A stretch of 64,000 nt of DNA from Candidatus Hydrogenedentota bacterium (GTDB lineage Bacteria > Hydrogenedentota > Hydrogenedentia > Hydrogenedentales > SLHB01): positions 323,973 to 387,972 of the forward strand of contig JAKPDK010000167.1 in assembly GCA_029552745.1 (NCBI GenBank). The letters run 5' to 3'. The stretch's first letter is position 1; every line of letters starts with the position of its first letter. The notes beneath the pieces were generated by a model. That model was not told the origin of the DNA and searched no databases. It was given only the letters and a program-made list of their open reading frames with translations. Made by a program: the position numbers and the translations under genes. This document shows positions 1 to 64,000 of this stretch, in pieces.

Positions 1-459
1 CAGACGTCGGATCCGCTCAAATATCGCCAGGTCATCCTCAGCGACTGTTTTATCTGCTGTGGTGGCCTGTTGCTGTAATTCTTGGATACGGAGAACCGTT
101 TTCACCCATGTCCGCAACACCCGATCGTCAATCGGCTGAGTTAGATAACCATCGGCGCCGGTTTCAAGCCCGTTACTGATACTTTGTTCGTCTGTCCGTT
201 GGGCGGAAATCAAAATAATGGGGATATGCGAGGTGCGGGGGTCCTGTTTCAACGTTCGGCAGACTTCAATGCCACTGATGTCAGGCAAAACCACGTCAAG
301 GATGATCAAATCAAACGAGGGGTTTTCACGTACCATATCCAGCGCTGCCTGCCCCGTGTTTGCGGCGATCAACCCATAGCCGTCTTTCAAGAGCAATGCC
401 CTCAAAACTTTGAGGTTCACTGGGTTATCATCTACGATTAAGATAGTTGGTTCTTCCAT
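1..459 (-). CDS. Response regulator receiver protein (3' part beyond window edge)
   Basis: The reading frame starts at an ATG at 459 and stays open to base 1 (153 codons), so the C-terminal part is missing. The N-terminus is a CheY-like receiver domain. ILIVDDN at residues 6-12 holds the acidic metal-binding pair, LIILDVVLPDISG holds the phospho-acceptor Asp, and ILIS holds the conserved Ser. The loop that usually reads T-K-P is GYLTQPI, so the conserved Lys is Gln, which is seen in some receiver domains of hybrid or PAS-type kinases. A helical, Gln-rich stretch follows at about residues 125-150, suggesting a linker to an output or kinase domain off the edge. It is divergent from the PHP gene. 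The output domain and regulon cannot be told. Confidence 0.85.
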   Translation of the reverse strand, partial: MEEPTILIVDDNPVNLKVLRALLLKDGYGLIAANTGQAALDMVRENPSFDLIILDVVLPDISGIEVCRTLKQDPRTSHIPIILISAQRTDEQSISNGLETGADGYLTQPIDDRVLRTWVKTVLRIQELQQQATTADKTVAEDDLAIFERIRRL

Positions 460-588
460 CTCTTTGGATTACCCTCGGGCTTATGGAGTTTTCATGCTTA
501 AGAAATTGCCTCGTTTTGCCTAAAACTATATACTAGAACACAACTACCAAGCACGCAAGTAAAACCTTTTTCCGGAACAACCCACAAC

Positions 589-1383
589 GTGGATATCCAA
601 CAAGACCTGCACATTCACACTTTCCGGTCAAATTGCGGAAAGCCATCCAATACGGTTCAAGCCATCATCGAAACCCTGGAAAAGAGAAACATTCTCTTAG
701 CTGGATTGACCGACCACATCGACACCGTCGAACAACAACCGCGTTTTCAAACGATTGCGGCTGCAAACCGAGCCGATGTTTCCGCGTCGCCTAGCCCTTG
801 TCGTGTCCTTGTGGGAGCGGAAGCCACCATGTTGTCGCCCCAAGAATGCGCCCTGTCTTCCGAAATGGCACGACGCCTTGATTTCGTTATCGTTTCATGC
901 AACCACTACCATTTGGCGGTTGTTGAAAAGCCAAAAAACCCCACACCGGCGAACTACGCCAGCCATCACCTTGCCATGATTCGAGGGGCAGCCCAACTCG
1001 GGTTTGTCACCATTATCGCCCACCCTTTTCTCAATGACTATTGCGATGTTCAGTTGGCAAAACAAACGATGAAAAAGTATAAAGAAAAAGAACTTGTGGA
1101 AACTTTACAGCAACTAGCCAAAGCAAGGGTTGCTCTTGAGATAAATCCATATCGCGTCGTCAATGCGCTCGGGTGGTTTAAGGACCTGGTAGTGGAAGGT
1201 AGGCGGCACGGAGTTAAGTTTTCTTTAGGTAGCGACTCTCACATGCTCGTTCGCGTGGGGTGTCCGCCAGAACCCATTGAAGATGCAAAAGGGAACTACA
1301 CCCCACAAAAGGTTTGCGACAGTATCGGCTTATCACCCGAAGACCTGATATGGCCTTTTCTCAATCCTGCTGCGGTAGCGTAA
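589..1383 (+). CDS. PHP-domain metal-dependent phosphoesterase
   Basis: This 264-aa protein begins with a GTG start. The PHP signature is clear: DLHIHTF near residue 6 supplies the H-x-H pair, GLTDHID near residue 40 supplies the next His/Asp ligands, HPF near residue 142 the middle His, and LGSDSHM near residue 211 the terminal D-x-H. This is the full ligand set of a trinuclear-metal PHP hydrolase of the histidinol-phosphatase/YcdX type. It could be a free phosphatase or act on another phosphoester; no substrate can be read from the sequence. It lacks the polymerase domains of PolX or DnaE, so it is a stand-alone PHP enzyme. No good Shine-Dalgarno is seen before the GTG. It is transcribed divergently from the response regulator. 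Confidence 0.85.
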   Translation: MDIQQDLHIHTFRSNCGKPSNTVQAIIETLEKRNILLAGLTDHIDTVEQQPRFQTIAAANRADVSASPSPCRVLVGAEATMLSPQECALSSEMARRLDFVIVSCNHYHLAVVEKPKNPTPANYASHHLAMIRGAAQLGFVTIIAHPFLNDYCDVQLAKQTMKKYKEKELVETLQQLAKARVALEINPYRVVNALGWFKDLVVEGRRHGVKFSLGSDSHMLVRVGCPPEPIEDAKGNYTPQKVCDSIGLSPEDLIWPFLNPAAVA

Positions 1384-1433
1384 ACTGCCTCGGGAAGCAA
1401 CGGGGCCCTTATTGTGAAGAAGTGAGGGAATCT

Positions 1434-2030
1434 TTAGCGTTGGTCCGCACCGGAAACGATGACAAGCACCTCCGCTCGCCGATTTAAGTGGCGTTGAGCC
1501 GGGTCAGTAGTAACGCGGCGGCTCTCACCATAACTCACCGTTTCAATACGAGATGAATCTATACCGTGTTGGGTTAGGAATTTTTTTACGGCTTCCGCGC
1601 GGCGCATACCCAATTTTTGGTTGTAAGCGTCCGTGTATAAATCGCAACAATGGCCTTCTATTCTCACACGGACATCCGGGTGGGTCTTCATGTAGTCTAA
1701 AACCTTCTCTGCTACTGTAATGCCATCGGGTCGAAGCATGGCTTTATCTAAATCAAAGTAGATGGTGTCAAACTTGGCAGGGGCAGCTTCTTGGTACGGC
1801 GGCACCTCCGCCTTCGCAAACTTCATATAATTTCCAAAGGCTTTGCCTCGATTTCCCCACCAGACATCCGTTGCGTTGCTTACAGGGGTGGTTTTCCCTG
1901 ACTTACTACAAGTTGCTTCCTTTGTTTTGCCGTTAGGGCTTTTCTCTCCGGCATACACGCTTGGCATGCTGAATACCACCAACGCCAGAAGTCCAATACC
2001 CATCCGTTTCGAAAACGCCCGAATCTTCAT
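1434..2030 (-). CDS. OmpA/Pal-like peptidoglycan-associated protein
   Basis: This 198-aa protein has a signal peptide of about 27 residues (basic start, LLALVVFS core, VYA cleavage site). The C-terminal ~110 residues form an OmpA-like domain: TIYFDLDKAMLRPDG opens it, RVRIEGHCCDLYTDAYN and LGMRRAEAV form the peptidoglycan contact region, and LNRRAEV closes it. The usual GHTD/GHCD loop reads GHCCD, so a cysteine takes the place of the first acidic residue. There is no lipobox, so it is probably periplasmic rather than a Pal lipoprotein. The mature N-terminus (residues 28-70) is a short Lys/Ser/Thr-rich linker with one more Cys. A GGGGAG Shine-Dalgarno lies just upstream of the ATG. It is convergent with the PHP gene. 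Confidence 0.85.
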   Translation of the reverse strand: MKIRAFSKRMGIGLLALVVFSMPSVYAGEKSPNGKTKEATCSKSGKTTPVSNATDVWWGNRGKAFGNYMKFAKAEVPPYQEAAPAKFDTIYFDLDKAMLRPDGITVAEKVLDYMKTHPDVRVRIEGHCCDLYTDAYNQKLGMRRAEAVKKFLTQHGIDSSRIETVSYGESRRVTTDPAQRHLNRRAEVLVIVSGADQR

Positions 2031-2234
2031 TGCAATCTCCCCTTCGGTTCATGCTAACGTTAGAACACCGCACTCAACACTCACTAATAACACATACTAT
2101 ACCCCATTTTGTTCTTCCTGGGCGACAAATCTTCCGCAAGGAGCCGCTTTTGTGTTTCGCTCCCGTGTTACTGTGATAAGCGGTATCCCGTATCTGTTAC
2201 AATGGGACTCTAGGTATTCGGGCAGCAAGAACGA

Positions 2235-3710
2235 ATGAACACGCATAAAGACATTTCCATTGTCTTGGCTACGGTGAACGCCAGGTATACGCACACGGCA
2301 TTTGGTTTGCGGTGGATCTATGCGAATATGGGTCCTTTGCAGGCAGTGACGCGGGTTCAGGAGTTTGTATTAGGGCAACCGCCGCTTGAAATTGTGGAAG
2401 CTATCTTGGCGGCAAATCCTCACATCGTGGGGTTGGGCGTCTATATTTGGAATATTGGTGTGTTGACCCAGGTGGCGGAAGTGCTGAAGGCGTTACGTCC
2501 CGACATTATTTTGGTGGTTGGGGGACCGGAAATAAGTTATGAGTATGAAAAGGAGCGGTTGTTCCACGTTGCGGATTATTTAGTGCAGGGGGAGGGAGAA
2601 CAGGTGTTTCCGGCTATGGCACACCGCCTTTTGAACGGGGAAACCTTGAGGGGAAAGGTGGTAACTTCCGAACCGCTGGATGTGAACGCACTGGCATTTC
2701 CGTATGACACGTATGGTGAAGAAGACCTTGCCCAGCGGATCATTTACGTGGAGAGTTCGAGGGGGTGTCCGTTTCGTTGTGCGTTTTGTCTATCGTCACG
2801 GGACTCGCAGGTGCGAGAATTCGACATAGAACGGCTATTCCCAGCATTCGATCGTTTGTTGGAGCGGGGTGCGAGGCGATTTACGTTCGTAGACCGCACA
2901 TTCAACCTGTTTCCGGCAAGGTCGGAGTGCATTTTGAGATTTTTCCGCGAACGCTGGCGCGAGGGAATGCAGCTTCATTTGGAAATCTTGCCCGATCGGT
3001 TGACAGAGAGCACCATCGAAGTACTTTCTGGCTTTCCTCCCGGTGGACTTTACCTGGAGGCTGGTATTCAGACAACAACTCCTGCGGCGCTAGAAGCGAT
3101 CGAGCGATATCAAGACGTGAACAAAGGGCTTGAGAATCTGCGGGCAGTTCGTGAGCGGACTTGTGCCGAGGTGCATGTCGATCTGGTTGCGGGGCTGCCT
3201 TACGAAACCTTGGAAACGTTTCTTTGTGCCTTGGACAATGTCCTCGCGTTACAACCCGCCGTTATTCAGCTGGGAATACTAAAACGGTTAAAAGGTACCG
3301 CGATCACAAAATACGGTGAGTCAGGTGCGATCGTCTTTGCGCCCTATCCCCCGTACGAAGTGTTGGAGACAACATGGATTTCTTTTGAGGAGATGCAACG
3401 CCTAAAACGCTTGGCGCGTTACCTGGAGATATTCTATAACTCCCATTATTTCCCGGCGTCGTTAAAATTGCTCGAACGTGCGGGAAATTCCCCTGCTAAG
3501 GCGTACGTATCTTTTGCGGATTTTTTGTGGTCAGCGGCTCGCCGTACCCACGAGCTATCGCTGGCTTCGCGGGCGGGTTATCTATACCAGTTCTTGGTCG
3601 CGCATAGGGTTGACGCGCCCGAGGTGCTGGCGCAAACGATACAAGAAGATTATCATCGGCGCCCGGGACGAAAAGAGCGACTCCCCTTGCCGGAATCACA
3701 AGCCTCCTGA
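2235..3710 (+). CDS. B12-binding radical SAM protein (DUF4080 type)
   Basis: This 491-aa protein is built from an N-terminal cobalamin-binding Rossmann-like domain (about residues 8-130, with VVGGPEIS and the GEGE motif), a radical SAM barrel (about 168-370) and a C-terminal helical extension matching the DUF4080 region seen in this family. The SAM cluster motif is RGCPFRCAFC with C178, C182 and C185. The D-x-H-x-x-G cobalt-ligand signature is not obvious, so cobalamin may bind base-off or not at all. Family members methylate or rearrange unactivated carbons, but the substrate here is unknown. It stands alone, convergent with the URO-D family gene. The Shine-Dalgarno is weak, but the N-terminal strand begins right after this ATG. 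Confidence 0.88.
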   Translation: MNTHKDISIVLATVNARYTHTAFGLRWIYANMGPLQAVTRVQEFVLGQPPLEIVEAILAANPHIVGLGVYIWNIGVLTQVAEVLKALRPDIILVVGGPEISYEYEKERLFHVADYLVQGEGEQVFPAMAHRLLNGETLRGKVVTSEPLDVNALAFPYDTYGEEDLAQRIIYVESSRGCPFRCAFCLSSRDSQVREFDIERLFPAFDRLLERGARRFTFVDRTFNLFPARSECILRFFRERWREGMQLHLEILPDRLTESTIEVLSGFPPGGLYLEAGIQTTTPAALEAIERYQDVNKGLENLRAVRERTCAEVHVDLVAGLPYETLETFLCALDNVLALQPAVIQLGILKRLKGTAITKYGESGAIVFAPYPPYEVLETTWISFEEMQRLKRLARYLEIFYNSHYFPASLKLLERAGNSPAKAYVSFADFLWSAARRTHELSLASRAGYLYQFLVAHRVDAPEVLAQTIQEDYHRRPGRKERLPLPESQAS

Positions 3711-3743
3711 ACGCTTGCGGTTTTGATTTTGCTAGACCGGTGA

Positions 3744-4766
3744 CTAGGGACGGTTCCAGTGTTGCTGCAGATAGTCAAAGTAGAACAAGGCGTTTTCCAC
3801 GGGCACATTGCTCGGGATATGGTTTCCCACGGCAAACATGAACCCGGGGCAATCAAAGGCTAACTGTAATGTGGCATCTATTTGGTGCTGAATTTCTTTT
3901 TTTGTGCCAAAGGTCAGTGTTCGGCAATCCACTTTGCTGCCCACGATCACGTGGGTTTTTCCTAAGTTCGACACCACGTGGTCTAGGGAAACCATCGGCT
4001 CAAAAATAAAGCCATCCGCGCCTGCGGCAGCAATGTCTTCAACAAACTCCGTCCAATTTCCATCCGAACAAAAGAGCACTTTCATGCCGGCTTGTTTTAG
4101 TACTTTCCAAAGTTCCGCGTAGCGCGGGAAAATAACGGAACGATAAAACGCCGTATCCATGAACGGTCCTTCCGACCATACCATGTCGTCGTGACAAATG
4201 AAGACCTGGGCGGTTGTTTTTGTCCATGCTCGGAAATGATGGAGACTCAAGCGGAAAATGGAGTCCAGCACGTTTTCAAACCGCTTTTTGTCTGCTGCGG
4301 CTTGAAGCAGCATTTCCCAGCCGAACGCCTCGATGGCACCGGATACGATGGTTTTGTAGTAGCCTGCGGTGTATACCTGGTGTGGGTTTTTTTCCTGGTT
4401 GTTCTGATAGGATTGCTGGTAGTACGCCACCAGGTCGTCGAAATTCGGTAAGCCATATTCCTGCACGGCATCAAAAGCAAGCACCTCTTCGACGTCCCGA
4501 AAAGGACAGGGTTTCGGTTCCCGTCGGTCAACGCCGCCCTCCAAAAACTCGGCGTGCCCCATATCCGTAGTCCTACCGCGCTCTGCCCAGGAGACAGGTC
4601 CGTCGTTGGTAGACCACAGGAAGTCAAACTCCCACGCGTCTTCCAAAGACTTGCCGGTGCGCTGGAAAACTTCTCGACGCAGGGGATCGTTAGAGCAATA
4701 CTCGGTATGGGCTAGACGAGGAGTTGGTTTCAGGTGAATGGTGTCGATACCAATTTGATAACTCAT
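3744..4766 (-). CDS. URO-D family protein (uroporphyrinogen decarboxylase / corrinoid methyltransferase fold)
   Basis: This 340-aa protein has the URO-D TIM-barrel layout: an N-terminal arm, a middle VFICHDDMVWSEGPFM strand (about residue 165), VLFCSDGNW near residue 230, GADGFIFEPM near 250, VGSKVDCRTL near 275, and the AVGNHIPSNVP strand near the C-terminus. The conserved-position HSDGN/HSCG motif is CSDGN here. Such proteins in environmental phyla are usually not haem enzymes but relatives of the MtaA/CmuA corrinoid methyltransferases. No haem gene or corrinoid protein is adjacent, so a haem role is unlikely and the substrate is unknown. AAAGGAG lies 7 bases before the ATG. It is divergent from the secreted DUF6807 gene, with a 116-bp shared upstream region. 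Confidence 0.8.
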   Translation of the reverse strand: MSYQIGIDTIHLKPTPRLAHTEYCSNDPLRREVFQRTGKSLEDAWEFDFLWSTNDGPVSWAERGRTTDMGHAEFLEGGVDRREPKPCPFRDVEEVLAFDAVQEYGLPNFDDLVAYYQQSYQNNQEKNPHQVYTAGYYKTIVSGAIEAFGWEMLLQAAADKKRFENVLDSIFRLSLHHFRAWTKTTAQVFICHDDMVWSEGPFMDTAFYRSVIFPRYAELWKVLKQAGMKVLFCSDGNWTEFVEDIAAAGADGFIFEPMVSLDHVVSNLGKTHVIVGSKVDCRTLTFGTKKEIQHQIDATLQLAFDCPGFMFAVGNHIPSNVPVENALFYFDYLQQHWNRP

Positions 4767-4882
4767 ACCAAACTCCTTTCAAAGTGCAAAGCCATTTGTT
4801 GTATTCTTTGCGGATGTGGGCATACTCTGATAGACTACAAAGGTTTGGATACAGGTGCAAACTTAACAGAGAGGGTCGAACG

Positions 4883-6097
4883 ATGAAGTTTTATTTGTCA
4901 TGTATTCTCTTGTGCATTTCCTTGTCCGTTTTTGCTGCGCAACATGACGCGCTGGATGGGAAAAAGATCACCTTGAAAGCCGGTGCGCACATGAGCGAAC
5001 AGGTTCCCCTTGTGTTACCATTTGAAGGGGAACCGCCGGCAACGCGCGTTCAGGTACTAGAACCGAAGACGGGCAACACGTTTCCTGCCACGGTGAGGAA
5101 CGGAGAGTTTGTGTTCCTGTCGGAAGGCGCCTTACCCAATACAGAGCATCACTATGTGGTATCTTTGGAAAAATCGGATACCCCCCCGAGGGTCGTTATT
5201 GAGAAACAACAAGACAAGGACGTTTTGAACGTTGTCATAGACGATCAGTTGTTTACAGCGTATTACTACTCCAAGGAAAACAAAAAGCCGTATTTGTGGC
5301 CGCTGAATGTACAAGAGGACATCAGTATAACCCGCAACTGGCCTATGGGGGAGAAAGCGCTTACGGACGACCATCCTCACCAGAAATCATTCTGGAGTGC
5401 TTACGGAAATGTCAATGGCGCGGATTGCTGGATGGAAGGTGAGAACTCGGGTTATCAAATACCCCAAGAGGTAACTTATGGTTCCGGCGATGCCTACGGT
5501 TGGATCCTTTCACGAAATATTTGGACAAACAAGGCGAAAGAACCCGTGATTTCTGAAACACGGGAGTATCGGTTCTATGCAACCTCTCCAAAGACCCGGA
5601 TCTTTGATGTGACGATAACGTTCCAAGCTGACTATGGAGATGCGCTGTTCAAAGACACGAAGGAAGGGGGGTTGGTCTCCGTGCGGATGCGGGACGATCT
5701 GACGGAAAAATTTGGCAAGGGAGTTATAACCAACGCAGAGGGCAAGAGCGGCATGGCGGCATGTTGGGGAAAACCTTCACCGTGGTGCGATTATTCAGGT
5801 CCCCTGGAAGGCGTCGGCGTAGTGGGCATTGCGTTATTTGACCACCCTAGCAATTTCCGTTATCCCACCTGTTGGCACGTGCGGGACTATGGACTGATGG
5901 GGGCAAACTGTTTTGGCTATGCCGCCTTTACGGCAAAAGACCCCGAACCCAAGAATGGCGATTACACGCTTCCAGCGGGCCAGAAACTGGTATTCAAATA
6001 TCGCGTTTATGTTCATACCGGCGACGTGACAGAGGCGCGGGTGGCGGATCGGTATGCAGATTTTGCAACGCCGCCGGAAGTCTCTTGGGCGAAATAA
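4883..6097 (+). CDS. Secreted PmoA-like (DUF6807) protein
   Basis: The ATG at 4883 is preferred over an upstream in-frame start because GAGGG lies 8-12 bases before it and it gives a clean signal peptide (MKFYLSCILLCISLSVFAAQ). The product is 404 aa. It belongs to the DUF6807 family, often labelled methane oxygenase PmoA, although it is a soluble beta-rich protein unrelated to membrane methane monooxygenase. Conserved signatures are ITRNWPMG, DHPHQKSFWSAYG, DTKEGGLVSVRM, SPWCDYSG, HPSNFRYPTCWHVRDYG and FKYRVYVHTGD. The His/Asp-rich strands suggest a metal or sugar binding pocket. A paralogue lies at 22241-23428 without a signal peptide. The family is common near carbohydrate-degradation genes; function is not established. 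Confidence 0.82.
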   Translation: MKFYLSCILLCISLSVFAAQHDALDGKKITLKAGAHMSEQVPLVLPFEGEPPATRVQVLEPKTGNTFPATVRNGEFVFLSEGALPNTEHHYVVSLEKSDTPPRVVIEKQQDKDVLNVVIDDQLFTAYYYSKENKKPYLWPLNVQEDISITRNWPMGEKALTDDHPHQKSFWSAYGNVNGADCWMEGENSGYQIPQEVTYGSGDAYGWILSRNIWTNKAKEPVISETREYRFYATSPKTRIFDVTITFQADYGDALFKDTKEGGLVSVRMRDDLTEKFGKGVITNAEGKSGMAACWGKPSPWCDYSGPLEGVGVVGIALFDHPSNFRYPTCWHVRDYGLMGANCFGYAAFTAKDPEPKNGDYTLPAGQKLVFKYRVYVHTGDVTEARVADRYADFATPPEVSWAK

Positions 6098-6134
6098 TCT
6101 GCTCGGCATAATAGCCCTTCGCGAGAGAGAGTGC

Positions 6135-7295
6135 TTAGATATCCCAAATAGCCCGGATGCTGATATCCGGCTCCTGGGCTAGATTGACAATTATAGGTTC
6201 GATGGCGTTGCCCTCTTTATCGCGACAAAGGGCGATGAGCGGTCGATCAAGTTGAACAATATTGACTTGTAAAACGATACCTGTGTAGCCGATATAGTTC
6301 CCTTCCGTAACGATAATTTCTGTCCCTTTTGGGAAAACAGGCACAACGCGTAAGAAGGCTTTGACTACTTCGCGGTTGTAATGCGTGCCCGCGCGTTGTT
6401 GGAGAACGTTGATTGCCTTATCGGGGGTCAAGGGTGGGCTGTCTCCGGAACCGGAAAGCAGTACGTCGTAGGCGTTTGTGACGGCGACGATCTCCCCGAC
6501 AAGCGTTGGCACCGCTTTGTTTTCCGTTTCTGCCCGAGCGACCGTATTGCTCCCCACCAGTCCCCGAGGCAACCCCGTTCCGTCCTGATGTTCGTGGTGT
6601 TCGTAGGCGACGTGCGGTGCGAGAATATCCCGGTCTTCGCTGTTCCGTAACAATTCGTATCCTAGAATCGTATGATGACGTACACGGACAGGTTCTGGCA
6701 ACCCTTTTTCAATGAAAATCATGCCGATATCATGAAGCAGTGCCCCAACGGCGAGTTGTCGCAACCGGTGATAGGGCAAACCCAGGTTCGTAGCCACCAA
6801 CACGGACGCCACACAGACATCAATACTATGTTCATAAAGCGCTGAATCCGTACATTTGATCGAGGTCATCCCCGCTAGCGTTGCACGAGACAACACCTCA
6901 TCGAGGATAAAAGCCATTAAGGTTTTGATCTGCCCCAGAGGACCATCCGATTTGAGAAAAGTCTTCAATCTGTCCGAGGCAAACACCTTCTGGATATCCT
7001 CTACCGAGTTGCGACGCAGTGCCTCTGTTTCCTTTTCTATGGCTTTATAAACGTTGCGCAACGTGGACAGCGCTTTGGCACGTGTCTCGGGTCGCAAATC
7101 CTCGTCCGGCTCCACATTGAAGAGGTCGCTTGAGTCTCGGATGAATAGCCGTGTATACCCCTTCATTTTCAACGACTGGATGTAGGACGGCTTTAGCTCG
7201 ACACCGGCATGCAGAAGTACCTGCCCTGCCTCGTCTAGCACGTTTTTCCCCAAGACATCGCCCGGTCGAACCTTGTCGATAGAAACAAGTTTCAT
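6135..7295 (-). CDS. HD-GYP domain protein, probable c-di-GMP phosphodiesterase
   Basis: This 386-aa protein starts with a small domain (about residues 1-55) opening MKLVSIDKVRPGDVLGKNV, as in many HD-GYP proteins. A helical linker follows, then the HD-GYP domain at about 150-320. The HD pair is in LLHDIGM, followed by the RHHTILGYELL and EHHEHQDGTGLP motifs; metal-binding His and Asp residues are kept. The signature triad reads GLP instead of GYP. HD-GYP enzymes hydrolyse cyclic di-GMP to pGpG or GMP, and the Tyr-to-Leu change leaves the metal site intact, so activity is likely but unproven. The C-terminal ~60 residues form a beta-rich tail (EIIVTEGNYIGYTG). There is no receiver domain. It is convergent with the DUF6807 gene. 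Confidence 0.88.
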   Translation of the reverse strand: MKLVSIDKVRPGDVLGKNVLDEAGQVLLHAGVELKPSYIQSLKMKGYTRLFIRDSSDLFNVEPDEDLRPETRAKALSTLRNVYKAIEKETEALRRNSVEDIQKVFASDRLKTFLKSDGPLGQIKTLMAFILDEVLSRATLAGMTSIKCTDSALYEHSIDVCVASVLVATNLGLPYHRLRQLAVGALLHDIGMIFIEKGLPEPVRVRHHTILGYELLRNSEDRDILAPHVAYEHHEHQDGTGLPRGLVGSNTVARAETENKAVPTLVGEIVAVTNAYDVLLSGSGDSPPLTPDKAINVLQQRAGTHYNREVVKAFLRVVPVFPKGTEIIVTEGNYIGYTGIVLQVNIVQLDRPLIALCRDKEGNAIEPIIVNLAQEPDISIRAIWDI

Positions 7296-7582
7296 ATACG
7301 TCCCTAAACCAATCCTTTCTTATATCACAATAGCACAGCTGCAGGACTCATGCACTTGTCATCAAAACGCATTACCTTCCTTCTTTATTTGTCCCTAGGG
7401 GAAGCACCATATCAAATCATAAAGTCACGCGTTTTCGCCCATGTGGTTGCCTGAAAACCTTCTGATAGTCGCGACTCTTTGCAGGAGGTATACCTTTTGT
7501 CTTCGTGAATCGGGCACAATGTAGCGCAAGCATGTCGCCTGTTGTTTTGGGTGTCGTTTTTATCAAACGGCGCGATACGTTT

Positions 7583-7759
7583 TTACTCGGCTTTCCAGAA
7601 ACGGGAACGGCTGCCGCCTGGCGCGACCTTGACGGTAGCACGTGCGCCACACTTGGGGCAAAACCCGACGAAGGCGGTGCCGTCGCGGTTTAGATAAATG
7701 CGGGTATACACATGACAACACTTAAACCACATGCCGATGTAGGGTCTGGGTGCTTTCAT
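7583..7759 (-). CDS. Small zinc-ribbon protein (58 aa)
   Basis: This short ORF runs from the ATG at 7759 to a TAA at 7583-7585 and encodes 58 residues. It contains a CCH stretch at residues 14-16 and CPKC at residues 34-37, a plausible two-knuckle zinc ribbon, with a basic C-terminus. AAGGAG lies 8 bases before the ATG. Its start overlaps the stop of the preceding 50-aa gene (ATGA, bases 7756-7759), so the two are probably translationally coupled. No family name is recognised. The overlap, good ribosome binding site and intact Cys pattern argue for a real gene. It is the last gene of a three-gene minus-strand unit. Confidence 0.6.
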   Translation of the reverse strand: MKAPRPYIGMWFKCCHVYTRIYLNRDGTAFVGFCPKCGARATVKVAPGGSRSRFWKAE

Positions 7760-7908
7760 GCGGAGGACTCCTTGGGCGGTTTTTGTTCAGGTGGTGGCGC
7801 CGGCGGCGGTGGTGGCACACGTGGTGTTTCTAATATGCTCCAAAGGATGTACAGCGCGCCACCTCCCACAAAACCCACTAATAACGAAATAATAATGACG
7901 AGTTTCAT
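7756..7908 (-). CDS. Small single-pass membrane protein with proline-rich tail (50 aa)
   Basis: This 50-residue ORF starts with an ATG at 7908 and ends with a TGA at 7756-7758. Residues 1-27 form one hydrophobic helix (LVIIISLLVGFVGGGALYIL), and residues 28-50 are a proline-rich hydrophilic tail (VPPPPPAPPP then EQKPPKESSA). Both ends overlap neighbours by four bases as ATGA: its start overlaps the stop of the 305-aa secreted protein, and its stop overlaps the start of the zinc-ribbon gene. Prolines also dominate the C-terminus of the upstream protein, so the two may act together at the envelope. No family is recognised and function is unknown. Confidence 0.6.
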   Translation of the reverse strand: MKLVIIISLLVGFVGGGALYILWSILETPRVPPPPPAPPPEQKPPKESSA

Positions 7909-8822
7909 GGTGTGGTAAGTTCTCCTGTCGTTCCGTGAGGTACCAGCGGGGGCACGGGTGGGGTAGGCTGTTGGTTCTTCGTCGGTGGAACGGTGGTCTT
8001 GTCACGTGTGGTTTCTGTGATCTGTTTTTCCAACAACTGGATTTGTTCTCTTAAAGCGTTGATTTCGTCTCGCAATTGGAGATTCAATTCCCGAATCTCG
8101 TCGAGCATGTTGTTCTGGGAGGGCTGGGGGGTCGTATTCGTTTTTGGTGGTGGAGCGGTCAGCGATTCCGTGCGGGGCTGCGTCGTATTCTCCGCACCCT
8201 TGGATGGGTCATTCTCTTTCGTTTCTTCGGTAGGGTTTCTCGTCGGTTCCATATCTTTCGGTAGGTTTTTGACGTCGGCTAGGCAGATATTATCAAACCA
8301 TGCTTTGCCTTCTCCTTTGAGTACACAACGCACCGTGATGAACTCGGTCTTTGCGGGTGGTTTGAAACGCAGTTCGACGCGCGTCCAATCTTGAGTTCCT
8401 CGAATGGGGGTTTTGGATGCGGTGCTCGCGGCATTGAGAACTTGAAACGGATTCTTGGTACAACATTGTGCCCATATGGCGGCTTCGGTGGCGTTGAGGG
8501 TTTTGATATAGCCGCTGAGTTGGAGTTCCTTGTCAGCGAGGTCTCCCAGTACGTGTTGACTCCAGTTGTTAGCAGGCTCTTTGGGGTAGGGTTTGGGATT
8601 GTGCAAAAACGCCGCATAGTGTCCTTCAAATGCGGTGTCAGGATCGAGTCGTCCTTCAGCCCCGTCCATCGGCATGACGAACACGCGCCAGCCCGCCGGG
8701 GATTCATCGGAGACTTCCTCAAATCCAGGATTGGCTAGCAGGTTGTTCGTCTCATCGCAGAAAGCCAACGCATTTCCCGATACGACGCAGGCTACCATAC
8801 CGAGGATACGCAAATACCTCAT
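7905..8822 (-). CDS. Secreted protein: carbohydrate-binding-like domain, coiled coil, Pro-rich tail
   Basis: An in-frame TTG exists at 8858, but the ATG at 8822 gives a good signal peptide (MRYLRILGMVACVVSGNALAF) and is preferred; product 305 aa. Residues about 28-180 resemble a galactose-binding/CBM4_9-type jelly roll: NLLANPGFEEV, SPAGWRVF, HYAAFLHN, LQLSGYIKT, WTRVELRFK, and a final KAWFDNICL strand. This is followed by a low-complexity Thr/Pro/Asn linker, a predicted coiled coil (LDEIRELNLQLRDEINALR and following, about 235-272), and a Pro/Thr-rich end. It probably binds a polymer or glycan outside the cytoplasm; no catalytic domain is seen. It is the first gene of the three-gene overlapping unit, 66 bases downstream of the KDPG aldolase gene. 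Confidence 0.7.
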   Translation of the reverse strand: MRYLRILGMVACVVSGNALAFCDETNNLLANPGFEEVSDESPAGWRVFVMPMDGAEGRLDPDTAFEGHYAAFLHNPKPYPKEPANNWSQHVLGDLADKELQLSGYIKTLNATEAAIWAQCCTKNPFQVLNAASTASKTPIRGTQDWTRVELRFKPPAKTEFITVRCVLKGEGKAWFDNICLADVKNLPKDMEPTRNPTEETKENDPSKGAENTTQPRTESLTAPPPKTNTTPQPSQNNMLDEIRELNLQLRDEINALREQIQLLEKQITETTRDKTTVPPTKNQQPTPPVPPLVPHGTTGELTTP

Positions 8823-8888
8823 ACCGTCAGTGTAAGTCGCCTTGCGACTCGTGGTCAACTGCGACGGGACGATGCGCGGAAGCGCGGG

Positions 8889-9542
8889 TTAGGCGTTTCG
8901 GGCTTTGGCGACGGCTTCGGCGAATGCCCGTGCGTTGGCGGTGATTCCCGCGAAATCGCGCGCAGCCACGAGTTTCTTGCTCACCAAATTTCCCCCAACG
9001 CCCAGTGCCGCAGCACCGGCTTTAATGAAATCTGCGATGTTGTTCAGTTCTACGCCGCCCGTGGGAACAAGCGGGATCTGCGGCAGAGGTCCCTTAATGG
9101 CTTTGATGTACTCGGGGCCGCCTACACTCGCCGGAAACACCTTCACAAGGTCGGAGCCATGCTCCCACGCGGTAAGGATTTCCGTGGGGGTATAGGCACC
9201 GCAACAGACAGGTTTTCCGTATCGGCGCGCCATCTCGATTACAGAAGGTTTCAAGGTCGGGGTGACGACGTACTCGGCGCCGGCGAGGATCGCCAAACGG
9301 CACGATTCTGCATCCAACACCGTGCCCACACCAAGCAAGACATCCGCCCCCTGCAATTTCTTTGCGGCGGTTTCAATGCAGCCCAGTGCACCGGGCGTGG
9401 TCATGGTGACTTCGATACAGTGCACGCCTCCCTCGGCGACTGCCTCCACAATCCGGACCAAATCATCGCCGCCGGAATCGGCACGTACCACGGCAATAAT
9501 GCACTTGTCTTGGATGTACTGAAGGGCTTTGTACTTTTCCAT
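8889..9542 (-). CDS. eda: 2-dehydro-3-deoxyphosphogluconate (KDPG) aldolase
   Basis: This 217-aa protein matches the usual length and motifs of the bifunctional KDPG/KHG class I aldolase. IEVTMTTPGAL holds the catalytic Glu, GVGTVLD and TPTLKPSVIEMA follow, SDLVKVFPAS holds the Schiff-base Lys, and PTGGV is the phosphate loop. It cleaves KDPG to pyruvate and glyceraldehyde 3-phosphate, the last step of the Entner-Doudoroff pathway. Glucose-6-phosphate dehydrogenase lies at 24848-26392 in the same window; no edd gene is visible. The start lies only 20 bases after the acetolactate synthase stop, so both probably share a transcript, linking a pyruvate-producing with a pyruvate-consuming enzyme. 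Confidence 0.93.
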   Translation of the reverse strand: MEKYKALQYIQDKCIIAVVRADSGGDDLVRIVEAVAEGGVHCIEVTMTTPGALGCIETAAKKLQGADVLLGVGTVLDAESCRLAILAGAEYVVTPTLKPSVIEMARRYGKPVCCGAYTPTEILTAWEHGSDLVKVFPASVGGPEYIKAIKGPLPQIPLVPTGGVELNNIADFIKAGAAALGVGGNLVSKKLVAARDFAGITANARAFAEAVAKARNA

Positions 9543-9562
9543 GGGTGCACCCTCTTTGTCTG

Positions 9563-11401
9563 TTAGAACAGGTCGGGGATCTTGGTCATATCCACTTCTT
9601 CGTGTTCTGTTTTTTCCTGTTCGATCTTCCGCGGAACGATGTAATCTCCCGTGACCATTTCTTTGTACCCCATTCCAGGGCCGACCATCGGATACACGTG
9701 AGCATTTGGATTAATCAGGCATTCGAGAAATGCCGGACCATCAAAGGCGATGAATTCTTCCAGCGTTTTCTTGACATGCGCCTTGTCGCGGAGGCGTTTG
9801 GCAAATTGAAATCCATCGGCTTCCGCTGCTTTGACGAAGTCTTTTTTGTGTAATGATTTGTCGCTACCGGAGAAGCGTTCTCCAAAATATAGCGTTTGCC
9901 ATTGGCGTACCATGCCGTCACCGAGGTTGTTGAGCAAAAGGATTTTCACCGGTACTTGATAGGTGGTGACCGTCTCCAGCTCGCCCAGATTCATTCGCAA
10001 ACTGCCATCGCCATCGACATCAATCACGATATGGTCTGGTTTGGCGATCTTGGCGCCCACGGATGCGGGTAAGCCAAAACCCATCGTGCCCATGCTGCCG
10101 GACGTGATCCAGGTGCGAGGGTGTTTGAAGTCAAAATACTGTGCCGCCCACATTTGATGTTGTCCCACGCCGGTGCACACAATGGCTTCGCCTTGTGTGA
10201 TCTCGTTAAGACACTCAATGACATAGTAGGGCTCCAGAAGATCCGACTTCCGATTGTAATTCATTCGATGTTTGGCTTTGAGCTCGAGCACGTGCTTGAC
10301 CCAACGGGAAAAATCTTTTTTGAAGCCTTCGCCGTAGGCGAGGAGATCCTCTAAAGCTGTGCGGGCATCGCCCACATGTGCCCATTGTGCGGGCTTCACC
10401 TTGCCGATCTCGGCGGCGTCGATATCAATGTGCGCGATGGCTTGACAATTGGGCGCAAACTCACTGACCTTGCCGGCAACTCGGTCGTCAAAACGGGCGC
10501 CGACGGCGATGAGGAAATCGCAATCTTCGACGGCATAGTTCGCGTAGGCGGTTCCGTGCATGCCGAGCATGTGCAACGCCAACTCGTCGCGCGTGTCAAT
10601 GCTCCCGATGCCCATCAAGGTGGTGACAACCGGGATGCGGAAGCGTTTCGAAAACGAGCGCAACTGCGCCGCAGCGTTGCTGGTGATCACACCGCCACCG
10701 GCATAGATGAGGGGACGGTCGGATTTTGCCAGCAGTTTGAAAAAACTCGCCGCCTCGGATTTGGTGATACGCGAGGCGCGCAACGCCGCAAGCCGTTTTT
10801 CATAGCCATGAAAATGCAGCATACCGGAACCTTGGAAAATGCCGGTCCAGTTCTGCACATCCTTGGGTACGTCGATGACCACGGGTCCCGGGCGCCCACT
10901 CCGCGCAATTTCAAAGGCGGTCCGCACGGTCGCTTCAAGTTTTTCTGGGTCTTTTACGAGAAAGACGTGTTTGGCGCACGCACTCATAATATTGAATACA
11001 GGTGCTTCCTGAAAGGCGTCCGAACCAATGGAAGCACGCGCCACTTGTCCACAAATCAAGACCACCGGGACAGAGTCCGCCATGGAGTCGCGGATGGGGG
11101 TGACGCAGTTGGTGGCGCCGGGTCCCGAAGTGACCATGAAACATCCGACCTTGCCGCTGGCGCGCGCATAACCCGCCGCCATAAAACCCGCCCCTTGCTC
11201 ATTGGCAGGAACGATGAGGCGAATTTGTTCATTCGTGGGCTTGTTTGCGTTGTAGCGAAATATGGCATCATACGTGGGGAGAATTGCTCCGCCGCTGTAC
11301 CCAAATATCGTGTCGACGCCTTCGTCCGCCAAAACCTGCAAGATCATTTCTGCGCCGGTCATTTGTTGTCCGGCAAGTTTATGTTTTTTTGTGGGCGTCA
11401 T
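9563..11401 (-). CDS. ilvB: Acetolactate synthase, large (catalytic) subunit
   Basis: An upstream in-frame start is possible, but the ATG at 11401 has GGAGG five bases before it and gives MTPTKKHKLAGQQMTGAEM, 612 aa, near the usual family length. The ThDP-enzyme layout is complete: the N-terminal pyrimidine-binding domain with ANEQGAGFMAAGYARASG (catalytic Glu) and TSGPGATN, a central domain with PGPVVIDVPKDVQ, and the C-terminal pyrophosphate-binding domain with GDGSLRMNLGELETV followed by the expected NN. It condenses two pyruvates to acetolactate for valine/leucine, or pyruvate with 2-ketobutyrate for isoleucine. No ilvN regulatory subunit gene is adjacent, unlike the usual ilvBN pair. eda follows after 20 bases. 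Confidence 0.9.
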   Translation of the reverse strand: MTPTKKHKLAGQQMTGAEMILQVLADEGVDTIFGYSGGAILPTYDAIFRYNANKPTNEQIRLIVPANEQGAGFMAAGYARASGKVGCFMVTSGPGATNCVTPIRDSMADSVPVVLICGQVARASIGSDAFQEAPVFNIMSACAKHVFLVKDPEKLEATVRTAFEIARSGRPGPVVIDVPKDVQNWTGIFQGSGMLHFHGYEKRLAALRASRITKSEAASFFKLLAKSDRPLIYAGGGVITSNAAAQLRSFSKRFRIPVVTTLMGIGSIDTRDELALHMLGMHGTAYANYAVEDCDFLIAVGARFDDRVAGKVSEFAPNCQAIAHIDIDAAEIGKVKPAQWAHVGDARTALEDLLAYGEGFKKDFSRWVKHVLELKAKHRMNYNRKSDLLEPYYVIECLNEITQGEAIVCTGVGQHQMWAAQYFDFKHPRTWITSGSMGTMGFGLPASVGAKIAKPDHIVIDVDGDGSLRMNLGELETVTTYQVPVKILLLNNLGDGMVRQWQTLYFGERFSGSDKSLHKKDFVKAAEADGFQFAKRLRDKAHVKKTLEEFIAFDGPAFLECLINPNAHVYPMVGPGMGYKEMVTGDYIVPRKIEQEKTEHEEVDMTKIPDLF

Positions 11402-11556
11402 AGGTTCCTCCGAATCATTTCTTAAGACAGAATGTGCATATCTTACCTGATCAGAAATATATGCGCACCTTTTTGGTCCGTGAGCGGTCAGCATAAGTTC
11501 GTGGGAGTTGTGGTGCGGCGGTTATAGCACATGCCGCAATATCAAAGAGGGAGGAA

Positions 11557-12510
11557 TCATGCGGGCACGCCTAAAGGCGGTGCGGCGTCGATGGCAAACG
11601 CACGCGCGGGATTCGTGCGGCAGAGTTGTTGTAGGGCTTCTTCATGAAAACCAATTTGTCGTAGCGCGGGCAGGACCTTTTCGATCAGTGTCGTAAAACC
11701 TCGGAACGTGCCGCCGTTTGGTTCGCCGACCGAATACCATCCGGCATCGTGAGAAAGCAGCACGCGATCTAACAGCCCCGCGTCTCGAATATCTCGAACC
11801 AGAGAAACATGTTCCTCCACGGTCGATTCCTGAATGCCGTCGAATTCCAGCCACACGCCCCTGCGTGCGACATCGACAAGGAATTGCGTGTCTCGCACGG
11901 ACTGCGCATGGACCCAAACAAATCGATTTGACGACACACCTTCTTCGATCAGTAGCGCGATTTGATGTTCCATCGAGAGTCGGTCGGTGGTATGTGATGC
12001 AATGGTGAGCCCGGTAGCGCGGCAGGTGAGGGCGGCGGCGCGAACCAGACGTTCATCTACCTCACTGAGTCGACCTGGGTCAACGCCGATCTTTATGAAA
12101 CCCGGAAACACATTGGAGTCGCCTATGCCTTGCTTCCACTCTTGAATCCATCGAAAGGCGATCTGTTCTGGAGAGAGTTCCCACACAACACGCGGCAGAA
12201 ATTTGTCTTGTGCGGCGCCGTAGTAGCCGGTGTTCGTGACCACATGCATGCCGCTCTGTTTCGAGAGGCGCCGCAGAAAACTTGGGGCACGTCCCAAGTA
12301 AGCAGGCGTGCATTCGAATAACGTTGTCACACCACGACGCTTCGCCTCATCGAGGTGCGGCAGAATCACGGATGACGCTTGATCCTCATGGAACCGTAAG
12401 GTGCCGGGTACATCTTCTCCGGAGAAGTCAACCACAAGATGTTCATGGGGGAGAATGAATCCAGCGCGTGCCGCGTCAATAGGCCCCTGGACGGTCATAA
12501 GAAACGCCAT
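11557..12510 (-). CDS. Phosphotriesterase-family metal-dependent hydrolase
   Basis: The ATG at 12510 has GAGAGG seven bases upstream and begins the usual MTVQGPI-type N-terminus (MAFLMTVQGPIDAARAGF); an earlier in-frame start is unlikely. The product is 317 aa. Metal-site motifs of the amidohydrolase/PTE family are in order: LPHEHL (H-x-H), FIKIGVD (candidate carboxylated Lys), ASHTT, VHAQ, and LLSHDAGWY (Asp). The family includes lactonases and PTER-like proteins as well as phosphotriesterases, so a sugar-lactone or related ester is as likely as a phosphotriester. It lies upstream of ilvB on the same strand with a 155-bp gap, and diverges from the rRNA operon. Confidence 0.85.
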   Translation of the reverse strand: MAFLMTVQGPIDAARAGFILPHEHLVVDFSGEDVPGTLRFHEDQASSVILPHLDEAKRRGVTTLFECTPAYLGRAPSFLRRLSKQSGMHVVTNTGYYGAAQDKFLPRVVWELSPEQIAFRWIQEWKQGIGDSNVFPGFIKIGVDPGRLSEVDERLVRAAALTCRATGLTIASHTTDRLSMEHQIALLIEEGVSSNRFVWVHAQSVRDTQFLVDVARRGVWLEFDGIQESTVEEHVSLVRDIRDAGLLDRVLLSHDAGWYSVGEPNGGTFRGFTTLIEKVLPALRQIGFHEEALQQLCRTNPARAFAIDAAPPLGVPA

Positions 12511-12601
12511 AGCAAAACCTCTCTTCAACACAGTATTGGCAAAGGTTCCGAGCAATTCAACCTAGTGATAATCGGTAGTAAAAATTTTTTGAAAAAAGTA
12601 C

Positions 12602-12630
12602 TTGACAAGTGGTTCGATGTGTGTTATATT
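12602..12630 (+). promoter_or_regulatory. rRNA operon promoter P1
   Basis: TTGACA at 12602-12607 and TATATT at 12625-12630 are separated by 17 bases, close to the sigma-70 optimum. The -35 box sits in a short palindrome (ACTTG-A-CAAGT). It lies about 460 bases upstream of the 16S gene. Confidence 0.8.
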
Positions 12631-12721
12631 ATGCGTCCGCTTTTCGGAAAAACCGGATGCGCCGACGAAACGAAGCCTGTAGGGGCATCGAAGCGCGGTG
12701 GTAGATGGTGCCGAAAAAAAG

Positions 12722-12753
12722 GTCTTGACAAAGTCAAGACAATGTGGTATAAA
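12722..12753 (+). promoter_or_regulatory. rRNA operon promoter P2 with inverted repeat
   Basis: TTGACA at 12725-12730 and TATAAA at 12748-12753 are again 17 bases apart. The -35 hexamer lies inside a perfect 8-bp inverted repeat, GTCTTGAC-AAA-GTCAAGAC (12722-12740), which could be a regulator site or a coincidence of the promoter sequence. Tandem P1/P2 promoters are typical of bacterial rRNA operons. Confidence 0.8.
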
Positions 12754-13088
12754 GACGTTTTGGGCAGGGGTGGAGAAATCAGCCCTGCCGGGCGCTAGCC
12801 CGAAAAAATCGTGTTGGGGCGTGAGACAAAGCGTCTTACGCGAGCGCGGTTTATTTGTCCCTGCGGGGACAAAGGGCTTCGGGAATCGCGTCCGCTCTTT
12901 GAAAGTTGAATACGGTGCATGCCTGCAAGACAACGGGTGTGTGTAATCGCGGAACACGGCAGTGTTCCAGCGTATTACAACATTGGTTTGCTGATGGCAA
13001 ACCAACCCCTTTTTGATGAGTTTCCTTCGTTAAGGAAATCTGTCGATTCCGGAGAAGACAGTACGCTGGATTCTCCGCACAAGTTTTC
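12754..13088 (+). other. rRNA leader with hairpins and boxA-like element
   Basis: This untranslated leader has no supportable gene. It contains a hairpin TTTGTCCC/GGGACAAA at 12854-12873, a second hairpin TTGGTTTGC/GCAAACCAA at 12983-13005, and a boxA-like antitermination element CGCTCTTTGAAA at 12893-12904. The latter recurs, with its following GTTGAAT, upstream of the 23S gene at about 15078-15096. These probably bind the Nus factors and provide RNase processing stems. Confidence 0.6.
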
Positions 13089-14644
<1,556 letters not shown>

Positions 14645-14786
14645 GGGAGTAATCCATCAAGACCCGTCTCGCACGAGATGCGGTCTAGGTCGATCGCACA
14701 TTCGTTGGTTGGCAGAAGTATCTGCCGGCGGCGTGCACCGTATTCAGCATTCAAGGGGCGGACAATGCCGCCATGCTTTAAGGCGT

Positions 14787-14863
14787 GGGCCCGTAGCTCA
14801 GTTGGTAAGAGCGCACGCCTGATAAGCGTGAGGTCGGTAGTTCGATTCTACTCGGGCCCACCA
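14787..14863 (+). tRNA. tRNA-Ile (GAT anticodon)
   Basis: This 77-nt cloverleaf sits in the 16S-23S spacer. The acceptor stem GGGCCCG/CGGGCCC is perfectly paired, the anticodon GAT is at 14821-14823 within CTGATAA, the T-loop is GTTCGATTC, and a 3' CCA is encoded at 14861-14863. GAT-Ile is the usual first spacer tRNA of bacterial rRNA operons. Confidence 0.98.
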
Positions 14864-14887
14864 TCCCGCAGCGAACTTTTAGGCAGC

Positions 14888-14963
14888 GGGGATGTAGCTC
14901 AGTTGGGAGAGCGCGGGCTTTGCAAGCCTGAGGTCGTCGGTTCGAATCCGATCATCTCCACCA
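14888..14963 (+). tRNA. tRNA-Ala (TGC anticodon)
   Basis: This 76-nt cloverleaf follows tRNA-Ile by 24 bases. The acceptor GGGGATG pairs with CATCTCC and contains the G3:U70 wobble pair that identifies alanine tRNAs. The anticodon TGC is at 14921-14923, the T-arm has GGTTCGAATCC, and CCA is encoded at 14961-14963. Confidence 0.98.
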
Positions 14964-15077
14964 ACGGGTTAGACAACGGGCAAGCGAAGACACGGGTTTC
15001 ATAGGCAGCGAAGGCAGCAACGTCTGCCGGAAGATGCCTTTGACCATAGACCGATGGTTCGAATAAGGACGTCGGAT

Positions 15078-15096
15078 TTGTTCTTTGACAGTTGAA
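15078..15096 (+). promoter_or_regulatory. boxA-like antitermination element before 23S
   Basis: TTGTTCTTTGACAGTTGAA here parallels CGCTCTTTGAAAGTTGAA in the leader before 16S. The repeated position ahead of each large rRNA is what is expected of boxA in rrn operons. Confidence 0.6.
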
Positions 15097-15183
15097 TGAG
15101 GGTAGTCGCAAACAACAACACCGAATCAAGAAGCGCCGAAATAACCTTTGATCTATACCGGTGAACAACCGGAATAGGGTTTT

Positions 15184-18222
<3,039 letters not shown>

Positions 18223-18350
18223 ATTTTTGCCGCCGCGTATCCCTACGCGGCCTGCACTTCTAGCTAAAATTCCTCAAAGGGAATTCTGCGCTTCACGACA
18301 TGCGGCGCGTTGTGAAGCGGCTACCCCACATTCACTGTTGCAGATTTTTT

Positions 18351-18466
18351 GCCGGTGACTATAGCGGCGGGGCCACACCTGTTCCCATTCCGAACACAGT
18401 AGTTAAGCCCGCCAGCGCCCATGGTACTGCCCGGGCAACTGGGTGGGAGAGTAGGTCGTTGCCGGC
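18351..18466 (+). rRNA. rrf: 5S ribosomal RNA
   Basis: This ~116-nt RNA is closed by GCCGGTGAC at the 5' end pairing with GTTGCCGGC at the 3' end. It contains the conserved CACACCTGTTCCCATTCCGA loop region and CCGAACACAG. It follows 23S by about 128 bases, which hold a GCCGCGTA/TACGCGGC hairpin and a GCTTCAC/GTGAAGC pair, likely processing signals. Confidence 0.95.
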
Positions 18467-18477
18467 TCAGTTATTCA

Positions 18478-18520
18478 AAACCCCTCCAAGACGATACGTC
18501 TCGGAGGGGTTCTTCTTTTG
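18478..18520 (+). terminator. Rho-independent terminator of the rRNA operon
   Basis: AACCCCTCC-AAGACG pairs with CGTCTC-GGAGGGGTT around an ATA loop, with one mismatch, and is followed by TCTTCTTTT. It lies 12 bases after 5S. Confidence 0.9.
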
Positions 18521-18584
18521 GTGCTTACGTTCACAAGGGCTTGGCACCACATCGAGGAAATCGACCTAGGCTTATATCCCCGGT

Positions 18585-18737
18585 TGTCATGGCGAGGAGC
18601 GAGTCTTCGAAGCGACGCCGGAACCCGCTGGTTTTTTGTAGGGGCGCAACATGTTGCGCCCTATTCTGTCCCCGGGTCTTGCTCGAATTCCTGAGGGGAT
18701 TGCCACATCGTGCCTGTCGGCACTCCTCGCAATGGCA
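18585..18737. repeat. Dispersed palindromic repeat, copy 1
   Basis: The element is bounded by TGTCATGGCGAGGAG (18585-18599) and its near-inverse CTCCTCGCAATGGCA (18723-18737). An inner segment contains a palindromic GGGGCGCAACATGTTGCGCCC core. It is non-coding and related to repeats at 26999, 31933, 35767, 44116, 47970 and 52780. Nothing else is recognised from 18521 to 18928. Confidence 0.6.
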
Positions 18738-18928
18738 GCGCTTAGGCAATACTGCACTGGAACGTAGTACGAAACAACCCGTATTTCTAAATGCTCAAAG
18801 GGTTCGTAGATGGCTCAGACCTACTTTGAGGTGTTACGCGCTGACGCCATTCTGTATAAAAAATCCTTTCTTCAATTCCTCAACGTAAGCCAACAAAAAC
18901 TAGCAAAGGCACTCAATACATGCGGTGT

Positions 18929-18962
18929 CCAAATAAAAAAGCCGACGCCCGAGGGCGTCGGC
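18929..18962 (-). terminator. Rho-independent terminator for the cysteine-rich gene
   Basis: On the minus strand GCCGACGCC pairs with GGCGTCGGC (18941-18962, 4-base loop) and is followed by TTTTTTATTTGG. It lies just past the stop of the gene at 18989-19417. Confidence 0.88.
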
Positions 18963-18988
18963 CTGAACCGACTTCGTTTTCTCGTGGT

Positions 18989-19417
18989 CTAGTTCACGTG
19001 GCTGGACTGGGCACCGTGGCTCCAAGAACCTTCAAATGAGGCTTTGGAAAGCACCGTTCCCTTGTGAGCCTTCTTCTCTAGTGAGGCGCTTTGTCCCTCT
19101 TTGTTGCAGGAGGCTTTACCAGCGTCACCAGCCTCTTTGTTACACGTAGAGGCACACTTGCCCTTTTCGCATTTGCCCTCTTTGTCACCACACTGGCACT
19201 TGCCATCAGGGCAACCGCATTTCTCAGCGCACTTGGCAGTTTGCTTTGCGTCGCCCGAGCTGCAGGTGGCGCCATCTGCTTTACAGTTACAGTTTTCCGC
19301 GGAACAGTTGCACTTCTCCGCGCATTTTTCGCCGGCATATGCCGGATACATCAGCCCGACAACGCCGAGCACCAAAGCAAGACTAAGAACGACTTTGACA
19401 AAACGATGGGTATTCAT
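18989..19417 (-). CDS. Secreted metallothionein-like cysteine-rich protein
   Basis: The ATG at 19417 has AAGGAGAT six bases upstream and gives a signal peptide (VVLSLALVLGVVGLM core, AYA cleavage site); product 142 aa. The mature part holds 15 cysteines in about 70 residues, together with many Lys, Glu and Gly. An internal duplication is visible: KCAEKCNCSAENCNC and KCAEKCGCPDGKCQC share a K-C-A-E-K-C-x-C-x4-C-x-C frame. The pattern suggests metal binding in the periplasm or outside, though disulfides are also possible. The C-terminal ~45 residues lack Cys. No named family is recognised. Its own terminator follows, so it ends a transcription unit. Another Cys-rich gene lies upstream on the same strand. 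Confidence 0.72.
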   Translation of the reverse strand: MNTHRFVKVVLSLALVLGVVGLMYPAYAGEKCAEKCNCSAENCNCKADGATCSSGDAKQTAKCAEKCGCPDGKCQCGDKEGKCEKGKCASTCNKEAGDAGKASCNKEGQSASLEKKAHKGTVLSKASFEGSWSHGAQSSHVN

Positions 19418-19510
19418 CTTGTATCTCCTTATAGTTTTATCCAATTTTCGTCTTTGTTGAATCGACTTTTGAGGTTAAATTAGCTTACGGGATTAGAGAG
19501 GCGGGTATTA

Positions 19511-20005
19511 TCAACAACGCCAAACACAGTGAAGATCACATCGGGGTCTATCATCGGGAGTCGAGGAAACAAAGGAGGCGTAGGCAAAATCACGAAATAG
19601 GCTGGTGCTGTCATTATCGGTGCGCACGGTCGCTGTGTACGGCTCAGAAGGACTATCCACCTTGCGCATCGGGAAAAATCCCACAGTAGCAGCCTGCAGC
19701 GCGCGTTTGCACAAATTAATAGAGCAAGGGCATACCGAGCGAACAGAAAATAGACGTTTCCCTACCCGTTTCAATGTAACAGTGCCGAGCTCGCTGCACC
19801 CGCTTCTTTTAGAAATATGGTCCCGAGACGCGGCAGACAGCTCCATCTTCTTGGAACAGCAAGAGGAAGTTGAATCCAGCTTTTTTGCCGTATATTGCCC
19901 GTGTTTCGCTGGGCAGGGGCATTTGATCGAATCCCCAAACGAGGAAAACACCAACGCTGCAGCCAGCAATGTCGTGAGTAATAATTTATGTGGCGTCTTA
20001 TTCAT
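19511..20005 (-). CDS. Secreted cysteine-containing protein of unknown function
   Basis: The ATG at 20005 begins a signal peptide (MNKTPHKLLLTTLLAAALVFSS); an ATG seven codons earlier is also possible. The product is 164 aa. It has 11 cysteines, including CPCP after the signal, a CCSKK motif near residue 45, a CPCSINLC cluster in the middle, and a C-terminal CDLHCVWRC. Unlike its neighbour it is not a simple repeat. The central part is basic. The pairs may bind metal or form disulfides. No family is recognised. Being next to the metallothionein-like gene, a shared role in metal or copper handling is a guess. Confidence 0.55.
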   Translation of the reverse strand: MNKTPHKLLLTTLLAAALVFSSFGDSIKCPCPAKHGQYTAKKLDSTSSCCSKKMELSAASRDHISKRSGCSELGTVTLKRVGKRLFSVRSVCPCSINLCKRALQAATVGFFPMRKVDSPSEPYTATVRTDNDSTSLFRDFAYASFVSSTPDDRPRCDLHCVWRC

Positions 20006-20091
20006 TTCACTTATATTAAACCTCATCGGAGGCGATTTTGTTCCCGTAGTTACAGATTTTTTGATTTCCCGGATCGTAAGCCAGGATCAGC

Positions 20092-21051
20092 TTACGATTT
20101 TTTCCGGGTGGGGTCCCAAAATCGGTTAAAGAAAGGGAAAATGCCTCCCAGAATGTTGGGTATACTAACCTCAGGCCACGGGATAGGGTCTTTTGCTTCT
20201 TTGTTTCGGCAAATCGTGCTGGAAAAGAACCGCAACATGCCTTTGAGACGATATTCCAAGGGGGCCTGTGCCCCTTCTCCCGTGCACCGCATAAGGATAA
20301 GGGTTACATCGTCTGAGTCTTGCAGACGCATATTTGTGTACGAGCCCAATCGGGTCAGTAACGAATTCAAAAACTCTTGTCCGTCGGGAGCGGGCAGCGC
20401 GTTCACCAAATCCAACAGCCCGTCCGTGCTTAGCATGTCAGCATTTTCAGAGCGTGCTTCTATCAGGGAATCCGTATACCACAACACGTAATCATTGGGC
20501 GCTAAACGGACGGTCAGCGGCTCATACCGCACCTTTTGCAGCGCACCTAAAGGAATGTTGCGCAACGCCCGCGCCGATTGTTGTTTTTCCTCCAAAATTC
20601 TCCACCGCTTGGCTTTTACTTCGTAATATAGCGGCGGGGGATGGCCGGCATTGCTCAGGGTGAAATGTCGAGTGGGGGCAAAAAACGTGCCGACGAGTGC
20701 CGTGGCAAACAATCCTTCTCCTACCCACTCGTGGAATCGTTCGTTCATCCGCTCCACCATGGCGCGTTGGTCGATGTAATTGACATAGCGTTGCATCAGC
20801 GTCCGGAGGGCTTCCGCAACTTGTGCCATTTTTTCGCCGTGTCCGGAGATATCCGCCAGTAGTACTCGCGTGACCCTCCCACTGCCGCACGAGGACACAT
20901 AGTGCACATCGCCGCCGGCTTCTGCACCGCCTTGTGGCCGACTATAAACCCACAAGTCCAATCCCGTCAAAGCAATAGCTCGCTGTACGGGGCGGTTTCC
21001 TCCCCATACCTCCATACATTGCATCCGTTCCGGGGTGGTCTGTTGTGTCAC
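20092..21051 (-). CDS. SpoIIE-type PP2C serine/threonine phosphatase
   Basis: The GTG at 21051 is preferred because GGGAG lies eight bases upstream; an in-frame TTG at 21066 lacks one. The product is 319 aa. The domain shows the SpoIIE/RsbU pattern: AEAGGDVHYV near residue 45 (GGD metal motif), VLLADISGHGEKMAQVAE, a central FATALVGTFF, LSNAGHPPPLYY, IPLGAL, DYVLWYTDSLIEA, and DSDDVTLILMR. Such enzymes dephosphorylate anti-anti-sigma factors or related STAS proteins. No sensor domain is present, and the last ~45 residues (PLEYRLKGMLRFF onward) form a basic extension. No kinase or STAS partner gene is adjacent, so the target is unknown. Confidence 0.87.
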   Translation of the reverse strand: MTQQTTPERMQCMEVWGGNRPVQRAIALTGLDLWVYSRPQGGAEAGGDVHYVSSCGSGRVTRVLLADISGHGEKMAQVAEALRTLMQRYVNYIDQRAMVERMNERFHEWVGEGLFATALVGTFFAPTRHFTLSNAGHPPPLYYEVKAKRWRILEEKQQSARALRNIPLGALQKVRYEPLTVRLAPNDYVLWYTDSLIEARSENADMLSTDGLLDLVNALPAPDGQEFLNSLLTRLGSYTNMRLQDSDDVTLILMRCTGEGAQAPLEYRLKGMLRFFSSTICRNKEAKDPIPWPEVSIPNILGGIFPFFNRFWDPTRKKS

Positions 21052-21112
21052 ATTCGATTCTCCCAATACACGCCGAAAGTCGAAAATAATTATGTACTTT
21101 TGTTATATGATT

Positions 21113-22021
21113 TTATTTATCTGGTTTGAAAGCAGTAGCGTATTCGTAGGAAATAGTCGTGATTTTTCCTTTCCAATACACTTGTTCCCCTTCTGGAAGT
21201 ATCCAAGCTACCGTCCCTTTTGTGGGGATTAACATGCCGCCGTGTTTTTCGTAGTCAGTCCAACGCCCTTCCCAAGGTGTGGTAATGACCTTTCCTCCCA
21301 CCTTTCTACCGCGTTTTGCCGAAAAAACCGATTCAATCAAGCCGTTTGTGTCAAAATGAAAAACCATGCTCAGCTCTGTTTCGCCATCTTTAATCTTTGC
21401 TTTTGCCGAGTTCTCATCTACAGGTTCCCAGAGAACACCCTGACTGGGCAATAACGCTGTGGGATACCAAGCAGCTTCCGCCAAATACCGCATAAGTTCT
21501 CCATGGGCAATCTCTGGGGTTTCTTTTAGGTCTGCCAAGGTGATTGCGCCAAAAAGTGAAGCCTGTAAATAACCTTTCCCAGCCACATAAGCATCGTGAA
21601 CGCGGGTGGGAATCCCTGGAAACATGCGAACCGACGCATTCCAAACAAAACCCGGCGGGGTTGTCGTTACGTGCTGCTCTGAATGAAAGGGTTGCCATTT
21701 TTCCCCGGTCTCGCTGACATTAAAAACACCTATTTGTCGCAAGGTCACCCCGGTTATAATTGGCTGCCCATCAGACAACACGGTTTTGAAGTATCGTTGA
21801 ACGGGTGTTGGGAGTCCATTAAGCTCGTCGGCATTAAAAATGCCCTTAAGCGGCGTTTGCCGAGTTTGTCTCAACCGAGTAACGATACATTCAGTTTTTT
21901 TGCGCCACTTCCAATGTCCATACGCATTAAGAAAGCCAACGGCGATAATCCAGCCCACGGCAACCAAAAGCAGGGGAATGAGAATGATCCATCCGTAAGA
22001 GGCTAATAGGTTCCAGTTCAC
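21113..22021 (-). CDS. DUF6544/DUF6920-like protein with N-terminal membrane anchor
   Basis: The GTG at 22021 is chosen because AGGAG lies seven bases upstream; an upstream open frame without a ribosome site is not used. The product is 302 aa. Residues about 8-30 are a transmembrane helix (IILIPLLLVAVGWIIAVG), followed by a basic stretch and a soluble domain. GLPTPVQRYFKTVL, RQIGVFNV, SASVRMFPGIPTRVHDAYVAG-like strands (WNASVRMFPGIP here) and EAAWYPTALLP fit the family provisionally remembered as DUF6544/6920. Its function is not known; the domain is likely beta-rich and binds a lipid or small ligand. It is upstream of the SpoIIE-type gene on the same strand. Confidence 0.7.
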   Translation of the reverse strand: MNWNLLASYGWIILIPLLLVAVGWIIAVGFLNAYGHWKWRKKTECIVTRLRQTRQTPLKGIFNADELNGLPTPVQRYFKTVLSDGQPIITGVTLRQIGVFNVSETGEKWQPFHSEQHVTTTPPGFVWNASVRMFPGIPTRVHDAYVAGKGYLQASLFGAITLADLKETPEIAHGELMRYLAEAAWYPTALLPSQGVLWEPVDENSAKAKIKDGETELSMVFHFDTNGLIESVFSAKRGRKVGGKVITTPWEGRWTDYEKHGGMLIPTKGTVAWILPEGEQVYWKGKITTISYEYATAFKPDK

Positions 22022-22240
22022 TGGACAACTCCTAAAAAACTCGTTCAATGTACTGCGTGTTGTGTTCACTATACACCAAATTGGTGGTTCGATGTAAAGG
22101 AGAGGTTTGAAGTTGAACAGAACCGGCAAAATTCCAAAAAAATTAGGACTAGACAATTTTCAATAATACTGTTAAAATATTGCCAGCACGTGGGTAACTT
22201 TATGTCTGAGATGATCATTGAGCGTGGGAGGTAAAATAAC

Positions 22241-23428
22241 TTGAGTGACCGTATTAGAATAGTGGTGGAAGCCGGCGAACACGATCGGCAAAACTGCCCG
22301 ATAAGTGTTGATTTGCCATGGGCTTACAAAGAATTAGTTGACGTATGTTTGCAAGAAGAGGATTCCAAGAAGGAGGTTGCTTGCCAGATTGGAAAAGGAG
22401 CGAAATCCGCAAAGTTATCCTGGGTTATCGATCAGGTAAAGCGTGGGGAGAAAAAAACTTACGTGGCTTCTTCCCTGCCCGAAAAACGTGCCGCAAAACC
22501 CAAGTCGTCATCGGTGTGCATCTGTCAAGATGTTGATGCGAGTAAACTTAACGTATTTATAGACGACCAGTTATTCACCTCGTATCACTATGGAGTGGAA
22601 TGGGTTCGACCGTTTTTACACCCGGTGATTGGTCCTTACGGTGTGCGTGTCACCCGAAATTGGCCTGTTGAAGACAAATTCGCCGACGAGCGCCGCGATC
22701 ATCCTCATCATAAGAGCATTTGGGTGGCTTATGGGGATTGTAGCGGGGTGGACAATTGGAGTGAAGAGCCTAATCACGGTTGGCAGCGTACCCGCTATAT
22801 CAACGGCAAGCCCTACGTCGCCTTAGAATGTGGGCCGGTCTATGGCAGATTTGTAGTAAAGACAGATTGGTGTACGCCGGAAGAACGCAAGCAGTTTGAA
22901 GACACCCGCGAGTTTGTGTTTTACGCGTTGCCTGGGGGGATCCGTCTTTTTGATCTCACCTTGACGTTTCATATGACCCAACGGGACATCGTATTTCGGG
23001 ATACCAAAGAGGGCGGTTTGATTTCGGTGCGCGTTGCGACTCCGATGGATGTGCCGCGGGGCGGCAAGATTGAAAACGCCTATGGTGGCATTAACGAGAA
23101 AGAGACATGGGGTAAGAGTTCTCCGTGGTGCGATTATAGTGGCGTTGTGGAAGATAAGCATGTCGGGATTGCGTTGTTTGACCATGAGTGGAATCCGCGC
23201 TATCCGACCGGTTGGCACGTTCGGAATTATGGGTTAATGACGGCGAATTGTTTTGCGTGGAGTTATTATCGTCCTGAAGCCAAAGTGAAGGGCCACATGC
23301 ACTTCAAAAAGAACAGCCGGACGACATGGCGGTATCGGGTATACATCCATAAAGGAGATGCGAAAACGGGGAAGGTGGCTGACCGGTTTTTGGACTATAT
23401 TTCGCCGCCGAGCGTGAAAATCGAGTAG
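22241..23428 (+). CDS. Cytoplasmic PmoA-like (DUF6807) protein
   Basis: The TTG start at 22241 is supported by GGGAGGT nine bases upstream. The product is 395 aa and a paralogue of the secreted protein at 4883-6097, sharing VTRNWP, DHPHHKSIWVAYG, DTKEGGLISVRV, SPWCDYSG, RYPTGWHVRNYGLM and RYRVYIHKGD. It has no signal peptide, so the two copies probably act on either side of the membrane or on different substrates. DUF6807 proteins are frequent in organisms that degrade plant or algal polysaccharides. The PmoA label is historical and does not imply methane oxidation. It is divergent from the DUF6544/6920-like gene. Confidence 0.82.
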   Translation: MSDRIRIVVEAGEHDRQNCPISVDLPWAYKELVDVCLQEEDSKKEVACQIGKGAKSAKLSWVIDQVKRGEKKTYVASSLPEKRAAKPKSSSVCICQDVDASKLNVFIDDQLFTSYHYGVEWVRPFLHPVIGPYGVRVTRNWPVEDKFADERRDHPHHKSIWVAYGDCSGVDNWSEEPNHGWQRTRYINGKPYVALECGPVYGRFVVKTDWCTPEERKQFEDTREFVFYALPGGIRLFDLTLTFHMTQRDIVFRDTKEGGLISVRVATPMDVPRGGKIENAYGGINEKETWGKSSPWCDYSGVVEDKHVGIALFDHEWNPRYPTGWHVRNYGLMTANCFAWSYYRPEAKVKGHMHFKKNSRTTWRYRVYIHKGDAKTGKVADRFLDYISPPSVKIE

Positions 23429-23550
23429 CGCCTCATTGCCTCGTGATGTCTGTGTTTTCGTATCCCGGTATATTCCGTCGTCGGGGTTGGAGCAGGGTTA
23501 GTGGGTGAGTTGTGCGCCAACGCCAAAGTAAGAAAAGGAAAGCGAGAGCT

Positions 23551-24780
23551 ATGAGCAGAGTATCGACACGGGAGACAGGAGATAGCCGCAAGAAAAGTGT
23601 CGCCGCCGTACTGGAAGATAAGGGGGATCGGGAAAAACGCCGACCCGGCCGGAGCGAAGAAAAGATTGTGGGAAAAATAACAAAATCGTCCGAGAAACGT
23701 GCTACAGGACGTGCTAAAGCACCTAAAGAATCTGCTGAGTTCACGGAAGCAGTTGCTGCGGCGAAGCGCGCACGGCGTTCTGGTCATGTGAAACCTTTGG
23801 AAAAGGATTTTCTAGAAGCCCTTGCCCGTGCTATTCGAGATGCCGTATTGCCGCATATTGCCTCCGGCAAAGGGCGCGAGGTGGTGGGCACGGCAACGAG
23901 CGGCGACGCCACATTTGAATTGGACAAGGTCGCCGAGCGGGCGTTGCTGGCTTTTTTGAAAAATGCGCATGCCCCTGTGGCGTATTATTCGGAAGATGCA
24001 GGATATACCACGTTTACGAGTGGACAACCACAACACTTATTGGTGGTGGACCCTGTGGACGGTACGCGTGCGGCAAAGAGCGGTTTTGAAGGGTGCGTGG
24101 TGTCTGTGGTGAGCACGCGCGTGATCGAGAGGCCGCGCATGGCCGATGTGGATAACGCGTGCATTATGGAGATCATGGGGCATCGGACTTTCTACGCGGA
24201 ACGAGGGAAAGGCACGCGGATTTTCGTTGACGGTCGTTCCGTACGCCCGAAGCTTTCTCAGAATACCAATCTGGAATGTGTTTCATGGGCGATGACGGTG
24301 ACGGGACGACCTGCGGAATTGATTTTTCCGACAGCGGCACGGCTTATTGACCTTACCACGTTGAAAGGTGGCTTTTTTGCTTGTAACAGTACGGCATTCA
24401 GCCTCACAAGATTGGTCACGAATCAACTGGATGCCTATGTGGATTTTGCCAATCGATTTTTGAGAGACCTCAATGACAAAGTGGAAGACTATTTTGTGAA
24501 CGCGGGACGTGGGGCGATAATCGGACCCGTACCGTACGATCTTGCGGGGGCGTTGCTTGTCGCGGAGGAGGCGGGTTGCAAAGTGACCGATGCCTACGGG
24601 CGAGGCTTTGACGAGGTCTTGTTGTTGGACAACTCGGTCAACAACCAACAATCTATCATTGCCGCGGCGAATGCCGAGTTGCATGAGAAACTATTTACTT
24701 TCTTCGAGACCCGCATTCGACAATACGAGGAGTTGATTTCGCGGCGGAGTTCCAGCCGGCAAGCAAATACAAATTCATGA
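23551..24780 (+). CDS. Inositol monophosphatase-family protein with basic N-terminal extension
   Basis: The ATG at 23551 (weak GAAAG/GAGAG upstream) is preferred, giving 409 aa; a GTG at 23512 is in frame. Residues about 1-60 are Lys/Arg/Glu-rich and low complexity. The rest is the IMPase/FBPase fold: DATFELDKVAERALL, APVAYYSEDAGY (metal Glu-Asp), VVDPVDGTRAAKSG (metal site), and a late segment GAIIGPVPYDLAGALLVAEEAG with the third metal Asp. The enzyme probably hydrolyses an inositol or sugar phosphate. It precedes zwf by 67 bases on the same strand, so a role near the sugar-phosphate pool, such as fructose-1,6-bisphosphatase of the archaeal type, is plausible but not shown. Confidence 0.8.
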   Translation: MSRVSTRETGDSRKKSVAAVLEDKGDREKRRPGRSEEKIVGKITKSSEKRATGRAKAPKESAEFTEAVAAAKRARRSGHVKPLEKDFLEALARAIRDAVLPHIASGKGREVVGTATSGDATFELDKVAERALLAFLKNAHAPVAYYSEDAGYTTFTSGQPQHLLVVDPVDGTRAAKSGFEGCVVSVVSTRVIERPRMADVDNACIMEIMGHRTFYAERGKGTRIFVDGRSVRPKLSQNTNLECVSWAMTVTGRPAELIFPTAARLIDLTTLKGGFFACNSTAFSLTRLVTNQLDAYVDFANRFLRDLNDKVEDYFVNAGRGAIIGPVPYDLAGALLVAEEAGCKVTDAYGRGFDEVLLLDNSVNNQQSIIAAANAELHEKLFTFFETRIRQYEELISRRSSSRQANTNS

Positions 24781-24847
24781 CGGTTTGGAAATACCATTTC
24801 CCCTGTTCCGTGTTTTTGCATCAAAAATAGGATGAACGCGGCAATTC

Positions 24848-26392
24848 ATGTCTTCCCGTGAAAACGAACATCCGGCGACCCCTTCCCTTGAGCGAGAACC
24901 GTATCGTATCTCCCAGGATGCCGTTGCAACGATCGTCATCTTCGGGGCAACGGGGGATCTTGCGGGTAGAAAGCTGATCCCCGCCATTTACAATCTTTGG
25001 ACAGCCGGATTTTTACCCAAACGCCTTGCAGTGGTCGGCGTGGCTCGGCGAGACAAGACGGACAATGACTTTCGCACAGAGATGTGTGAAGCGCTGAAGC
25101 GGCACTCCCGAACCGGTCATGGGGAAAGTGAAACATGCGATCCGTTTGTTAGGAACCTTTTTTATTACCGCACCGATTTTTCAGACGCGCAAGGATTCGC
25201 CGGACTGAAACGTCGCCTTGCAGAGATTGAGCAAAGCGGCGGGTTTTGCGGACGCCGATTGTATTACCTCGCTGTCGGACCCGAATTTTTCGGTCCCATT
25301 GTGGATGCATTGGGAGAAGCCGGGTTAGTGACTCCGCCTGGTGAAGAGCCTTGGACACGGGTGGTAATCGAAAAACCGTTCGGCAGGGACCTGACTTCCG
25401 CACAGGAACTCAACGCTCGGCTGTTGAAAGTGCTTCACGAAGACCAGATCTATCGTATCGACCATTATTTGGGCAAAGAAACCGTACAAAATATCTTCGC
25501 GTTTCGGTTTGGTAATGCCATCTTCGAACCGTTATTCAATCAACATTATGTCGACCACGTGCAAATCACCGTCGCTGAAACAGTCGGTATGGAGCAGCGA
25601 CGTGGCGCTTTTTACGACAAAACAGGCGCCTTACGGGACGTAATTCAGAACCACGCGCTTCAGTTGCTTTGTCTTGCGGCTATGGAACCTCCCACGCGAT
25701 TCCAAGCCACGGAGATCCATAATGAAAAGGTGAAAGTCTTACAGTCGGTCGTGTTGCCGACCCAAGCGCCGCTCCGTACATGGTGCGTGCGCGGACAATA
25801 CGCCGAGGGGCCTGGATTTCGGGGGTATCTATCGGAGGAGGGGGTGGCACCGGATTCTCTCACCGAGACGTATGTGGCGTTACGGTTGTATGTGGATAAT
25901 TGGCGGTGGGCGGGGGTGCCGTTTTTTATCCGCACGGGCAAAGCCCTCAAACGACGAGTCACGGAAATCGCCGTCCAGTTTAAGCGTGTGCCCACGTGTT
26001 GTTTCCGCGATAGAGGGTTAGATCTGCCCGAACCAAATGTCCTTGTGTTTCGTATTCAGCCCGACGAATCCATCTCTTTGACCTTCAACACGAAACCGCC
26101 GGGTATGGAATTTCGTCTTCAACACGTGCCCATGGATTTCACGTACCACGGAACATTCAAGAGCGGATTGCCGGAAGCGTACGAACGACTCTTGCTCGAC
26201 GCGCTGCGAGGCGATTCCACGCTGTTCATGCGCGCCGATGAGATTGAGAGCGCCTGGCGTATTTGCACGAGCATTTTGGATGTTTGGCGCACTGCTCCTC
26301 CACCGGAACTGTATCGGCCGGGAACCTGGGGACCTTCGGAAGCCGACCAGATCTTTGTGGGATGCGAAGGAGCCTGGCGTCAACCCGAGTAA
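24848..26392 (+). CDS. zwf: Glucose-6-phosphate 1-dehydrogenase
   Basis: This 514-aa protein is full length for the family. The NADP-binding motif GATGDLAGRK is at residues 33-42, VVIEKPFGRDL at about 172-182, and the substrate-binding/catalytic RIDHYLGK at 203-210 with the His. The C-terminal domain carries FIRTGKAL and PPGMEFRL, as in other G6PDs. It oxidises glucose 6-phosphate to 6-phosphogluconolactone, feeding the pentose phosphate or Entner-Doudoroff pathway; KDPG aldolase at 8889-9542 supports the latter. No pgl or edd gene is adjacent. It follows the IMPase gene on the same strand. The Shine-Dalgarno is weak. Confidence 0.95.
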   Translation: MSSRENEHPATPSLEREPYRISQDAVATIVIFGATGDLAGRKLIPAIYNLWTAGFLPKRLAVVGVARRDKTDNDFRTEMCEALKRHSRTGHGESETCDPFVRNLFYYRTDFSDAQGFAGLKRRLAEIEQSGGFCGRRLYYLAVGPEFFGPIVDALGEAGLVTPPGEEPWTRVVIEKPFGRDLTSAQELNARLLKVLHEDQIYRIDHYLGKETVQNIFAFRFGNAIFEPLFNQHYVDHVQITVAETVGMEQRRGAFYDKTGALRDVIQNHALQLLCLAAMEPPTRFQATEIHNEKVKVLQSVVLPTQAPLRTWCVRGQYAEGPGFRGYLSEEGVAPDSLTETYVALRLYVDNWRWAGVPFFIRTGKALKRRVTEIAVQFKRVPTCCFRDRGLDLPEPNVLVFRIQPDESISLTFNTKPPGMEFRLQHVPMDFTYHGTFKSGLPEAYERLLLDALRGDSTLFMRADEIESAWRICTSILDVWRTAPPPELYRPGTWGPSEADQIFVGCEGAWRQPE

Positions 26393-26475
26393 GGGATACG
26401 ACTACAACCCGCTCTTGCCTCCACGCTGCACGGTAAACGCGCGCGCCTCATTCTCAAAATGCGAAACTACCAGGT

Positions 26476-26864
26476 CTATTGTCTTATCGCTAGATTATGC
26501 GTTTCGCGTGCAGCTATCGCCACAAACCCCGTGTTCGGACTCGGCACGTTGCACTAACCCCAGGAGTTATCCCCCCAGGCGACCACCGACCCGTCCTGCT
26601 TGAGTCCCAAACTGTGCTGCGCCCCGGCGGCAATGGCTGTAAACTCGCCGGAGCCGCCGCCTCCGGGTTAGAGGCGTCTTCAAATTGCACAATGAGCGGC
26701 GCTTGCCCCGAGTTGTGGTTCATCGTGAAATTCGCGGTGGGTTGCCGGTGAGTGGAAGGCGGATTCGGCGTCAGACAACCCACGACCAATAGAGTTAACG
26801 GAAGAAGAACTAGAAGAGAAAGGACACAAAGCACAGGCGAAGACTGGAAATAACCCCGTTTCAT
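26476..26864 (-). pseudogene. Decayed lipoprotein with PKD and RCC1 repeats
   Basis: An ATG at 26864 with GGGAGG upstream begins a lipoprotein-like signal (LLVLLPLTLLVVGC) and a PKD-type start (PTANFTMNHNSGQAPLIVQF). Near 26665 the frame breaks by one base; in the shifted frame the text reads EFTAIAAGAQHSLGLKQDG then SVVAWGDNSWG, a classic RCC1 repeat. There a TAG (26554-26556) takes the place expected for Gln before CNVPSPNTGFVAIAAR, and the frame ends near 26476. The original gene was probably a long extracellular RCC1 protein; only its first part remains. It is convergent with zwf. Confidence 0.75.
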
Positions 26865-26998
26865 ACCACTTGCCCTCCCTAAACAAGTACTACCCTTTGG
26901 AGACAGCCCACTATATAACCACACCGATGCTAATTATAAGCAAAACGGGATTTATTCTTAAACAACCCTGTGCCATTCTCGAGAAGCGATCGCCTGCC

Positions 26999-27310
26999 TC
27001 TTGTAGGGGCGCAACGGGCTGCACCCCGTCCAGAGTTTGGGCTGTCTCCCTGATTCCCGAGGGGATTGCCGCGTCGTGCCTGACGGCACTCCTCGCAAAG
27101 ACAGCGATAAATGCGGGGGTAAGACGGGCGAGGCATGCCTCGCCTCTACACGGAAGGCATGGGAGGGTGAGCATGGGGACTCGCCCCACCTCGGCCCTAC
27201 CACCAGCGGTCACATGGTTCAGCCCCCCTATATCCCCCCGTATGCGGGGGAAACGACACATCGTACGGGCGGTTCGCGAACCGCCCCTACCTTGCATGCC
27301 CCGCACGCGG
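26999..27310. repeat. Dispersed palindromic repeat, copy 2 and related modules
   Basis: CTCCTCGCAAAGACA at 27089-27103 matches the repeat-family core; its left partner is not recognisable. A second palindrome, close to GGGCGAGGCATGCCTCGCC, follows at about 27126, and a third (GGGCGGTTCGCGAACCGCCC) at about 27268. Apart from these and the decayed gene, the stretch from 26865 to 27424 has no supportable gene. Confidence 0.5.
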
Positions 27311-27424
27311 GGTCCTGGAGGGGAACGTCTGGACTAGAGTGGCGGAGCAGGGCAGTGTGCTGGGGTGTGTATTTCTCGCGTTGCAGTGCGTAGTTGAAAC
27401 AAGAGGGAGAGGTTGGTACCGTAA

Positions 27425-28585
27425 GTGGTTACTATGAGGGTATTGCATCTATTTAGTAACTGGAAGTGGACGGGACCGGCGGAACCGGCCTTGAATTTGT
27501 GTGTTGCATTGCGTCAGGTGGGAGTGGACGCGGATTTTGCCTGTGCGGCAGGCCCGGGCGATGTGGTGAATAAGGTGGTGAAGACGGCGCGGGATCGAGG
27601 TGTAGAGCCGCTGCTTCAGTTTCATTTGTCCAAACATTTAAACCCATTATGGAATTGGGTGGATGCGCGCAGACTGAGAAGTTACCTGGCTAGGAACCGT
27701 TATGACCTTGTTCATGTGCATTTGGACAATGATCATCGGATTGCGGTACGTGCACTACGCGGGCTGGGCATTCCCCTGGTGCGGTCGAGTTACTACGGAG
27801 AAGGGTTCCCTGACAAAGGGGCTTATCGGGAATTATTGAGGGCGACGGCAGTCGTGGTGGAACCTTCCATGATGGCGTGGGAACGCGACGAAAAGGTTTT
27901 TGGTAACTCGGGGTGCGGGTTCAGGGTAGTGCCGGTAGGAGTGGACACGGCACGTTTTGATCCGAGACGAGATGTCCCGGATGCCAGGCGATGGCTGAAG
28001 ATTGAGTCGGACGCGTTTGTTGTGGGGATTGTGGCGCGGATGCAGCGGCACCGTCGGTTTGAAGATTTTTTTGAGGCGGTGCGACTTTTGGCAGCTTCGT
28101 ATCCGAACGTGGTTGTAATCGTCGTGGGACGCGGAAGTCGACAACAAGAAGTGGGTTTTGACCCGGTTCGGCAGTTGGGGTTGCAACGGTATGTGCGCTT
28201 TCCCGGGTATGTGGATGGCGAAAATTATGTGGGCATGTTGAAGGCATTTGATGTTCAGGTGATGCTGGTGCCGGGGAGTGATGGGACATGCCGGGCGGTG
28301 CGTGAGGGAATGGCGATGGGGAAGCCTGTGGTGGTGGCACGTCGCGGTATGCTTCCGGAGATGGTGGAGCATGAAAAGACGGGGTTGGTAACAGACGGGT
28401 CCCCGAAGGGGTTGTTTGAAGCGTTGCGTCGTTTGGCCGAAGATCGGCGGTATTCGCGGGAGTTGGGACGTAATGCGCGCGAGTTTGCCGTCCGGGAATG
28501 GTCTTTGGGGCGTCAAGCAGACCGTGTTTTCGATGTATATAAGGATTTAGTAGGCGGGGTTGACTTAGGGGCTTGCCGGTCTTAG
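27425..28585 (+). CDS. Glycosyltransferase family 4 protein
   Basis: This 386-aa protein starts at a GTG (27425) 12 bases after GAGGGAGAGG; an ATG three codons later is an alternative. The GT-B fold is evident: NWKWTGPAEPALNLCVALR acceptor loop near the N-terminus, a second Rossmann domain with GIVARMQRHRRFEDFFEA, VIVVGRGSRQQE, VRFPGYVDGENYVGML, and the donor-binding E-x7-E region EGMAMGKPVVVARRGMLPE followed by TGLVTDGSP. It probably adds a sugar from a nucleotide donor to a lipid or surface glycan. No glycan cluster surrounds it, and its stop codon lies inside the CIRCE-like site ahead of groES. Codons use T/G-ending forms more than neighbouring genes. Confidence 0.87.
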   Translation: MVTMRVLHLFSNWKWTGPAEPALNLCVALRQVGVDADFACAAGPGDVVNKVVKTARDRGVEPLLQFHLSKHLNPLWNWVDARRLRSYLARNRYDLVHVHLDNDHRIAVRALRGLGIPLVRSSYYGEGFPDKGAYRELLRATAVVVEPSMMAWERDEKVFGNSGCGFRVVPVGVDTARFDPRRDVPDARRWLKIESDAFVVGIVARMQRHRRFEDFFEAVRLLAASYPNVVVIVVGRGSRQQEVGFDPVRQLGLQRYVRFPGYVDGENYVGMLKAFDVQVMLVPGSDGTCRAVREGMAMGKPVVVARRGMLPEMVEHEKTGLVTDGSPKGLFEALRRLAEDRRYSRELGRNAREFAVREWSLGRQADRVFDVYKDLVGGVDLGACRS

Positions 28586-28608
28586 CACTCGGTTGTCATA
28601 GTGGCTAA
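28582..28608. promoter_or_regulatory. CIRCE-like element upstream of groESL
   Basis: TTAGCACTC at 28582-28590 equals the left arm of the HrcA operator (TTAGCACTC-N9-GAGTGCTAA). The right arm is AGTGGCTAA at 28600-28608, the consensus AGTG-CTAA with one extra G. Overall length is 27 bp, as for CIRCE. It overlaps the stop codon of the glycosyltransferase gene and lies about 320 bases before groES, farther than usual, so it may be functional, degenerate or coincidental. Confidence 0.45.
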
Positions 28609-28611
28609 TAC

Positions 28612-28681
28612 TTTGCCATTTTGGCAAAATATTTCGTATGAAATTGGGGGTTTTGGGGTTTTCGTGTGCCAATTGGGCAAA
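28612..28681. promoter_or_regulatory. Two matched 7-3-7 inverted repeats upstream of the groESL promoter
   Basis: TTTGCCA-TTT-TGGCAAA (28612-28628) is a perfect palindrome. TGTGCCA-ATT-GGGCAAA (28665-28681) has the same 7-3-7 layout and nearly the same half-sites. Their centres are 53 bp apart, about five helical turns, on the same DNA face. They lie about 95-150 bp upstream of the -24/-12 promoter, where enhancer-binding activators of sigma-54 usually bind. The bound protein is unknown. Confidence 0.5.
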
Positions 28682-28764
28682 CTATTTTCTTGAAGATGCA
28701 AGCACGGGTCGGGTTCTTACACGTAAGTGATTACCAATAAATATCTTATACATTTTACCCCTTT

Positions 28765-28792
28765 TTGGCACACGTCTTGCTTAAGGTATAAG
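28765..28792 (+). promoter_or_regulatory. Candidate sigma-54 promoter of groESL (overlapping a sigma-70-like site)
   Basis: TGGCAC (28766-28771), N5, TTGCT (28777-28781) fits the -24/-12 consensus with GG and GC exactly ten bases apart. The same stretch can be read as a sigma-70 site, TTGGCA (28765-28770) with a 16-base spacer and TATAAG (28787-28792). The start codon of groES lies about 147 bases further on. No other groESL promoter is evident in the 28586-28927 gap. Confidence 0.55.
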
Positions 28793-28927
28793 CGTCTTTA
28801 AGAGATTTTGGGAAAGCAGTTGTATCTGCTACCAAATTCTTTTGCCATTTTTGCCACGTTTTGTGGTTGAAACGGGTGCTTGTAGCGTATAGGAACATAA
28901 GAGAAAAAAAGACAGGAGGTAACCCAC

Positions 28928-29215
28928 ATGAAGATTCGTCCGCTTGCAGACAGGATTTTGGTAAAGCGTGAGGAACCGAGTGAGACTGTCCGTGGGGGAA
29001 TTATTATTCCGGACACGGCGAAAGAGAAACCCCAGGAGGGGCGTGTGATTGAGGTAGGTCCGGGTCGTTTGGATGAGCAGGGCAAACGGGTGCCGATGGA
29101 AGTGAAGAAAGGCGACCGGATTCTGATGGGGAAATATGCGGGTACGGAAGTGAAGATAGATGGTGAAGAGCACATTATCATGCGGGAAGATGATGTGCTT
29201 GCGGTGATCGAGTAA
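28928..29215 (+). CDS. groES: Co-chaperonin GroES (Cpn10)
   Basis: This 95-aa protein is the full length of bacterial Gro[19 protein letters not shown] opens the barrel strand, [16 protein letters not shown] is the mobile loop that contacts Gro[18 protein letters not shown] and EDDVLAVIE close the fold. AGGAGGT lies eight bases before the ATG. It caps the GroEL ring as a heptamer in the cytoplasm. groEL follows after 61 bases on the same transcript. Confidence 0.97.
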
Positions 29216-29270
29216 GCCAGCCCCGATTTCCCGACAAAAGAATTTTAGGAAAAACAAAGAAGGAGGTTAA

Positions 29271-30920
<1,650 letters not shown>

Positions 30921-30990
30921 GGCGCTAGTAGCAGCGTAACCCGGCAAAATCCTCCGCAATGGGAAGATCTGCGGGGTCCATATAAAGGCT

Positions 30991-31028
30991 TGTCCCGCAC
31001 GCGATGACATGCGTGCGGGACATTTTTT
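30991..31028 (+). terminator. Rho-independent terminator of groESL
   Basis: TGTCCCGCACGC (30991-31002) pairs with GCGTGCGGGACA (31011-31022) around an 8-base loop, followed by TTTTTT. It lies 70 bases after the groEL stop. Confidence 0.93.
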
Positions 31029-31150
31029 AGGGAGAAACCGTAGAGATTCTGGGCTAACAACGAGGGCAGCATGCGGGTTGCGGTCTGCTGCGGCAAAATC
31101 CTACGGGAAAGAGCCGAGTCAGGCAAAACAAGAACATCGCCGCCACCGGT

Positions 31151-31339
31151 TCAGCTTCTACCCGCGGCGCAGGCAGCTCGTTTTTCGGAGTTGATCCACC
31201 TGCGTATTTCGGCAAAAGCTTCTGCGGCGCAGGCCGGACAATACCCGTGGCTCACGTTTTCAGGGTCAAGCCATTTTCTTGGTTCAACCCAGCCGCCGTC
31301 TTGGCGGATCTTTTTACATACGCAACATTGAACTATCAT
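31151..31339 (-). CDS. Mini zinc-finger protein (62 aa)
   Basis: The ATG at 31339 has GAAGGA about eight bases upstream; the longer open frame above it is not used. The 62-aa product starts MIVQCCVCKKIRQDGGWVEP and contains CCVC at residues 5-8 and CPAC after HGY, a short treble-clef or zinc-ribbon pattern (C-x2-C...HGYCPxC). Similar tiny proteins occur beside sensor kinases or as stand-alone regulators, where SHGYCPxC is typical. No partner is adjacent here, and its role is unknown. The gene is read toward groEL on the opposite strand. Confidence 0.65.
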   Translation of the reverse strand: MIVQCCVCKKIRQDGGWVEPRKWLDPENVSHGYCPACAAEAFAEIRRWINSEKRAACAAGRS

Positions 31340-32363
31340 ATGTACCGTCCTTCTTTCTCGCTGCTTTGTCACTGCGCCTGTACGCTCTACTAGGAATAAG
31401 AGCATACGGCGTGCCATCAGATCGCGAAATCAGGGCAGGTCCTATTATGTCAATGAATATCAAGGGGTTATGACATTTCCCTTGCCTGTAATCTATTTAG
31501 CATGGGGTGAAGAACAGCGGAATAAACTGCCTGTCTAGGGGAGGATAACCGCAAAAGTGACAGAATTTTGTTGACTTTGACAAGATCTATTCGCATTTTA
31601 TTGTCAAGAGATAACCATCACAAAATGGCGTTTTTATATTTATACACACTAATAGTAGTACAGTGAGACGCTAGAGATTAGGTCACAAGTGTTACGAAAT
31701 CAAGCGGACGATAGTTCCCTTTAATAGAGGGCAGGGGGAAAACAGGGAAATTTTTTCCATATTGGGTTTAGGATTCCATCATTTTAGGGATTCATGGGTA
31801 AATCTATGAATTGCCGGTTACCTTCCTGTCAATCGTCCGACGCCCTGGGACTTGAAAGCGACGCACCTTCACGGAGTGCCCTCGAGAGCCCTACATATCA
31901 CGGTCTAGGTTCCTTTGCGCTGCACCGTAGGTTGTCATTGCGAGGAGTGCCGTTAGGCACGACGTGGCAATCCCCTTGGCAATTCGGGGATCACCTTGCC
32001 CGAGGTTCCCTTGCGCTACGCGGTTGAGGGGACTGCTTCGTCGCGCCGGGGACTCCGCTCCTCGCAATGACAGCCGGCGGAGACTGGGCTGAAAAAAGGT
32101 TGTTTTCGGCAAAAGACATGGTAGGAGCGAGGCGTGCCTCGCCCCTATAGAGAAAACAGGGGCATGTGCGGGCGAGCACGGGTATCTTGTTTCGATACAG
32201 GGGAGGGACGGAGTGGGTGTATCCAAGCGAAAAAAAGGGGGAACTCAGTCGACCGACAGATTCATCACAGTCTCTTCAAAAAATCTGTGCGCGACAAAAA
32301 TGGAAACGATGGGCTTTTTTGACACCCAGAAACAAGGGTAAGATCCGTCGTCTCGTGTTGCTT
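31340..32363. repeat. Long intergenic stretch holding dispersed repeat copy 3
   Basis: No gene is supported in these ~1 kb. The first 450 bases are AT-rich, with a promoter-like TTGACA/TATTGT pair at about 31577-31604 that drives no evident ORF. A repeat element spans 31933-32072, bounded by a perfect 15-bp inverted repeat, TGTCATTGCGAGGAG and CTCCTCGCAATGACA. A separate palindromic module GGCGAGG-like (GCGAGGCGTGCCTCGC) follows at about 32126. These match the repeats at 18585, 26999, 35767, 44116, 47970 and 52780. Confidence 0.6.
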
Positions 32364-34343
32364 CTAGGCGAGAATGGGCTTACCCTGAAAATCCTGCGGG
32401 ATCTCCGCACCAAAAACGGTTAGTGCCGTTACCCCGATATCCCTGATGGAGACATTTGGCACAAGCGGGCGGTTTGCGAACAGAATGCCGGGGCTGATCG
32501 CAACATCGGATGCCCCATGCTCTCCGCTCCATTTGTCGGTGTTAGGTTCCAAGATGTGCTCACCAACACCACCTTTTGCGGCGACCTTGGTGCTTTGATA
32601 CCCATCGGCATAGCCGAGTTCGATATCTGGAGTATCGGGGACGACGCGTCCGCCGAAGTCTTTCTTGGTGTAAATGTTGCTAAACACCTTGTCGCCGGTT
32701 TCGGGATCGACCATCTCCAAGAGTTTCGCCCGAATCTCCGCAATCAGTTTGTCCGCCTCATCAGGAGACACAATGCCACCAATTTCGCGTCCCTTTTGAT
32801 TGATATAGATACTACCCAGTCCTAGCGAATAGGCGCGGGACTTTGACCAATCAAAACCCTGAAGAAACTCTTTGTCGGTAAATGCCGAGGCGGCGTCCGA
32901 CTGACCTTTGACGGTCAAGTAACCGTTGCGAATTAGCCAGGTATTGACGTTGAAACCCTTCCGAAAACTGTGAAATCCGTGGTCTGACATCACGAAGAGC
33001 AGGTCGTCGTCACGAAGCCTTTCTTTGACGTGTCCCACAATCGTATCCATGCGTTGGTAGGTGTCTTCTAGCGCCCGCCAATATTCTTTTGCCCCCTCGG
33101 CAGAGTACAAGGGATGTTTGGGATCTCGATAGCGCCAGAACATGTGCGCCACGCGGTCGGTTGAGGTCCAAACCGCAATCAGCATGTCAAAATCATCCCC
33201 TTCCATCTCATCCAACGTCAAGCGTTCCAGCCAGTCTTCAGTGCGCCTCGTATCTTCGAGAAAGGCCCCTTCCGTCAGCGCATTTTGTCTCAGGGCATGC
33301 GTGTCATAAGCCCACCCCAACGTTTTATAAAGTCCGTATCGGTCTGCAAGTTCCGCAGAATAGCCTGCCGGTTCACTAAAGGTGACATACGGGTTTTTCG
33401 GATGGAACTGTAACGAGCTCATGTACAATTGCACGCTGTCCCCAATTTGTTCGGCATAGACTCGGCTTATGGCTTTAGCAGAGAATTTTGGCGTTACCGT
33501 GAATTCCCACTCGATCCAATCTGACCACCCACCTACTTTCACCTCGAATGTCTTACCTTGTACCGTAATCTTTGCCGTGTGGGCGGTACGGTCAATGCGT
33601 ATTTCCATCGGCACTTTGACGTAATATCCCGGCCCCTGCCGGGAATCCGGCGCACCGGCAATATCAACCAAGGCAACATCATTGTCAAATCGCAGCGGCA
33701 AACGCACGCCACCGCTTATGTTTTCTGCTAGCTGTTCCGATGTAAAGGAATCGGAAAGCGAAAAGAACGTATTCGTAAATCCCCGAATATCCGGCACTCC
33801 CTCTCCGCACAGCATCTTGCCCACCGAAAGGGAATCGGCAGGATACGAGAAGGGGATATGAATAAGTTTTGAGCGAATACCCCGGCGGTCCGCCACTACC
33901 CAAAAGGGCTCGCCTTGCCGAAAGTTGCGGCTCTGTGCCGGCCGCGAAACCGTTCCATCCGGGTTGAACTGGGGATGTTGCGTTGTCCCTACCCCGGGCA
34001 TGGGCATGTAGCTGCGCAAGTCACGACGTAAGAAATCGAATATACCGTGATTTCCAGGTTCTTTGCACGTAGCAAACGAAGACCATGCAACGGGAGACTG
34101 AGGAGGCAAAGTCGAACGCAACCGTTGATAAGCCCCCTGAGCCCGTACCCCTTGCAGATGAGGCAATTCACCTTTTTCCAGCATGTGGTCGACGATCGAG
34201 GGTTCCATACCGTCAAAGCCCAGGATGACGATGCGCGGTTTTCCACTCGCGCGGGCTCGCCGCGTGGTGGTAGCCAACGCACCGGATGCAACTATACCGC
34301 TGGACAACCTCAAAAAATCACGTCTTGAAAAGCGCTTTTTCAC
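32364..34343 (-). CDS. Tat-exported alkaline-phosphatase-superfamily phosphodiesterase
   Basis: The GTG at 34343 has AAGGAAG eight bases upstream; product 659 aa. The N-terminus MKKRFSRRDFLRLSSG carries the twin-arginine motif SRRDFLR, followed by a hydrophobic stretch and an RARA-type site. The body belongs to the type I phosphodiesterase/nucleotide pyrophosphatase group: ILGFDGMEPSIVDHML (metal Asp), SPVAWSSFATCKEPGNHGIFDF (nucleophile region), DRVAHMFWRY, VMSDHGFHS (metal Asp-His) and GEHGASDVAISPG near the end (last His). It probably hydrolyses a phosphodiester or phosphonate in the periplasm. A TGKxPGxHG consensus is TCKEPGNHG here. It is convergent on nothing close and precedes an MDR dehydrogenase gene on the same strand. 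Confidence 0.85.
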   Translation of the reverse strand: MKKRFSRRDFLRLSSGIVASGALATTTRRARASGKPRIVILGFDGMEPSIVDHMLEKGELPHLQGVRAQGAYQRLRSTLPPQSPVAWSSFATCKEPGNHGIFDFLRRDLRSYMPMPGVGTTQHPQFNPDGTVSRPAQSRNFRQGEPFWVVADRRGIRSKLIHIPFSYPADSLSVGKMLCGEGVPDIRGFTNTFFSLSDSFTSEQLAENISGGVRLPLRFDNDVALVDIAGAPDSRQGPGYYVKVPMEIRIDRTAHTAKITVQGKTFEVKVGGWSDWIEWEFTVTPKFSAKAISRVYAEQIGDSVQLYMSSLQFHPKNPYVTFSEPAGYSAELADRYGLYKTLGWAYDTHALRQNALTEGAFLEDTRRTEDWLERLTLDEMEGDDFDMLIAVWTSTDRVAHMFWRYRDPKHPLYSAEGAKEYWRALEDTYQRMDTIVGHVKERLRDDDLLFVMSDHGFHSFRKGFNVNTWLIRNGYLTVKGQSDAASAFTDKEFLQGFDWSKSRAYSLGLGSIYINQKGREIGGIVSPDEADKLIAEIRAKLLEMVDPETGDKVFSNIYTKKDFGGRVVPDTPDIELGYADGYQSTKVAAKGGVGEHILEPNTDKWSGEHGASDVAISPGILFANRPLVPNVSIRDIGVTALTVFGAEIPQDFQGKPILA

Positions 34344-34379
34344 TTCAAAAACTTCCTTTGTTTCTGTATGACTGATACG

Positions 34380-35417
34380 TTAGGGCAACACCATCACCTT
34401 GCAAGTAAACACTTCACGTGCGACCACTGATTTCAACAGCGTCGGTAATTCTTCCAGAGTAGGACGGTGTGTCACAAGATGGCACACGCACAACTTCTTT
34501 GTTGCCAAGAAATCCAGCGTTGTCGCCCAGTCGTTATGTGAAGATTCCCCATAGGAGGAATTCCACGTGCCACGTACATGAAGTTGCTTGCGCATGATCG
34601 CCCAATATGCCTGCTGGGAAAGTCTCATCTCTCCTAGAGGATTCCCCATTAACACAACCGTGCCAAAGGGCCTCGCAGCTTGCATGGTCTGTTCGAACGC
34701 CGCCGAGGAGCCCGAGCCCTCAATGACCAGGTCAGCCCCCCCTCCTGTTTTATCCAGGAGCCGAGATACCATACCGTCTTCTCTGGCGTCAAAAAGGTCG
34801 AAAAAGCCCAAACACTTCGCATAATCAAGGCGTAGTGGATCGATATCCACCAAACAGATTGTTGTGCACCCCAGAGCCTTTGCCCAATGCGCTAGCAACA
34901 ATCCAATAGGACCCGCCCCAAAAATAATCACCGACATCCCCCCGGTCAACCCGCCTAACCGCAATGCGTGAAGCGCTACCGCTGCCGGTTCCATCATCGC
35001 CGCTTCTTCAAAAGATACCTGGTCAGGAATCGGCAGTAGGTTCCAGGTCGGCACAACTACATATTCCGCAAACGCTCCATCCGAACGTGAACCCAGATAA
35101 TCATATGCAGCGCATTGAGCGTACTCGCCGACCGAACACATGGCGCACCGACGACAGGGAATCAACGGGAACACTGCCACGCGTTTTCCTTGCCACTTGT
35201 CATCGACGCCTTCTGCCAGCTCTTCCACAACGCCCGAGAATTCATGCCCTGGAACCAGCGGCAAACGATGTGCCCCACGACCAAATATACGGGAAAAATC
35301 CGACCCGCACACCCCACATGCCTTTACGCGTAGCAGAACACACCCTTCACGCAAAGAAGGTTTTGGCACTTCCTGAACACCAAATTGTCCCGGCGCCTCA
35401 ACAACCAATGCGCGCAT
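34380..35417 (-). CDS. Zinc-dependent MDR alcohol/polyol dehydrogenase
   Basis: The ATG at 35417 has AGAGAGG about eight bases upstream and begins the standard MRALVVEAPGQFGV N-terminus; product 345 aa. Catalytic zinc ligands are in KACGVCGSDF and GHEFSGVV, the structural zinc lobe has the CRRCAMCSVGEYAQC cysteines, and the NAD(P) site is IIFGAGPIGLLLA. Sequence style resembles galactitol-1-phosphate or sorbitol/threonine dehydrogenases. The substrate is probably a sugar alcohol. It is upstream of the Tat phosphodiesterase on the same strand with a 36-base gap, so the two may be co-transcribed. Confidence 0.85.
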   Translation of the reverse strand: MRALVVEAPGQFGVQEVPKPSLREGCVLLRVKACGVCGSDFSRIFGRGAHRLPLVPGHEFSGVVEELAEGVDDKWQGKRVAVFPLIPCRRCAMCSVGEYAQCAAYDYLGSRSDGAFAEYVVVPTWNLLPIPDQVSFEEAAMMEPAAVALHALRLGGLTGGMSVIIFGAGPIGLLLAHWAKALGCTTICLVDIDPLRLDYAKCLGFFDLFDAREDGMVSRLLDKTGGGADLVIEGSGSSAAFEQTMQAARPFGTVVLMGNPLGEMRLSQQAYWAIMRKQLHVRGTWNSSYGESSHNDWATTLDFLATKKLCVCHLVTHRPTLEELPTLLKSVVAREVFTCKVMVLP

Positions 35418-35587
35418 ACGTAAAACCTCTCTCTTTTTTAACACCAAAAATGACAAAAGGATTCACGGGTTTCTATCCGCTCAGAAACGAAATCTCCTGA
35501 AAACGAGCAGGAAGTCAGCCAAGTACTGCGATTTACAACGCCAGACTGCTATTATACATTATGTCATTTTATTCGACGAGGAACCGT

Positions 35588-35992
35588 ATAAGTCCAGTAC
35601 CTTTGGCACTTTTTGTTATGTTGGATGAGGAATGGGAGAGAGAACTTTCCGTGAAAGTTACTAAAAGAAAGGCACTGACGCGTAACGTCTTGGGTAGGTT
35701 TGATCTATCTATGCTGCCTCAGTCTCTCCGCACGCAGGGGGATGGCTATCCGCCGTGTTGTTCTTCTGTCATCTCTTCTGAGTCCCCTGCACGGAGGGGG
35801 AAACAGGGGGCTGAACAAAATCTTTTTAGGGGCAACCCCCGGGGCTGCCCAACCAATCTTGCCCCTACAGGGAAAACCGTGGGGTGCGCGAAGGAGATAG
35901 TTCTGCGCAGGGACTCGCCCCTCGCAATGACAATCCGGGCGTACAAGCCTGGTCTTCCTCCTCGATGCAGTGCCAAAGGTTCGTGAACTTAT
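35588..35992. mobile_element. MITE-like element with 24-bp terminal inverted repeats
   Basis: The ends ATAAGTCCAGTACCTTTGGCACT (35588-35610) and the reverse of AGTGCCAAAGGTTCGTGAACTTAT (35969-35992) match over 11 contiguous bases plus the outer ATAAGT block with one indel. An 8-bp direct repeat AGGAACCG flanks it at 35579-35586 and 35995-36002, one or two bases from the ends, consistent with target-site duplication. The 405-bp interior holds no transposase and contains repeat-family copy 4 (35767-35932). A shorter decayed relative lies at 44014-44190. Confidence 0.6.
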
Positions 35993-36315
35993 GAAGGAAC
36001 CGCGGGACTTAAGAGAATCTTGGATGTCATTTCACGCGAAATTGCTCGATTTAACTCAAGCGCGACCTGCCTTTTACCGATGACGGAGACGAACGGGTTC
36101 TTGCCGTTAACCATGCCAGAAAAAGCGGCGTATGACTTTGTTGTCTTAAGCGGCGAACCAACGAATCGGAAAAACAAAATCTTCAGCCTGCAGAATTGGT
36201 GGATAGAAATTATTCATATGTGAATCTGTCCCAGGTGGACTATACGCAGTTTAAGGTTAACAAGAAAGATGAAGCATTGAACCGGAAGTTTTATCCTGAA
36301 AGGCGACGATTTCTT
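35993..36315. other. Intergenic stretch, no supportable gene
   Basis: Several short open frames occur on both strands (for example 36020-36223 plus and 35989-36177 minus), but none has a ribosome site, a recognisable motif or codon bias. The stretch could be a decayed coding region. It ends at the promoter of the toxin-antitoxin pair. Confidence 0.4.
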
Positions 36316-36323
36316 GCTATAAT
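36316..36323 (+). promoter_or_regulatory. Extended -10 promoter of the toxin-antitoxin pair
   Basis: TGCTATAAT is an extended -10 with a perfect TATAAT at 36318-36323, 17 bases upstream of the ATG. The -35 region is poor (TCCTGA), as is common with an extended -10. The leader would be very short. Confidence 0.5.
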
Positions 36324-36340
36324 TCTCGTGGAGAAAGAAC

Positions 36341-37510
36341 ATGACTCGGGCAAAAATCAATCCAACTATTCTGCGATGGGCGCGTCAACGTTTGCAATTG
36401 ACCGAAGCAGAAGTGACGGAAAAAATCGGGCTGAAAAATAAGCCTGAGATTTTGCAATCGTGGGAACAGGGAGAGCGTTTTCCCACTTTTCGGCAAGCGC
36501 AGGAACTGGCGCGTGTGTTACGCATTCCCTTTGGCTATCTCTTCCTTTCCCAGCCGCCACAGACGATTTTGCCCATAGATGATTTTCGCACGTTGCCGGA
36601 AGCCCAGAGAGGAAAATTCAGTCCTGAATTAGAGGATGTATTGAACGACGCGCGGCGCAAAAGTGATTGGCTACGCGAGCGGCGAATGGAGACAGGTCAA
36701 TCTGCTCTGGCTTTTGTTGGACGATTTTCCATAAACACTTCCGCAGACATAATCAGCGAAGATATTCGCGTTGTTCTCGATTTGCCGATGCCCACCGCCA
36801 AAAATGTCAAAACCAGGGAAGAACATTTACGAACTCTCGTTTTGCACGCAGAAAAGGCCGGCATCATAGTGTTACAAAGCGGTTATGTCGGGAGCAACAC
36901 GCATCGCGCACTGTCGGTGGAAGAGTTTCGCGGTTTTGCGCTCGCTGATCGTTATGCCCCGCTTATCTTCTTGAACGCAAAAGATTCTGTTAACGGGCGC
37001 ATTTTCACGTTGGCGCACGAACTGGCGCATATATGGACAGGAACAAGCGGTATTTCTAACCCGGAAGCGGTATTACCAGAAAATGGGCAGAACGCTCTGG
37101 AGCGATTATGTAATCAAGTCGCCGCTGAACTCCTTGTGCCCACGCGGGTATTCCGAGAGCGCTGGAAAGACTGTCCATTGACTGAAGAGACGGTTCAAGA
37201 ACTGGCAAACGAATTTCGGGTCAGCGTATTGGTCATTTTGATTCGCGGCTATGAAACGGGATCACTATCGGCGAAGGAGTTTCACTCTGCCTACGCCGAA
37301 GCAATGGGGAAAGTTCGAAAACGGGTCAACGATGAATCTTACGAACCGGGCGGCGGCGATTTTTATCGCACATTTTACACCCATAACGGTCGTCTGCTTG
37401 TCAGTGAAATTGTCCAGGCGGTGGGGGAGGGTGCGGTTTTATACAAAGAGGCTGCTGACTTACTGAACGTCAGCCCCAAAACGTTGGAAAAAGCCTTAAG
37501 CGGATTATAA
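36341..37510 (+). CDS. XRE / ImmA-IrrE metallopeptidase antitoxin-type regulator
   Basis: This 389-aa protein has an N-terminal helix-turn-helix (about residues 8-60, LQLTEAEVTEKIGLKN and WEQGERFPTFRQAQELARVL), then an ImmA/IrrE-like domain with the zinc motif AHELAHIW (H-E-x-x-H) and a downstream helix with AELLVPTRVFRERW, giving the COG2856 architecture. A C-terminal part resembles a second HTH-like or helical region (DLLNVSPKTLEKALSG). GGAG lies ten bases before the ATG. It is paired with the DUF4411 toxin-like gene nine bases downstream, a known arrangement. It probably represses its own operon and antagonises the toxin, perhaps with proteolytic control. Confidence 0.85.
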   Translation: MTRAKINPTILRWARQRLQLTEAEVTEKIGLKNKPEILQSWEQGERFPTFRQAQELARVLRIPFGYLFLSQPPQTILPIDDFRTLPEAQRGKFSPELEDVLNDARRKSDWLRERRMETGQSALAFVGRFSINTSADIISEDIRVVLDLPMPTAKNVKTREEHLRTLVLHAEKAGIIVLQSGYVGSNTHRALSVEEFRGFALADRYAPLIFLNAKDSVNGRIFTLAHELAHIWTGTSGISNPEAVLPENGQNALERLCNQVAAELLVPTRVFRERWKDCPLTEETVQELANEFRVSVLVILIRGYETGSLSAKEFHSAYAEAMGKVRKRVNDESYEPGGGDFYRTFYTHNGRLLVSEIVQAVGEGAVLYKEAADLLNVSPKTLEKALSGL

Positions 37511-37519
37511 AGGGGAAGC

Positions 37520-38026
37520 ATGCAATATTGCCTCGATACGAACGTTTACATCGAGGCCCACCGCAGCTACTATGCGTTCGACATAGCGCCGGGCTTTTGG
37601 GAAGGGTTAGTTCAACTGGCAAAAAAGCAGATGATTTGTAGTCCATCTCTGGTCTATAAAGAGATCACAGACGGCCAATGCGATGACAAATTAGCAGAAT
37701 GGGCGAAAGTAAATGGCGATCTACTCTTTGTAGAGCCTGATGACTCGACTCAGCGAGCCTTCATAGAAATTGCTGACCTGGTTACGTGCCTCTACCAACC
37801 CCAACATGTGCAAAAATTTTTATCCGGTGCCGACCCTTGGGTGATTGCGCTCGCCAAAGCTCATCAGTTAACGGTGGTTACGCAGGAATCGCCAAAAAAT
37901 ATACCGGAAAATCACAAGGGCAAAATTGAGGGGAAAATTAAGATTCCGAATGTCTGTAAACACGTCGGTGTGGAGTACCGAGATACGTTTGCGTTGCTAC
38001 GAGAACAGATGATTGTTTTGCGCTGA
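37520..38026 (+). CDS. DUF4411 PIN-like ribonuclease toxin
   Basis: This 168-aa protein opens MQYCLDTNVYIEAHRSYY, with the first PIN Asp at residue 6. SPSLVYKEITDG supplies a conserved Glu, GADPWVIALAKAHQLTVV supplies the next Asp (DP), and VVTQESP follows, as in DUF4411 proteins. These are PIN-domain-like predicted ribonucleases always found with XRE-ImmA/IrrE partners, as here (nine bases downstream of it). AAGGGGAAG precedes the ATG. Acidic residues appear complete, so the toxin is probably active. RNA target unknown. Confidence 0.82.
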   Translation: MQYCLDTNVYIEAHRSYYAFDIAPGFWEGLVQLAKKQMICSPSLVYKEITDGQCDDKLAEWAKVNGDLLFVEPDDSTQRAFIEIADLVTCLYQPQHVQKFLSGADPWVIALAKAHQLTVVTQESPKNIPENHKGKIEGKIKIPNVCKHVGVEYRDTFALLREQMIVLR

Positions 38027-38181
38027 TACAGAATGACCCGTCCAAACAACAACAACCGCCAAGGATACAGCGTCACGGATACTATTGTCCCGTGAGCAGG
38101 TCGCAAGGCGTCGAGTTTTATCCTCTGGCGAGTTTCTTATCTCAGTGAATATCTGTTGTTTGCGAGAATAACGGTAATGCA

Positions 38182-38454
38182 ATGCAAAAGAAAATCATCA
38201 TGACCGTGCTCTATTCGGACGTTTATCCCGAAATGGAAGCCCTGCAAATTCAACTTTGGTGGCAAACCAGCCCCACGTGCAAAATGAACCTGCTGACACA
38301 ATTAAATGAATCCGCGCGCCTGCTGGCGTTTGCAGGATTGCGCACCCGCTATCCCCAGGCAAGGGAGAGCGACCTGCGTCGAAGACTGGCTGATTTACTG
38401 CTGGGCGAGGAATTGGTGCGATATTTTGGGTTTGTTGAGTACCCGCTCTGGTGA
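38182..38454 (+). CDS. Small conserved hypothetical protein (up to 90 aa)
   Basis: The open frame begins at an ATG (38182); internal ATGs at 38200 and 38236 are also possible. The C-terminal half resembles small proteins with an LADLLLGxEL ending, carrying LTQLNESARLLAFAGLRTR, then ESDLRRRLADLLLGEELVRYFG. In relatives this kind of protein usually precedes a nucleotidyltransferase-type gene, which is absent here. The last residues (VEYPLW) look like a tail produced by drift, so the gene may be intact but orphaned. It is co-oriented with the toxin-antitoxin pair, 155 bases downstream. Function unknown. Confidence 0.5.
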   Translation: MQKKIIMTVLYSDVYPEMEALQIQLWWQTSPTCKMNLLTQLNESARLLAFAGLRTRYPQARESDLRRRLADLLLGEELVRYFGFVEYPLW

Positions 38455-38665
38455 ATTGGGTGTAGAATATGTGCAGAATTGGAGAGAAGATCTCCCGAGC
38501 GGCGATTTGTTGGAGCGCGCCTTCATGGAAGTGCATGACAACGAATGAAACCTATGTCCGAAGCTCACAGATAGCAGAACCCAATTGTTTCGGTATTTGC
38601 GATGTGATGATTTTATGAAACAGACGCACATTATACCGCAAGAGAAGCCCGCCAAGTTGCGAGAA

Positions 38666-39274
38666 ATGAATTTCTCTATATATGGTTTAACAGGGGGTGC
38701 GGGGAGCGGGAAGTCTGAGGTCGCGCGGGTGCTGGAGCATTATAACCTCCCGGTTATCTATGCGGACCGCGTGGGACACGAACTTATCGCACCTCAAGGC
38801 GCAGCAGAACAGGCTGTACGAGCCGCTTTTGGCGATGCGATTTTGACAAACGGTGTCATCGATCGAAAGAAACTGGGCAAGATCGTCTTTGCGGATTCCA
38901 AGGCGCGTTATACGCTGAATTCTATTGTTCATCCACTCCTAGCCAGAGAGATCGAGCGCCGCTGTTTCGCCCTTGCGGAGGCGGGACATCGTAAGGTTGT
39001 TATTGAGGGCGCGCTTTTATGCGAGAACCTGGAAAAAAGCCCCTTTTTAGACCGTCTGATTGTGGTACACTCTGATAGAGAGCTACGAATTAAGCGACTA
39101 ATGGACAAACGTTCCCTGAGTCGAGATGATGCTATTCGGCTGATTGAATCCCAGACGGATCCCGTTGCCAAGTTGACGTTAGCTGATTGGGTAATCGAGA
39201 ATAATTTTAGTCTTGAGGAACTTCGCCAAAAGGCACAGGCACTGGCTGAGGAGATAGTCGGCGATGCCCGCTGA
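38666..39274 (+). CDS. coaE: Dephospho-CoA kinase
   Basis: The ATG at 38666 is chosen because the kinase fold begins at once (MNFSIYGLTGGAGSGKSEVA, Walker A at about residues 8-16); in-frame ATGs further upstream lack ribosome sites. The product is 202 aa, the family length. NLPVIYADRVGHELI holds the substrate Asp, RYTLNSIVHPLL and RKVVIEGALLCEN are typical, and RIKRLMDKRSLSRDDAIRLIESQ is the lid. It phosphorylates the ribose 3'-OH of dephospho-CoA, the last CoA step. The stop overlaps the next gene by 11 bases, starting a co-transcribed block that runs to ldh. Confidence 0.92.
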   Translation: MNFSIYGLTGGAGSGKSEVARVLEHYNLPVIYADRVGHELIAPQGAAEQAVRAAFGDAILTNGVIDRKKLGKIVFADSKARYTLNSIVHPLLAREIERRCFALAEAGHRKVVIEGALLCENLEKSPFLDRLIVVHSDRELRIKRLMDKRSLSRDDAIRLIESQTDPVAKLTLADWVIENNFSLEELRQKAQALAEEIVGDAR

Positions 39275-39767
39275 AATCACCAAATGCTCCCGTTGCGGCA
39301 AACTCATCGCGGCGAATTCTGACAGTACTCTATGTTCCGCCTGTTACGCCGAGCGACTGGAACAGACCGACCGCATCGAAGAAGCCATCACCCGGTGGAA
39401 CCTGCAGTCCCCGGAGGAAATTGCTACGTTTGCTGGTATGACGCCCGATGAGGTTAGGGAAATCATCAAGGAGACCTCTCTTTTCCGAAGCAAGGTAGAT
39501 AGACGGGTCCCTTGCAGGCGCTGCGGCGAGAAACCTGCACAGCCCGATTCGGATTACTGCTTGGATTGCCGCCTTGAGCTAAACAGGGCGTTGGGGCTTG
39601 CTGCAGGCGACTTGTTGTCCCGCGTTCAAAAAATGGCTGCGTCTATGCCCTATCGTTCCCCGACAGATAATTCAAAGCTTGTGACTCGGATGGATGAAAT
39701 CGGCAAACGGGTTGGGAGTAAATCCCGGGGGGATTTCGCTCCTAGAAACCGATACCGCTCCGACTGA
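39264..39767 (+). CDS. Double zinc-ribbon protein of unknown function
   Basis: This 167-aa protein overlaps coaE by 11 bases. It begins MPAEITKCSRCGKLI with C8/C11, and CSACYAERL gives the partner pair at about C28/C31; a second finger follows at CRRCGEKPA and CLDCRLEL (about residues 88-108). The two fingers are joined by a helical hairpin (EEAITRWNLQSPEEIATFAG then MTPDEVREIIKE), resembling an HTH-like or dimerisation helix. The C-terminus is basic. It could bind RNA or DNA, or act as a metal-sensing adaptor. No named family is recognised; its overlap with coaE suggests co-expression. Confidence 0.65.
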   Translation: MPAEITKCSRCGKLIAANSDSTLCSACYAERLEQTDRIEEAITRWNLQSPEEIATFAGMTPDEVREIIKETSLFRSKVDRRVPCRRCGEKPAQPDSDYCLDCRLELNRALGLAAGDLLSRVQKMAASMPYRSPTDNSKLVTRMDEIGKRVGSKSRGDFAPRNRYRSD

Positions 39768-39781
39768 GGGGGCGCAAACGG

Positions 39782-40315
39782 ATGTCATCGTTTGTTCAAG
39801 TGAGAAGCATGAAACCTGTCGAAGTTGTTGTCAATGACTTAATGCAACAAGGTTATGTGTACTACCGCACGGAGCCGGCCGGGCGAAATTTTCATCCGGA
39901 TTTTCAACCCGACCTGACACCGAAACAAATGCTGGAACTGGGCGTATTCGGGGGGAAGTACATGACTGATTGTACGGAAGAATTTCCGGATGACTGGTTC
40001 GAAAATGCCAAGTTGTGTCACGAGCGCCACGATCCAAACCTAAATTTCTTCGGGGTAAACGCGTCCCTTCCCCTTTATGTCTGGCAACAAAAAGGCTGGA
40101 TCTATCCGGAAGATCCGCGCGGTTGGTTCCAGTGGTATTGCCGATATTACATGGGCAGGCGTTGTCCGGACGACGAACGGCAAATCAAACGTTGGAAAGC
40201 CATGCGCCGTCATATCGGACAAATCGTTTCGAATTGTATCGCCGGTGACCTCAGCTGTCGGCGCCGCCAACGCCAAGCCCTGCTCCATTGGGCGTATGAT
40301 AGCCGAAAGTTCTGA
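39782..40315 (+). CDS. Conserved hypothetical protein (LTPKQMLELGVFGGKYM type)
   Basis: This 177-aa protein shows a very conserved pattern: LTPKQMLELGVFGGKYMTDC at about residues 45-64, LNFFGVNASLPLYVWQQKGW, DPRGWFQWYCRYYMGRR and RQRQALLHWAYDSRKF at the end. Tryptophan and tyrosine content is high. Proteins of this type occur widely in bacteria without a known function. The aromatic, basic C-terminal part might bind nucleic acid. It starts 14 bases after the zinc-ribbon gene and precedes a membrane protein gene by 44 bases, so it is part of the coaE-ldh block. Confidence 0.7.
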   Translation: MSSFVQVRSMKPVEVVVNDLMQQGYVYYRTEPAGRNFHPDFQPDLTPKQMLELGVFGGKYMTDCTEEFPDDWFENAKLCHERHDPNLNFFGVNASLPLYVWQQKGWIYPEDPRGWFQWYCRYYMGRRCPDDERQIKRWKAMRRHIGQIVSNCIAGDLSCRRRQRQALLHWAYDSRKF

Positions 40316-40359
40316 GCGGGTGTACCGCCAGGGCAATAGGAGGAGGATCTTCCATCATA

Positions 40360-42285
40360 ATGACCACGAAAAGCTCGTTCCTAACAAACTCACGACTGTT
40401 TTCATCCCTTCGCTACCTTTTTCTCGCCGCTTTCATTATGGGGTACGGTTGGGGATATCGCGGCACTGTCGGACACGAAGCCGGCGCCATGGTGCCGGGG
40501 GCGTTGCTGGGCATTGCCGTTGCTTTGGGCTCTTTCCGCCGAGATTGGCACCAACGGGCTGCTGTGGCGGGGCTCATGGGCGCATGTGGCTGGGCGTGGG
40601 GTGGATCCTTCAGTTACATGGAACAGACCTTCTATGTACTGTCGGATTCGTTTATTGACGTATTTTATGGCTATACGATGCTCTTTTTTTTAGGCGCACT
40701 CTGGGCTGGCATAGGCGCGGGTGTGCTCGTGCTCGCGTTCACAGAGCCTCGTTCGCGATTAGAACAGCTAGTGCGCGTTTTCGCCGTGATTTGTGCCGTC
40801 TTTCTTGTCGTTTATTTTTTCACGTTGCTCATGCCTGCTCCACGCGAAGCACTGGAAACCCTCACCGTCCGACGTTTTCACAATACTGATTGGTTCTCGG
40901 CGTCTCTGGTGCTTTTTACCAGCCTGATTCACGCTGTATTAGTAAAAAGGGATCGTCCGGCAAGCCTCTTGTTTTTCACCTGTGCGCTCGCGTGGTGGAT
41001 TGGATATTTGTCGTTGACCTATTTCGGGGGGATTCGGCTTGCTCCGCTTCATCGTAGCGAAAGCTGGAGTGGCATCCTCGGCGTTCTTATTGTTTTGGTA
41101 TGCTACGCCATAAAAACAAAAAACCGCGCAGCTCTTATGTTGATGGCGTATGGTATTTTGGGGGGCGGACTTGCGTTCTCCCTCGCTGTATTCTTGCGTC
41201 ATCCTCTTGTCGTGCAATGGGGACCTTTCCAAGGCGCATGGCCCCAGTGGCGATTTGCTGAAGACACCTTTGGGTTCTTCATGGGTGCCGCCATCGCCAT
41301 GGGAATGTTGCGTCTGGAACGGGAACACCTTGCCCCGCCGACGGAAGATACGAAAAGAACGCCCTTAGATGTCTTCGCCGTCTTTGTCATACTGGTTGCC
41401 CTGCCCTGGGTAAACTTTCGCCGACATGCGGCGCCCTGGTTAACTAAATTCGCCGAGAGTCATACCGATAAGACAACGCTCTTCCCTTTGTGGATGGGTT
41501 ATGTGTTCTTGGGCGTTTTGGCAACCCTACCCGTTGTATACGGGCTCCACCTTTACCTGCGCGGCAACCGCAGGTTTGTGCCTGCATCGCCTTTTGGAAA
41601 AGGCGCAGCCGTTGCACTGACGTTGACATGGGTGACTGTTGCTGGTTATACCTACCACGACCCCATTAGTCCCACCAATCTATTGGGGCACATGCTGTTG
41701 TGGATACCTGCCGCAGCTGCTTCGTTGCTATTGATGTCCTATATCCCTTCTGCTGAAACTCTGCCAACAGATTCAACAAATCCCGTCCGTCTTCCTTCGG
41801 ACCCAGGATGGAAAGTCGGCAAAACATACGCGCTTACTTGGGCATTTGTGCCGGTCTTGCTTGTTGGTATGACGGTTTTGAGCATGGCGATGCAAGAAGG
41901 CCCCATTGAAGGCATGGGGCGCAAGCGGTTCGGCGTAGACGCCTATTGGCGACAGACCGCCCGCTTGCTTGGAACGTGGCAAGCATTGGGAACGGTGTCT
42001 CGCATTGGAGAAGTTCCAGTCGCTCAGACAAATGTGCCTGTATCGACCGTGACATTCGGCGAAAACCGTTCCGTGCAGGTGACCTTGTCGTCCGGCGAAA
42101 AGTCTGAAGGACATACCTGGTTTTTTAAAAACCAGTACATTTGGGTTCGGTGGAAAATAGCGGGGAAATTGCAAGAAGAGCCGCTACAGTTCTCGAAAGA
42201 CTTTCTCTACGTAATTTGCCCCGCCGATTGGTTAAAGGTAGGTTATCTCGTACTCAAAAAAACGGAGAATGATTCGTCTCTCTAG
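40360..42285 (+). CDS. Large polytopic membrane protein of unknown function
   Basis: This 641-aa protein has roughly 12-14 hydrophobic helices, starting with SLRYLFLAAFIMGYGWGYRG, and a soluble C-terminus of about 100 residues that ends in a small beta domain (GENRSVQVTLSSG, TWFFKNQYIWVRWK, SKDFLYVICPADWLKVG). The N-terminal part has repeated Gly/Trp-rich motifs (GACGWAWGGSFSY). AGGAGGAGG precedes the ATG by about 12 bases. No transporter or enzyme motif is recognised; such proteins are found in PVC-type and related phyla. It lies 44 bases after the previous gene and 27 before ldh, so it is probably co-transcribed. Confidence 0.75.
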   Translation: MTTKSSFLTNSRLFSSLRYLFLAAFIMGYGWGYRGTVGHEAGAMVPGALLGIAVALGSFRRDWHQRAAVAGLMGACGWAWGGSFSYMEQTFYVLSDSFIDVFYGYTMLFFLGALWAGIGAGVLVLAFTEPRSRLEQLVRVFAVICAVFLVVYFFTLLMPAPREALETLTVRRFHNTDWFSASLVLFTSLIHAVLVKRDRPASLLFFTCALAWWIGYLSLTYFGGIRLAPLHRSESWSGILGVLIVLVCYAIKTKNRAALMLMAYGILGGGLAFSLAVFLRHPLVVQWGPFQGAWPQWRFAEDTFGFFMGAAIAMGMLRLEREHLAPPTEDTKRTPLDVFAVFVILVALPWVNFRRHAAPWLTKFAESHTDKTTLFPLWMGYVFLGVLATLPVVYGLHLYLRGNRRFVPASPFGKGAAVALTLTWVTVAGYTYHDPISPTNLLGHMLLWIPAAAASLLLMSYIPSAETLPTDSTNPVRLPSDPGWKVGKTYALTWAFVPVLLVGMTVLSMAMQEGPIEGMGRKRFGVDAYWRQTARLLGTWQALGTVSRIGEVPVAQTNVPVSTVTFGENRSVQVTLSSGEKSEGHTWFFKNQYIWVRWKIAGKLQEEPLQFSKDFLYVICPADWLKVGYLVLKKTENDSSL

Positions 42286-42312
42286 GTTGTTCGCTTTGAA
42301 AAGGAGACAAAT

Positions 42313-43296
42313 ATGGAGACGTCTTCGGATATCTTGGACCTTAACACACGAGGAATCGAACGCGTGGCCATTGTTGGCGTCGGAGCCGTCGGTTCCACGG
42401 CCGCCTATGCCATGGTGCAAGCGGGCGTCGCCAAGGAAATCATCCTCGTGGACTTGGATCGGCGGCGGGCGGAAGGCGAGTGGATGGATCTGCAACATTG
42501 TGTGCCTTTTGCACAGCCCGTCTTTCTTCGGGTGGCTGCCCCTGACGAAGTAGAAAACTGCGACTTCATCATCGTGACTGCCGGCGTTGCCCAGCGCCCG
42601 GGCGAAAGTCGGCTCAATTTGGTACAACGAAATACCCAAGTATTCAGTTCTCTATTTCCCATGATAAGTCAGAGAAACCCCCATGCCCTTTTTTTGATCG
42701 TCACAAATCCCGTAGACATTATGACTCGGGTGGCGCTTCACCTCTCGGGTTTACCGGCGCGACAGGTCTTTGGTTCTGGGACTGTGCTCGACACAGCGAG
42801 ATTTCGCGCGTTGATAAGCCAACGCTGCGGGATTCAAGCTCGTCACGTCCATGCTTACGTCATTGGCGAACACGGCGATAGCGAAGTCCTGGTCTGGAGT
42901 CGTGCCAGTATTGGTCCCTTCCATGTCGCGGAATACACGGATTTTACAAAGCAACCTATCAAGCCCGAAGAGAAAGAGGAAATAGACCAATCGGTACGAA
43001 ATGCCGCGTATTACATCATCGAACGGAAAGGCGCGACCCATTTTGCCATTGGGCTCGCCACCGTTAGTCTTGCCGCTGCTGCTTCCGTACAACAGGATTC
43101 CGTCTACACAGTTAGCCGCCAATGTGAAGGGGTATTTGGTCTGAACGGAGTGTGCCTATCCGTGCCCACGCTCGTCAATCGGAGCGGTGCCCATACTCAT
43201 TTCGAGATTGAGTTAGCCCCTAATGAAAAAGCGGCGTTGATGAAAAGTGCTGAAATGCTCGATACGCTTTATCACCAATTGGGATTGGGATCGTAA
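42313..43296 (+). CDS. ldh: L-lactate dehydrogenase
   Basis: This 327-aa LDH/MDH-family enzyme has the NAD site GVGAVGSTAAYAM (about residues 22-34), catalytic Arg in VAQRPGESR (91-99), VTNPVDIM, GSGTVLDTARFR, and GEHGDS with the catalytic His at 187. The specificity loop carries Gln (VAQRP) rather than Arg, which marks lactate rather than malate dehydrogenase. AAAGGAGAC precedes the ATG. It interconverts pyruvate and L-lactate with NAD. The gene is the last of the coaE-led block and convergent with efp (23-base gap). Confidence 0.92.
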   Translation: METSSDILDLNTRGIERVAIVGVGAVGSTAAYAMVQAGVAKEIILVDLDRRRAEGEWMDLQHCVPFAQPVFLRVAAPDEVENCDFIIVTAGVAQRPGESRLNLVQRNTQVFSSLFPMISQRNPHALFLIVTNPVDIMTRVALHLSGLPARQVFGSGTVLDTARFRALISQRCGIQARHVHAYVIGEHGDSEVLVWSRASIGPFHVAEYTDFTKQPIKPEEKEEIDQSVRNAAYYIIERKGATHFAIGLATVSLAAAASVQQDSVYTVSRQCEGVFGLNGVCLSVPTLVNRSGAHTHFEIELAPNEKAALMKSAEMLDTLYHQLGLGS

Positions 43297-43319
43297 CCGG
43301 CACACGAAACCGCAGGGAA

Positions 43320-43886
43320 TCAGCCTGTGGCAACCCGTTCTACATACTTTCCGGTACGGGTGTCAATCTTAAGCACATCCCCTTCTTTGATAAACAACGG
43401 GACCTGAATGCGAGCGCCCGTTTCCAGTACCGCATATTTCATCACGTTGGTTGCGGAATCGCCACGTACGCCGGGCTCTGCTTCGGCAACTTTCAGGGTC
43501 ACAAACGTGGGCAAGGAGGCGGATATTGGACGGTTTTCCAAAAAGGAAATGCTGCACAATTCCCCTTCCTTAAGAAAACTGCGCTGTTCTTCGAGCATGT
43601 CAGCTGGTATGGCAATTTGATCATAAGTTTCCGGATCCATGAAATGGAGAAGGTCATCACTGTCGTAAAGGAACGACATCTTCTTCTCTTCGAGCCGGAC
43701 TTCCTCAACCTCGTCCGACATGCGAAACGTCACATCGATCACGCGACCCGTACGGACGTTTTTGAGTTTTGTTCGAAGCATCGCGCGCCAGTTTCCAGGA
43801 CTCACATGCTGAAACTGCACAACCACCCAAATGTCATTGTCATAGCGAACTGCCATGCCATTCCGGAATTCGGATACTGATGCCAT
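43320..43886 (-). CDS. efp: Elongation factor P with a non-canonical tip loop
   Basis: This 188-aa protein has the EF-P length and three-domain layout: KOW-like N-terminus (EFRNGMAVRYDNDIWVV), central OB domain (DVTFRMSDEVEEVRLEEKKM, LYDSDDLLHFMD) and C-terminal OB (FLENRPISASLPTFVTLKVA, VPLFIKEGDVLKIDTRTGKY). EF-P rescues ribosomes stalled at polyproline. In E. coli the tip is PGKG with the modified Lys34; here it is SPGNWRA, with Asn at that position, so the usual lysine modification by EpmA/EpmB cannot occur. It may function unmodified or use another mechanism. No modifying enzyme gene is adjacent. Confidence 0.92.
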   Translation of the reverse strand: MASVSEFRNGMAVRYDNDIWVVVQFQHVSPGNWRAMLRTKLKNVRTGRVIDVTFRMSDEVEEVRLEEKKMSFLYDSDDLLHFMDPETYDQIAIPADMLEEQRSFLKEGELCSISFLENRPISASLPTFVTLKVAEAEPGVRGDSATNVMKYAVLETGARIQVPLFIKEGDVLKIDTRTGKYVERVATG

Positions 43887-44013
43887 AGGAACCGTCTGCC
43901 TCTTTTTATGTTAAATACACACTACTGCAACCAAACGATCATCATGGTTCAACCAAGATTACGCCCATGTCCGTATTTTACCAAAACTTACCGCTGTCGT
44001 TCACATCCGTTTA

Positions 44014-44190
44014 ATCGCCCCTTCCCATTGGTACTTTTTGTGATATGGGATGAGGAATAGGAAGAATCTTTGCAGGAAGGTCATTCAGGGAGAGGCACCG
44101 GGCGACGGGGACTCGCTCCTCGCCATGACAACCGAGTGTATAAGCCGAAGTCTGTCTTCTCGATGAAATGCCAAATGCTTGTGAGCTTAT
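44014..44190. mobile_element. Decayed, shortened copy of the MITE-like element
   Basis: The left part CATTGGTACTTTTTGTGATATG (shown at 44026-44047) matches the 35601 element's CTTTGGCACTTTTTGTTATG; the right end ATGCCAAATGCTTGTGAGC...TTAT (to 44190) matches its AGTGCCAAAGGTTCGTGAAC...TTAT. The outer left repeat is worn. The interior carries CTCCTCGCCATGACA (44116-44130), a repeat-family core, as does the larger copy. Nothing else is recognised from 43887 to 44285. Confidence 0.5.
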
Positions 44191-44285
44191 GCAATTCTGT
44201 TCCTTACTTAATTGACCGGTCTAGCCCTTTCTGACGAATCGTTGGGCGATGTTATAGTGTTTTACTTGAAAAGGATGAATTACCA

Positions 44286-45173
44286 ATGAAACAGGTAGAA
44301 AAATCTATTCTCATCATTTCCGCGATATGGTTTTTTACAGGATGCCGTATCGACTTTCCTGGCTTAGAAAAACATGTAATTCTCTCAGGGGGAGTGCAAC
44401 GTACCTACTGGTTACATACCCCCGTTTCAAAAGAAGCCACGCCCCTGCCGCTGGTAATTGTATTGCACCGCTTTGTCGAAACAGGACCCGATATGGCGCG
44501 AATAACCGGTTTCAATCACCTCGCTGATCGCGAAGCTTTTACAGTTGCCTATCCCGATGGACGTAACCGCAGCTGGAACGGCTTTGGCCTTTTCGCTACA
44601 AACGATACGGAATTCCTCCGCAACGTGGTGCAGGACATTTCCAACAAATTGCCGATTGACCTGTCCCGCATGTATGTTGTCGGCGCCTCCAATGGAGGCT
44701 ATATGGCGGTTCGTGCCGCCATGGAAGCACGCGATATCTTTGCAGCAGCAGCCGTCGTCATGGCCACCATGCCGGCATCCCTCGTGGAACAAAATCCACC
44801 GCCTCTACCCATCTTGTTCATTCACGGAACCGAAGACCCCATCGTCCCGTATGACCAGAACACGATCTCGGCAGGACCCGGCATGCGTTTCGACGTCCTG
44901 AACGTTCCCCGCGCAGTACAATTTTGGGTGGCTCGCAATGGGTGCCATACCGAACCCTTGCACGAGCCTCTTCCCGACAATGACCCAAACGATAACACCC
45001 TTGTTTTCCGCGATACCTACCTAGATGATGACGGGGTACCCTGCGTGGTCCTCTATCGTGTTGAAGGTGGCGGCCACACCTGGCCTGGCGGGTTTGAACC
45101 CTTCCCTCGACTCCTTGTTGGTCGTCTTTCCCGTGACTTCAGCGCTACAGAAGCCGTCTGGGAATTGGCATAA
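44286..45173 (+). CDS. PHB-depolymerase/LpqC-type esterase lipoprotein
   Basis: This 295-aa protein has a lipoprotein signal peptide (IISAIWFFTGC, lipobox FTGC). The alpha/beta-hydrolase fold has PLVIVLHRF (oxyanion region, usually LHGG, so HG is replaced by HR), YVVGASNGGYMA with nucleophile Ser in GASNGG, LFIHGTEDPIVPY with the acid Asp, and GGGHTWPGG with the His. It matches the esterase PHB-depolymerase family, which includes feruloyl esterases and polyester hydrolases. It is probably anchored on the outer face of a membrane. The oddity is HR instead of HG at the oxyanion loop. No start doubt. Confidence 0.85.
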   Translation: MKQVEKSILIISAIWFFTGCRIDFPGLEKHVILSGGVQRTYWLHTPVSKEATPLPLVIVLHRFVETGPDMARITGFNHLADREAFTVAYPDGRNRSWNGFGLFATNDTEFLRNVVQDISNKLPIDLSRMYVVGASNGGYMAVRAAMEARDIFAAAAVVMATMPASLVEQNPPPLPILFIHGTEDPIVPYDQNTISAGPGMRFDVLNVPRAVQFWVARNGCHTEPLHEPLPDNDPNDNTLVFRDTYLDDDGVPCVVLYRVEGGGHTWPGGFEPFPRLLVGRLSRDFSATEAVWELA

Positions 45174-45547
45174 TACCAACTAGCCGCAATGCGTACTAAT
45201 GTTGACGAAAGTTGTCCGAACGGGGACGCAACCACTCTGTAGAGACCACAAAAGTTGAAGGACGAGCGGAGACTAAACGAGGTAAATGGCTGCGGGGTTC
45301 TTCCTGGGGTTTTCCGATATGGGGGGCGATTCCTGTGCTAGTTCGAGGCGACAGAAGGTTGTTATAACAAGGGCATCCATGTGCTACGTAGGATGTGGGG
45401 TCTTACATCTACATGCATCCTGACGGGTATTCTATCCGTTGGCCTATTGGGAAGGCTCTTATACCTTCAAGCCTTACGGTTTAACTTGCCCATCCGATCA
45501 TGCTAACTTATTCAAGCCCTGCAGGCGTCTAGGGAGGAAATTCTTGA
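45174..45547 (+). other. Long leader with self-complementary segments upstream of the MaoC gene
   Basis: No gene is seen in these 374 bases. Several segments can pair: GTTGTCC/GGACGCAAC-type at about 45210-45230, CATCC/GGATG and GATGT/ACATC in competing combination at about 45386-45420, and a GGTAT...ATACC stretch at about 45426-45463. Alternative pairings could make a structured leader, but no Rfam family is recognised. Confidence 0.3.
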
Positions 45548-46447
45548 ATGGAAGTTAGTTCGGATCATGTCGGTGCCTTCACAAAAATCATCGAAACGGA
45601 AGTCAGCGCTAGACTATCCATGAATTATGCGGCATCGATCGGGGATAACAACCCGTTATATTTTGACGACACACGTCCGGGAGGAATTGTAGCCACGCCG
45701 CTCTTGAGCGTTGCGCTCACTTGGCCTTTTTCTGGTAATTTTTTGCAGACCTGGGTTGCGGAATCATTCCCACATCCCTTCCCGTATCATATTATGGAAC
45801 GCCAGGTGCATTTTTCCGAGACTCTAATTTGGCACACGATGATGCATCCAGGGGACAGACTGGTCATGCAAGGGCACATGGCGGCGATTTTGCCTCATCG
45901 TGCAGGTACGCAACTTGTGGTGCGTTATGATGCGAAACGACCAGATGGTCAGCCCGTATTCACTGAATACATTGGTGCGTTGCTCCGCCGCGTAAAATGT
46001 ACCGATGCTGGAACAGGGTCTGAAAACCTTCCCAAAATACCGCAACCCCCTCGAGATGCCGCGCCGTTATGGGAAAGCGCGATACCCATAGACCCGCTCG
46101 CGGCTCATGTTTACGATGGATGTACCAACATGCATTTTCCCATTCATACTTCGGTTGCATTTGCGCGCTCGGTAGGATTGCAAGGTATTATTTTGCAAGG
46201 CACAGCCACTCTCAGTTTTGCCGCTAGAGAACTTGTCAACCGAGAAGCGGGCGGCGATCCTTCTCGGCTTCACGAACTGAGTTGCCAGTTTACGGGTATG
46301 GTTACTCCCGGAACGACCATTACCGTGAGACTGTTGCACCGAGAGCCTCAAGGGGACGGCGAAGACCTCTTCTTTGATGTGATAACGCCAAACGGTAAAC
46401 GCGCCATCAGCGGAGGACACGCCCGGTTACGTCCTTCGTTGCTGTAG
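45548..46447 (+). CDS. MaoC-like double hot-dog hydratase
   Basis: This 299-aa protein contains two hot-dog folds, one at about residues 10-150 (NYAASIGDNNPLYFDD, the catalytic Asp/His region shifted) and one at about 180-297 (YDGCTNMHFPIHTSVAFAR, GLQGIILQGTATLSFAAREL). The second keeps a hydratase-2 type loop, with His in PIHTS. Members add water to enoyl-CoA or act on related acyl thioesters. The first copy likely pairs with the second as a pseudodimer. GGGAGG precedes the ATG by 11 bases. The following sialidase-like gene is 60 bases away on the same strand. Confidence 0.75.
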   Translation: MEVSSDHVGAFTKIIETEVSARLSMNYAASIGDNNPLYFDDTRPGGIVATPLLSVALTWPFSGNFLQTWVAESFPHPFPYHIMERQVHFSETLIWHTMMHPGDRLVMQGHMAAILPHRAGTQLVVRYDAKRPDGQPVFTEYIGALLRRVKCTDAGTGSENLPKIPQPPRDAAPLWESAIPIDPLAAHVYDGCTNMHFPIHTSVAFARSVGLQGIILQGTATLSFAARELVNREAGGDPSRLHELSCQFTGMVTPGTTITVRLLHREPQGDGEDLFFDVITPNGKRAISGGHARLRPSLL

Positions 46448-46507
46448 TATGTTTTCGGTTCATGCATATTTGCTTAACTGTGAAAAGCTACAGAGGAGGA
46501 TGTCTAC

Positions 46508-47848
46508 ATGCAACGCCGCGAGTTTTTGCAGTCTATACTGGCGGGGTCAACCATGATCGCAGCAGTCGAACAGAAAACCACCGAAATTACCAACCCCATC
46601 CCCATCGTGGCCGATGAAACCATCGTATATGAATCACCCGATCCGGCAACTGTTTATGCCTACAGTCCGGGACTGGCCATATTACCCAATGGTCGTTTAG
46701 TGGCAACGATGGATCAGGGGGGACCGGGGACGTTAACGCGTGACGATATTCCTCGAATAGACGGACGAGTTTGGCGCGGGCGTATTTACACCAGTGATGA
46801 CCATGGCAAAACGTGGCAATTTCGTGGAAAAATGCCGCTGGAACATGCCCGTCCCTTCGTAGCTGGAGATACGATGTATGTGCTAGGACATGATAACGAT
46901 TTGGGGGTGATGAAATCCGCAGACGGGGGGACAACGTGGACGGGACCTTACTGGCTCACCAAGGGCGAGACGTGGCACCAAGCCCCTTGTAATGTGTGGT
47001 ATACGCGGGGACGAATCTATCTCGTCATGGAAAAAGTTACCAAACCTGATTTTCCGCACTGGCCTGTTGCGGTCCTGGCGCCCGTACTTATGTCAGCTGA
47101 CGTACATGCCGACCTCGCTCTTCGGGAGAATTGGACGTTTTCCAATGAATACTCGTATAAGAATGCCATCGAGGAAGCTGGGAAACCCAACCTGATCGGC
47201 GTGCCTTTTTTCACCCCAGGATACACCACTCCAGAAAGTGAGAAGAACCCACGTCCCATGTCCCCTCCGGGCTGGTTAGAGACAAACGTGGTGCAATTTT
47301 ATGACCCCAACCATGTGTGGTATGACGACACGGGACGTACGTTTTACCTATGGATGCGTGCCCATACAGGATCGACCAACCTCGCTGCCATTGCAAAAGC
47401 CGTCGAGTCGGAAGACGGCAAACTCACCGTCACGTTGGCGCGCGCGCCTTCTGGTGAACCGATGTTATATGTGCCTTGCCCGGGCGGACAGATGAAGTTT
47501 CACATCCTGTACGATGATGTCACCAAACTGTTCTGGTTGTTATCTTCCCAGGCGACGGATTCCATGACTCGCCCCGATAGGCTTCCCGAAAACCGTTATA
47601 ACTTGCCCAACAACGAACGCCACCGACTTGTGCTCCATTTTTCAAAAAACTGTATGGATTGGTGTTTTGCAGGGCGGATTGCCGATACCGGTGAGTACGG
47701 TCAAGGACGCCACTATGCCTCTATGGTGATAGACAACGATGATTTGCATGTTTTGTCTCGCTCTGGTGACTCCCGCGCTAAAAGTGCGCATGACGGAAAC
47801 CTGATCACCTTCCACACCGTTAGGAAATTCCGCAACCTTGTCTATTAG
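46508..47848 (+). CDS. Sialidase-fold (BNR) secreted protein
   Basis: This 446-aa protein begins MQRREFLQSILAGSTMIAA, with an RREFL motif that could act as a weak Tat signal. The body has beta-propeller signatures: Asp-boxes SDDHGKTWQFRG and SADGGTTWTG (about residues 96-150), with further repeats after a long insert. It fits exo-alpha-sialidase/BNR proteins, though no catalytic Arg triad can be assigned, so it may be a glycosidase, esterase or binding protein. Its start is next to AGAGGAGG. It lies downstream of the MaoC gene and before a repeat region, with no glycosidase cluster around. Confidence 0.72.
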   Translation: MQRREFLQSILAGSTMIAAVEQKTTEITNPIPIVADETIVYESPDPATVYAYSPGLAILPNGRLVATMDQGGPGTLTRDDIPRIDGRVWRGRIYTSDDHGKTWQFRGKMPLEHARPFVAGDTMYVLGHDNDLGVMKSADGGTTWTGPYWLTKGETWHQAPCNVWYTRGRIYLVMEKVTKPDFPHWPVAVLAPVLMSADVHADLALRENWTFSNEYSYKNAIEEAGKPNLIGVPFFTPGYTTPESEKNPRPMSPPGWLETNVVQFYDPNHVWYDDTGRTFYLWMRAHTGSTNLAAIAKAVESEDGKLTVTLARAPSGEPMLYVPCPGGQMKFHILYDDVTKLFWLLSSQATDSMTRPDRLPENRYNLPNNERHRLVLHFSKNCMDWCFAGRIADTGEYGQGRHYASMVIDNDDLHVLSRSGDSRAKSAHDGNLITFHTVRKFRNLVY

Positions 47849-47944
47849 GTAGAAAACTCAGACAGTCGTTTGAGGTGGTTGTATTGTTCTGCGGGGCGGA
47901 AAATGCCATCGTACATAGGCGGAAGTGATTTCCAAGACCCGACC

Positions 47945-48080
47945 GGACTATTGCGTCGTGCCCATGGCACTACTCGCAATGACAGCCGGGGGGACACCAA
48001 ACCTAATAGGTTCGGGTGTAACCTGTTCCTTCCGTTCCCCGTAGGGGCGAGGGATGCCTCGTCCTATCCGGGGTTTGATT
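47945..48080. repeat. Dispersed palindromic repeat, copy 6
   Basis: CTACTCGCAATGACA at 47970-47984 is the repeat-family core with one change. A related palindrome GGGGCGAGGGATGCCTCGTCC follows at about 48042. It is non-coding. Confidence 0.5.
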
Positions 48081-48166
48081 GTCGCGGGGTAAGCGTGGTA
48101 GGGTTTCAGGGGTTGCTTGGCGTGAAGGGTTATAGTGATGCAAGGTTTGCTAAAAGGAAAAACATC

Positions 48167-48328
48167 ATGAAACACCTTCCAACTATCACAAAAAAGCGTG
48201 TTTTGACGTCTGTTCCGAGGACCGCCCAATTTGATGGGAGCAGTTGGTATGAGGCTTTCCTATCTGTGAATCCCGCGGAACAAGTAATGCAAGTGCTTTT
48301 CAAAGGTAGCTGGGGTGGCAAAATATAG
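48167..48328 (+). CDS. Possible small protein (53 aa) upstream of ferritin
   Basis: An ATG at 48167 with AAAGGA eight bases upstream opens 53 codons ending in TAG at 48326-48328. The product begins MKHLPTITKKRVLTSV and ends VLFKGSWGGKI, with no membrane segment or recognised motif. The ribosome site is the only evidence for it, and the ferritin gene follows 68 bases later. It may be a leader ORF or spurious. Confidence 0.4.
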   Translation: MKHLPTITKKRVLTSVPRTAQFDGSSWYEAFLSVNPAEQVMQVLFKGSWGGKI

Positions 48329-48396
48329 TTTTCGGGAACATTTCCTGAGTTTTTAAGGTTTCTTATTAGGTTGTAACAACGATAAGGAGAAGATCT

Positions 48397-48885
48397 ATGG
48401 CTAGTAAAAAAATGGAAGAGGCACTGAATAAACAACTTAACGCAGAGCTGTATTCGGCGTATCTCTATTTTGCTATGGCGGCGCATTTCGACAACGCAAA
48501 CCTCACCGGATTTGCGCATTGGATGAAGCTCCAGGCAAAGGAAGAAAGTACACACGCCTTGAAGTTTTATGAGTACATCAACGAAGTCGGCGGTAAGGTA
48601 GTGCTCGATGCTATCGCGAAACCACCCGTTGATTTTGGTTCGCCGCTCCAAGTATTTGAAGAGGTGTTGAAACACGAAAAGCACGTCACTGCGTTGATTT
48701 ATGACCTCGTTAAACTTGCTCGCAACGAGTCGGATTATGCAACAGAGAATTTCCTGCAATGGTTTGTTTCGGAGCAGGTGGAAGAAGAAGCCCACGCAAC
48801 CAAAATAGTCGAAGACCTAAAGATGATTGCCGACTCCAAACAAGCGCTGTTCATGATGGACAAACACCTTGGCGCACGCCAGTAA
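48397..48885 (+). CDS. Ferritin
   Basis: This 162-aa protein has the non-haem ferritin length and helical layout. Ferroxidase ligands are in LNAELYSAYLYFAMA (helix A Glu), KEESTHALKFYEYI (Glu-x2-His), and WFVSEQVEEEAHATKIVED (Glu cluster and His-region). No haem-binding Met is obvious, so it is an Ftn rather than bacterioferritin. It stores iron as a 24-mer. AAGGAGA precedes the ATG by 7 bases and a terminator follows. Regulation by an iron regulator is likely but no Fur box is recognised. Confidence 0.94.
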   Translation: MASKKMEEALNKQLNAELYSAYLYFAMAAHFDNANLTGFAHWMKLQAKEESTHALKFYEYINEVGGKVVLDAIAKPPVDFGSPLQVFEEVLKHEKHVTALIYDLVKLARNESDYATENFLQWFVSEQVEEEAHATKIVEDLKMIADSKQALFMMDKHLGARQ

Positions 48886-48904
48886 CAAAATTAGGAAAAC
48901 AGAC

Positions 48905-48940
48905 GATGCCCGTTGTTGATGCAACGGGCATCATTCATTT
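48905..48940 (+). terminator. Probable terminator after ferritin
   Basis: GATGCCCGTTG (48905-48915) pairs perfectly with CAACGGGCATC (48922-48932) over a 6-base loop; the following tract is only ATTCATTT, so efficiency is uncertain. Confidence 0.7.
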
Positions 48941-48969
48941 CCGACGTGAAACACCCCTAATGCGGCGAT

Positions 48970-49947
48970 TCATTTCGGGGGCTGTTTGCTTTTGCCCTCA
49001 TCGAGCCAAGCCACTTCTTCCGGCGTCAGCGAGATATCAAAGGCTTCACAGTTTGCCGCAAATTCCGCTCGGTTTCGGCACGCCACCAGAGGGAACACCA
49101 ACAGGGGTTGATGTAACAACCACGCCAGTGCAATCTGGGGCACGCCCGTGCCCTTCTTTTTTGCCAGCGTGAAGGCTCGCTCCAAACGTTTTAGGTTTGC
49201 TTTGGATCGATAGCACCGGCAGTAAATATCCGGACAATCCTTCGGCAACGCGGCAATTTGTTCCGGCGTGAATTGGCCAGACAAAAATCCCCCTGCCAGA
49301 CTCGACCATGCAAGTACCGGCACCTTACTTCGTCGGTACCATTCTTGGGCATCTCGATTTTTGGGACCGCCGATACTTACACATTCCGACCAAGGCTCCT
49401 CAACCATTTCCACCAAACTGAAATTGGGGCTACTTGCCGAGAATGGCACAAGACCATGTTTTTTTGCGTAAGCATTTGCTTTGCGTACGCGCTCATGGGT
49501 CCAGTTTGAGCCTCCGAAAGCGAGAATCTTTCCCGCGCGAAGATGTTCGTTCAATACTTCCACAATCGGACCGACCGGCACACTCGGATCATCCCGATGG
49601 AGCAAATAAAGGTCGATGTAATCCGTTTGAAGTCGCGCCAAGGAATCATGCAGATCCGACGTGATATCGTACGGCGTCACCCTGCGACGGTCGGCATTGT
49701 GGTGAGCGCCTTTTGTAATCACTACCACCTTATCCCGATTGCGCCGCGCCTTCATCCATTTTCCTAAGGCGCGTTCACACGAACCATTTCCGTAAATGTG
49801 CGCCGTGTCGAACGCATTGCAACCCAGTTCGAACACATCGTCCAGCAGTTGAAACGCATAATCCAAATCCTGCTCGCTGATCATGGTGTTTCCCTGAATC
49901 AGGCGGGAAACAGGTTTTTTCACACCCGCGATATTCCCATACTGCAT
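48970..49947 (-). CDS. Aldo/keto reductase
   Basis: This 325-aa protein matches the AKR barrel with all four catalytic residues: FDTAHIYGNG (Asp, Tyr), VVITKGAHH (Lys), and IDLYLLHRDDP (His). LAWLLHQPLLVFPLVAC and FAANCEAFDISLTPEEV follow at the C-terminus as in YhdN/YgdS-type AKRs. It reduces carbonyls with NADPH; the substrate is likely a sugar or aldehyde. It is convergent with ferritin, with the terminator between, and divergent from the alpha/beta hydrolase gene (176-bp gap, no feature seen). Confidence 0.92.
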   Translation of the reverse strand: MQYGNIAGVKKPVSRLIQGNTMISEQDLDYAFQLLDDVFELGCNAFDTAHIYGNGSCERALGKWMKARRNRDKVVVITKGAHHNADRRRVTPYDITSDLHDSLARLQTDYIDLYLLHRDDPSVPVGPIVEVLNEHLRAGKILAFGGSNWTHERVRKANAYAKKHGLVPFSASSPNFSLVEMVEEPWSECVSIGGPKNRDAQEWYRRSKVPVLAWSSLAGGFLSGQFTPEQIAALPKDCPDIYCRCYRSKANLKRLERAFTLAKKKGTGVPQIALAWLLHQPLLVFPLVACRNRAEFAANCEAFDISLTPEEVAWLDEGKSKQPPK

Positions 49948-50123
49948 AACAAGTCCCTTTCCCGTTCACGTTATGGGTTTGACAAACCGCTATTATGCAA
50001 GAGCGGTGTACAACGGTGCAAAGCCTCTCGGTGTGGCTCGCATGGATGCTTCTTTGTCTTTTTGTCATGATTACAAAAATCTCTATGGAAAGATTGGCGA
50101 CAGAATAGGTACGCTTTATATCT

Positions 50124-50987
50124 ATGACAAGAAGAGCTCTATCAAAAGAAAGGAATTGGATTGCCGTGGTGATAACCATTTTGGCATGTTTATGCGTTGC
50201 CTACCTCATTATTTTGATCATTGCATTTTTTGTGCAAGACAAGATTGTCTTTCCCGCGGGCAAATCGGTCTGGCGAACGCCCAAAGATTACGATTGGGAT
50301 TTTGAAGAGATTCAGCTGTCTGTGCAAGGCGAAACAACCTTCGGTTGGTTTGTACCCCATGAAAACGCCCGCGCAACGGTGCTTTTCTCCCATGGCAACG
50401 GTGGTACGATGGCTGACCGTCTCGATGTCGCCATGATGTTTCACGACCTCGGGTGTAATGTCTTGCTGTATGACTATGGCGGTTATGGGAAAAGCACAGG
50501 CAAACCCTCTGAAAAACGCTGCTATGCCGACGTGCGCGCTATGTGGGACTATCTGGTACATACCAAGAGCATCCCGCCGGGACAGATCATAGCGTTCGGT
50601 GAGTCGCTTGGGGGCGGTGTAGCCGTCGAGCTCGCTGCCGAGCAGCCCGTCGGCGGCCTTATCCTCATGGCGACTTTCCTTTCTGCCGTGAAGGTGGGAC
50701 AGCACGCCTTTCCCTTTTTGCCGGTAGGTCTCTTCTTGCGGCACAAGTTCGATAGCGAACACAAAATTGGGAATGTTCGATCTCCTGTCCTGATCTTTCA
50801 CAGTCCCAGCGACGAGACTATCCCGTTTGAGCAAGGAAAAGCCTTATTTGAACTTGCAAACGAGCCGAAACAATTTGTATCCATTCGCGGGGGACACAAT
50901 GACGGGTTCTTCGAATCACGAAAAGAAATCACCGAATCGGTGGCGTCTTTTCTGGAGACCTATTTCCCAACCCCGCAACCCCGTTGA
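50124..50987 (+). CDS. Membrane-anchored alpha/beta hydrolase
   Basis: This 287-aa protein has one N-terminal transmembrane helix (residues about 13-38, ending AFFVQDKIVFPAG) and an alpha/beta hydrolase domain of the BEM46/FrsA type. LFSHGNGG is the oxyanion region, AFGESLGGGVA holds the nucleophile Ser, HSPSDETIPF holds the Asp, and IRGGHNDGFF holds the His, so the triad is complete. It is probably a periplasm- or cytoplasm-facing esterase or peptidase. It is convergent with a metallophosphoesterase gene, with only five bases between stops. Confidence 0.85.
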   Translation: MTRRALSKERNWIAVVITILACLCVAYLIILIIAFFVQDKIVFPAGKSVWRTPKDYDWDFEEIQLSVQGETTFGWFVPHENARATVLFSHGNGGTMADRLDVAMMFHDLGCNVLLYDYGGYGKSTGKPSEKRCYADVRAMWDYLVHTKSIPPGQIIAFGESLGGGVAVELAAEQPVGGLILMATFLSAVKVGQHAFPFLPVGLFLRHKFDSEHKIGNVRSPVLIFHSPSDETIPFEQGKALFELANEPKQFVSIRGGHNDGFFESRKEITESVASFLETYFPTPQPR

Positions 50988-50992
50988 AAATA

Positions 50993-52492
50993 TTATGGCA
51001 CGGAAGCCTGCGCAGGTTCGAAATCGGGCCGCGGAAGGGTTATGGAATACACCCGGTCCCCTATGGCTTCTGCATAGATAACCCCTGTGGCTTGTTGGTC
51101 GAGCGCGGCACGTCGAGCAAATTCGGCGCCCATCGGTGTAGGCATAGCCGTGTGCCGAATGGCGCGGAACACGAGAATCGCCTCCCGCGTTTCGTAATTA
51201 TAGCGAATTTCCACTACGCGCATCTCTTGAGGAAGATCGATCAGAGAGGCTGTCTCGACTTCAGGATAAGGATATCTGCCGGGAATTACGGTAAACCGGT
51301 GGGCGTGGGTATGACCACAAAGATGCAATAAGATATTAGGTTGGGCGGCAAGGTACTGACGGAACAACCATGTCCCAATGGTCGGCTTGGGATACGGTCG
51401 ATCAAAGTCCGTGCTGGGATGATGAGAGACAATGATGACAAATTCCCCGTGCTCCCGCGCGGCAGCGAGTTCCGGCACCAAGAAATTATTAAACTGGTCT
51501 TGCGTCATTACTCCGTAGTCCGAAAGATTCTCCTGCGGTGCGTCCTCAGCCACCGTATCCAGCACAATCAGGCGTACAGGCACAGCCGCATCAGGACGTA
51601 CCGAGTACCACGCCCGATTTTGTTCGAGATTCCTTTCCGTAAACCCGTGTCCGCGGGGCAAAGAATCGCTTTCAAGAAAAGCCGTGATAAAGTCACGTTT
51701 GCTGATAAAACGGCGTTCCGGATCCGCCGGAATAACGCCCGATCGCAGTTGCGCCATGTCCAGTTGCAGATTATCCTCCCTTGTAGCAGGCCCCGCCCCG
51801 GTCACCACGGCGGGACTAATGTTGGAGGTTGGCTGAAGTACGTTTACGAGAGGCTGCACCTCCCACAGCCCGATGAACCACGCCACAGGCCAGGGCACAG
51901 GTGCGACAAGTTCCCCGCCGGCCTGAGTACGTAAAGGGAACACGCCCGTGCAGTGCGTATCGTGATTGCCGCGTGCGACGTACCATGGAATGTCCGGCGC
52001 CAACCCTACCGCTCGGAACGGCAGTTTCGGGTTCAAGTCGGGAGAAACATTTCGCAGAAAACCGTCTTGAAGTCCCGAATCCGGCGTGACCTCTTTCCCA
52101 TCCATCGTATCGACGAACCACTGCAACTCGTTCCTCTGGGCATTGTCCATGACATCCCCCGTGACCAAGACAAAATCCAGAGCGCCGCTATGAGGAAACA
52201 TTCCCGCGTGCCACGCGTTCAACATTTGCAACGCGTTATCCAAGCCCTGAGCAGCATACGCCTCCTGGGGTCTCCATGCCTCGTTCATCATGCCGGCGAA
52301 CCCGTCGAGTCGCAAGAATCTTGCAGGGCTCTCTTCATCAAGCACATGCACATCCGTGATTTGCGCAAAACGCAGCCACAACCTGCCGGAGGACTCATCC
52401 GGTTCTCCCTCAACAAACGTGGGGGCAGGCGAACAAGAAACCAATATTACCGCCACGCTTACGATCCCCGTGAGCCTCATTCGTTTTTGCAT
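50993..52492 (-). CDS. Calcineurin-like metallophosphoesterase lipoprotein
   Basis: The ATG at 52492 is preferred (MQKRMRLTGIVSVAVILVSC, lipobox VSC) over an in-frame GTG at 52504; product 499 aa. Motifs of the calcineurin fold are in order: FAQITDVHV (D-x-H), VLVTGDVMDNA (GDxxD variant), ARGNHDTHC (GNHD), VSHHPSTDF and LCGHTHAHRF (H-x-H). A large insert lies between the GNHD and the SHH motifs (about residues 175-345). It is a periplasmic or outer-membrane phosphoesterase or nucleotidase with metal in the active site. AGAAGG lies four to five bases upstream. The 505 bases upstream (52493-52877) hold only a repeat. Confidence 0.85.
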   Translation of the reverse strand: MQKRMRLTGIVSVAVILVSCSPAPTFVEGEPDESSGRLWLRFAQITDVHVLDEESPARFLRLDGFAGMMNEAWRPQEAYAAQGLDNALQMLNAWHAGMFPHSGALDFVLVTGDVMDNAQRNELQWFVDTMDGKEVTPDSGLQDGFLRNVSPDLNPKLPFRAVGLAPDIPWYVARGNHDTHCTGVFPLRTQAGGELVAPVPWPVAWFIGLWEVQPLVNVLQPTSNISPAVVTGAGPATREDNLQLDMAQLRSGVIPADPERRFISKRDFITAFLESDSLPRGHGFTERNLEQNRAWYSVRPDAAVPVRLIVLDTVAEDAPQENLSDYGVMTQDQFNNFLVPELAAAREHGEFVIIVSHHPSTDFDRPYPKPTIGTWLFRQYLAAQPNILLHLCGHTHAHRFTVIPGRYPYPEVETASLIDLPQEMRVVEIRYNYETREAILVFRAIRHTAMPTPMGAEFARRAALDQQATGVIYAEAIGDRVYSITLPRPDFEPAQASVP

Positions 52493-52877
52493 ACGCCTTC
52501 TCACCCTTCTGTTCCCTATTACGCCGCAATTATACCCAAAATGTCGGCACTACGACTTTACACACTCTATTCATGCTCCCATGTTTTCATGGCGGTAAGG
52601 GGCGTGTGCCCTTACGGTGATTGGAAGCAGCCTCCAGTTAGTATTGTTGTGATAGGCGTTTTCATGCACAAAGCGGCTATCCCATCGGGTGCCTAGACAT
52701 GGCAATACAGGTGGCATAGGCATTCTTGCCTGTGAAGAGAGGACATCACCTACGCCTTCTTGCGTTGCGCTTTGCAAGCTGTCATTGCGAGGAGTGCGGA
52801 AGCGAGTGTGATGGTGATTGGGTTTGACCACCGGCTAAGGGAGTGCATACACTTCAGGGGAAGGGAGCTAAGATGGT
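52493..52877. repeat. Intergenic stretch with dispersed repeat copy 7
   Basis: TGTCATTGCGAGGAG at 52780-52794 is the repeat core, here without its inverted partner. A hairpin ACAGG-TGGCATAGGCATTCTTGC-CTGT is at about 52709-52735. No gene is supported between the two flanking genes. Confidence 0.45.
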
Positions 52878-53894
52878 ATGAGACCCAGGATGCTTTTTGT
52901 GATCAGTGCGCCGCGTTCCGGCAGCACGATGTTGGAGCGGATGTTGGAGTCGCACTCGATGATTTTGGGTGGGCCGGAGCCGCATTTGTTGACGCCGTTG
53001 GCGCATTTGGGGGTTTGGGCGAAGGTGGATAAGGCACCCTACGACCACATCCTGGCGGCAGAATCGCAACGTTTGTTTGTGGAGCGGCTTCCGAATAAGG
53101 AACAGGATTATTGGGAGGCGTGTCGGGCGTATTGTGACGTGTTGTATGGTCGGTGTCTGGAGGCGAGCACGAAGGAGATATTTTTGGACAAGACGCCGGC
53201 GTATGCGTTGGTGCTTCCTTTTTTGGAAAAGGTGTTTCCTGATGGGAAGTACATTGTGTTGACACGACACCCCGCGGCGTTGTTTTCGTCGTATGCCAAC
53301 TCGTTTTTTAATGGCGATTATCGGGCAGCACACGCGTATAACCCGATTCTGCACCGGTATGTGCCTGCGATAGCGGATTTTTTGAGGCGGGGCGGGGTGG
53401 CACGGTTTCATGTGCGGTATGAAGACCTTGTCACGGATCCGAGGGAGTGGATGCGGCGAATTTATGAGTTTGTTGGCGTACCCTTTGAGGAGGGGACGAT
53501 CGAATACGGGGCGGGGCGGCGTTCTGTGGAGTCGAAACAGGGGCTGGGCGATCCCTTGGGTGTTGACCGTCATGTGCGACCGGTGACCGATTCGGTGGAG
53601 AAATGGGCGGCAGAAGTGGCCGCGGATACGGAGAAAAGGGCGTTTTTGGAGGAGATCATCGGAGCGTTAGACCCGGATGATTTGCGGATTTTGGGGTATC
53701 CGCCGGAGGGACTGTGGGAGCCTTTGGAGCGCGTGTCGGGGAAATCGGTTTCAGTGCCCCGGTCGAAATGGACGTTTTATAAGGTGCAGCGATGGCTGAT
53801 TGTGAAATTGCGGGGTTTGGCGAGGAAGAGCAAGGCTTTCCGCAAGGTTTTGGAGACGGTGCGCCTGGGGTGTGATGTGTTGTTGCGGGAGTAA
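52878..53894 (+). CDS. Sulfotransferase
   Basis: This 338-aa protein carries the PAPS-dependent sulfotransferase hallmarks: FVISAPRSGSTMLERMLESH at the N-terminus (5'-phosphosulfate loop) and YIVLTRHPAALFSSYANSF (3'-phosphate site, Arg and Ser). FHVRYEDLVTDPREWMRRI is the dimerisation/core stretch. GGGAG lies ten bases before the ATG. The product probably sulfates a surface carbohydrate, consistent with the neighbouring nucleotide-sugar genes. Codon choice favours G/T-ending forms as in the glycosyltransferase at 27425, unlike other genes. Its stop is nine bases from the convergent dehydrogenase gene. Confidence 0.88.
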   Translation: MRPRMLFVISAPRSGSTMLERMLESHSMILGGPEPHLLTPLAHLGVWAKVDKAPYDHILAAESQRLFVERLPNKEQDYWEACRAYCDVLYGRCLEASTKEIFLDKTPAYALVLPFLEKVFPDGKYIVLTRHPAALFSSYANSFFNGDYRAAHAYNPILHRYVPAIADFLRRGGVARFHVRYEDLVTDPREWMRRIYEFVGVPFEEGTIEYGAGRRSVESKQGLGDPLGVDRHVRPVTDSVEKWAAEVAADTEKRAFLEEIIGALDPDDLRILGYPPEGLWEPLERVSGKSVSVPRSKWTFYKVQRWLIVKLRGLARKSKAFRKVLETVRLGCDVLLRE

Positions 53895-53903
53895 GGTGAC
53901 GGT

Positions 53904-55172
53904 CTAGAGTTTGACGATGCGGCACGATGAGGGTACGGTGCATCGTGCTGTGGCGTTTCGGCCGTCGAAGACTAATCTTGCTTCCCGTACGATGGCGTTG
54001 TAATCGAAGGCGTCGTGATCGGTGATGATAGCGACGCAGTCAAATTTTGCGACCCCTTGGGAGAGGTCGTACGCGCGGAGTTTTTCGTCGAACCCTTCCA
54101 GCGAGGGGACGTAGGGGTCGGCATATTGGACATGTGCCCCTTTTCTTCGCAACATCCCGATGATGTCGAGTGCAGGGGATTCGCGGGTGTCGCTTATATT
54201 CTTTTTATAGGCGACGCCGAGTATGAGGATGGAGCTGCCGCGCACGCTTTTGCATTCGTCGTTGAGGGCGTCGGCGATTCGGTTTACGACAAATTCGGGC
54301 ATGGCGGAGTTGATGGCGGTGGCGAGGTCGATAAACCGTGCGGTGTAGTTAAACGTCCTGAGTTTCCAGGAGAGGTATTGGGGGTCGATAGGGATGCAGT
54401 GACCGCCGAGTCCGGGGCTGGGATAGAAGGCGACGAATCCGAAGGGTTTTGTTTTTGCGGCTTCGATGACTTCCCAAACATCGAGACAGAGGTGGTGGCA
54501 CATGATGGCGAGTTCGTTTACCAACCCGATGTTGATGGCGCGGTAGGTGTTTTCAAGGAGTTTTGTCATCTCGGCGGTACGGGGGCTTGACACGGGGACG
54601 AGACAGTCGACGGCGTGGCGATAGAGTTCGACGGCTTTTTCGGTACAGGTTGGTGTGACACCGCCGATGACTTTTGGGGTATTGCGGATGGTGTATTGTT
54701 TGTTGCCGGGGTCGACGCGTTCCGGGGAAAAGGCGAGGAAAAAATCTTTGCCGACCTTAAGTCCCGTCGATTCGAGTCTGGGCAATACGAGTTCTTCGGT
54801 AGTGCCGGGGTAGGTGGTGCTTTCGAGAACGATCGTCATGCCGGGATGAAGGTATTTTTCGACGCCGGCGACGGCTTCCAGGATATAGGAAATGTCCGGG
54901 TCTTTGGTTTTGGTCAATGGTGTAGGGACACAGATGCAGACGGCGTCGGCTTCCGCTAGGGCGGACATTTGGGTTGTAGGAAGAAATGAGCCCGAATTAA
55001 CAATTTCTGAGATGACCGTATCGGGTACGTCCAGAACATACGATCGGCCTTGCCGTAACAAGTTGACCTTTTCTTCCGATACGTCAATACCTATCACAGA
55101 AAGTCCCCCTCGCACGAATTCGACGCTCAAGGGCAATCCGACATAACCAAGACCGATGATTGCAACGCGCAT
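53904..55172 (-). CDS. UDP-N-acetylglucosamine/mannosamine-type nucleotide-sugar dehydrogenase
   Basis: This 422-aa protein has the NAD site IGLGYVGLPLSVEF at the N-terminus, VPTPLTKTKDPD, TYPGTTEELV, LLENTYRAINIGLVNELA, and the catalytic Cys in PGLGGHCIPIDPQYLSWK, followed by the third domain (GVAYKKNISDTRESPAL). Sequence style favours the WbpA/WecC type (UDP-GlcNAc or UDP-ManNAc dehydrogenase) over UDP-glucose dehydrogenase. It makes a nucleotide-sugar uronate for surface glycans. GGGAG is eight bases before the ATG. It lies 33 bases downstream of rmlB on the same strand, so the rml genes and this one are likely an operon. Confidence 0.9.
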   Translation of the reverse strand: MRVAIIGLGYVGLPLSVEFVRGGLSVIGIDVSEEKVNLLRQGRSYVLDVPDTVISEIVNSGSFLPTTQMSALAEADAVCICVPTPLTKTKDPDISYILEAVAGVEKYLHPGMTIVLESTTYPGTTEELVLPRLESTGLKVGKDFFLAFSPERVDPGNKQYTIRNTPKVIGGVTPTCTEKAVELYRHAVDCLVPVSSPRTAEMTKLLENTYRAINIGLVNELAIMCHHLCLDVWEVIEAAKTKPFGFVAFYPSPGLGGHCIPIDPQYLSWKLRTFNYTARFIDLATAINSAMPEFVVNRIADALNDECKSVRGSSILILGVAYKKNISDTRESPALDIIGMLRRKGAHVQYADPYVPSLEGFDEKLRAYDLSQGVAKFDCVAIITDHDAFDYNAIVREARLVFDGRNATARCTVPSSCRIVKL

Positions 55173-55205
55173 GTGTGTTCTCCCTGAGGCTTGTCTGTCG
55201 AGAAA

Positions 55206-56231
55206 TTAAGATGTTTCGTCGGCGAATCGCTTGCCATATTGTCGTTTGTAATATTCGAGAAATTCCCCCGATTTCACTTTTCGCCACCACCATTCGTTTT
55301 CTTGGTACCATTTGACGGTGAGCGCCATTCCTTCGTCCCAATCCATCTGGGGCGCCCATCCGAGTTTTTTGAGTTTTGACGCGTCGATGGAGTAACGGCG
55401 GTCATGGCCGGGGCGATCGGGTACGAGCCGAATGAGGTCTTCTGATTTTCCGAGGAGTGCAAGGATTTTTCGTGTCAAGACGATGTTTTCGCGTTCGTTA
55501 CCCCCGGCGATGTTATAGATTTCTCCGGGGGTTCCGCGGCGTAAGGCGCAATCGATGCCACTGCAGTGGTCGCGGACAAATAGCCAGTCGCGGACGTTAT
55601 GTTCGCCGCCTTTGTACAGGGGCAAGGGTTGGTTGTCGATGGCATTGGTGACAAAGAGAGGTAAGACTTTTTCTGGGTATTGATAGGGTCCGTAGGTATT
55701 GGAGCCACGCGTGATGATGACGGGGGTGCCATAGGTGCGATGGTGCGCGAGGGCGATGAGCTCTCCGCTGGCTTTGCTTGCCGAATAGGGATTTCCTGGA
55801 GACACGGGATCGGTCTCGCGGAAGGAACCTTTTTCGATGCTGCCATAGACCTCGTCGGTCGAGACCAGCAGGAGACGGGCGAGGCCTTTTGTTCGGGTTT
55901 GTTCCAAGAGGTTGTAGACGCCGGTGACGTTAGTCGAAATGAACTCGGTGGCGCCGAGTATGCTACGGTCTACATGGGTGTCCGCGGCGAAGTTGACGGC
56001 GGCGTCGCACCCTTCCATGGCGTTTGCGAGGGCGTCGGCGTCGGCGATATCGCCGCGAATGAAGGTGTAGCGGTGTTCATCGATTCCCAGCAGATTGTCG
56101 AGGTTTCCGGCGTAGGTGAGTTTATCAAAGTTGACGATATGAAGGTCTGGGTACTGTTCCAGTTCATATCGAATGAAATTGGAACCGATGAATCCGGCAC
56201 CGCCGGTTACGAGCAATCGCCTAATGTTCAC
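55206..56231 (-). CDS. rmlB: dTDP-glucose 4,6-dehydratase
   Basis: The GTG at 56231 has AAGGAGG five bases upstream and starts VNIRRLLVTGGAGFIGSN; product 341 aa. The SDR NAD site is TGGAGFIG, the catalytic T-D-E triplet is in LLVSTDEVYGS, and the YxxxK motif is NPYSASKA. It converts dTDP-glucose to dTDP-4-keto-6-deoxyglucose. Its start overlaps the rmlD stop by four bases (GTGA). RmlB plus RmlD point to dTDP-rhamnose; rmlA and rmlC are not in the window. Confidence 0.95.
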   Translation of the reverse strand: MNIRRLLVTGGAGFIGSNFIRYELEQYPDLHIVNFDKLTYAGNLDNLLGIDEHRYTFIRGDIADADALANAMEGCDAAVNFAADTHVDRSILGATEFISTNVTGVYNLLEQTRTKGLARLLLVSTDEVYGSIEKGSFRETDPVSPGNPYSASKASGELIALAHHRTYGTPVIITRGSNTYGPYQYPEKVLPLFVTNAIDNQPLPLYKGGEHNVRDWLFVRDHCSGIDCALRRGTPGEIYNIAGGNERENIVLTRKILALLGKSEDLIRLVPDRPGHDRRYSIDASKLKKLGWAPQMDWDEGMALTVKWYQENEWWWRKVKSGEFLEYYKRQYGKRFADETS

Positions 56232-57070
56232 GAGGTCCTCCTTATCAAGAATTCTTGCAGCGCCTCTTGCCAAGGACGCATTTTATGTCCGGTGACGGCT
56301 TCTAATCTAGCGTTTGACAGTACGGAATAAGAGGGACGCCGAACAGGACTGGGGCGTTCACTGCTTTTACAAGGATGTACGGTGGTGGGAGAGCCGACAG
56401 CCTGAACGATGGCGACGGCAAACTCATATCGAGAACACCAGCCGGCGTTCACGGCATGATAGATGCCGAATTGATTGGTTTGGCATAGAAGGTAGGTGGC
56501 TTCTGCGAGGTCACGGGTGTAGGTGGGGGAACCAATTTCGTCTTCGACAACGCGGAGTTCGGGTCTGGTCGAGGCAGCGTGGATGATCTTCTCGACGAAG
56601 TTATTCTTCCCGGGACCGAAGAGCCAAGCGGTGCGAACGATGTAGGCACGGGGGTTATTTTCGAGCGTAGCGATTTCCCCGGCGCGCTTGGATTGGGCGT
56701 AAACACCCGCAGGATTCGTAGGGTCATCGGGCTCATAGGGGATGCGTTTTTCACCGGAGAAGACGAAGTCTGTGCTGTAATACACGACGGGAGCTTGGAT
56801 TTTCTTGGCGGCGGTGGCAACGGTTCTTGCGCCGAGCTCGTTGACGCGAAATGCTTCCTCGGGGTGGGTTTCTGCGCCTTCCACATCCGTATAGGCGGCG
56901 GCGTTGACGACCAGGTCAGGTTTATCTTGCGACAGGATGCGCTCGACGGCCGGTAAGTCTGCGATGTCGACCTCGGGCAGGTCGTATCCTGCGACGTCTC
57001 CGTGCGTCGCGAAAACCTGCATGAGGTCTTTTCCTAGTTGTCCTCGTGCCCCAAAAATGACGGTTTGCAT
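56228..57070 (-). CDS. rmlD: dTDP-4-dehydrorhamnose reductase
   Basis: This 280-aa protein begins MQTVIFGARGQLGKDLM with the NAD(P) site GARGQLG. VNAAAYTDVEGAE, STDFVFSG, and YAQSKRAGE (Tyr-x3-Lys) are typical RmlD signatures, and the last part carries RPSYSVLSNARL. It reduces dTDP-4-keto-rhamnose, the final step to dTDP-L-rhamnose. The stop overlaps the rmlB start (56228-56231). The usual rmlBDAC order is cut to rmlD-rmlB here. It is transcribed after the YjbQ gene on the same strand, at 166 bases; that spacer holds no feature seen. Confidence 0.94.
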   Translation of the reverse strand: MQTVIFGARGQLGKDLMQVFATHGDVAGYDLPEVDIADLPAVERILSQDKPDLVVNAAAYTDVEGAETHPEEAFRVNELGARTVATAAKKIQAPVVYYSTDFVFSGEKRIPYEPDDPTNPAGVYAQSKRAGEIATLENNPRAYIVRTAWLFGPGKNNFVEKIIHAASTRPELRVVEDEIGSPTYTRDLAEATYLLCQTNQFGIYHAVNAGWCSRYEFAVAIVQAVGSPTTVHPCKSSERPSPVRRPSYSVLSNARLEAVTGHKMRPWQEALQEFLIRRTS

Positions 57071-57236
57071 GGTTCCTTATGCCTCATCTAAGTTGTCGGA
57101 CGTTGTTTAGACGAAGAAGGCGCTGCGTAAAGACCTGGACTGTCACCTGATCCCCACATGATTCCGATGAAAAAGGAGAAGCTCGGCGCTTTTTTCGTGC
57201 ACGGTGTGCGGCTTTTGTCAGTCCGTGTGTGGGGCG

Positions 57237-57635
57237 TCATGGCGCAGGAATTACCGTGATCCAGATTTTTCGAGTGCGCGGCCCATCGAACTCGCAGAAA
57301 TAAATGGATTGCCATGTACCTAGGGCGAGTTTCCCTTCCCGCACGAGGACGGTCTGGCAAAAGCCAAGCATACTTGCTTTGACGTGGGCGGCGCTGTTGC
57401 CTTCTGTATGAGCGTAATTGCCGTGCCACGGTACCAATTTGTCTAACGTAGCGATTATGTCACGAACCACATCGGGATCGGCGTTTTCATTGATAGTGAT
57501 GCCGGCGGTGGTGTGAGGTACGAAGATGCAACAGATGCCGTTTTGGATTCGTGCAGCGTCGACTGCACTTTGCACTTGCGCGTCGATGTTGATGAATTGG
57601 CAATGTTGTTGGGTTCGGATCGTAATTTCCTGCAT
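57237..57635 (-). CDS. yjbQ: YjbQ family (UPF0047) protein
   Basis: This 132-aa protein matches the family length and all its signatures: FVPHTTAGITINENADPDV at about residues 38-56, HTEGNSAAHVKASMLG, LGTWQSIYFCEFDGPR near the end. UPF0047 proteins show weak thiamine-phosphate synthase activity in E. coli and may bind metal with the conserved His. The real substrate is not settled. It lies between the rml genes and the sulfatase-like gene on the same strand, with a possible promoter not identified. Confidence 0.9.
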   Translation of the reverse strand: MQEITIRTQQHCQFINIDAQVQSAVDAARIQNGICCIFVPHTTAGITINENADPDVVRDIIATLDKLVPWHGNYAHTEGNSAAHVKASMLGFCQTVLVREGKLALGTWQSIYFCEFDGPRTRKIWITVIPAP

Positions 57636-57762
57636 CGAACTACTCCGAGGCTGCTCTTGATGTCGTAGAACTGCGCCAGTATTTTAGCATGATCTCACCC
57701 TGGAATCGCCATGGCGGCAAGTTTTTCTGCGTACGTTGAACGCGTTCCCTCTCCTGGATGGA

Positions 57763-59940
57763 CTATTTTTGCGCTGCCGTATCCCACAACATATCGTGAG
57801 TGCGCAAGAGTTCTTCCAGGATCGATCGCCAACGTGACACGAGGTCCGGGTTTTTGGCGGCTTCATCGTAGGTGAATCCATAACGCATGGTACGTTTGAC
57901 GTCGTAGAGTTCCGGTGGGCGCGGGTCGGTGATCTGGTGGCTTGAAAAGGGGATTCTGCCGGACTGCCAGAACATCCGCCATTTGGGGCTCCGTAAGGTA
58001 AGTACGAGGGGTTCGCCCGCCATGGATATGGGAAGGCTGTTGATCGGACCTGCCAGGAAATTCGAGCTGGTGCGAAGGAGTTTAAGATTGCATCCGGTTA
58101 CCGACGCCAGCGCAGTCGTCACATCGGTCAGGGCGATAAGGTCTTCGCGCGTGCCTCGTGGGATTTGCGCGCCATAAAGAATGACCGGGATTCTCAGCGT
58201 TTGTTCTGATAGTGCATTGAAAGGTCGTGCAAGACTTGTTGTATCGAAATTCATGCCACGAGGTGAAGTCAAGACGATTACGGTGTTTTGGCGCAGGGCA
58301 GAGTCACGGAGCTCTTTTAAGAAAGCGCCTAATTGGCGGTCTAGATATGAGAGTGCCGCTTCGTAGACTTCTTGCGGTTGCGATGGTCGAGGCGACGTAG
58401 CAGCCGCTGAGCCGTAGCAGTCGCGCCATTTGAGTTCGGCGGCTTCTTGGAGACGTATGAAGACAGCAAATCGTCTGGTATTGGCGTGTCGATCAATCCA
58501 TGCTTTCGCCCGTTCCAGGGTGGCGCGAGAGCCGATTACGGGAGACGAAGGGTCGGTTTCTGGAACGGAGTTTTCACCATCGGCAGCGTGGTTATTGGTT
58601 TCTGATGTGGTAGATGGTTTTTCTACGGACGAATAGGTCGGGTCAAAGATTTCAAATCCACGCTCCCACCCATTTCCATAAACTAAGTCGTTGTTAGGTT
58701 CTCCCTCCGTAAAAGCGGCCGTTGCGTAATGGTTTTCGGCGAGGAGTTCGGGCAATGTTTTGAATTTTTGGGGCAAGGGTCCCGTGTGTTTGCCCAGAAA
58801 ACCGTGTTCGAGAGGATACAATCCGGTTAATAAAGACATGTAAGCCGCGGCTGGCTCGGGAGCGGGAGAGAAGGCGTAGGTAAAGGTTAAGGCAGTTTGA
58901 GAGAATTGATCGAGCGAGCGGGTTGTATCAGGACGGTTGGTGAATCGAGACATATTTTGGACGCCCAGTCCGTCAACGCCGATGATGATTAGGTTCGGGT
59001 GGGAACCATCTGTTGGTGGGGCGCCATGACTCCAGGGGCCGCTCATTAGCATGAGCGAATTCCCGCGGTCGATGGGGTAGACACCCAGCAGGGACTGCCA
59101 GAAAGGCTCTTTTTCTGCTCGCCAGCGGATGGTACACGTATGGACATCTTCGGTGATTTCGTCCGCAGGTACGACAAACTCTGCCCAGCCGGTGTCCCGC
59201 AAGCGGACAACAGCGGAGACCGTTTTTTTGTGTTTTCCGTACAAGACCGCATAGACGTAGATGCGAGATAGTTCGGCGAAATGGGGGTCGTTGTTGGGCT
59301 TTGCCCAACGTACAGTCAGACAACGGTTGGGATAGGGTTCCCAATCGAAAGATAGGGTCGTGTTCTCAGGCATGGATTTGGCGCGGGCGTATTCGTTGCC
59401 GATGCGGTAGACCTTTTCTTCGGAGGATGCCTTCGGACGGCTTTGTTCCAGGAGATCGAGCCAAGTTGTGGCGGATTGAGCGCTGACCATGCCGGCGGCT
59501 ATCAGACCCGTAGCCCAAAGCACGCCCCAGAGGCGTTTCCCTGGTTCGCTTTGGAGGGCGGCGAAAAACGACAGCAACTTAAAGAATCCGTGGGCAAGGG
59601 CGAATACAGCCAGGTAAATGAGAGGTTCTACCTTTTCCAGTGCGGGATGTGGCCACGAGACCTTCCAGTCAGCCAAATAGGGGAGGAAAACAAGGGTGGC
59701 AATTTGAGAAAACGATTCGGTTACCCAAAAAGCCGCCCCTCGTACGGGTTTTAGGAAGGCGATTAGGGTGACGTAAGCCAATTGAGAAGCGGCGAATGCG
59801 GCAGCGGCGGCTACCGTCAGAGAGAGGGCGGCGTCATAACCTGCTGCAAAACCGTACGACGAAAGCGTCCGGTAGACGAATAGCCCGAAAGCAGCCGAAG
59901 CCCCGGACAAGGTAATGAAAAACCATCCTAGCGCTACCAT
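57763..59940 (-). CDS. Membrane-anchored sulfatase-fold protein lacking the catalytic motif
   Basis: This 725-aa protein has an N-terminal membrane block (about five hydrophobic helices, residues 1-160), a linker with jelly-roll-like strands (about 175-280), and a sulfatase/alkaline-phosphatase domain (about 310-690). NLIIIGVDGLGVQNMSRF has the first metal Asp. The usual C-x-P-x-R formylglycine segment before LLTG reads PAAAYMSLLTG, with Cys and Arg both gone. The later D-H motif is also not seen, and VIVLTSPRGMNFD stands where (S)DHG usually is. It may be a pseudo-enzyme or bind a sulfated substrate. AGGAGG precedes the ATG. Confidence 0.78.
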   Translation of the reverse strand: MVALGWFFITLSGASAAFGLFVYRTLSSYGFAAGYDAALSLTVAAAAAFAASQLAYVTLIAFLKPVRGAAFWVTESFSQIATLVFLPYLADWKVSWPHPALEKVEPLIYLAVFALAHGFFKLLSFFAALQSEPGKRLWGVLWATGLIAAGMVSAQSATTWLDLLEQSRPKASSEEKVYRIGNEYARAKSMPENTTLSFDWEPYPNRCLTVRWAKPNNDPHFAELSRIYVYAVLYGKHKKTVSAVVRLRDTGWAEFVVPADEITEDVHTCTIRWRAEKEPFWQSLLGVYPIDRGNSLMLMSGPWSHGAPPTDGSHPNLIIIGVDGLGVQNMSRFTNRPDTTRSLDQFSQTALTFTYAFSPAPEPAAAYMSLLTGLYPLEHGFLGKHTGPLPQKFKTLPELLAENHYATAAFTEGEPNNDLVYGNGWERGFEIFDPTYSSVEKPSTTSETNNHAADGENSVPETDPSSPVIGSRATLERAKAWIDRHANTRRFAVFIRLQEAAELKWRDCYGSAAATSPRPSQPQEVYEAALSYLDRQLGAFLKELRDSALRQNTVIVLTSPRGMNFDTTSLARPFNALSEQTLRIPVILYGAQIPRGTREDLIALTDVTTALASVTGCNLKLLRTSSNFLAGPINSLPISMAGEPLVLTLRSPKWRMFWQSGRIPFSSHQITDPRPPELYDVKRTMRYGFTYDEAAKNPDLVSRWRSILEELLRTHDMLWDTAAQK

Positions 59941-60081
59941 GTCCTCCTGTTCCGTGTGCGTGTGGGTTTGTACCTATCGCCAGCCTTTGTTATGATCCGT
60001 ATGCGGTGCCGAACCAATTCGGTAGTACCGATAAACATTATCAGATACTAACATGCAAGCCCGCAGGGAGGCTACTTCCCC

Positions 60082-62943
60082 GTGTTGGATTCTATTCTCC
60101 GAGCCATCTTCGGAACCAGCAGCGAGCGCCAAATCAAGCGGCTGATGCCGATTCTGGAAGAAGTGAGACGTCATGAGGCGCGTTGTGTTCGCATGACAAA
60201 TGACGAACTGCGCGCCCAAACCGCTGTTTTTAAGTCGCGTCTTGCTCCCGCCTTGGCGCGTCACATCGCTGAAGTCAGCCAAATGGAAGAAACCGACGAA
60301 GAAGTGCGTCGGAAAGCCCTGATGAAACGCGTGCAAGAGGAGCTGGACCGCCTTTTGCCGGAAGCGTTTGCGGTGGTTTCTGAAGCGTCGAAGCGTGTGA
60401 TTGGGATGCGTCCGTTTGATGTTCAGATTCTCGGGGGCATTGTGCTTCACCGAGGCTGCATTGCGGAAATGGTCACAGGGGAAGGGAAGACGCTCGTGGC
60501 GACGTTACCGGTGTATTTGAATGCCCTCACGGGGTTTGGCGTACATGTGGTGACGGTGAACGATTATCTGGCACGGCGCGACCGCGAATGGATGGGGCCG
60601 ATCTATGAGTTTTTGGGTTTGACGGTAGGGCTGATTCAGCATGATATGGGCACGGCGGAACGGCAAGTGGGCTACCGTGCGGACATAACATACGGGACGA
60701 ACAACGAGTACGGGTTTGATTATCTTCGTGACAACATGGCGGTGCGTCCGGAGATGCGGGTACAGCGCGATCTGAATTATGCCATTATCGACGAAATAGA
60801 CTCGATTTTGATCGATGAGGCGCGTACCCCGCTGATCATTTCCGGCAGGCCTGAAAAAAGCACCGATATGTACTACAAAGTGGATGAAGTGGTGCGGCGG
60901 TTGCGGAAAGGTGTCCATTACGAGATTGAGGAGAAGGGGCACCATGTGATGTTGACAGAGGAGGGGATGGAAGCGGCGGAACGCATGCTGGGGGTGACGG
61001 ACCTGTACACCGATGAGCATATCGGCACCGTCCACATGATTGAACAAGCGATTCGCGCACACAATTTTTATCGCAGGGACGATGAATATGTAGTGCGGGA
61101 TGGGGAGGTGTTGATTGTTGATGAGTTTACCGGGCGGATTCTGGAAGGGCGTCGCTATTCAGATGGATTGCATCAGGCGATTGAGGCGAAAGAACGGGTG
61201 CCGATCCAGTTTGAATCGCAGACCATCGCGTCGATTACGTACCAAAATTATTTTCGCTTGTACAACAAAATAGCGGGTATGACCGGAACGGCGGCTACGG
61301 AAGCGAATGAGTTTGCGCAGATTTATGATTTGGAAGTAGTTCAAATTCCCACAAACCTGCCGCTGATACGCGAAGACTTGAATGATTTGGTATTTGCGAC
61401 CGAAGAAGGTAAGTTCCGAAATGTGATCGAGGAGATCGTTCGGGTTCATGAGACGGGGCGGCCAGTGTTGGTGGGGACGGTTTCGATTGAGAAATCGGAA
61501 AAAGTAGCGAGCATGTTGGAGGCGCGGGGCATTAAGGACTTTGAAGTGCTTAATGCAAAACACCACGAACGCGAAGCAACAATTGTGGCGAATGCCGGCA
61601 AGCGGGGTGCGATCACAATAGCAACCAACATGGCGGGACGTGGTACGGATATGAAACTGGGGGAAGGGGTGCGCGAGTTAGGTGGCTTGGCAATCATTGG
61701 TACAGAACGGCATGAGTCGCGACGTATCGACAACCAACTTCGGGGACGTTGTGGGCGTCAAGGGGACCCGGGCACGACGCAGTTTTTCTTGAGTCTTGAG
61801 GACGAGGTGGCGCGTCTGTTCGGTGGGGACAAGGTAAAGAAGCTGCTGGACTTTTTTGGCAGTCAGCAAATGGATGATGAGCCGTTGAGCCAACGGATGG
61901 TGTCTCGAGCGATAGAACGGGCACAGCGGCAAGTGGAAGAGTACAACTTCGAGATCCGTAAACATCTGAAGGAATACGACGATGTGATGGATAAACAGCG
62001 GCGGATCATCTATGCGATTCGCCGAGAGGTGTTGGAAGACCGCGACGTAACGGCGCGATTGCACCAGATGTTCGAGAATGTGGTGCGGGACGCCGTGGAC
62101 CAGTATGCCCCGGAGAATGTTTTGCCCGACGAGTGGGACTTGACGGGGTTGGCAACGCGTTTAAAGTCCATTTTTGGGTTTGCCCCCAATTTGGAAGCTG
62201 ACGTTCCCGAGGTTTCGAATGGTGGTGAGCCTCAACCGCTCGCGGAGAGCATTATCTCGCAATTACTGGCGGAGTATCGGCGGCGAGAAAAGTTACTCGA
62301 AGAACATATTCGTGCTTCTTTGGAAGAACAAGCAGCCGCCGCGGGCAGGCAGGTGGATTGGAGTCGCGTCAATTGTGCCAAACTGGCGCGGAAGCGGGTT
62401 CACGACTTGGAATTGATGGTATTGCTTCGTGCGGTGGATGATAAGTGGATCGATCATTTGTATTCCATGGACTATCTTCGGGAGTCGGTGCGCTTGCGCG
62501 CATATGGCCAAAGTGACCCGCTTGTGGAATATAAACGGGAGGGGTTTGAGTTATTTCAGCAGATGATGGCTTCTATAGAGGAGACTGTGCTGCAAATGCT
62601 TTTCCGTTTGACGGACCCCGCTGTCATCCAATCCCGGGCGCGTCGAACGGGCGGTCCTCGACCGCAAGACGACCCGTATGCGCAGCTGGCTCATTATGCG
62701 TACGTGTCGGCTGATAAGCAACAGGATCGGAGCTTTGCCGCGTATGATACGAGTCGGTTTGCCTTGGCGGGGCAAGATGGGGCACGACGGCGCGGGTTGG
62801 GCGCTGGGGAATCTTCGGGGGAGGAGACGGCGGAGAAGCCGAAACGAGTGCCTTTACGCCACACGGGACCGCGTGTAGGTCCCAATGACCCGTGTCCTTG
62901 CGGGAGCGGAAAGAAATACAAGAAATGCTGCGGTGGCGTGTAG
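60082..62943 (+). CDS. secA: Preprotein translocase ATPase SecA
   Basis: This 953-aa protein begins with a GTG (60082) eleven bases after GGGAGG. Walker A is MVTGEGKTLVA at about residues 130-140, and the DEAD-type DEIDSILIDEARTPLIISG is further on. The preprotein cross-linking domain, GTAATEANEF, the helicase motif GRGTDMKLGEG, and the two-helix finger/scaffold region are present, and the C-terminal zinc motif PCPCGSGKKYKKCCGG ends the protein. It drives export through SecYEG. Its stop overlaps the next gene. The 3' part holds a Pro/Glu/Arg-rich linker (ETAEKPKRVPLRHTG) before the zinc site. Confidence 0.97.
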   Translation: MLDSILRAIFGTSSERQIKRLMPILEEVRRHEARCVRMTNDELRAQTAVFKSRLAPALARHIAEVSQMEETDEEVRRKALMKRVQEELDRLLPEAFAVVSEASKRVIGMRPFDVQILGGIVLHRGCIAEMVTGEGKTLVATLPVYLNALTGFGVHVVTVNDYLARRDREWMGPIYEFLGLTVGLIQHDMGTAERQVGYRADITYGTNNEYGFDYLRDNMAVRPEMRVQRDLNYAIIDEIDSILIDEARTPLIISGRPEKSTDMYYKVDEVVRRLRKGVHYEIEEKGHHVMLTEEGMEAAERMLGVTDLYTDEHIGTVHMIEQAIRAHNFYRRDDEYVVRDGEVLIVDEFTGRILEGRRYSDGLHQAIEAKERVPIQFESQTIASITYQNYFRLYNKIAGMTGTAATEANEFAQIYDLEVVQIPTNLPLIREDLNDLVFATEEGKFRNVIEEIVRVHETGRPVLVGTVSIEKSEKVASMLEARGIKDFEVLNAKHHEREATIVANAGKRGAITIATNMAGRGTDMKLGEGVRELGGLAIIGTERHESRRIDNQLRGRCGRQGDPGTTQFFLSLEDEVARLFGGDKVKKLLDFFGSQQMDDEPLSQRMVSRAIERAQRQVEEYNFEIRKHLKEYDDVMDKQRRIIYAIRREVLEDRDVTARLHQMFENVVRDAVDQYAPENVLPDEWDLTGLATRLKSIFGFAPNLEADVPEVSNGGEPQPLAESIISQLLAEYRRREKLLEEHIRASLEEQAAAAGRQVDWSRVNCAKLARKRVHDLELMVLLRAVDDKWIDHLYSMDYLRESVRLRAYGQSDPLVEYKREGFELFQQMMASIEETVLQMLFRLTDPAVIQSRARRTGGPRPQDDPYAQLAHYAYVSADKQQDRSFAAYDTSRFALAGQDGARRRGLGAGESSGEETAEKPKRVPLRHTGPRVGPNDPCPCGSGKKYKKCCGGV

Positions 62944-64000
62944 TTCGATTACTCCCGATTTTTATCCTTCTTTTTTGGCTCATCATGATGGGATGGCTTG
63001 CGCGCCGTACCGGGCTTTTCGAACGAATTGCCTCTCCCACCTCTCCCGATGACCGTGGTTCTGAGGTGTCGTTACCGACGGACGACTGGTACGGGATCTA
63101 TGCACCGCAAGATTTGCAAGTGGGATTTTTGAACTTGGTGTCTATCCCGGGCATGCGGGAAGGGGAAGAGGGGGTGCAGGTGCGGGTAAGTTGCCGCATG
63201 GATTTGATGTTTTTGGGTACGGAAGCGGATATCACCGTATTGGGGTCGGCTTGGTTAAGCAAGACACAGGGGTTGACGGAGGCGGATGTGCGCATTCGTT
63301 CACAAGATGTGGAGTGGCGTGTTGAAGCCCAAGCGAAGGGTGATACGGTGGACGTGCAAATTCATACAGGGGGAGAGACGCTGCCGTTTGTGCTACCGGC
63401 ATCCTCTTTTCGCTCGGTCTGGAGTCCCAATACGATAGCGGGGTTTGACCTTCCTGATTTGCATCCCGGTGAAGAAACGACAGTGGAAACACTCGATCCT
63501 TTTTCGATGGGGACAACACGTGCGCGTGTGAAGTGCCTCGGCGAGGAAGAAGTGAACGTGTTGGGACGAAGCACGCATGCGAAGGTGTTTTCGATAGAAA
63601 TGAACACAATGATGACGCGCGCGTGGGTGGCGCAAGATTTCTCGAAGCAGGGCAAGGGCGAAATTATTCAGCTGGAATTACCGGTTGGGCTACTGCTCAA
63701 GAAGATCCGTCCGGAAGACGCGCTTGTGGCACCGACGGCTGAGGCAAAAGAGAGTCTTTTTCACCTCGCGGCGATACTTCCGAGTGGGCTCACGCCTACC
63801 CGTGGAGCACGGCGGATGGTATTGCAGGTTTCCGGCGTACCGTCGGGAATGATGCTTCCGGCGGACGACACGCAGAACGTGCAAGGGGACGGTCGCGTCG
63901 TGGTGCGCCAACTAGACCCGCCTCAGGAAGACGGGGTGCGTCCCGTGGGAGGTCCGGAGTGGGCGTCTGCGCTGGAATCGGACGTATTGGTTCAGACGGG
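62925..64000 (+). CDS. Membrane-anchored secreted protein, N-terminal part (possible transglutaminase-like family)
   Basis: An ATG at 62925 overlaps the secA stop by 19 bases, and the frame is open to the right edge (at least 358 codons, 3' end missing). The start is MLRWRVVRLLPIFILLFWLI, a signal anchor. The body is rich in beta strands: DDWYGIYAPQDLQVGF, a repeat-like stretch LGSAWLSKTQGLTEADVRIR, VEWRVEAQAKGDTVDVQ, PFSMGTTRARVKCLGEEEVN. This N-terminal pattern resembles that of secreted proteins that end in a transglutaminase-like domain, but that part lies outside the window, so the label is a guess. Overlap suggests co-translation with secA. Confidence 0.6.
   Translation, partial: MLRWRVVRLLPIFILLFWLIMMGWLARRTGLFERIASPTSPDDRGSEVSLPTDDWYGIYAPQDLQVGFLNLVSIPGMREGEEGVQVRVSCRMDLMFLGTEADITVLGSAWLSKTQGLTEADVRIRSQDVEWRVEAQAKGDTVDVQIHTGGETLPFVLPASSFRSVWSPNTIAGFDLPDLHPGEETTVETLDPFSMGTTRARVKCLGEEEVNVLGRSTHAKVFSIEMNTMMTRAWVAQDFSKQGKGEIIQLELPVGLLLKKIRPEDALVAPTAEAKESLFHLAAILPSGLTPTRGARRMVLQVSGVPSGMMLPADDTQNVQGDGRVVVRQLDPPQEDGVRPVGGPEWASALESDVLVQT

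Follow-up and report, generated by a model that had tools for sequence, protein, structure and literature searches.

How is chaperonin synthesis controlled in a bacterium whose groESL operon appears to lie behind a sigma-54-type promoter? Usually it is HrcA/CIRCE or a heat-shock sigma factor that governs chaperonin synthesis. In Bradyrhizobium, groESL3, one of several groESL copies, is under a nitrogen-fixation regulator. That copy is described as RpoN-dependent and as having a high RpoN promoter score (PMC4842269). An earlier note on the DNA considered here, from a Hydrogenedentota bacterium, had proposed that groESL is transcribed by sigma-54 RNA polymerase with the help of an enhancer-binding protein (EBP) acting from two matched palindromes upstream. 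We report a comparative analysis of this proposal, from the 64-kb stretch containing the operon (the window; G000:C25:323973-387972, within a 4.36-Mb MAG) to the order to which the genome belongs.

The groESL locus and its promoter

The groES and groEL genes form an operon in the window, and a single groES was found in the whole genome (Table 1). A sigma-54 reading requires rpoN, which is present (E=3.4e-64), as is hrcA; the genome also encodes 13 strong EBPs, with four more EBP-family matches near the family cut-off. No recurrent regulator gene adjoins groESL among the relatives compared. For comparison, groES upstream regions were gathered from 56 genomes of the order; searches at the level of the phylum covered the same 68 genomes as those at the level of the order.

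Table 1. Features of the groESL region, in window coordinates
Feature	Position	Strand	Remark
CIRCE-like site TTAGCACTC-N9-AGTGGCTAA	28582..28608	+	14/18 to CIRCE; possible degenerate HrcA operator
Palindrome P1, TTTGCCA-TTT-TGGCAAA (TTTGCCATTTTGGCAAA)	28612..28628	.	Proposed primary site of the groESL EBP
Palindrome P2, TGTGCCA-ATT-GGGCAAA (TGTGCCAATTGGGCAAA), asymmetric	28665..28681	.	Proposed second EBP site, sigma-54-type loci
Sigma-54 promoter element, -24 TGGCAC / -12 TTGCT	28766..28781	+	Conserved in 15/16 family loci, absent elsewhere
Predicted transcription start	28792	+	Placed from the -12 position alone
Degenerate leader palindrome P3, TTTGCCATTTTTGCCAC	28841..28857	.	3 mismatches
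Ribosome-binding site AGGAGG of groES	28914..28919	+	Read from sequence
groES	28928..29215	+	95 aa co-chaperonin; close orthologs in relatives
groEL	29277..30920	+	547 aa chaperonin; used for GroES-GroEL tree

The promoter element TGGCAC-N5-TTGCT (TGGCACACGTCTTGCT) is as previously described, with GG and GC ten bases apart, and it is the only exact match in the window. One such site alone could be due to chance, and when one mismatch is allowed the window holds two -24/-12 matches against 1.1 expected. Its conservation in relatives removes this doubt: although a one-mismatch site is expected about once per 64 kb, the element, its order and its spacing relative to the other sites recur across many genera, and we give negligible credence to the view that these elements are functionless chance matches. 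On a sigma-54 consensus score with a maximum of 22, 15 of the 16 sigma-54-type groESL loci in the window's family score 21-22 and all other loci score 19 or less; the exception in the family, G018, has TGGATC-N5-TTGCG at the same place. Loci without the sigma-54 element mostly carry a strong TTGACA-N17-TATTAT-like promoter, usually with CIRCE, and some loci of family f4 have a weaker sigma-70 promoter, weakest in G057. Two genomes, G007 and G010, belong to the window's family yet have a sigma-70 groESL promoter.

It might be argued that the -24/-12 match is incidental and that groESL is transcribed by sigma-70 in the window too, for example from TTGGCA-N16-TATAAG, which overlaps that element, or from a distal promoter inside the CIRCE-like site. 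TTGGCA-N16-TATAAG is indeed an acceptable match to sigma-70, and sigma-70 and sigma-54 elements do overlap at G002, G014, G019 and G023. We consider this very unlikely: the best sigma-70 promoter at the window locus does not rise above chance (p=0.56), while the -24/-12 element is conserved in 15/16 loci. At the four overlapping loci (groES upstream regions L005, L012, L003 and L019, respectively), which are otherwise of sigma-54 type, sigma-70 TTGAC-N19-TAAACT or TAGACT shares bases with sigma-54 GGCAC-N5-TTGCT. These loci are possible intermediates of a sigma-factor switch.

The CIRCE-like site

A CIRCE-like site does lie just before the palindromes, where the earlier note had placed it. When compared with CIRCE, TTAGCACTC-N9-GAGTGCTAA, its left arm is perfect and its right arm degenerate, whereas in this genome a CIRCE that matches at 18/18 positions stands before hrcA-grpE-dnaK (L151:5566-5592, G000:C109). 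Given this difference, the dnaK and groESL operons may be controlled separately. The form TTRGCACTC-N12-TGCTAA stands at a constant distance before P1 in the sigma-54 loci of the family. About half of the sigma-54 loci also show a further palindrome, TGCCRATTTRGCA, overlapping the CIRCE-like left arm 39 bp before P1 (for example L005, L010, L012, L019 and L090).

Paired palindromes at groESL

Upstream of the -24/-12 element we recovered both palindromes of the earlier note, 53 bp apart. P1 is the sole zero-mismatch 7-3-7 site in the window, and the motif scan proposed at the time finds its 15-bp core, TTGCCAWWWTGGCAA, exactly once in the 4.36-Mb genome. Across the order, 8 of 68 genomes contain the exact core, in most cases at groESL; the shorter TGCCAWWWTGGCA is concentrated there too, its other matches falling mostly within coding sequences. 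Indeed, P1-type palindromes are found order-wide and are almost confined to groESL, matches elsewhere being mostly inside unrelated coding sequences. An exception is G062, in which a palindrome at a contig end adjoins a gene for a glycosyltransferase; genes of this type lie beside groES in some relatives. When about 85,000 species were scanned for the P1-P2 pattern, it was found only at Hydrogenedentota groESL, together with one chance match in a coding sequence of Cloacimonadota.

P1 is conserved in related groESL loci, and P2 (YGCCRNNTGGGCA) was found at every one of the 14 sigma-54-type loci whose sequence extends far enough to include it, and at 0 of 40 others. The two palindromes are separated by 51-55 bp (43 bp in genus g3), and P2 lies 89-92, 99-103 or 112 bp from the promoter, that is, in steps of about one helical turn. 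Insertions and deletions of about one turn between sites suggest that the sites are constrained to one face of the helix, though related genomes are not independent. The pair is conserved together with the -24/-12 element across many genera of the family, which answers the comparison among relatives that the earlier note had put forward. The earlier reading needs one correction here: P2 is diagnostic of sigma-54, but P1 alone is not, being present also at sigma-70 groESL promoters of related families. In those sigma-70-type relatives a palindrome typically lies far upstream and another within the leader, and better copies of the degenerate P3 occur in leaders of relatives (for example TGCCAAAATGGCA). 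Since both the P1 and P3 types are also present at sigma-70 promoters, the palindromes alone are no proof of EBP action.

P1 was also flagged as a terminator-like hairpin, as would suit palindromes that serve as RNA hairpins or terminators and not as DNA sites. This is scarcely credible, because both palindromes precede the promoter and because the centre is TTT or AAA in relatives, as for a dyad-symmetric DNA site.

Additional chaperonin genes were seen in some relatives. The second groEL of G030 (L143:1-3001, G030:C155) has its own sigma-70 promoter, a perfect CIRCE and, where the gene before it ends, the upstream palindrome TGCCAAATTGGCA (groEL strand). G007 has a second, divergent groES (L091, G007:C1032), 57% identical, with no evident palindrome upstream.

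A candidate regulator that follows the palindromes

The earlier note had also called for a search for an enhancer-binding regulator gene, and this search yielded a candidate. The post-AAA segment of each of the 13 EBPs was compared with 14 genomes selected for their promoter types, and L050, an orphan NtrC-type EBP (G000:C102:47555-48934), was alone in tracking the palindromes, with matches in 9 of 10 palindrome-positive and 0 of 4 palindrome-negative genomes. Of the other EBPs in this test, most also occur in genomes that are palindrome-negative, and the remainder gave few matches or none. Among them, the NifA-like EBP (L048) was rejected as the regulator: a search of G002 and G006 did not find it although both have the promoter, and palindrome-negative genomes do contain it.

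L050 scores across the order are bimodal, and orthologs were called at 82 bits or more, the background reaching at most 72 bits. With palindrome-positive defined as a score of 10/12 or better, L050 orthologs are found in 30/36 palindrome-positive and 0/18 palindrome-negative genomes (Fisher p=1.4e-9, uncorrected for phylogeny). The palindrome-positive genomes in which no ortholog was found (G008, G048, G035, G056, G058 and G067) are draft MAGs that are 60-97% complete. Family f10 splits by genus in both L050 and the palindrome, and f11 does likewise except for G067, a MAG that is 60% complete. No palindrome with two or fewer mismatches was found near the L050 gene, so the link between L050 and the palindrome is without autoregulation to back it.

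L050 has the Pfam domains Response_reg, Sigma54_activat and HTH_8, the last being a Fis-type DNA-binding domain at residues 416-456. The structure model has a mean pLDDT of 88.5, and the nearest solved structures include NtrC1, NtrX, ZraR and FleQ. The receiver keeps its fold, with D in some genomes and E in others at the acceptor position and with a degenerate acidic pair, and no kinase gene recurs next to the L050 gene among the neighbourhoods compared; for these reasons, phosphorylation of L050 is doubtful. Downstream of the regulator gene there is a conserved HEAT-repeat-like protein (L226, L227 and L228, in G013, G017 and G003, respectively), which is a possible partner or sensor.

Motifs of the candidate regulator match promoter type

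The AAA+ domain of L050 in the window's genome has the arginine finger and both Walker motifs (A and B) as well as GAFTGA; this motif set was not found in the L050 orthologs from sigma-70 lineages. Of 38 orthologs, 20 retain GAFTGA, and these 20, which also have Walker B and the arginine finger, all come from the window's family; 15 of their genomes have a visible sigma-54-type groESL promoter and in the other five no groES was found. The motif is lost in the remaining 18, including G007 and G010, the two members of the same family with sigma-70 groESL. A groESL upstream region is visible in 17 of these 18 genomes, and none of the 17 has a sigma-54 element. Thus GAFTGA is intact only where the visible promoter is of the sigma-54 type. 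The match between GAFTGA and promoter has a Fisher p of 1.8e-9 when genomes are treated as independent, which overstates their independence, as the EBP tree needs only one change and the split is nearly one of clades.

The GroES-GroEL tree, by comparison, places G007 and G010 inside the window's family. An intact ancestor with more than one loss of GAFTGA would be favoured, because GAFTGA and Walker B should be hard for an ATPase to regain. AAA+ core identity is 83% within the GAFTGA-intact group and 43% between the intact and lost groups, and the recognition helix is 82% identical between the two groups. The AAA+ domains of all L050 orthologs group in a single clade, separate from those of the 12 other EBPs in the window's genome, which does not support the idea that the sigma-54 lineage borrowed this domain from a paralog. 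The groESL promoter and its regulator therefore seem to have evolved in step.

These results bear on another explanation, in which the promoter is of the sigma-54 type but the palindromes bind a separate repressor that is not an EBP, activation coming from another EBP or from an unseen site. The palindrome is indeed more widespread than the sigma-54 promoter, and in related families it flanks sigma-70 promoters in a manner suiting an operator pair. Yet L050, the only EBP distributed as required, has a recognition helix that hardly varies, and its GAFTGA is missing precisely where groESL is without the sigma-54 element, and P2, the second site of the same form, occurs solely with sigma-54 elements. 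We therefore regard a separate repressor as unlikely.

Proposed mechanism

We consider it very probable that groESL has a dedicated regulator. In the window's family it would be a sigma-54 activator, and in other lineages it would act on sigma-70 promoters without a working ATPase. Sigma-54 control through an EBP at the palindrome pair, as first proposed for this locus, draws support from rpoN, from conservation, from the distribution of L050 and from the GAFTGA match. The binding of L050 to these sites and the activation that would follow are inferred from such comparisons. Sigma-54 RNA polymerase would transcribe the groESL operon of the family from the -24/-12 element (28766-28781), and L050, with its degenerate receiver, AAA+ domain and Fis-type HTH, would switch it on. 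Dimers of L050 may occupy both palindromes, which would place them on the same side of the helix some 100 to 150 bp ahead of the promoter, and may assemble there into an ATPase ring. Looping of the DNA would then bring the GAFTGA loop of L050 to the sigma-54 closed complex, whose remodelling with ATP would open the promoter.

In related lineages the L050 ortholog keeps the DNA-binding helix, and groESL keeps the palindromes, but GAFTGA and most ATPase motifs are lost. There the groESL promoter is of the sigma-70 type, usually with CIRCE, and the motor-dead protein probably modulates it. It may be a repressor or a looping factor, bound at the palindromes that flank the promoter (P1 and that of the leader). 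As to how this state arose, it is conceivable, at somewhat less than an even chance, that an ancestral ATP-driven sigma-54 activation was lost several times, the AAA+ domain decaying and a sigma-70 promoter, often with CIRCE, being gained while the DNA-binding domain and palindromes were kept; the loci with overlapping elements would be intermediates in this process.

Relation to known systems

The system resembles NifA/sigma-54 control of Bradyrhizobium groESL3 in that a groESL operon with an RpoN-type promoter would be driven by an EBP. In contrast with that case, a single groES was found in the window's genome and the candidate activator is an orphan EBP, apparently serving groESL alone, and not NifA. 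For Bacteroidota and Planctomycetota, sigma-54 promoters of chaperone genes have been predicted or reported (PMC12316311), and Chlamydia has a tandem sigma-66/sigma-54 hrcA promoter (PMC8762339). As far as the accessible parts of these two sources go, they too concern sigma-54 control of heat-shock chaperone genes outside Pseudomonadota, but they make no mention of a dedicated activator, of paired palindromes or of a promoter and activator that switch together.

EBPs that act at sigma-70 promoters are known from the GAFTGA-less NtrC of Caulobacter and Rhodobacter and from VpsR of Vibrio cholerae (PMC10274813), and the L050 orthologs of sigma-70 lineages are likewise without the sigma-54 loop. 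Those proteins regulate many genes, whereas in Hydrogenedentota the loss varies with the promoter type of a single operon within one order. HrcA/CIRCE control is shared to the extent that related families have CIRCE at their sigma-70 groESL promoters and the window's genome has it at dnaK; at groESL of the sigma-54 lineage, by contrast, it is degenerate and far upstream, before the palindromes. In Myxococcus xanthus, HsfA is an NtrC-type protein. With HsfB it constitutes a two-component phosphorelay that activates the heat-shock gene lonD (Ueki and Inouye 2002, cited in PMC9548883); that system differs in being a paired two-component system and in its target. In open-licence literature we found neither a dedicated groEL EBP nor a coupled switch of promoter and activator, and among open-licence papers none on Hydrogenedentes with sigma-54.

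In summary, chaperonin synthesis in this family seems to rely on an activator that works all-or-none, requires ATP and serves a single operon. The order also offers a natural series, with some loci having overlapping promoters, in which the sigma type of a promoter and the chemistry of its activator change together at one target, and this makes switching between sigma-54 and sigma-70 control directly testable.
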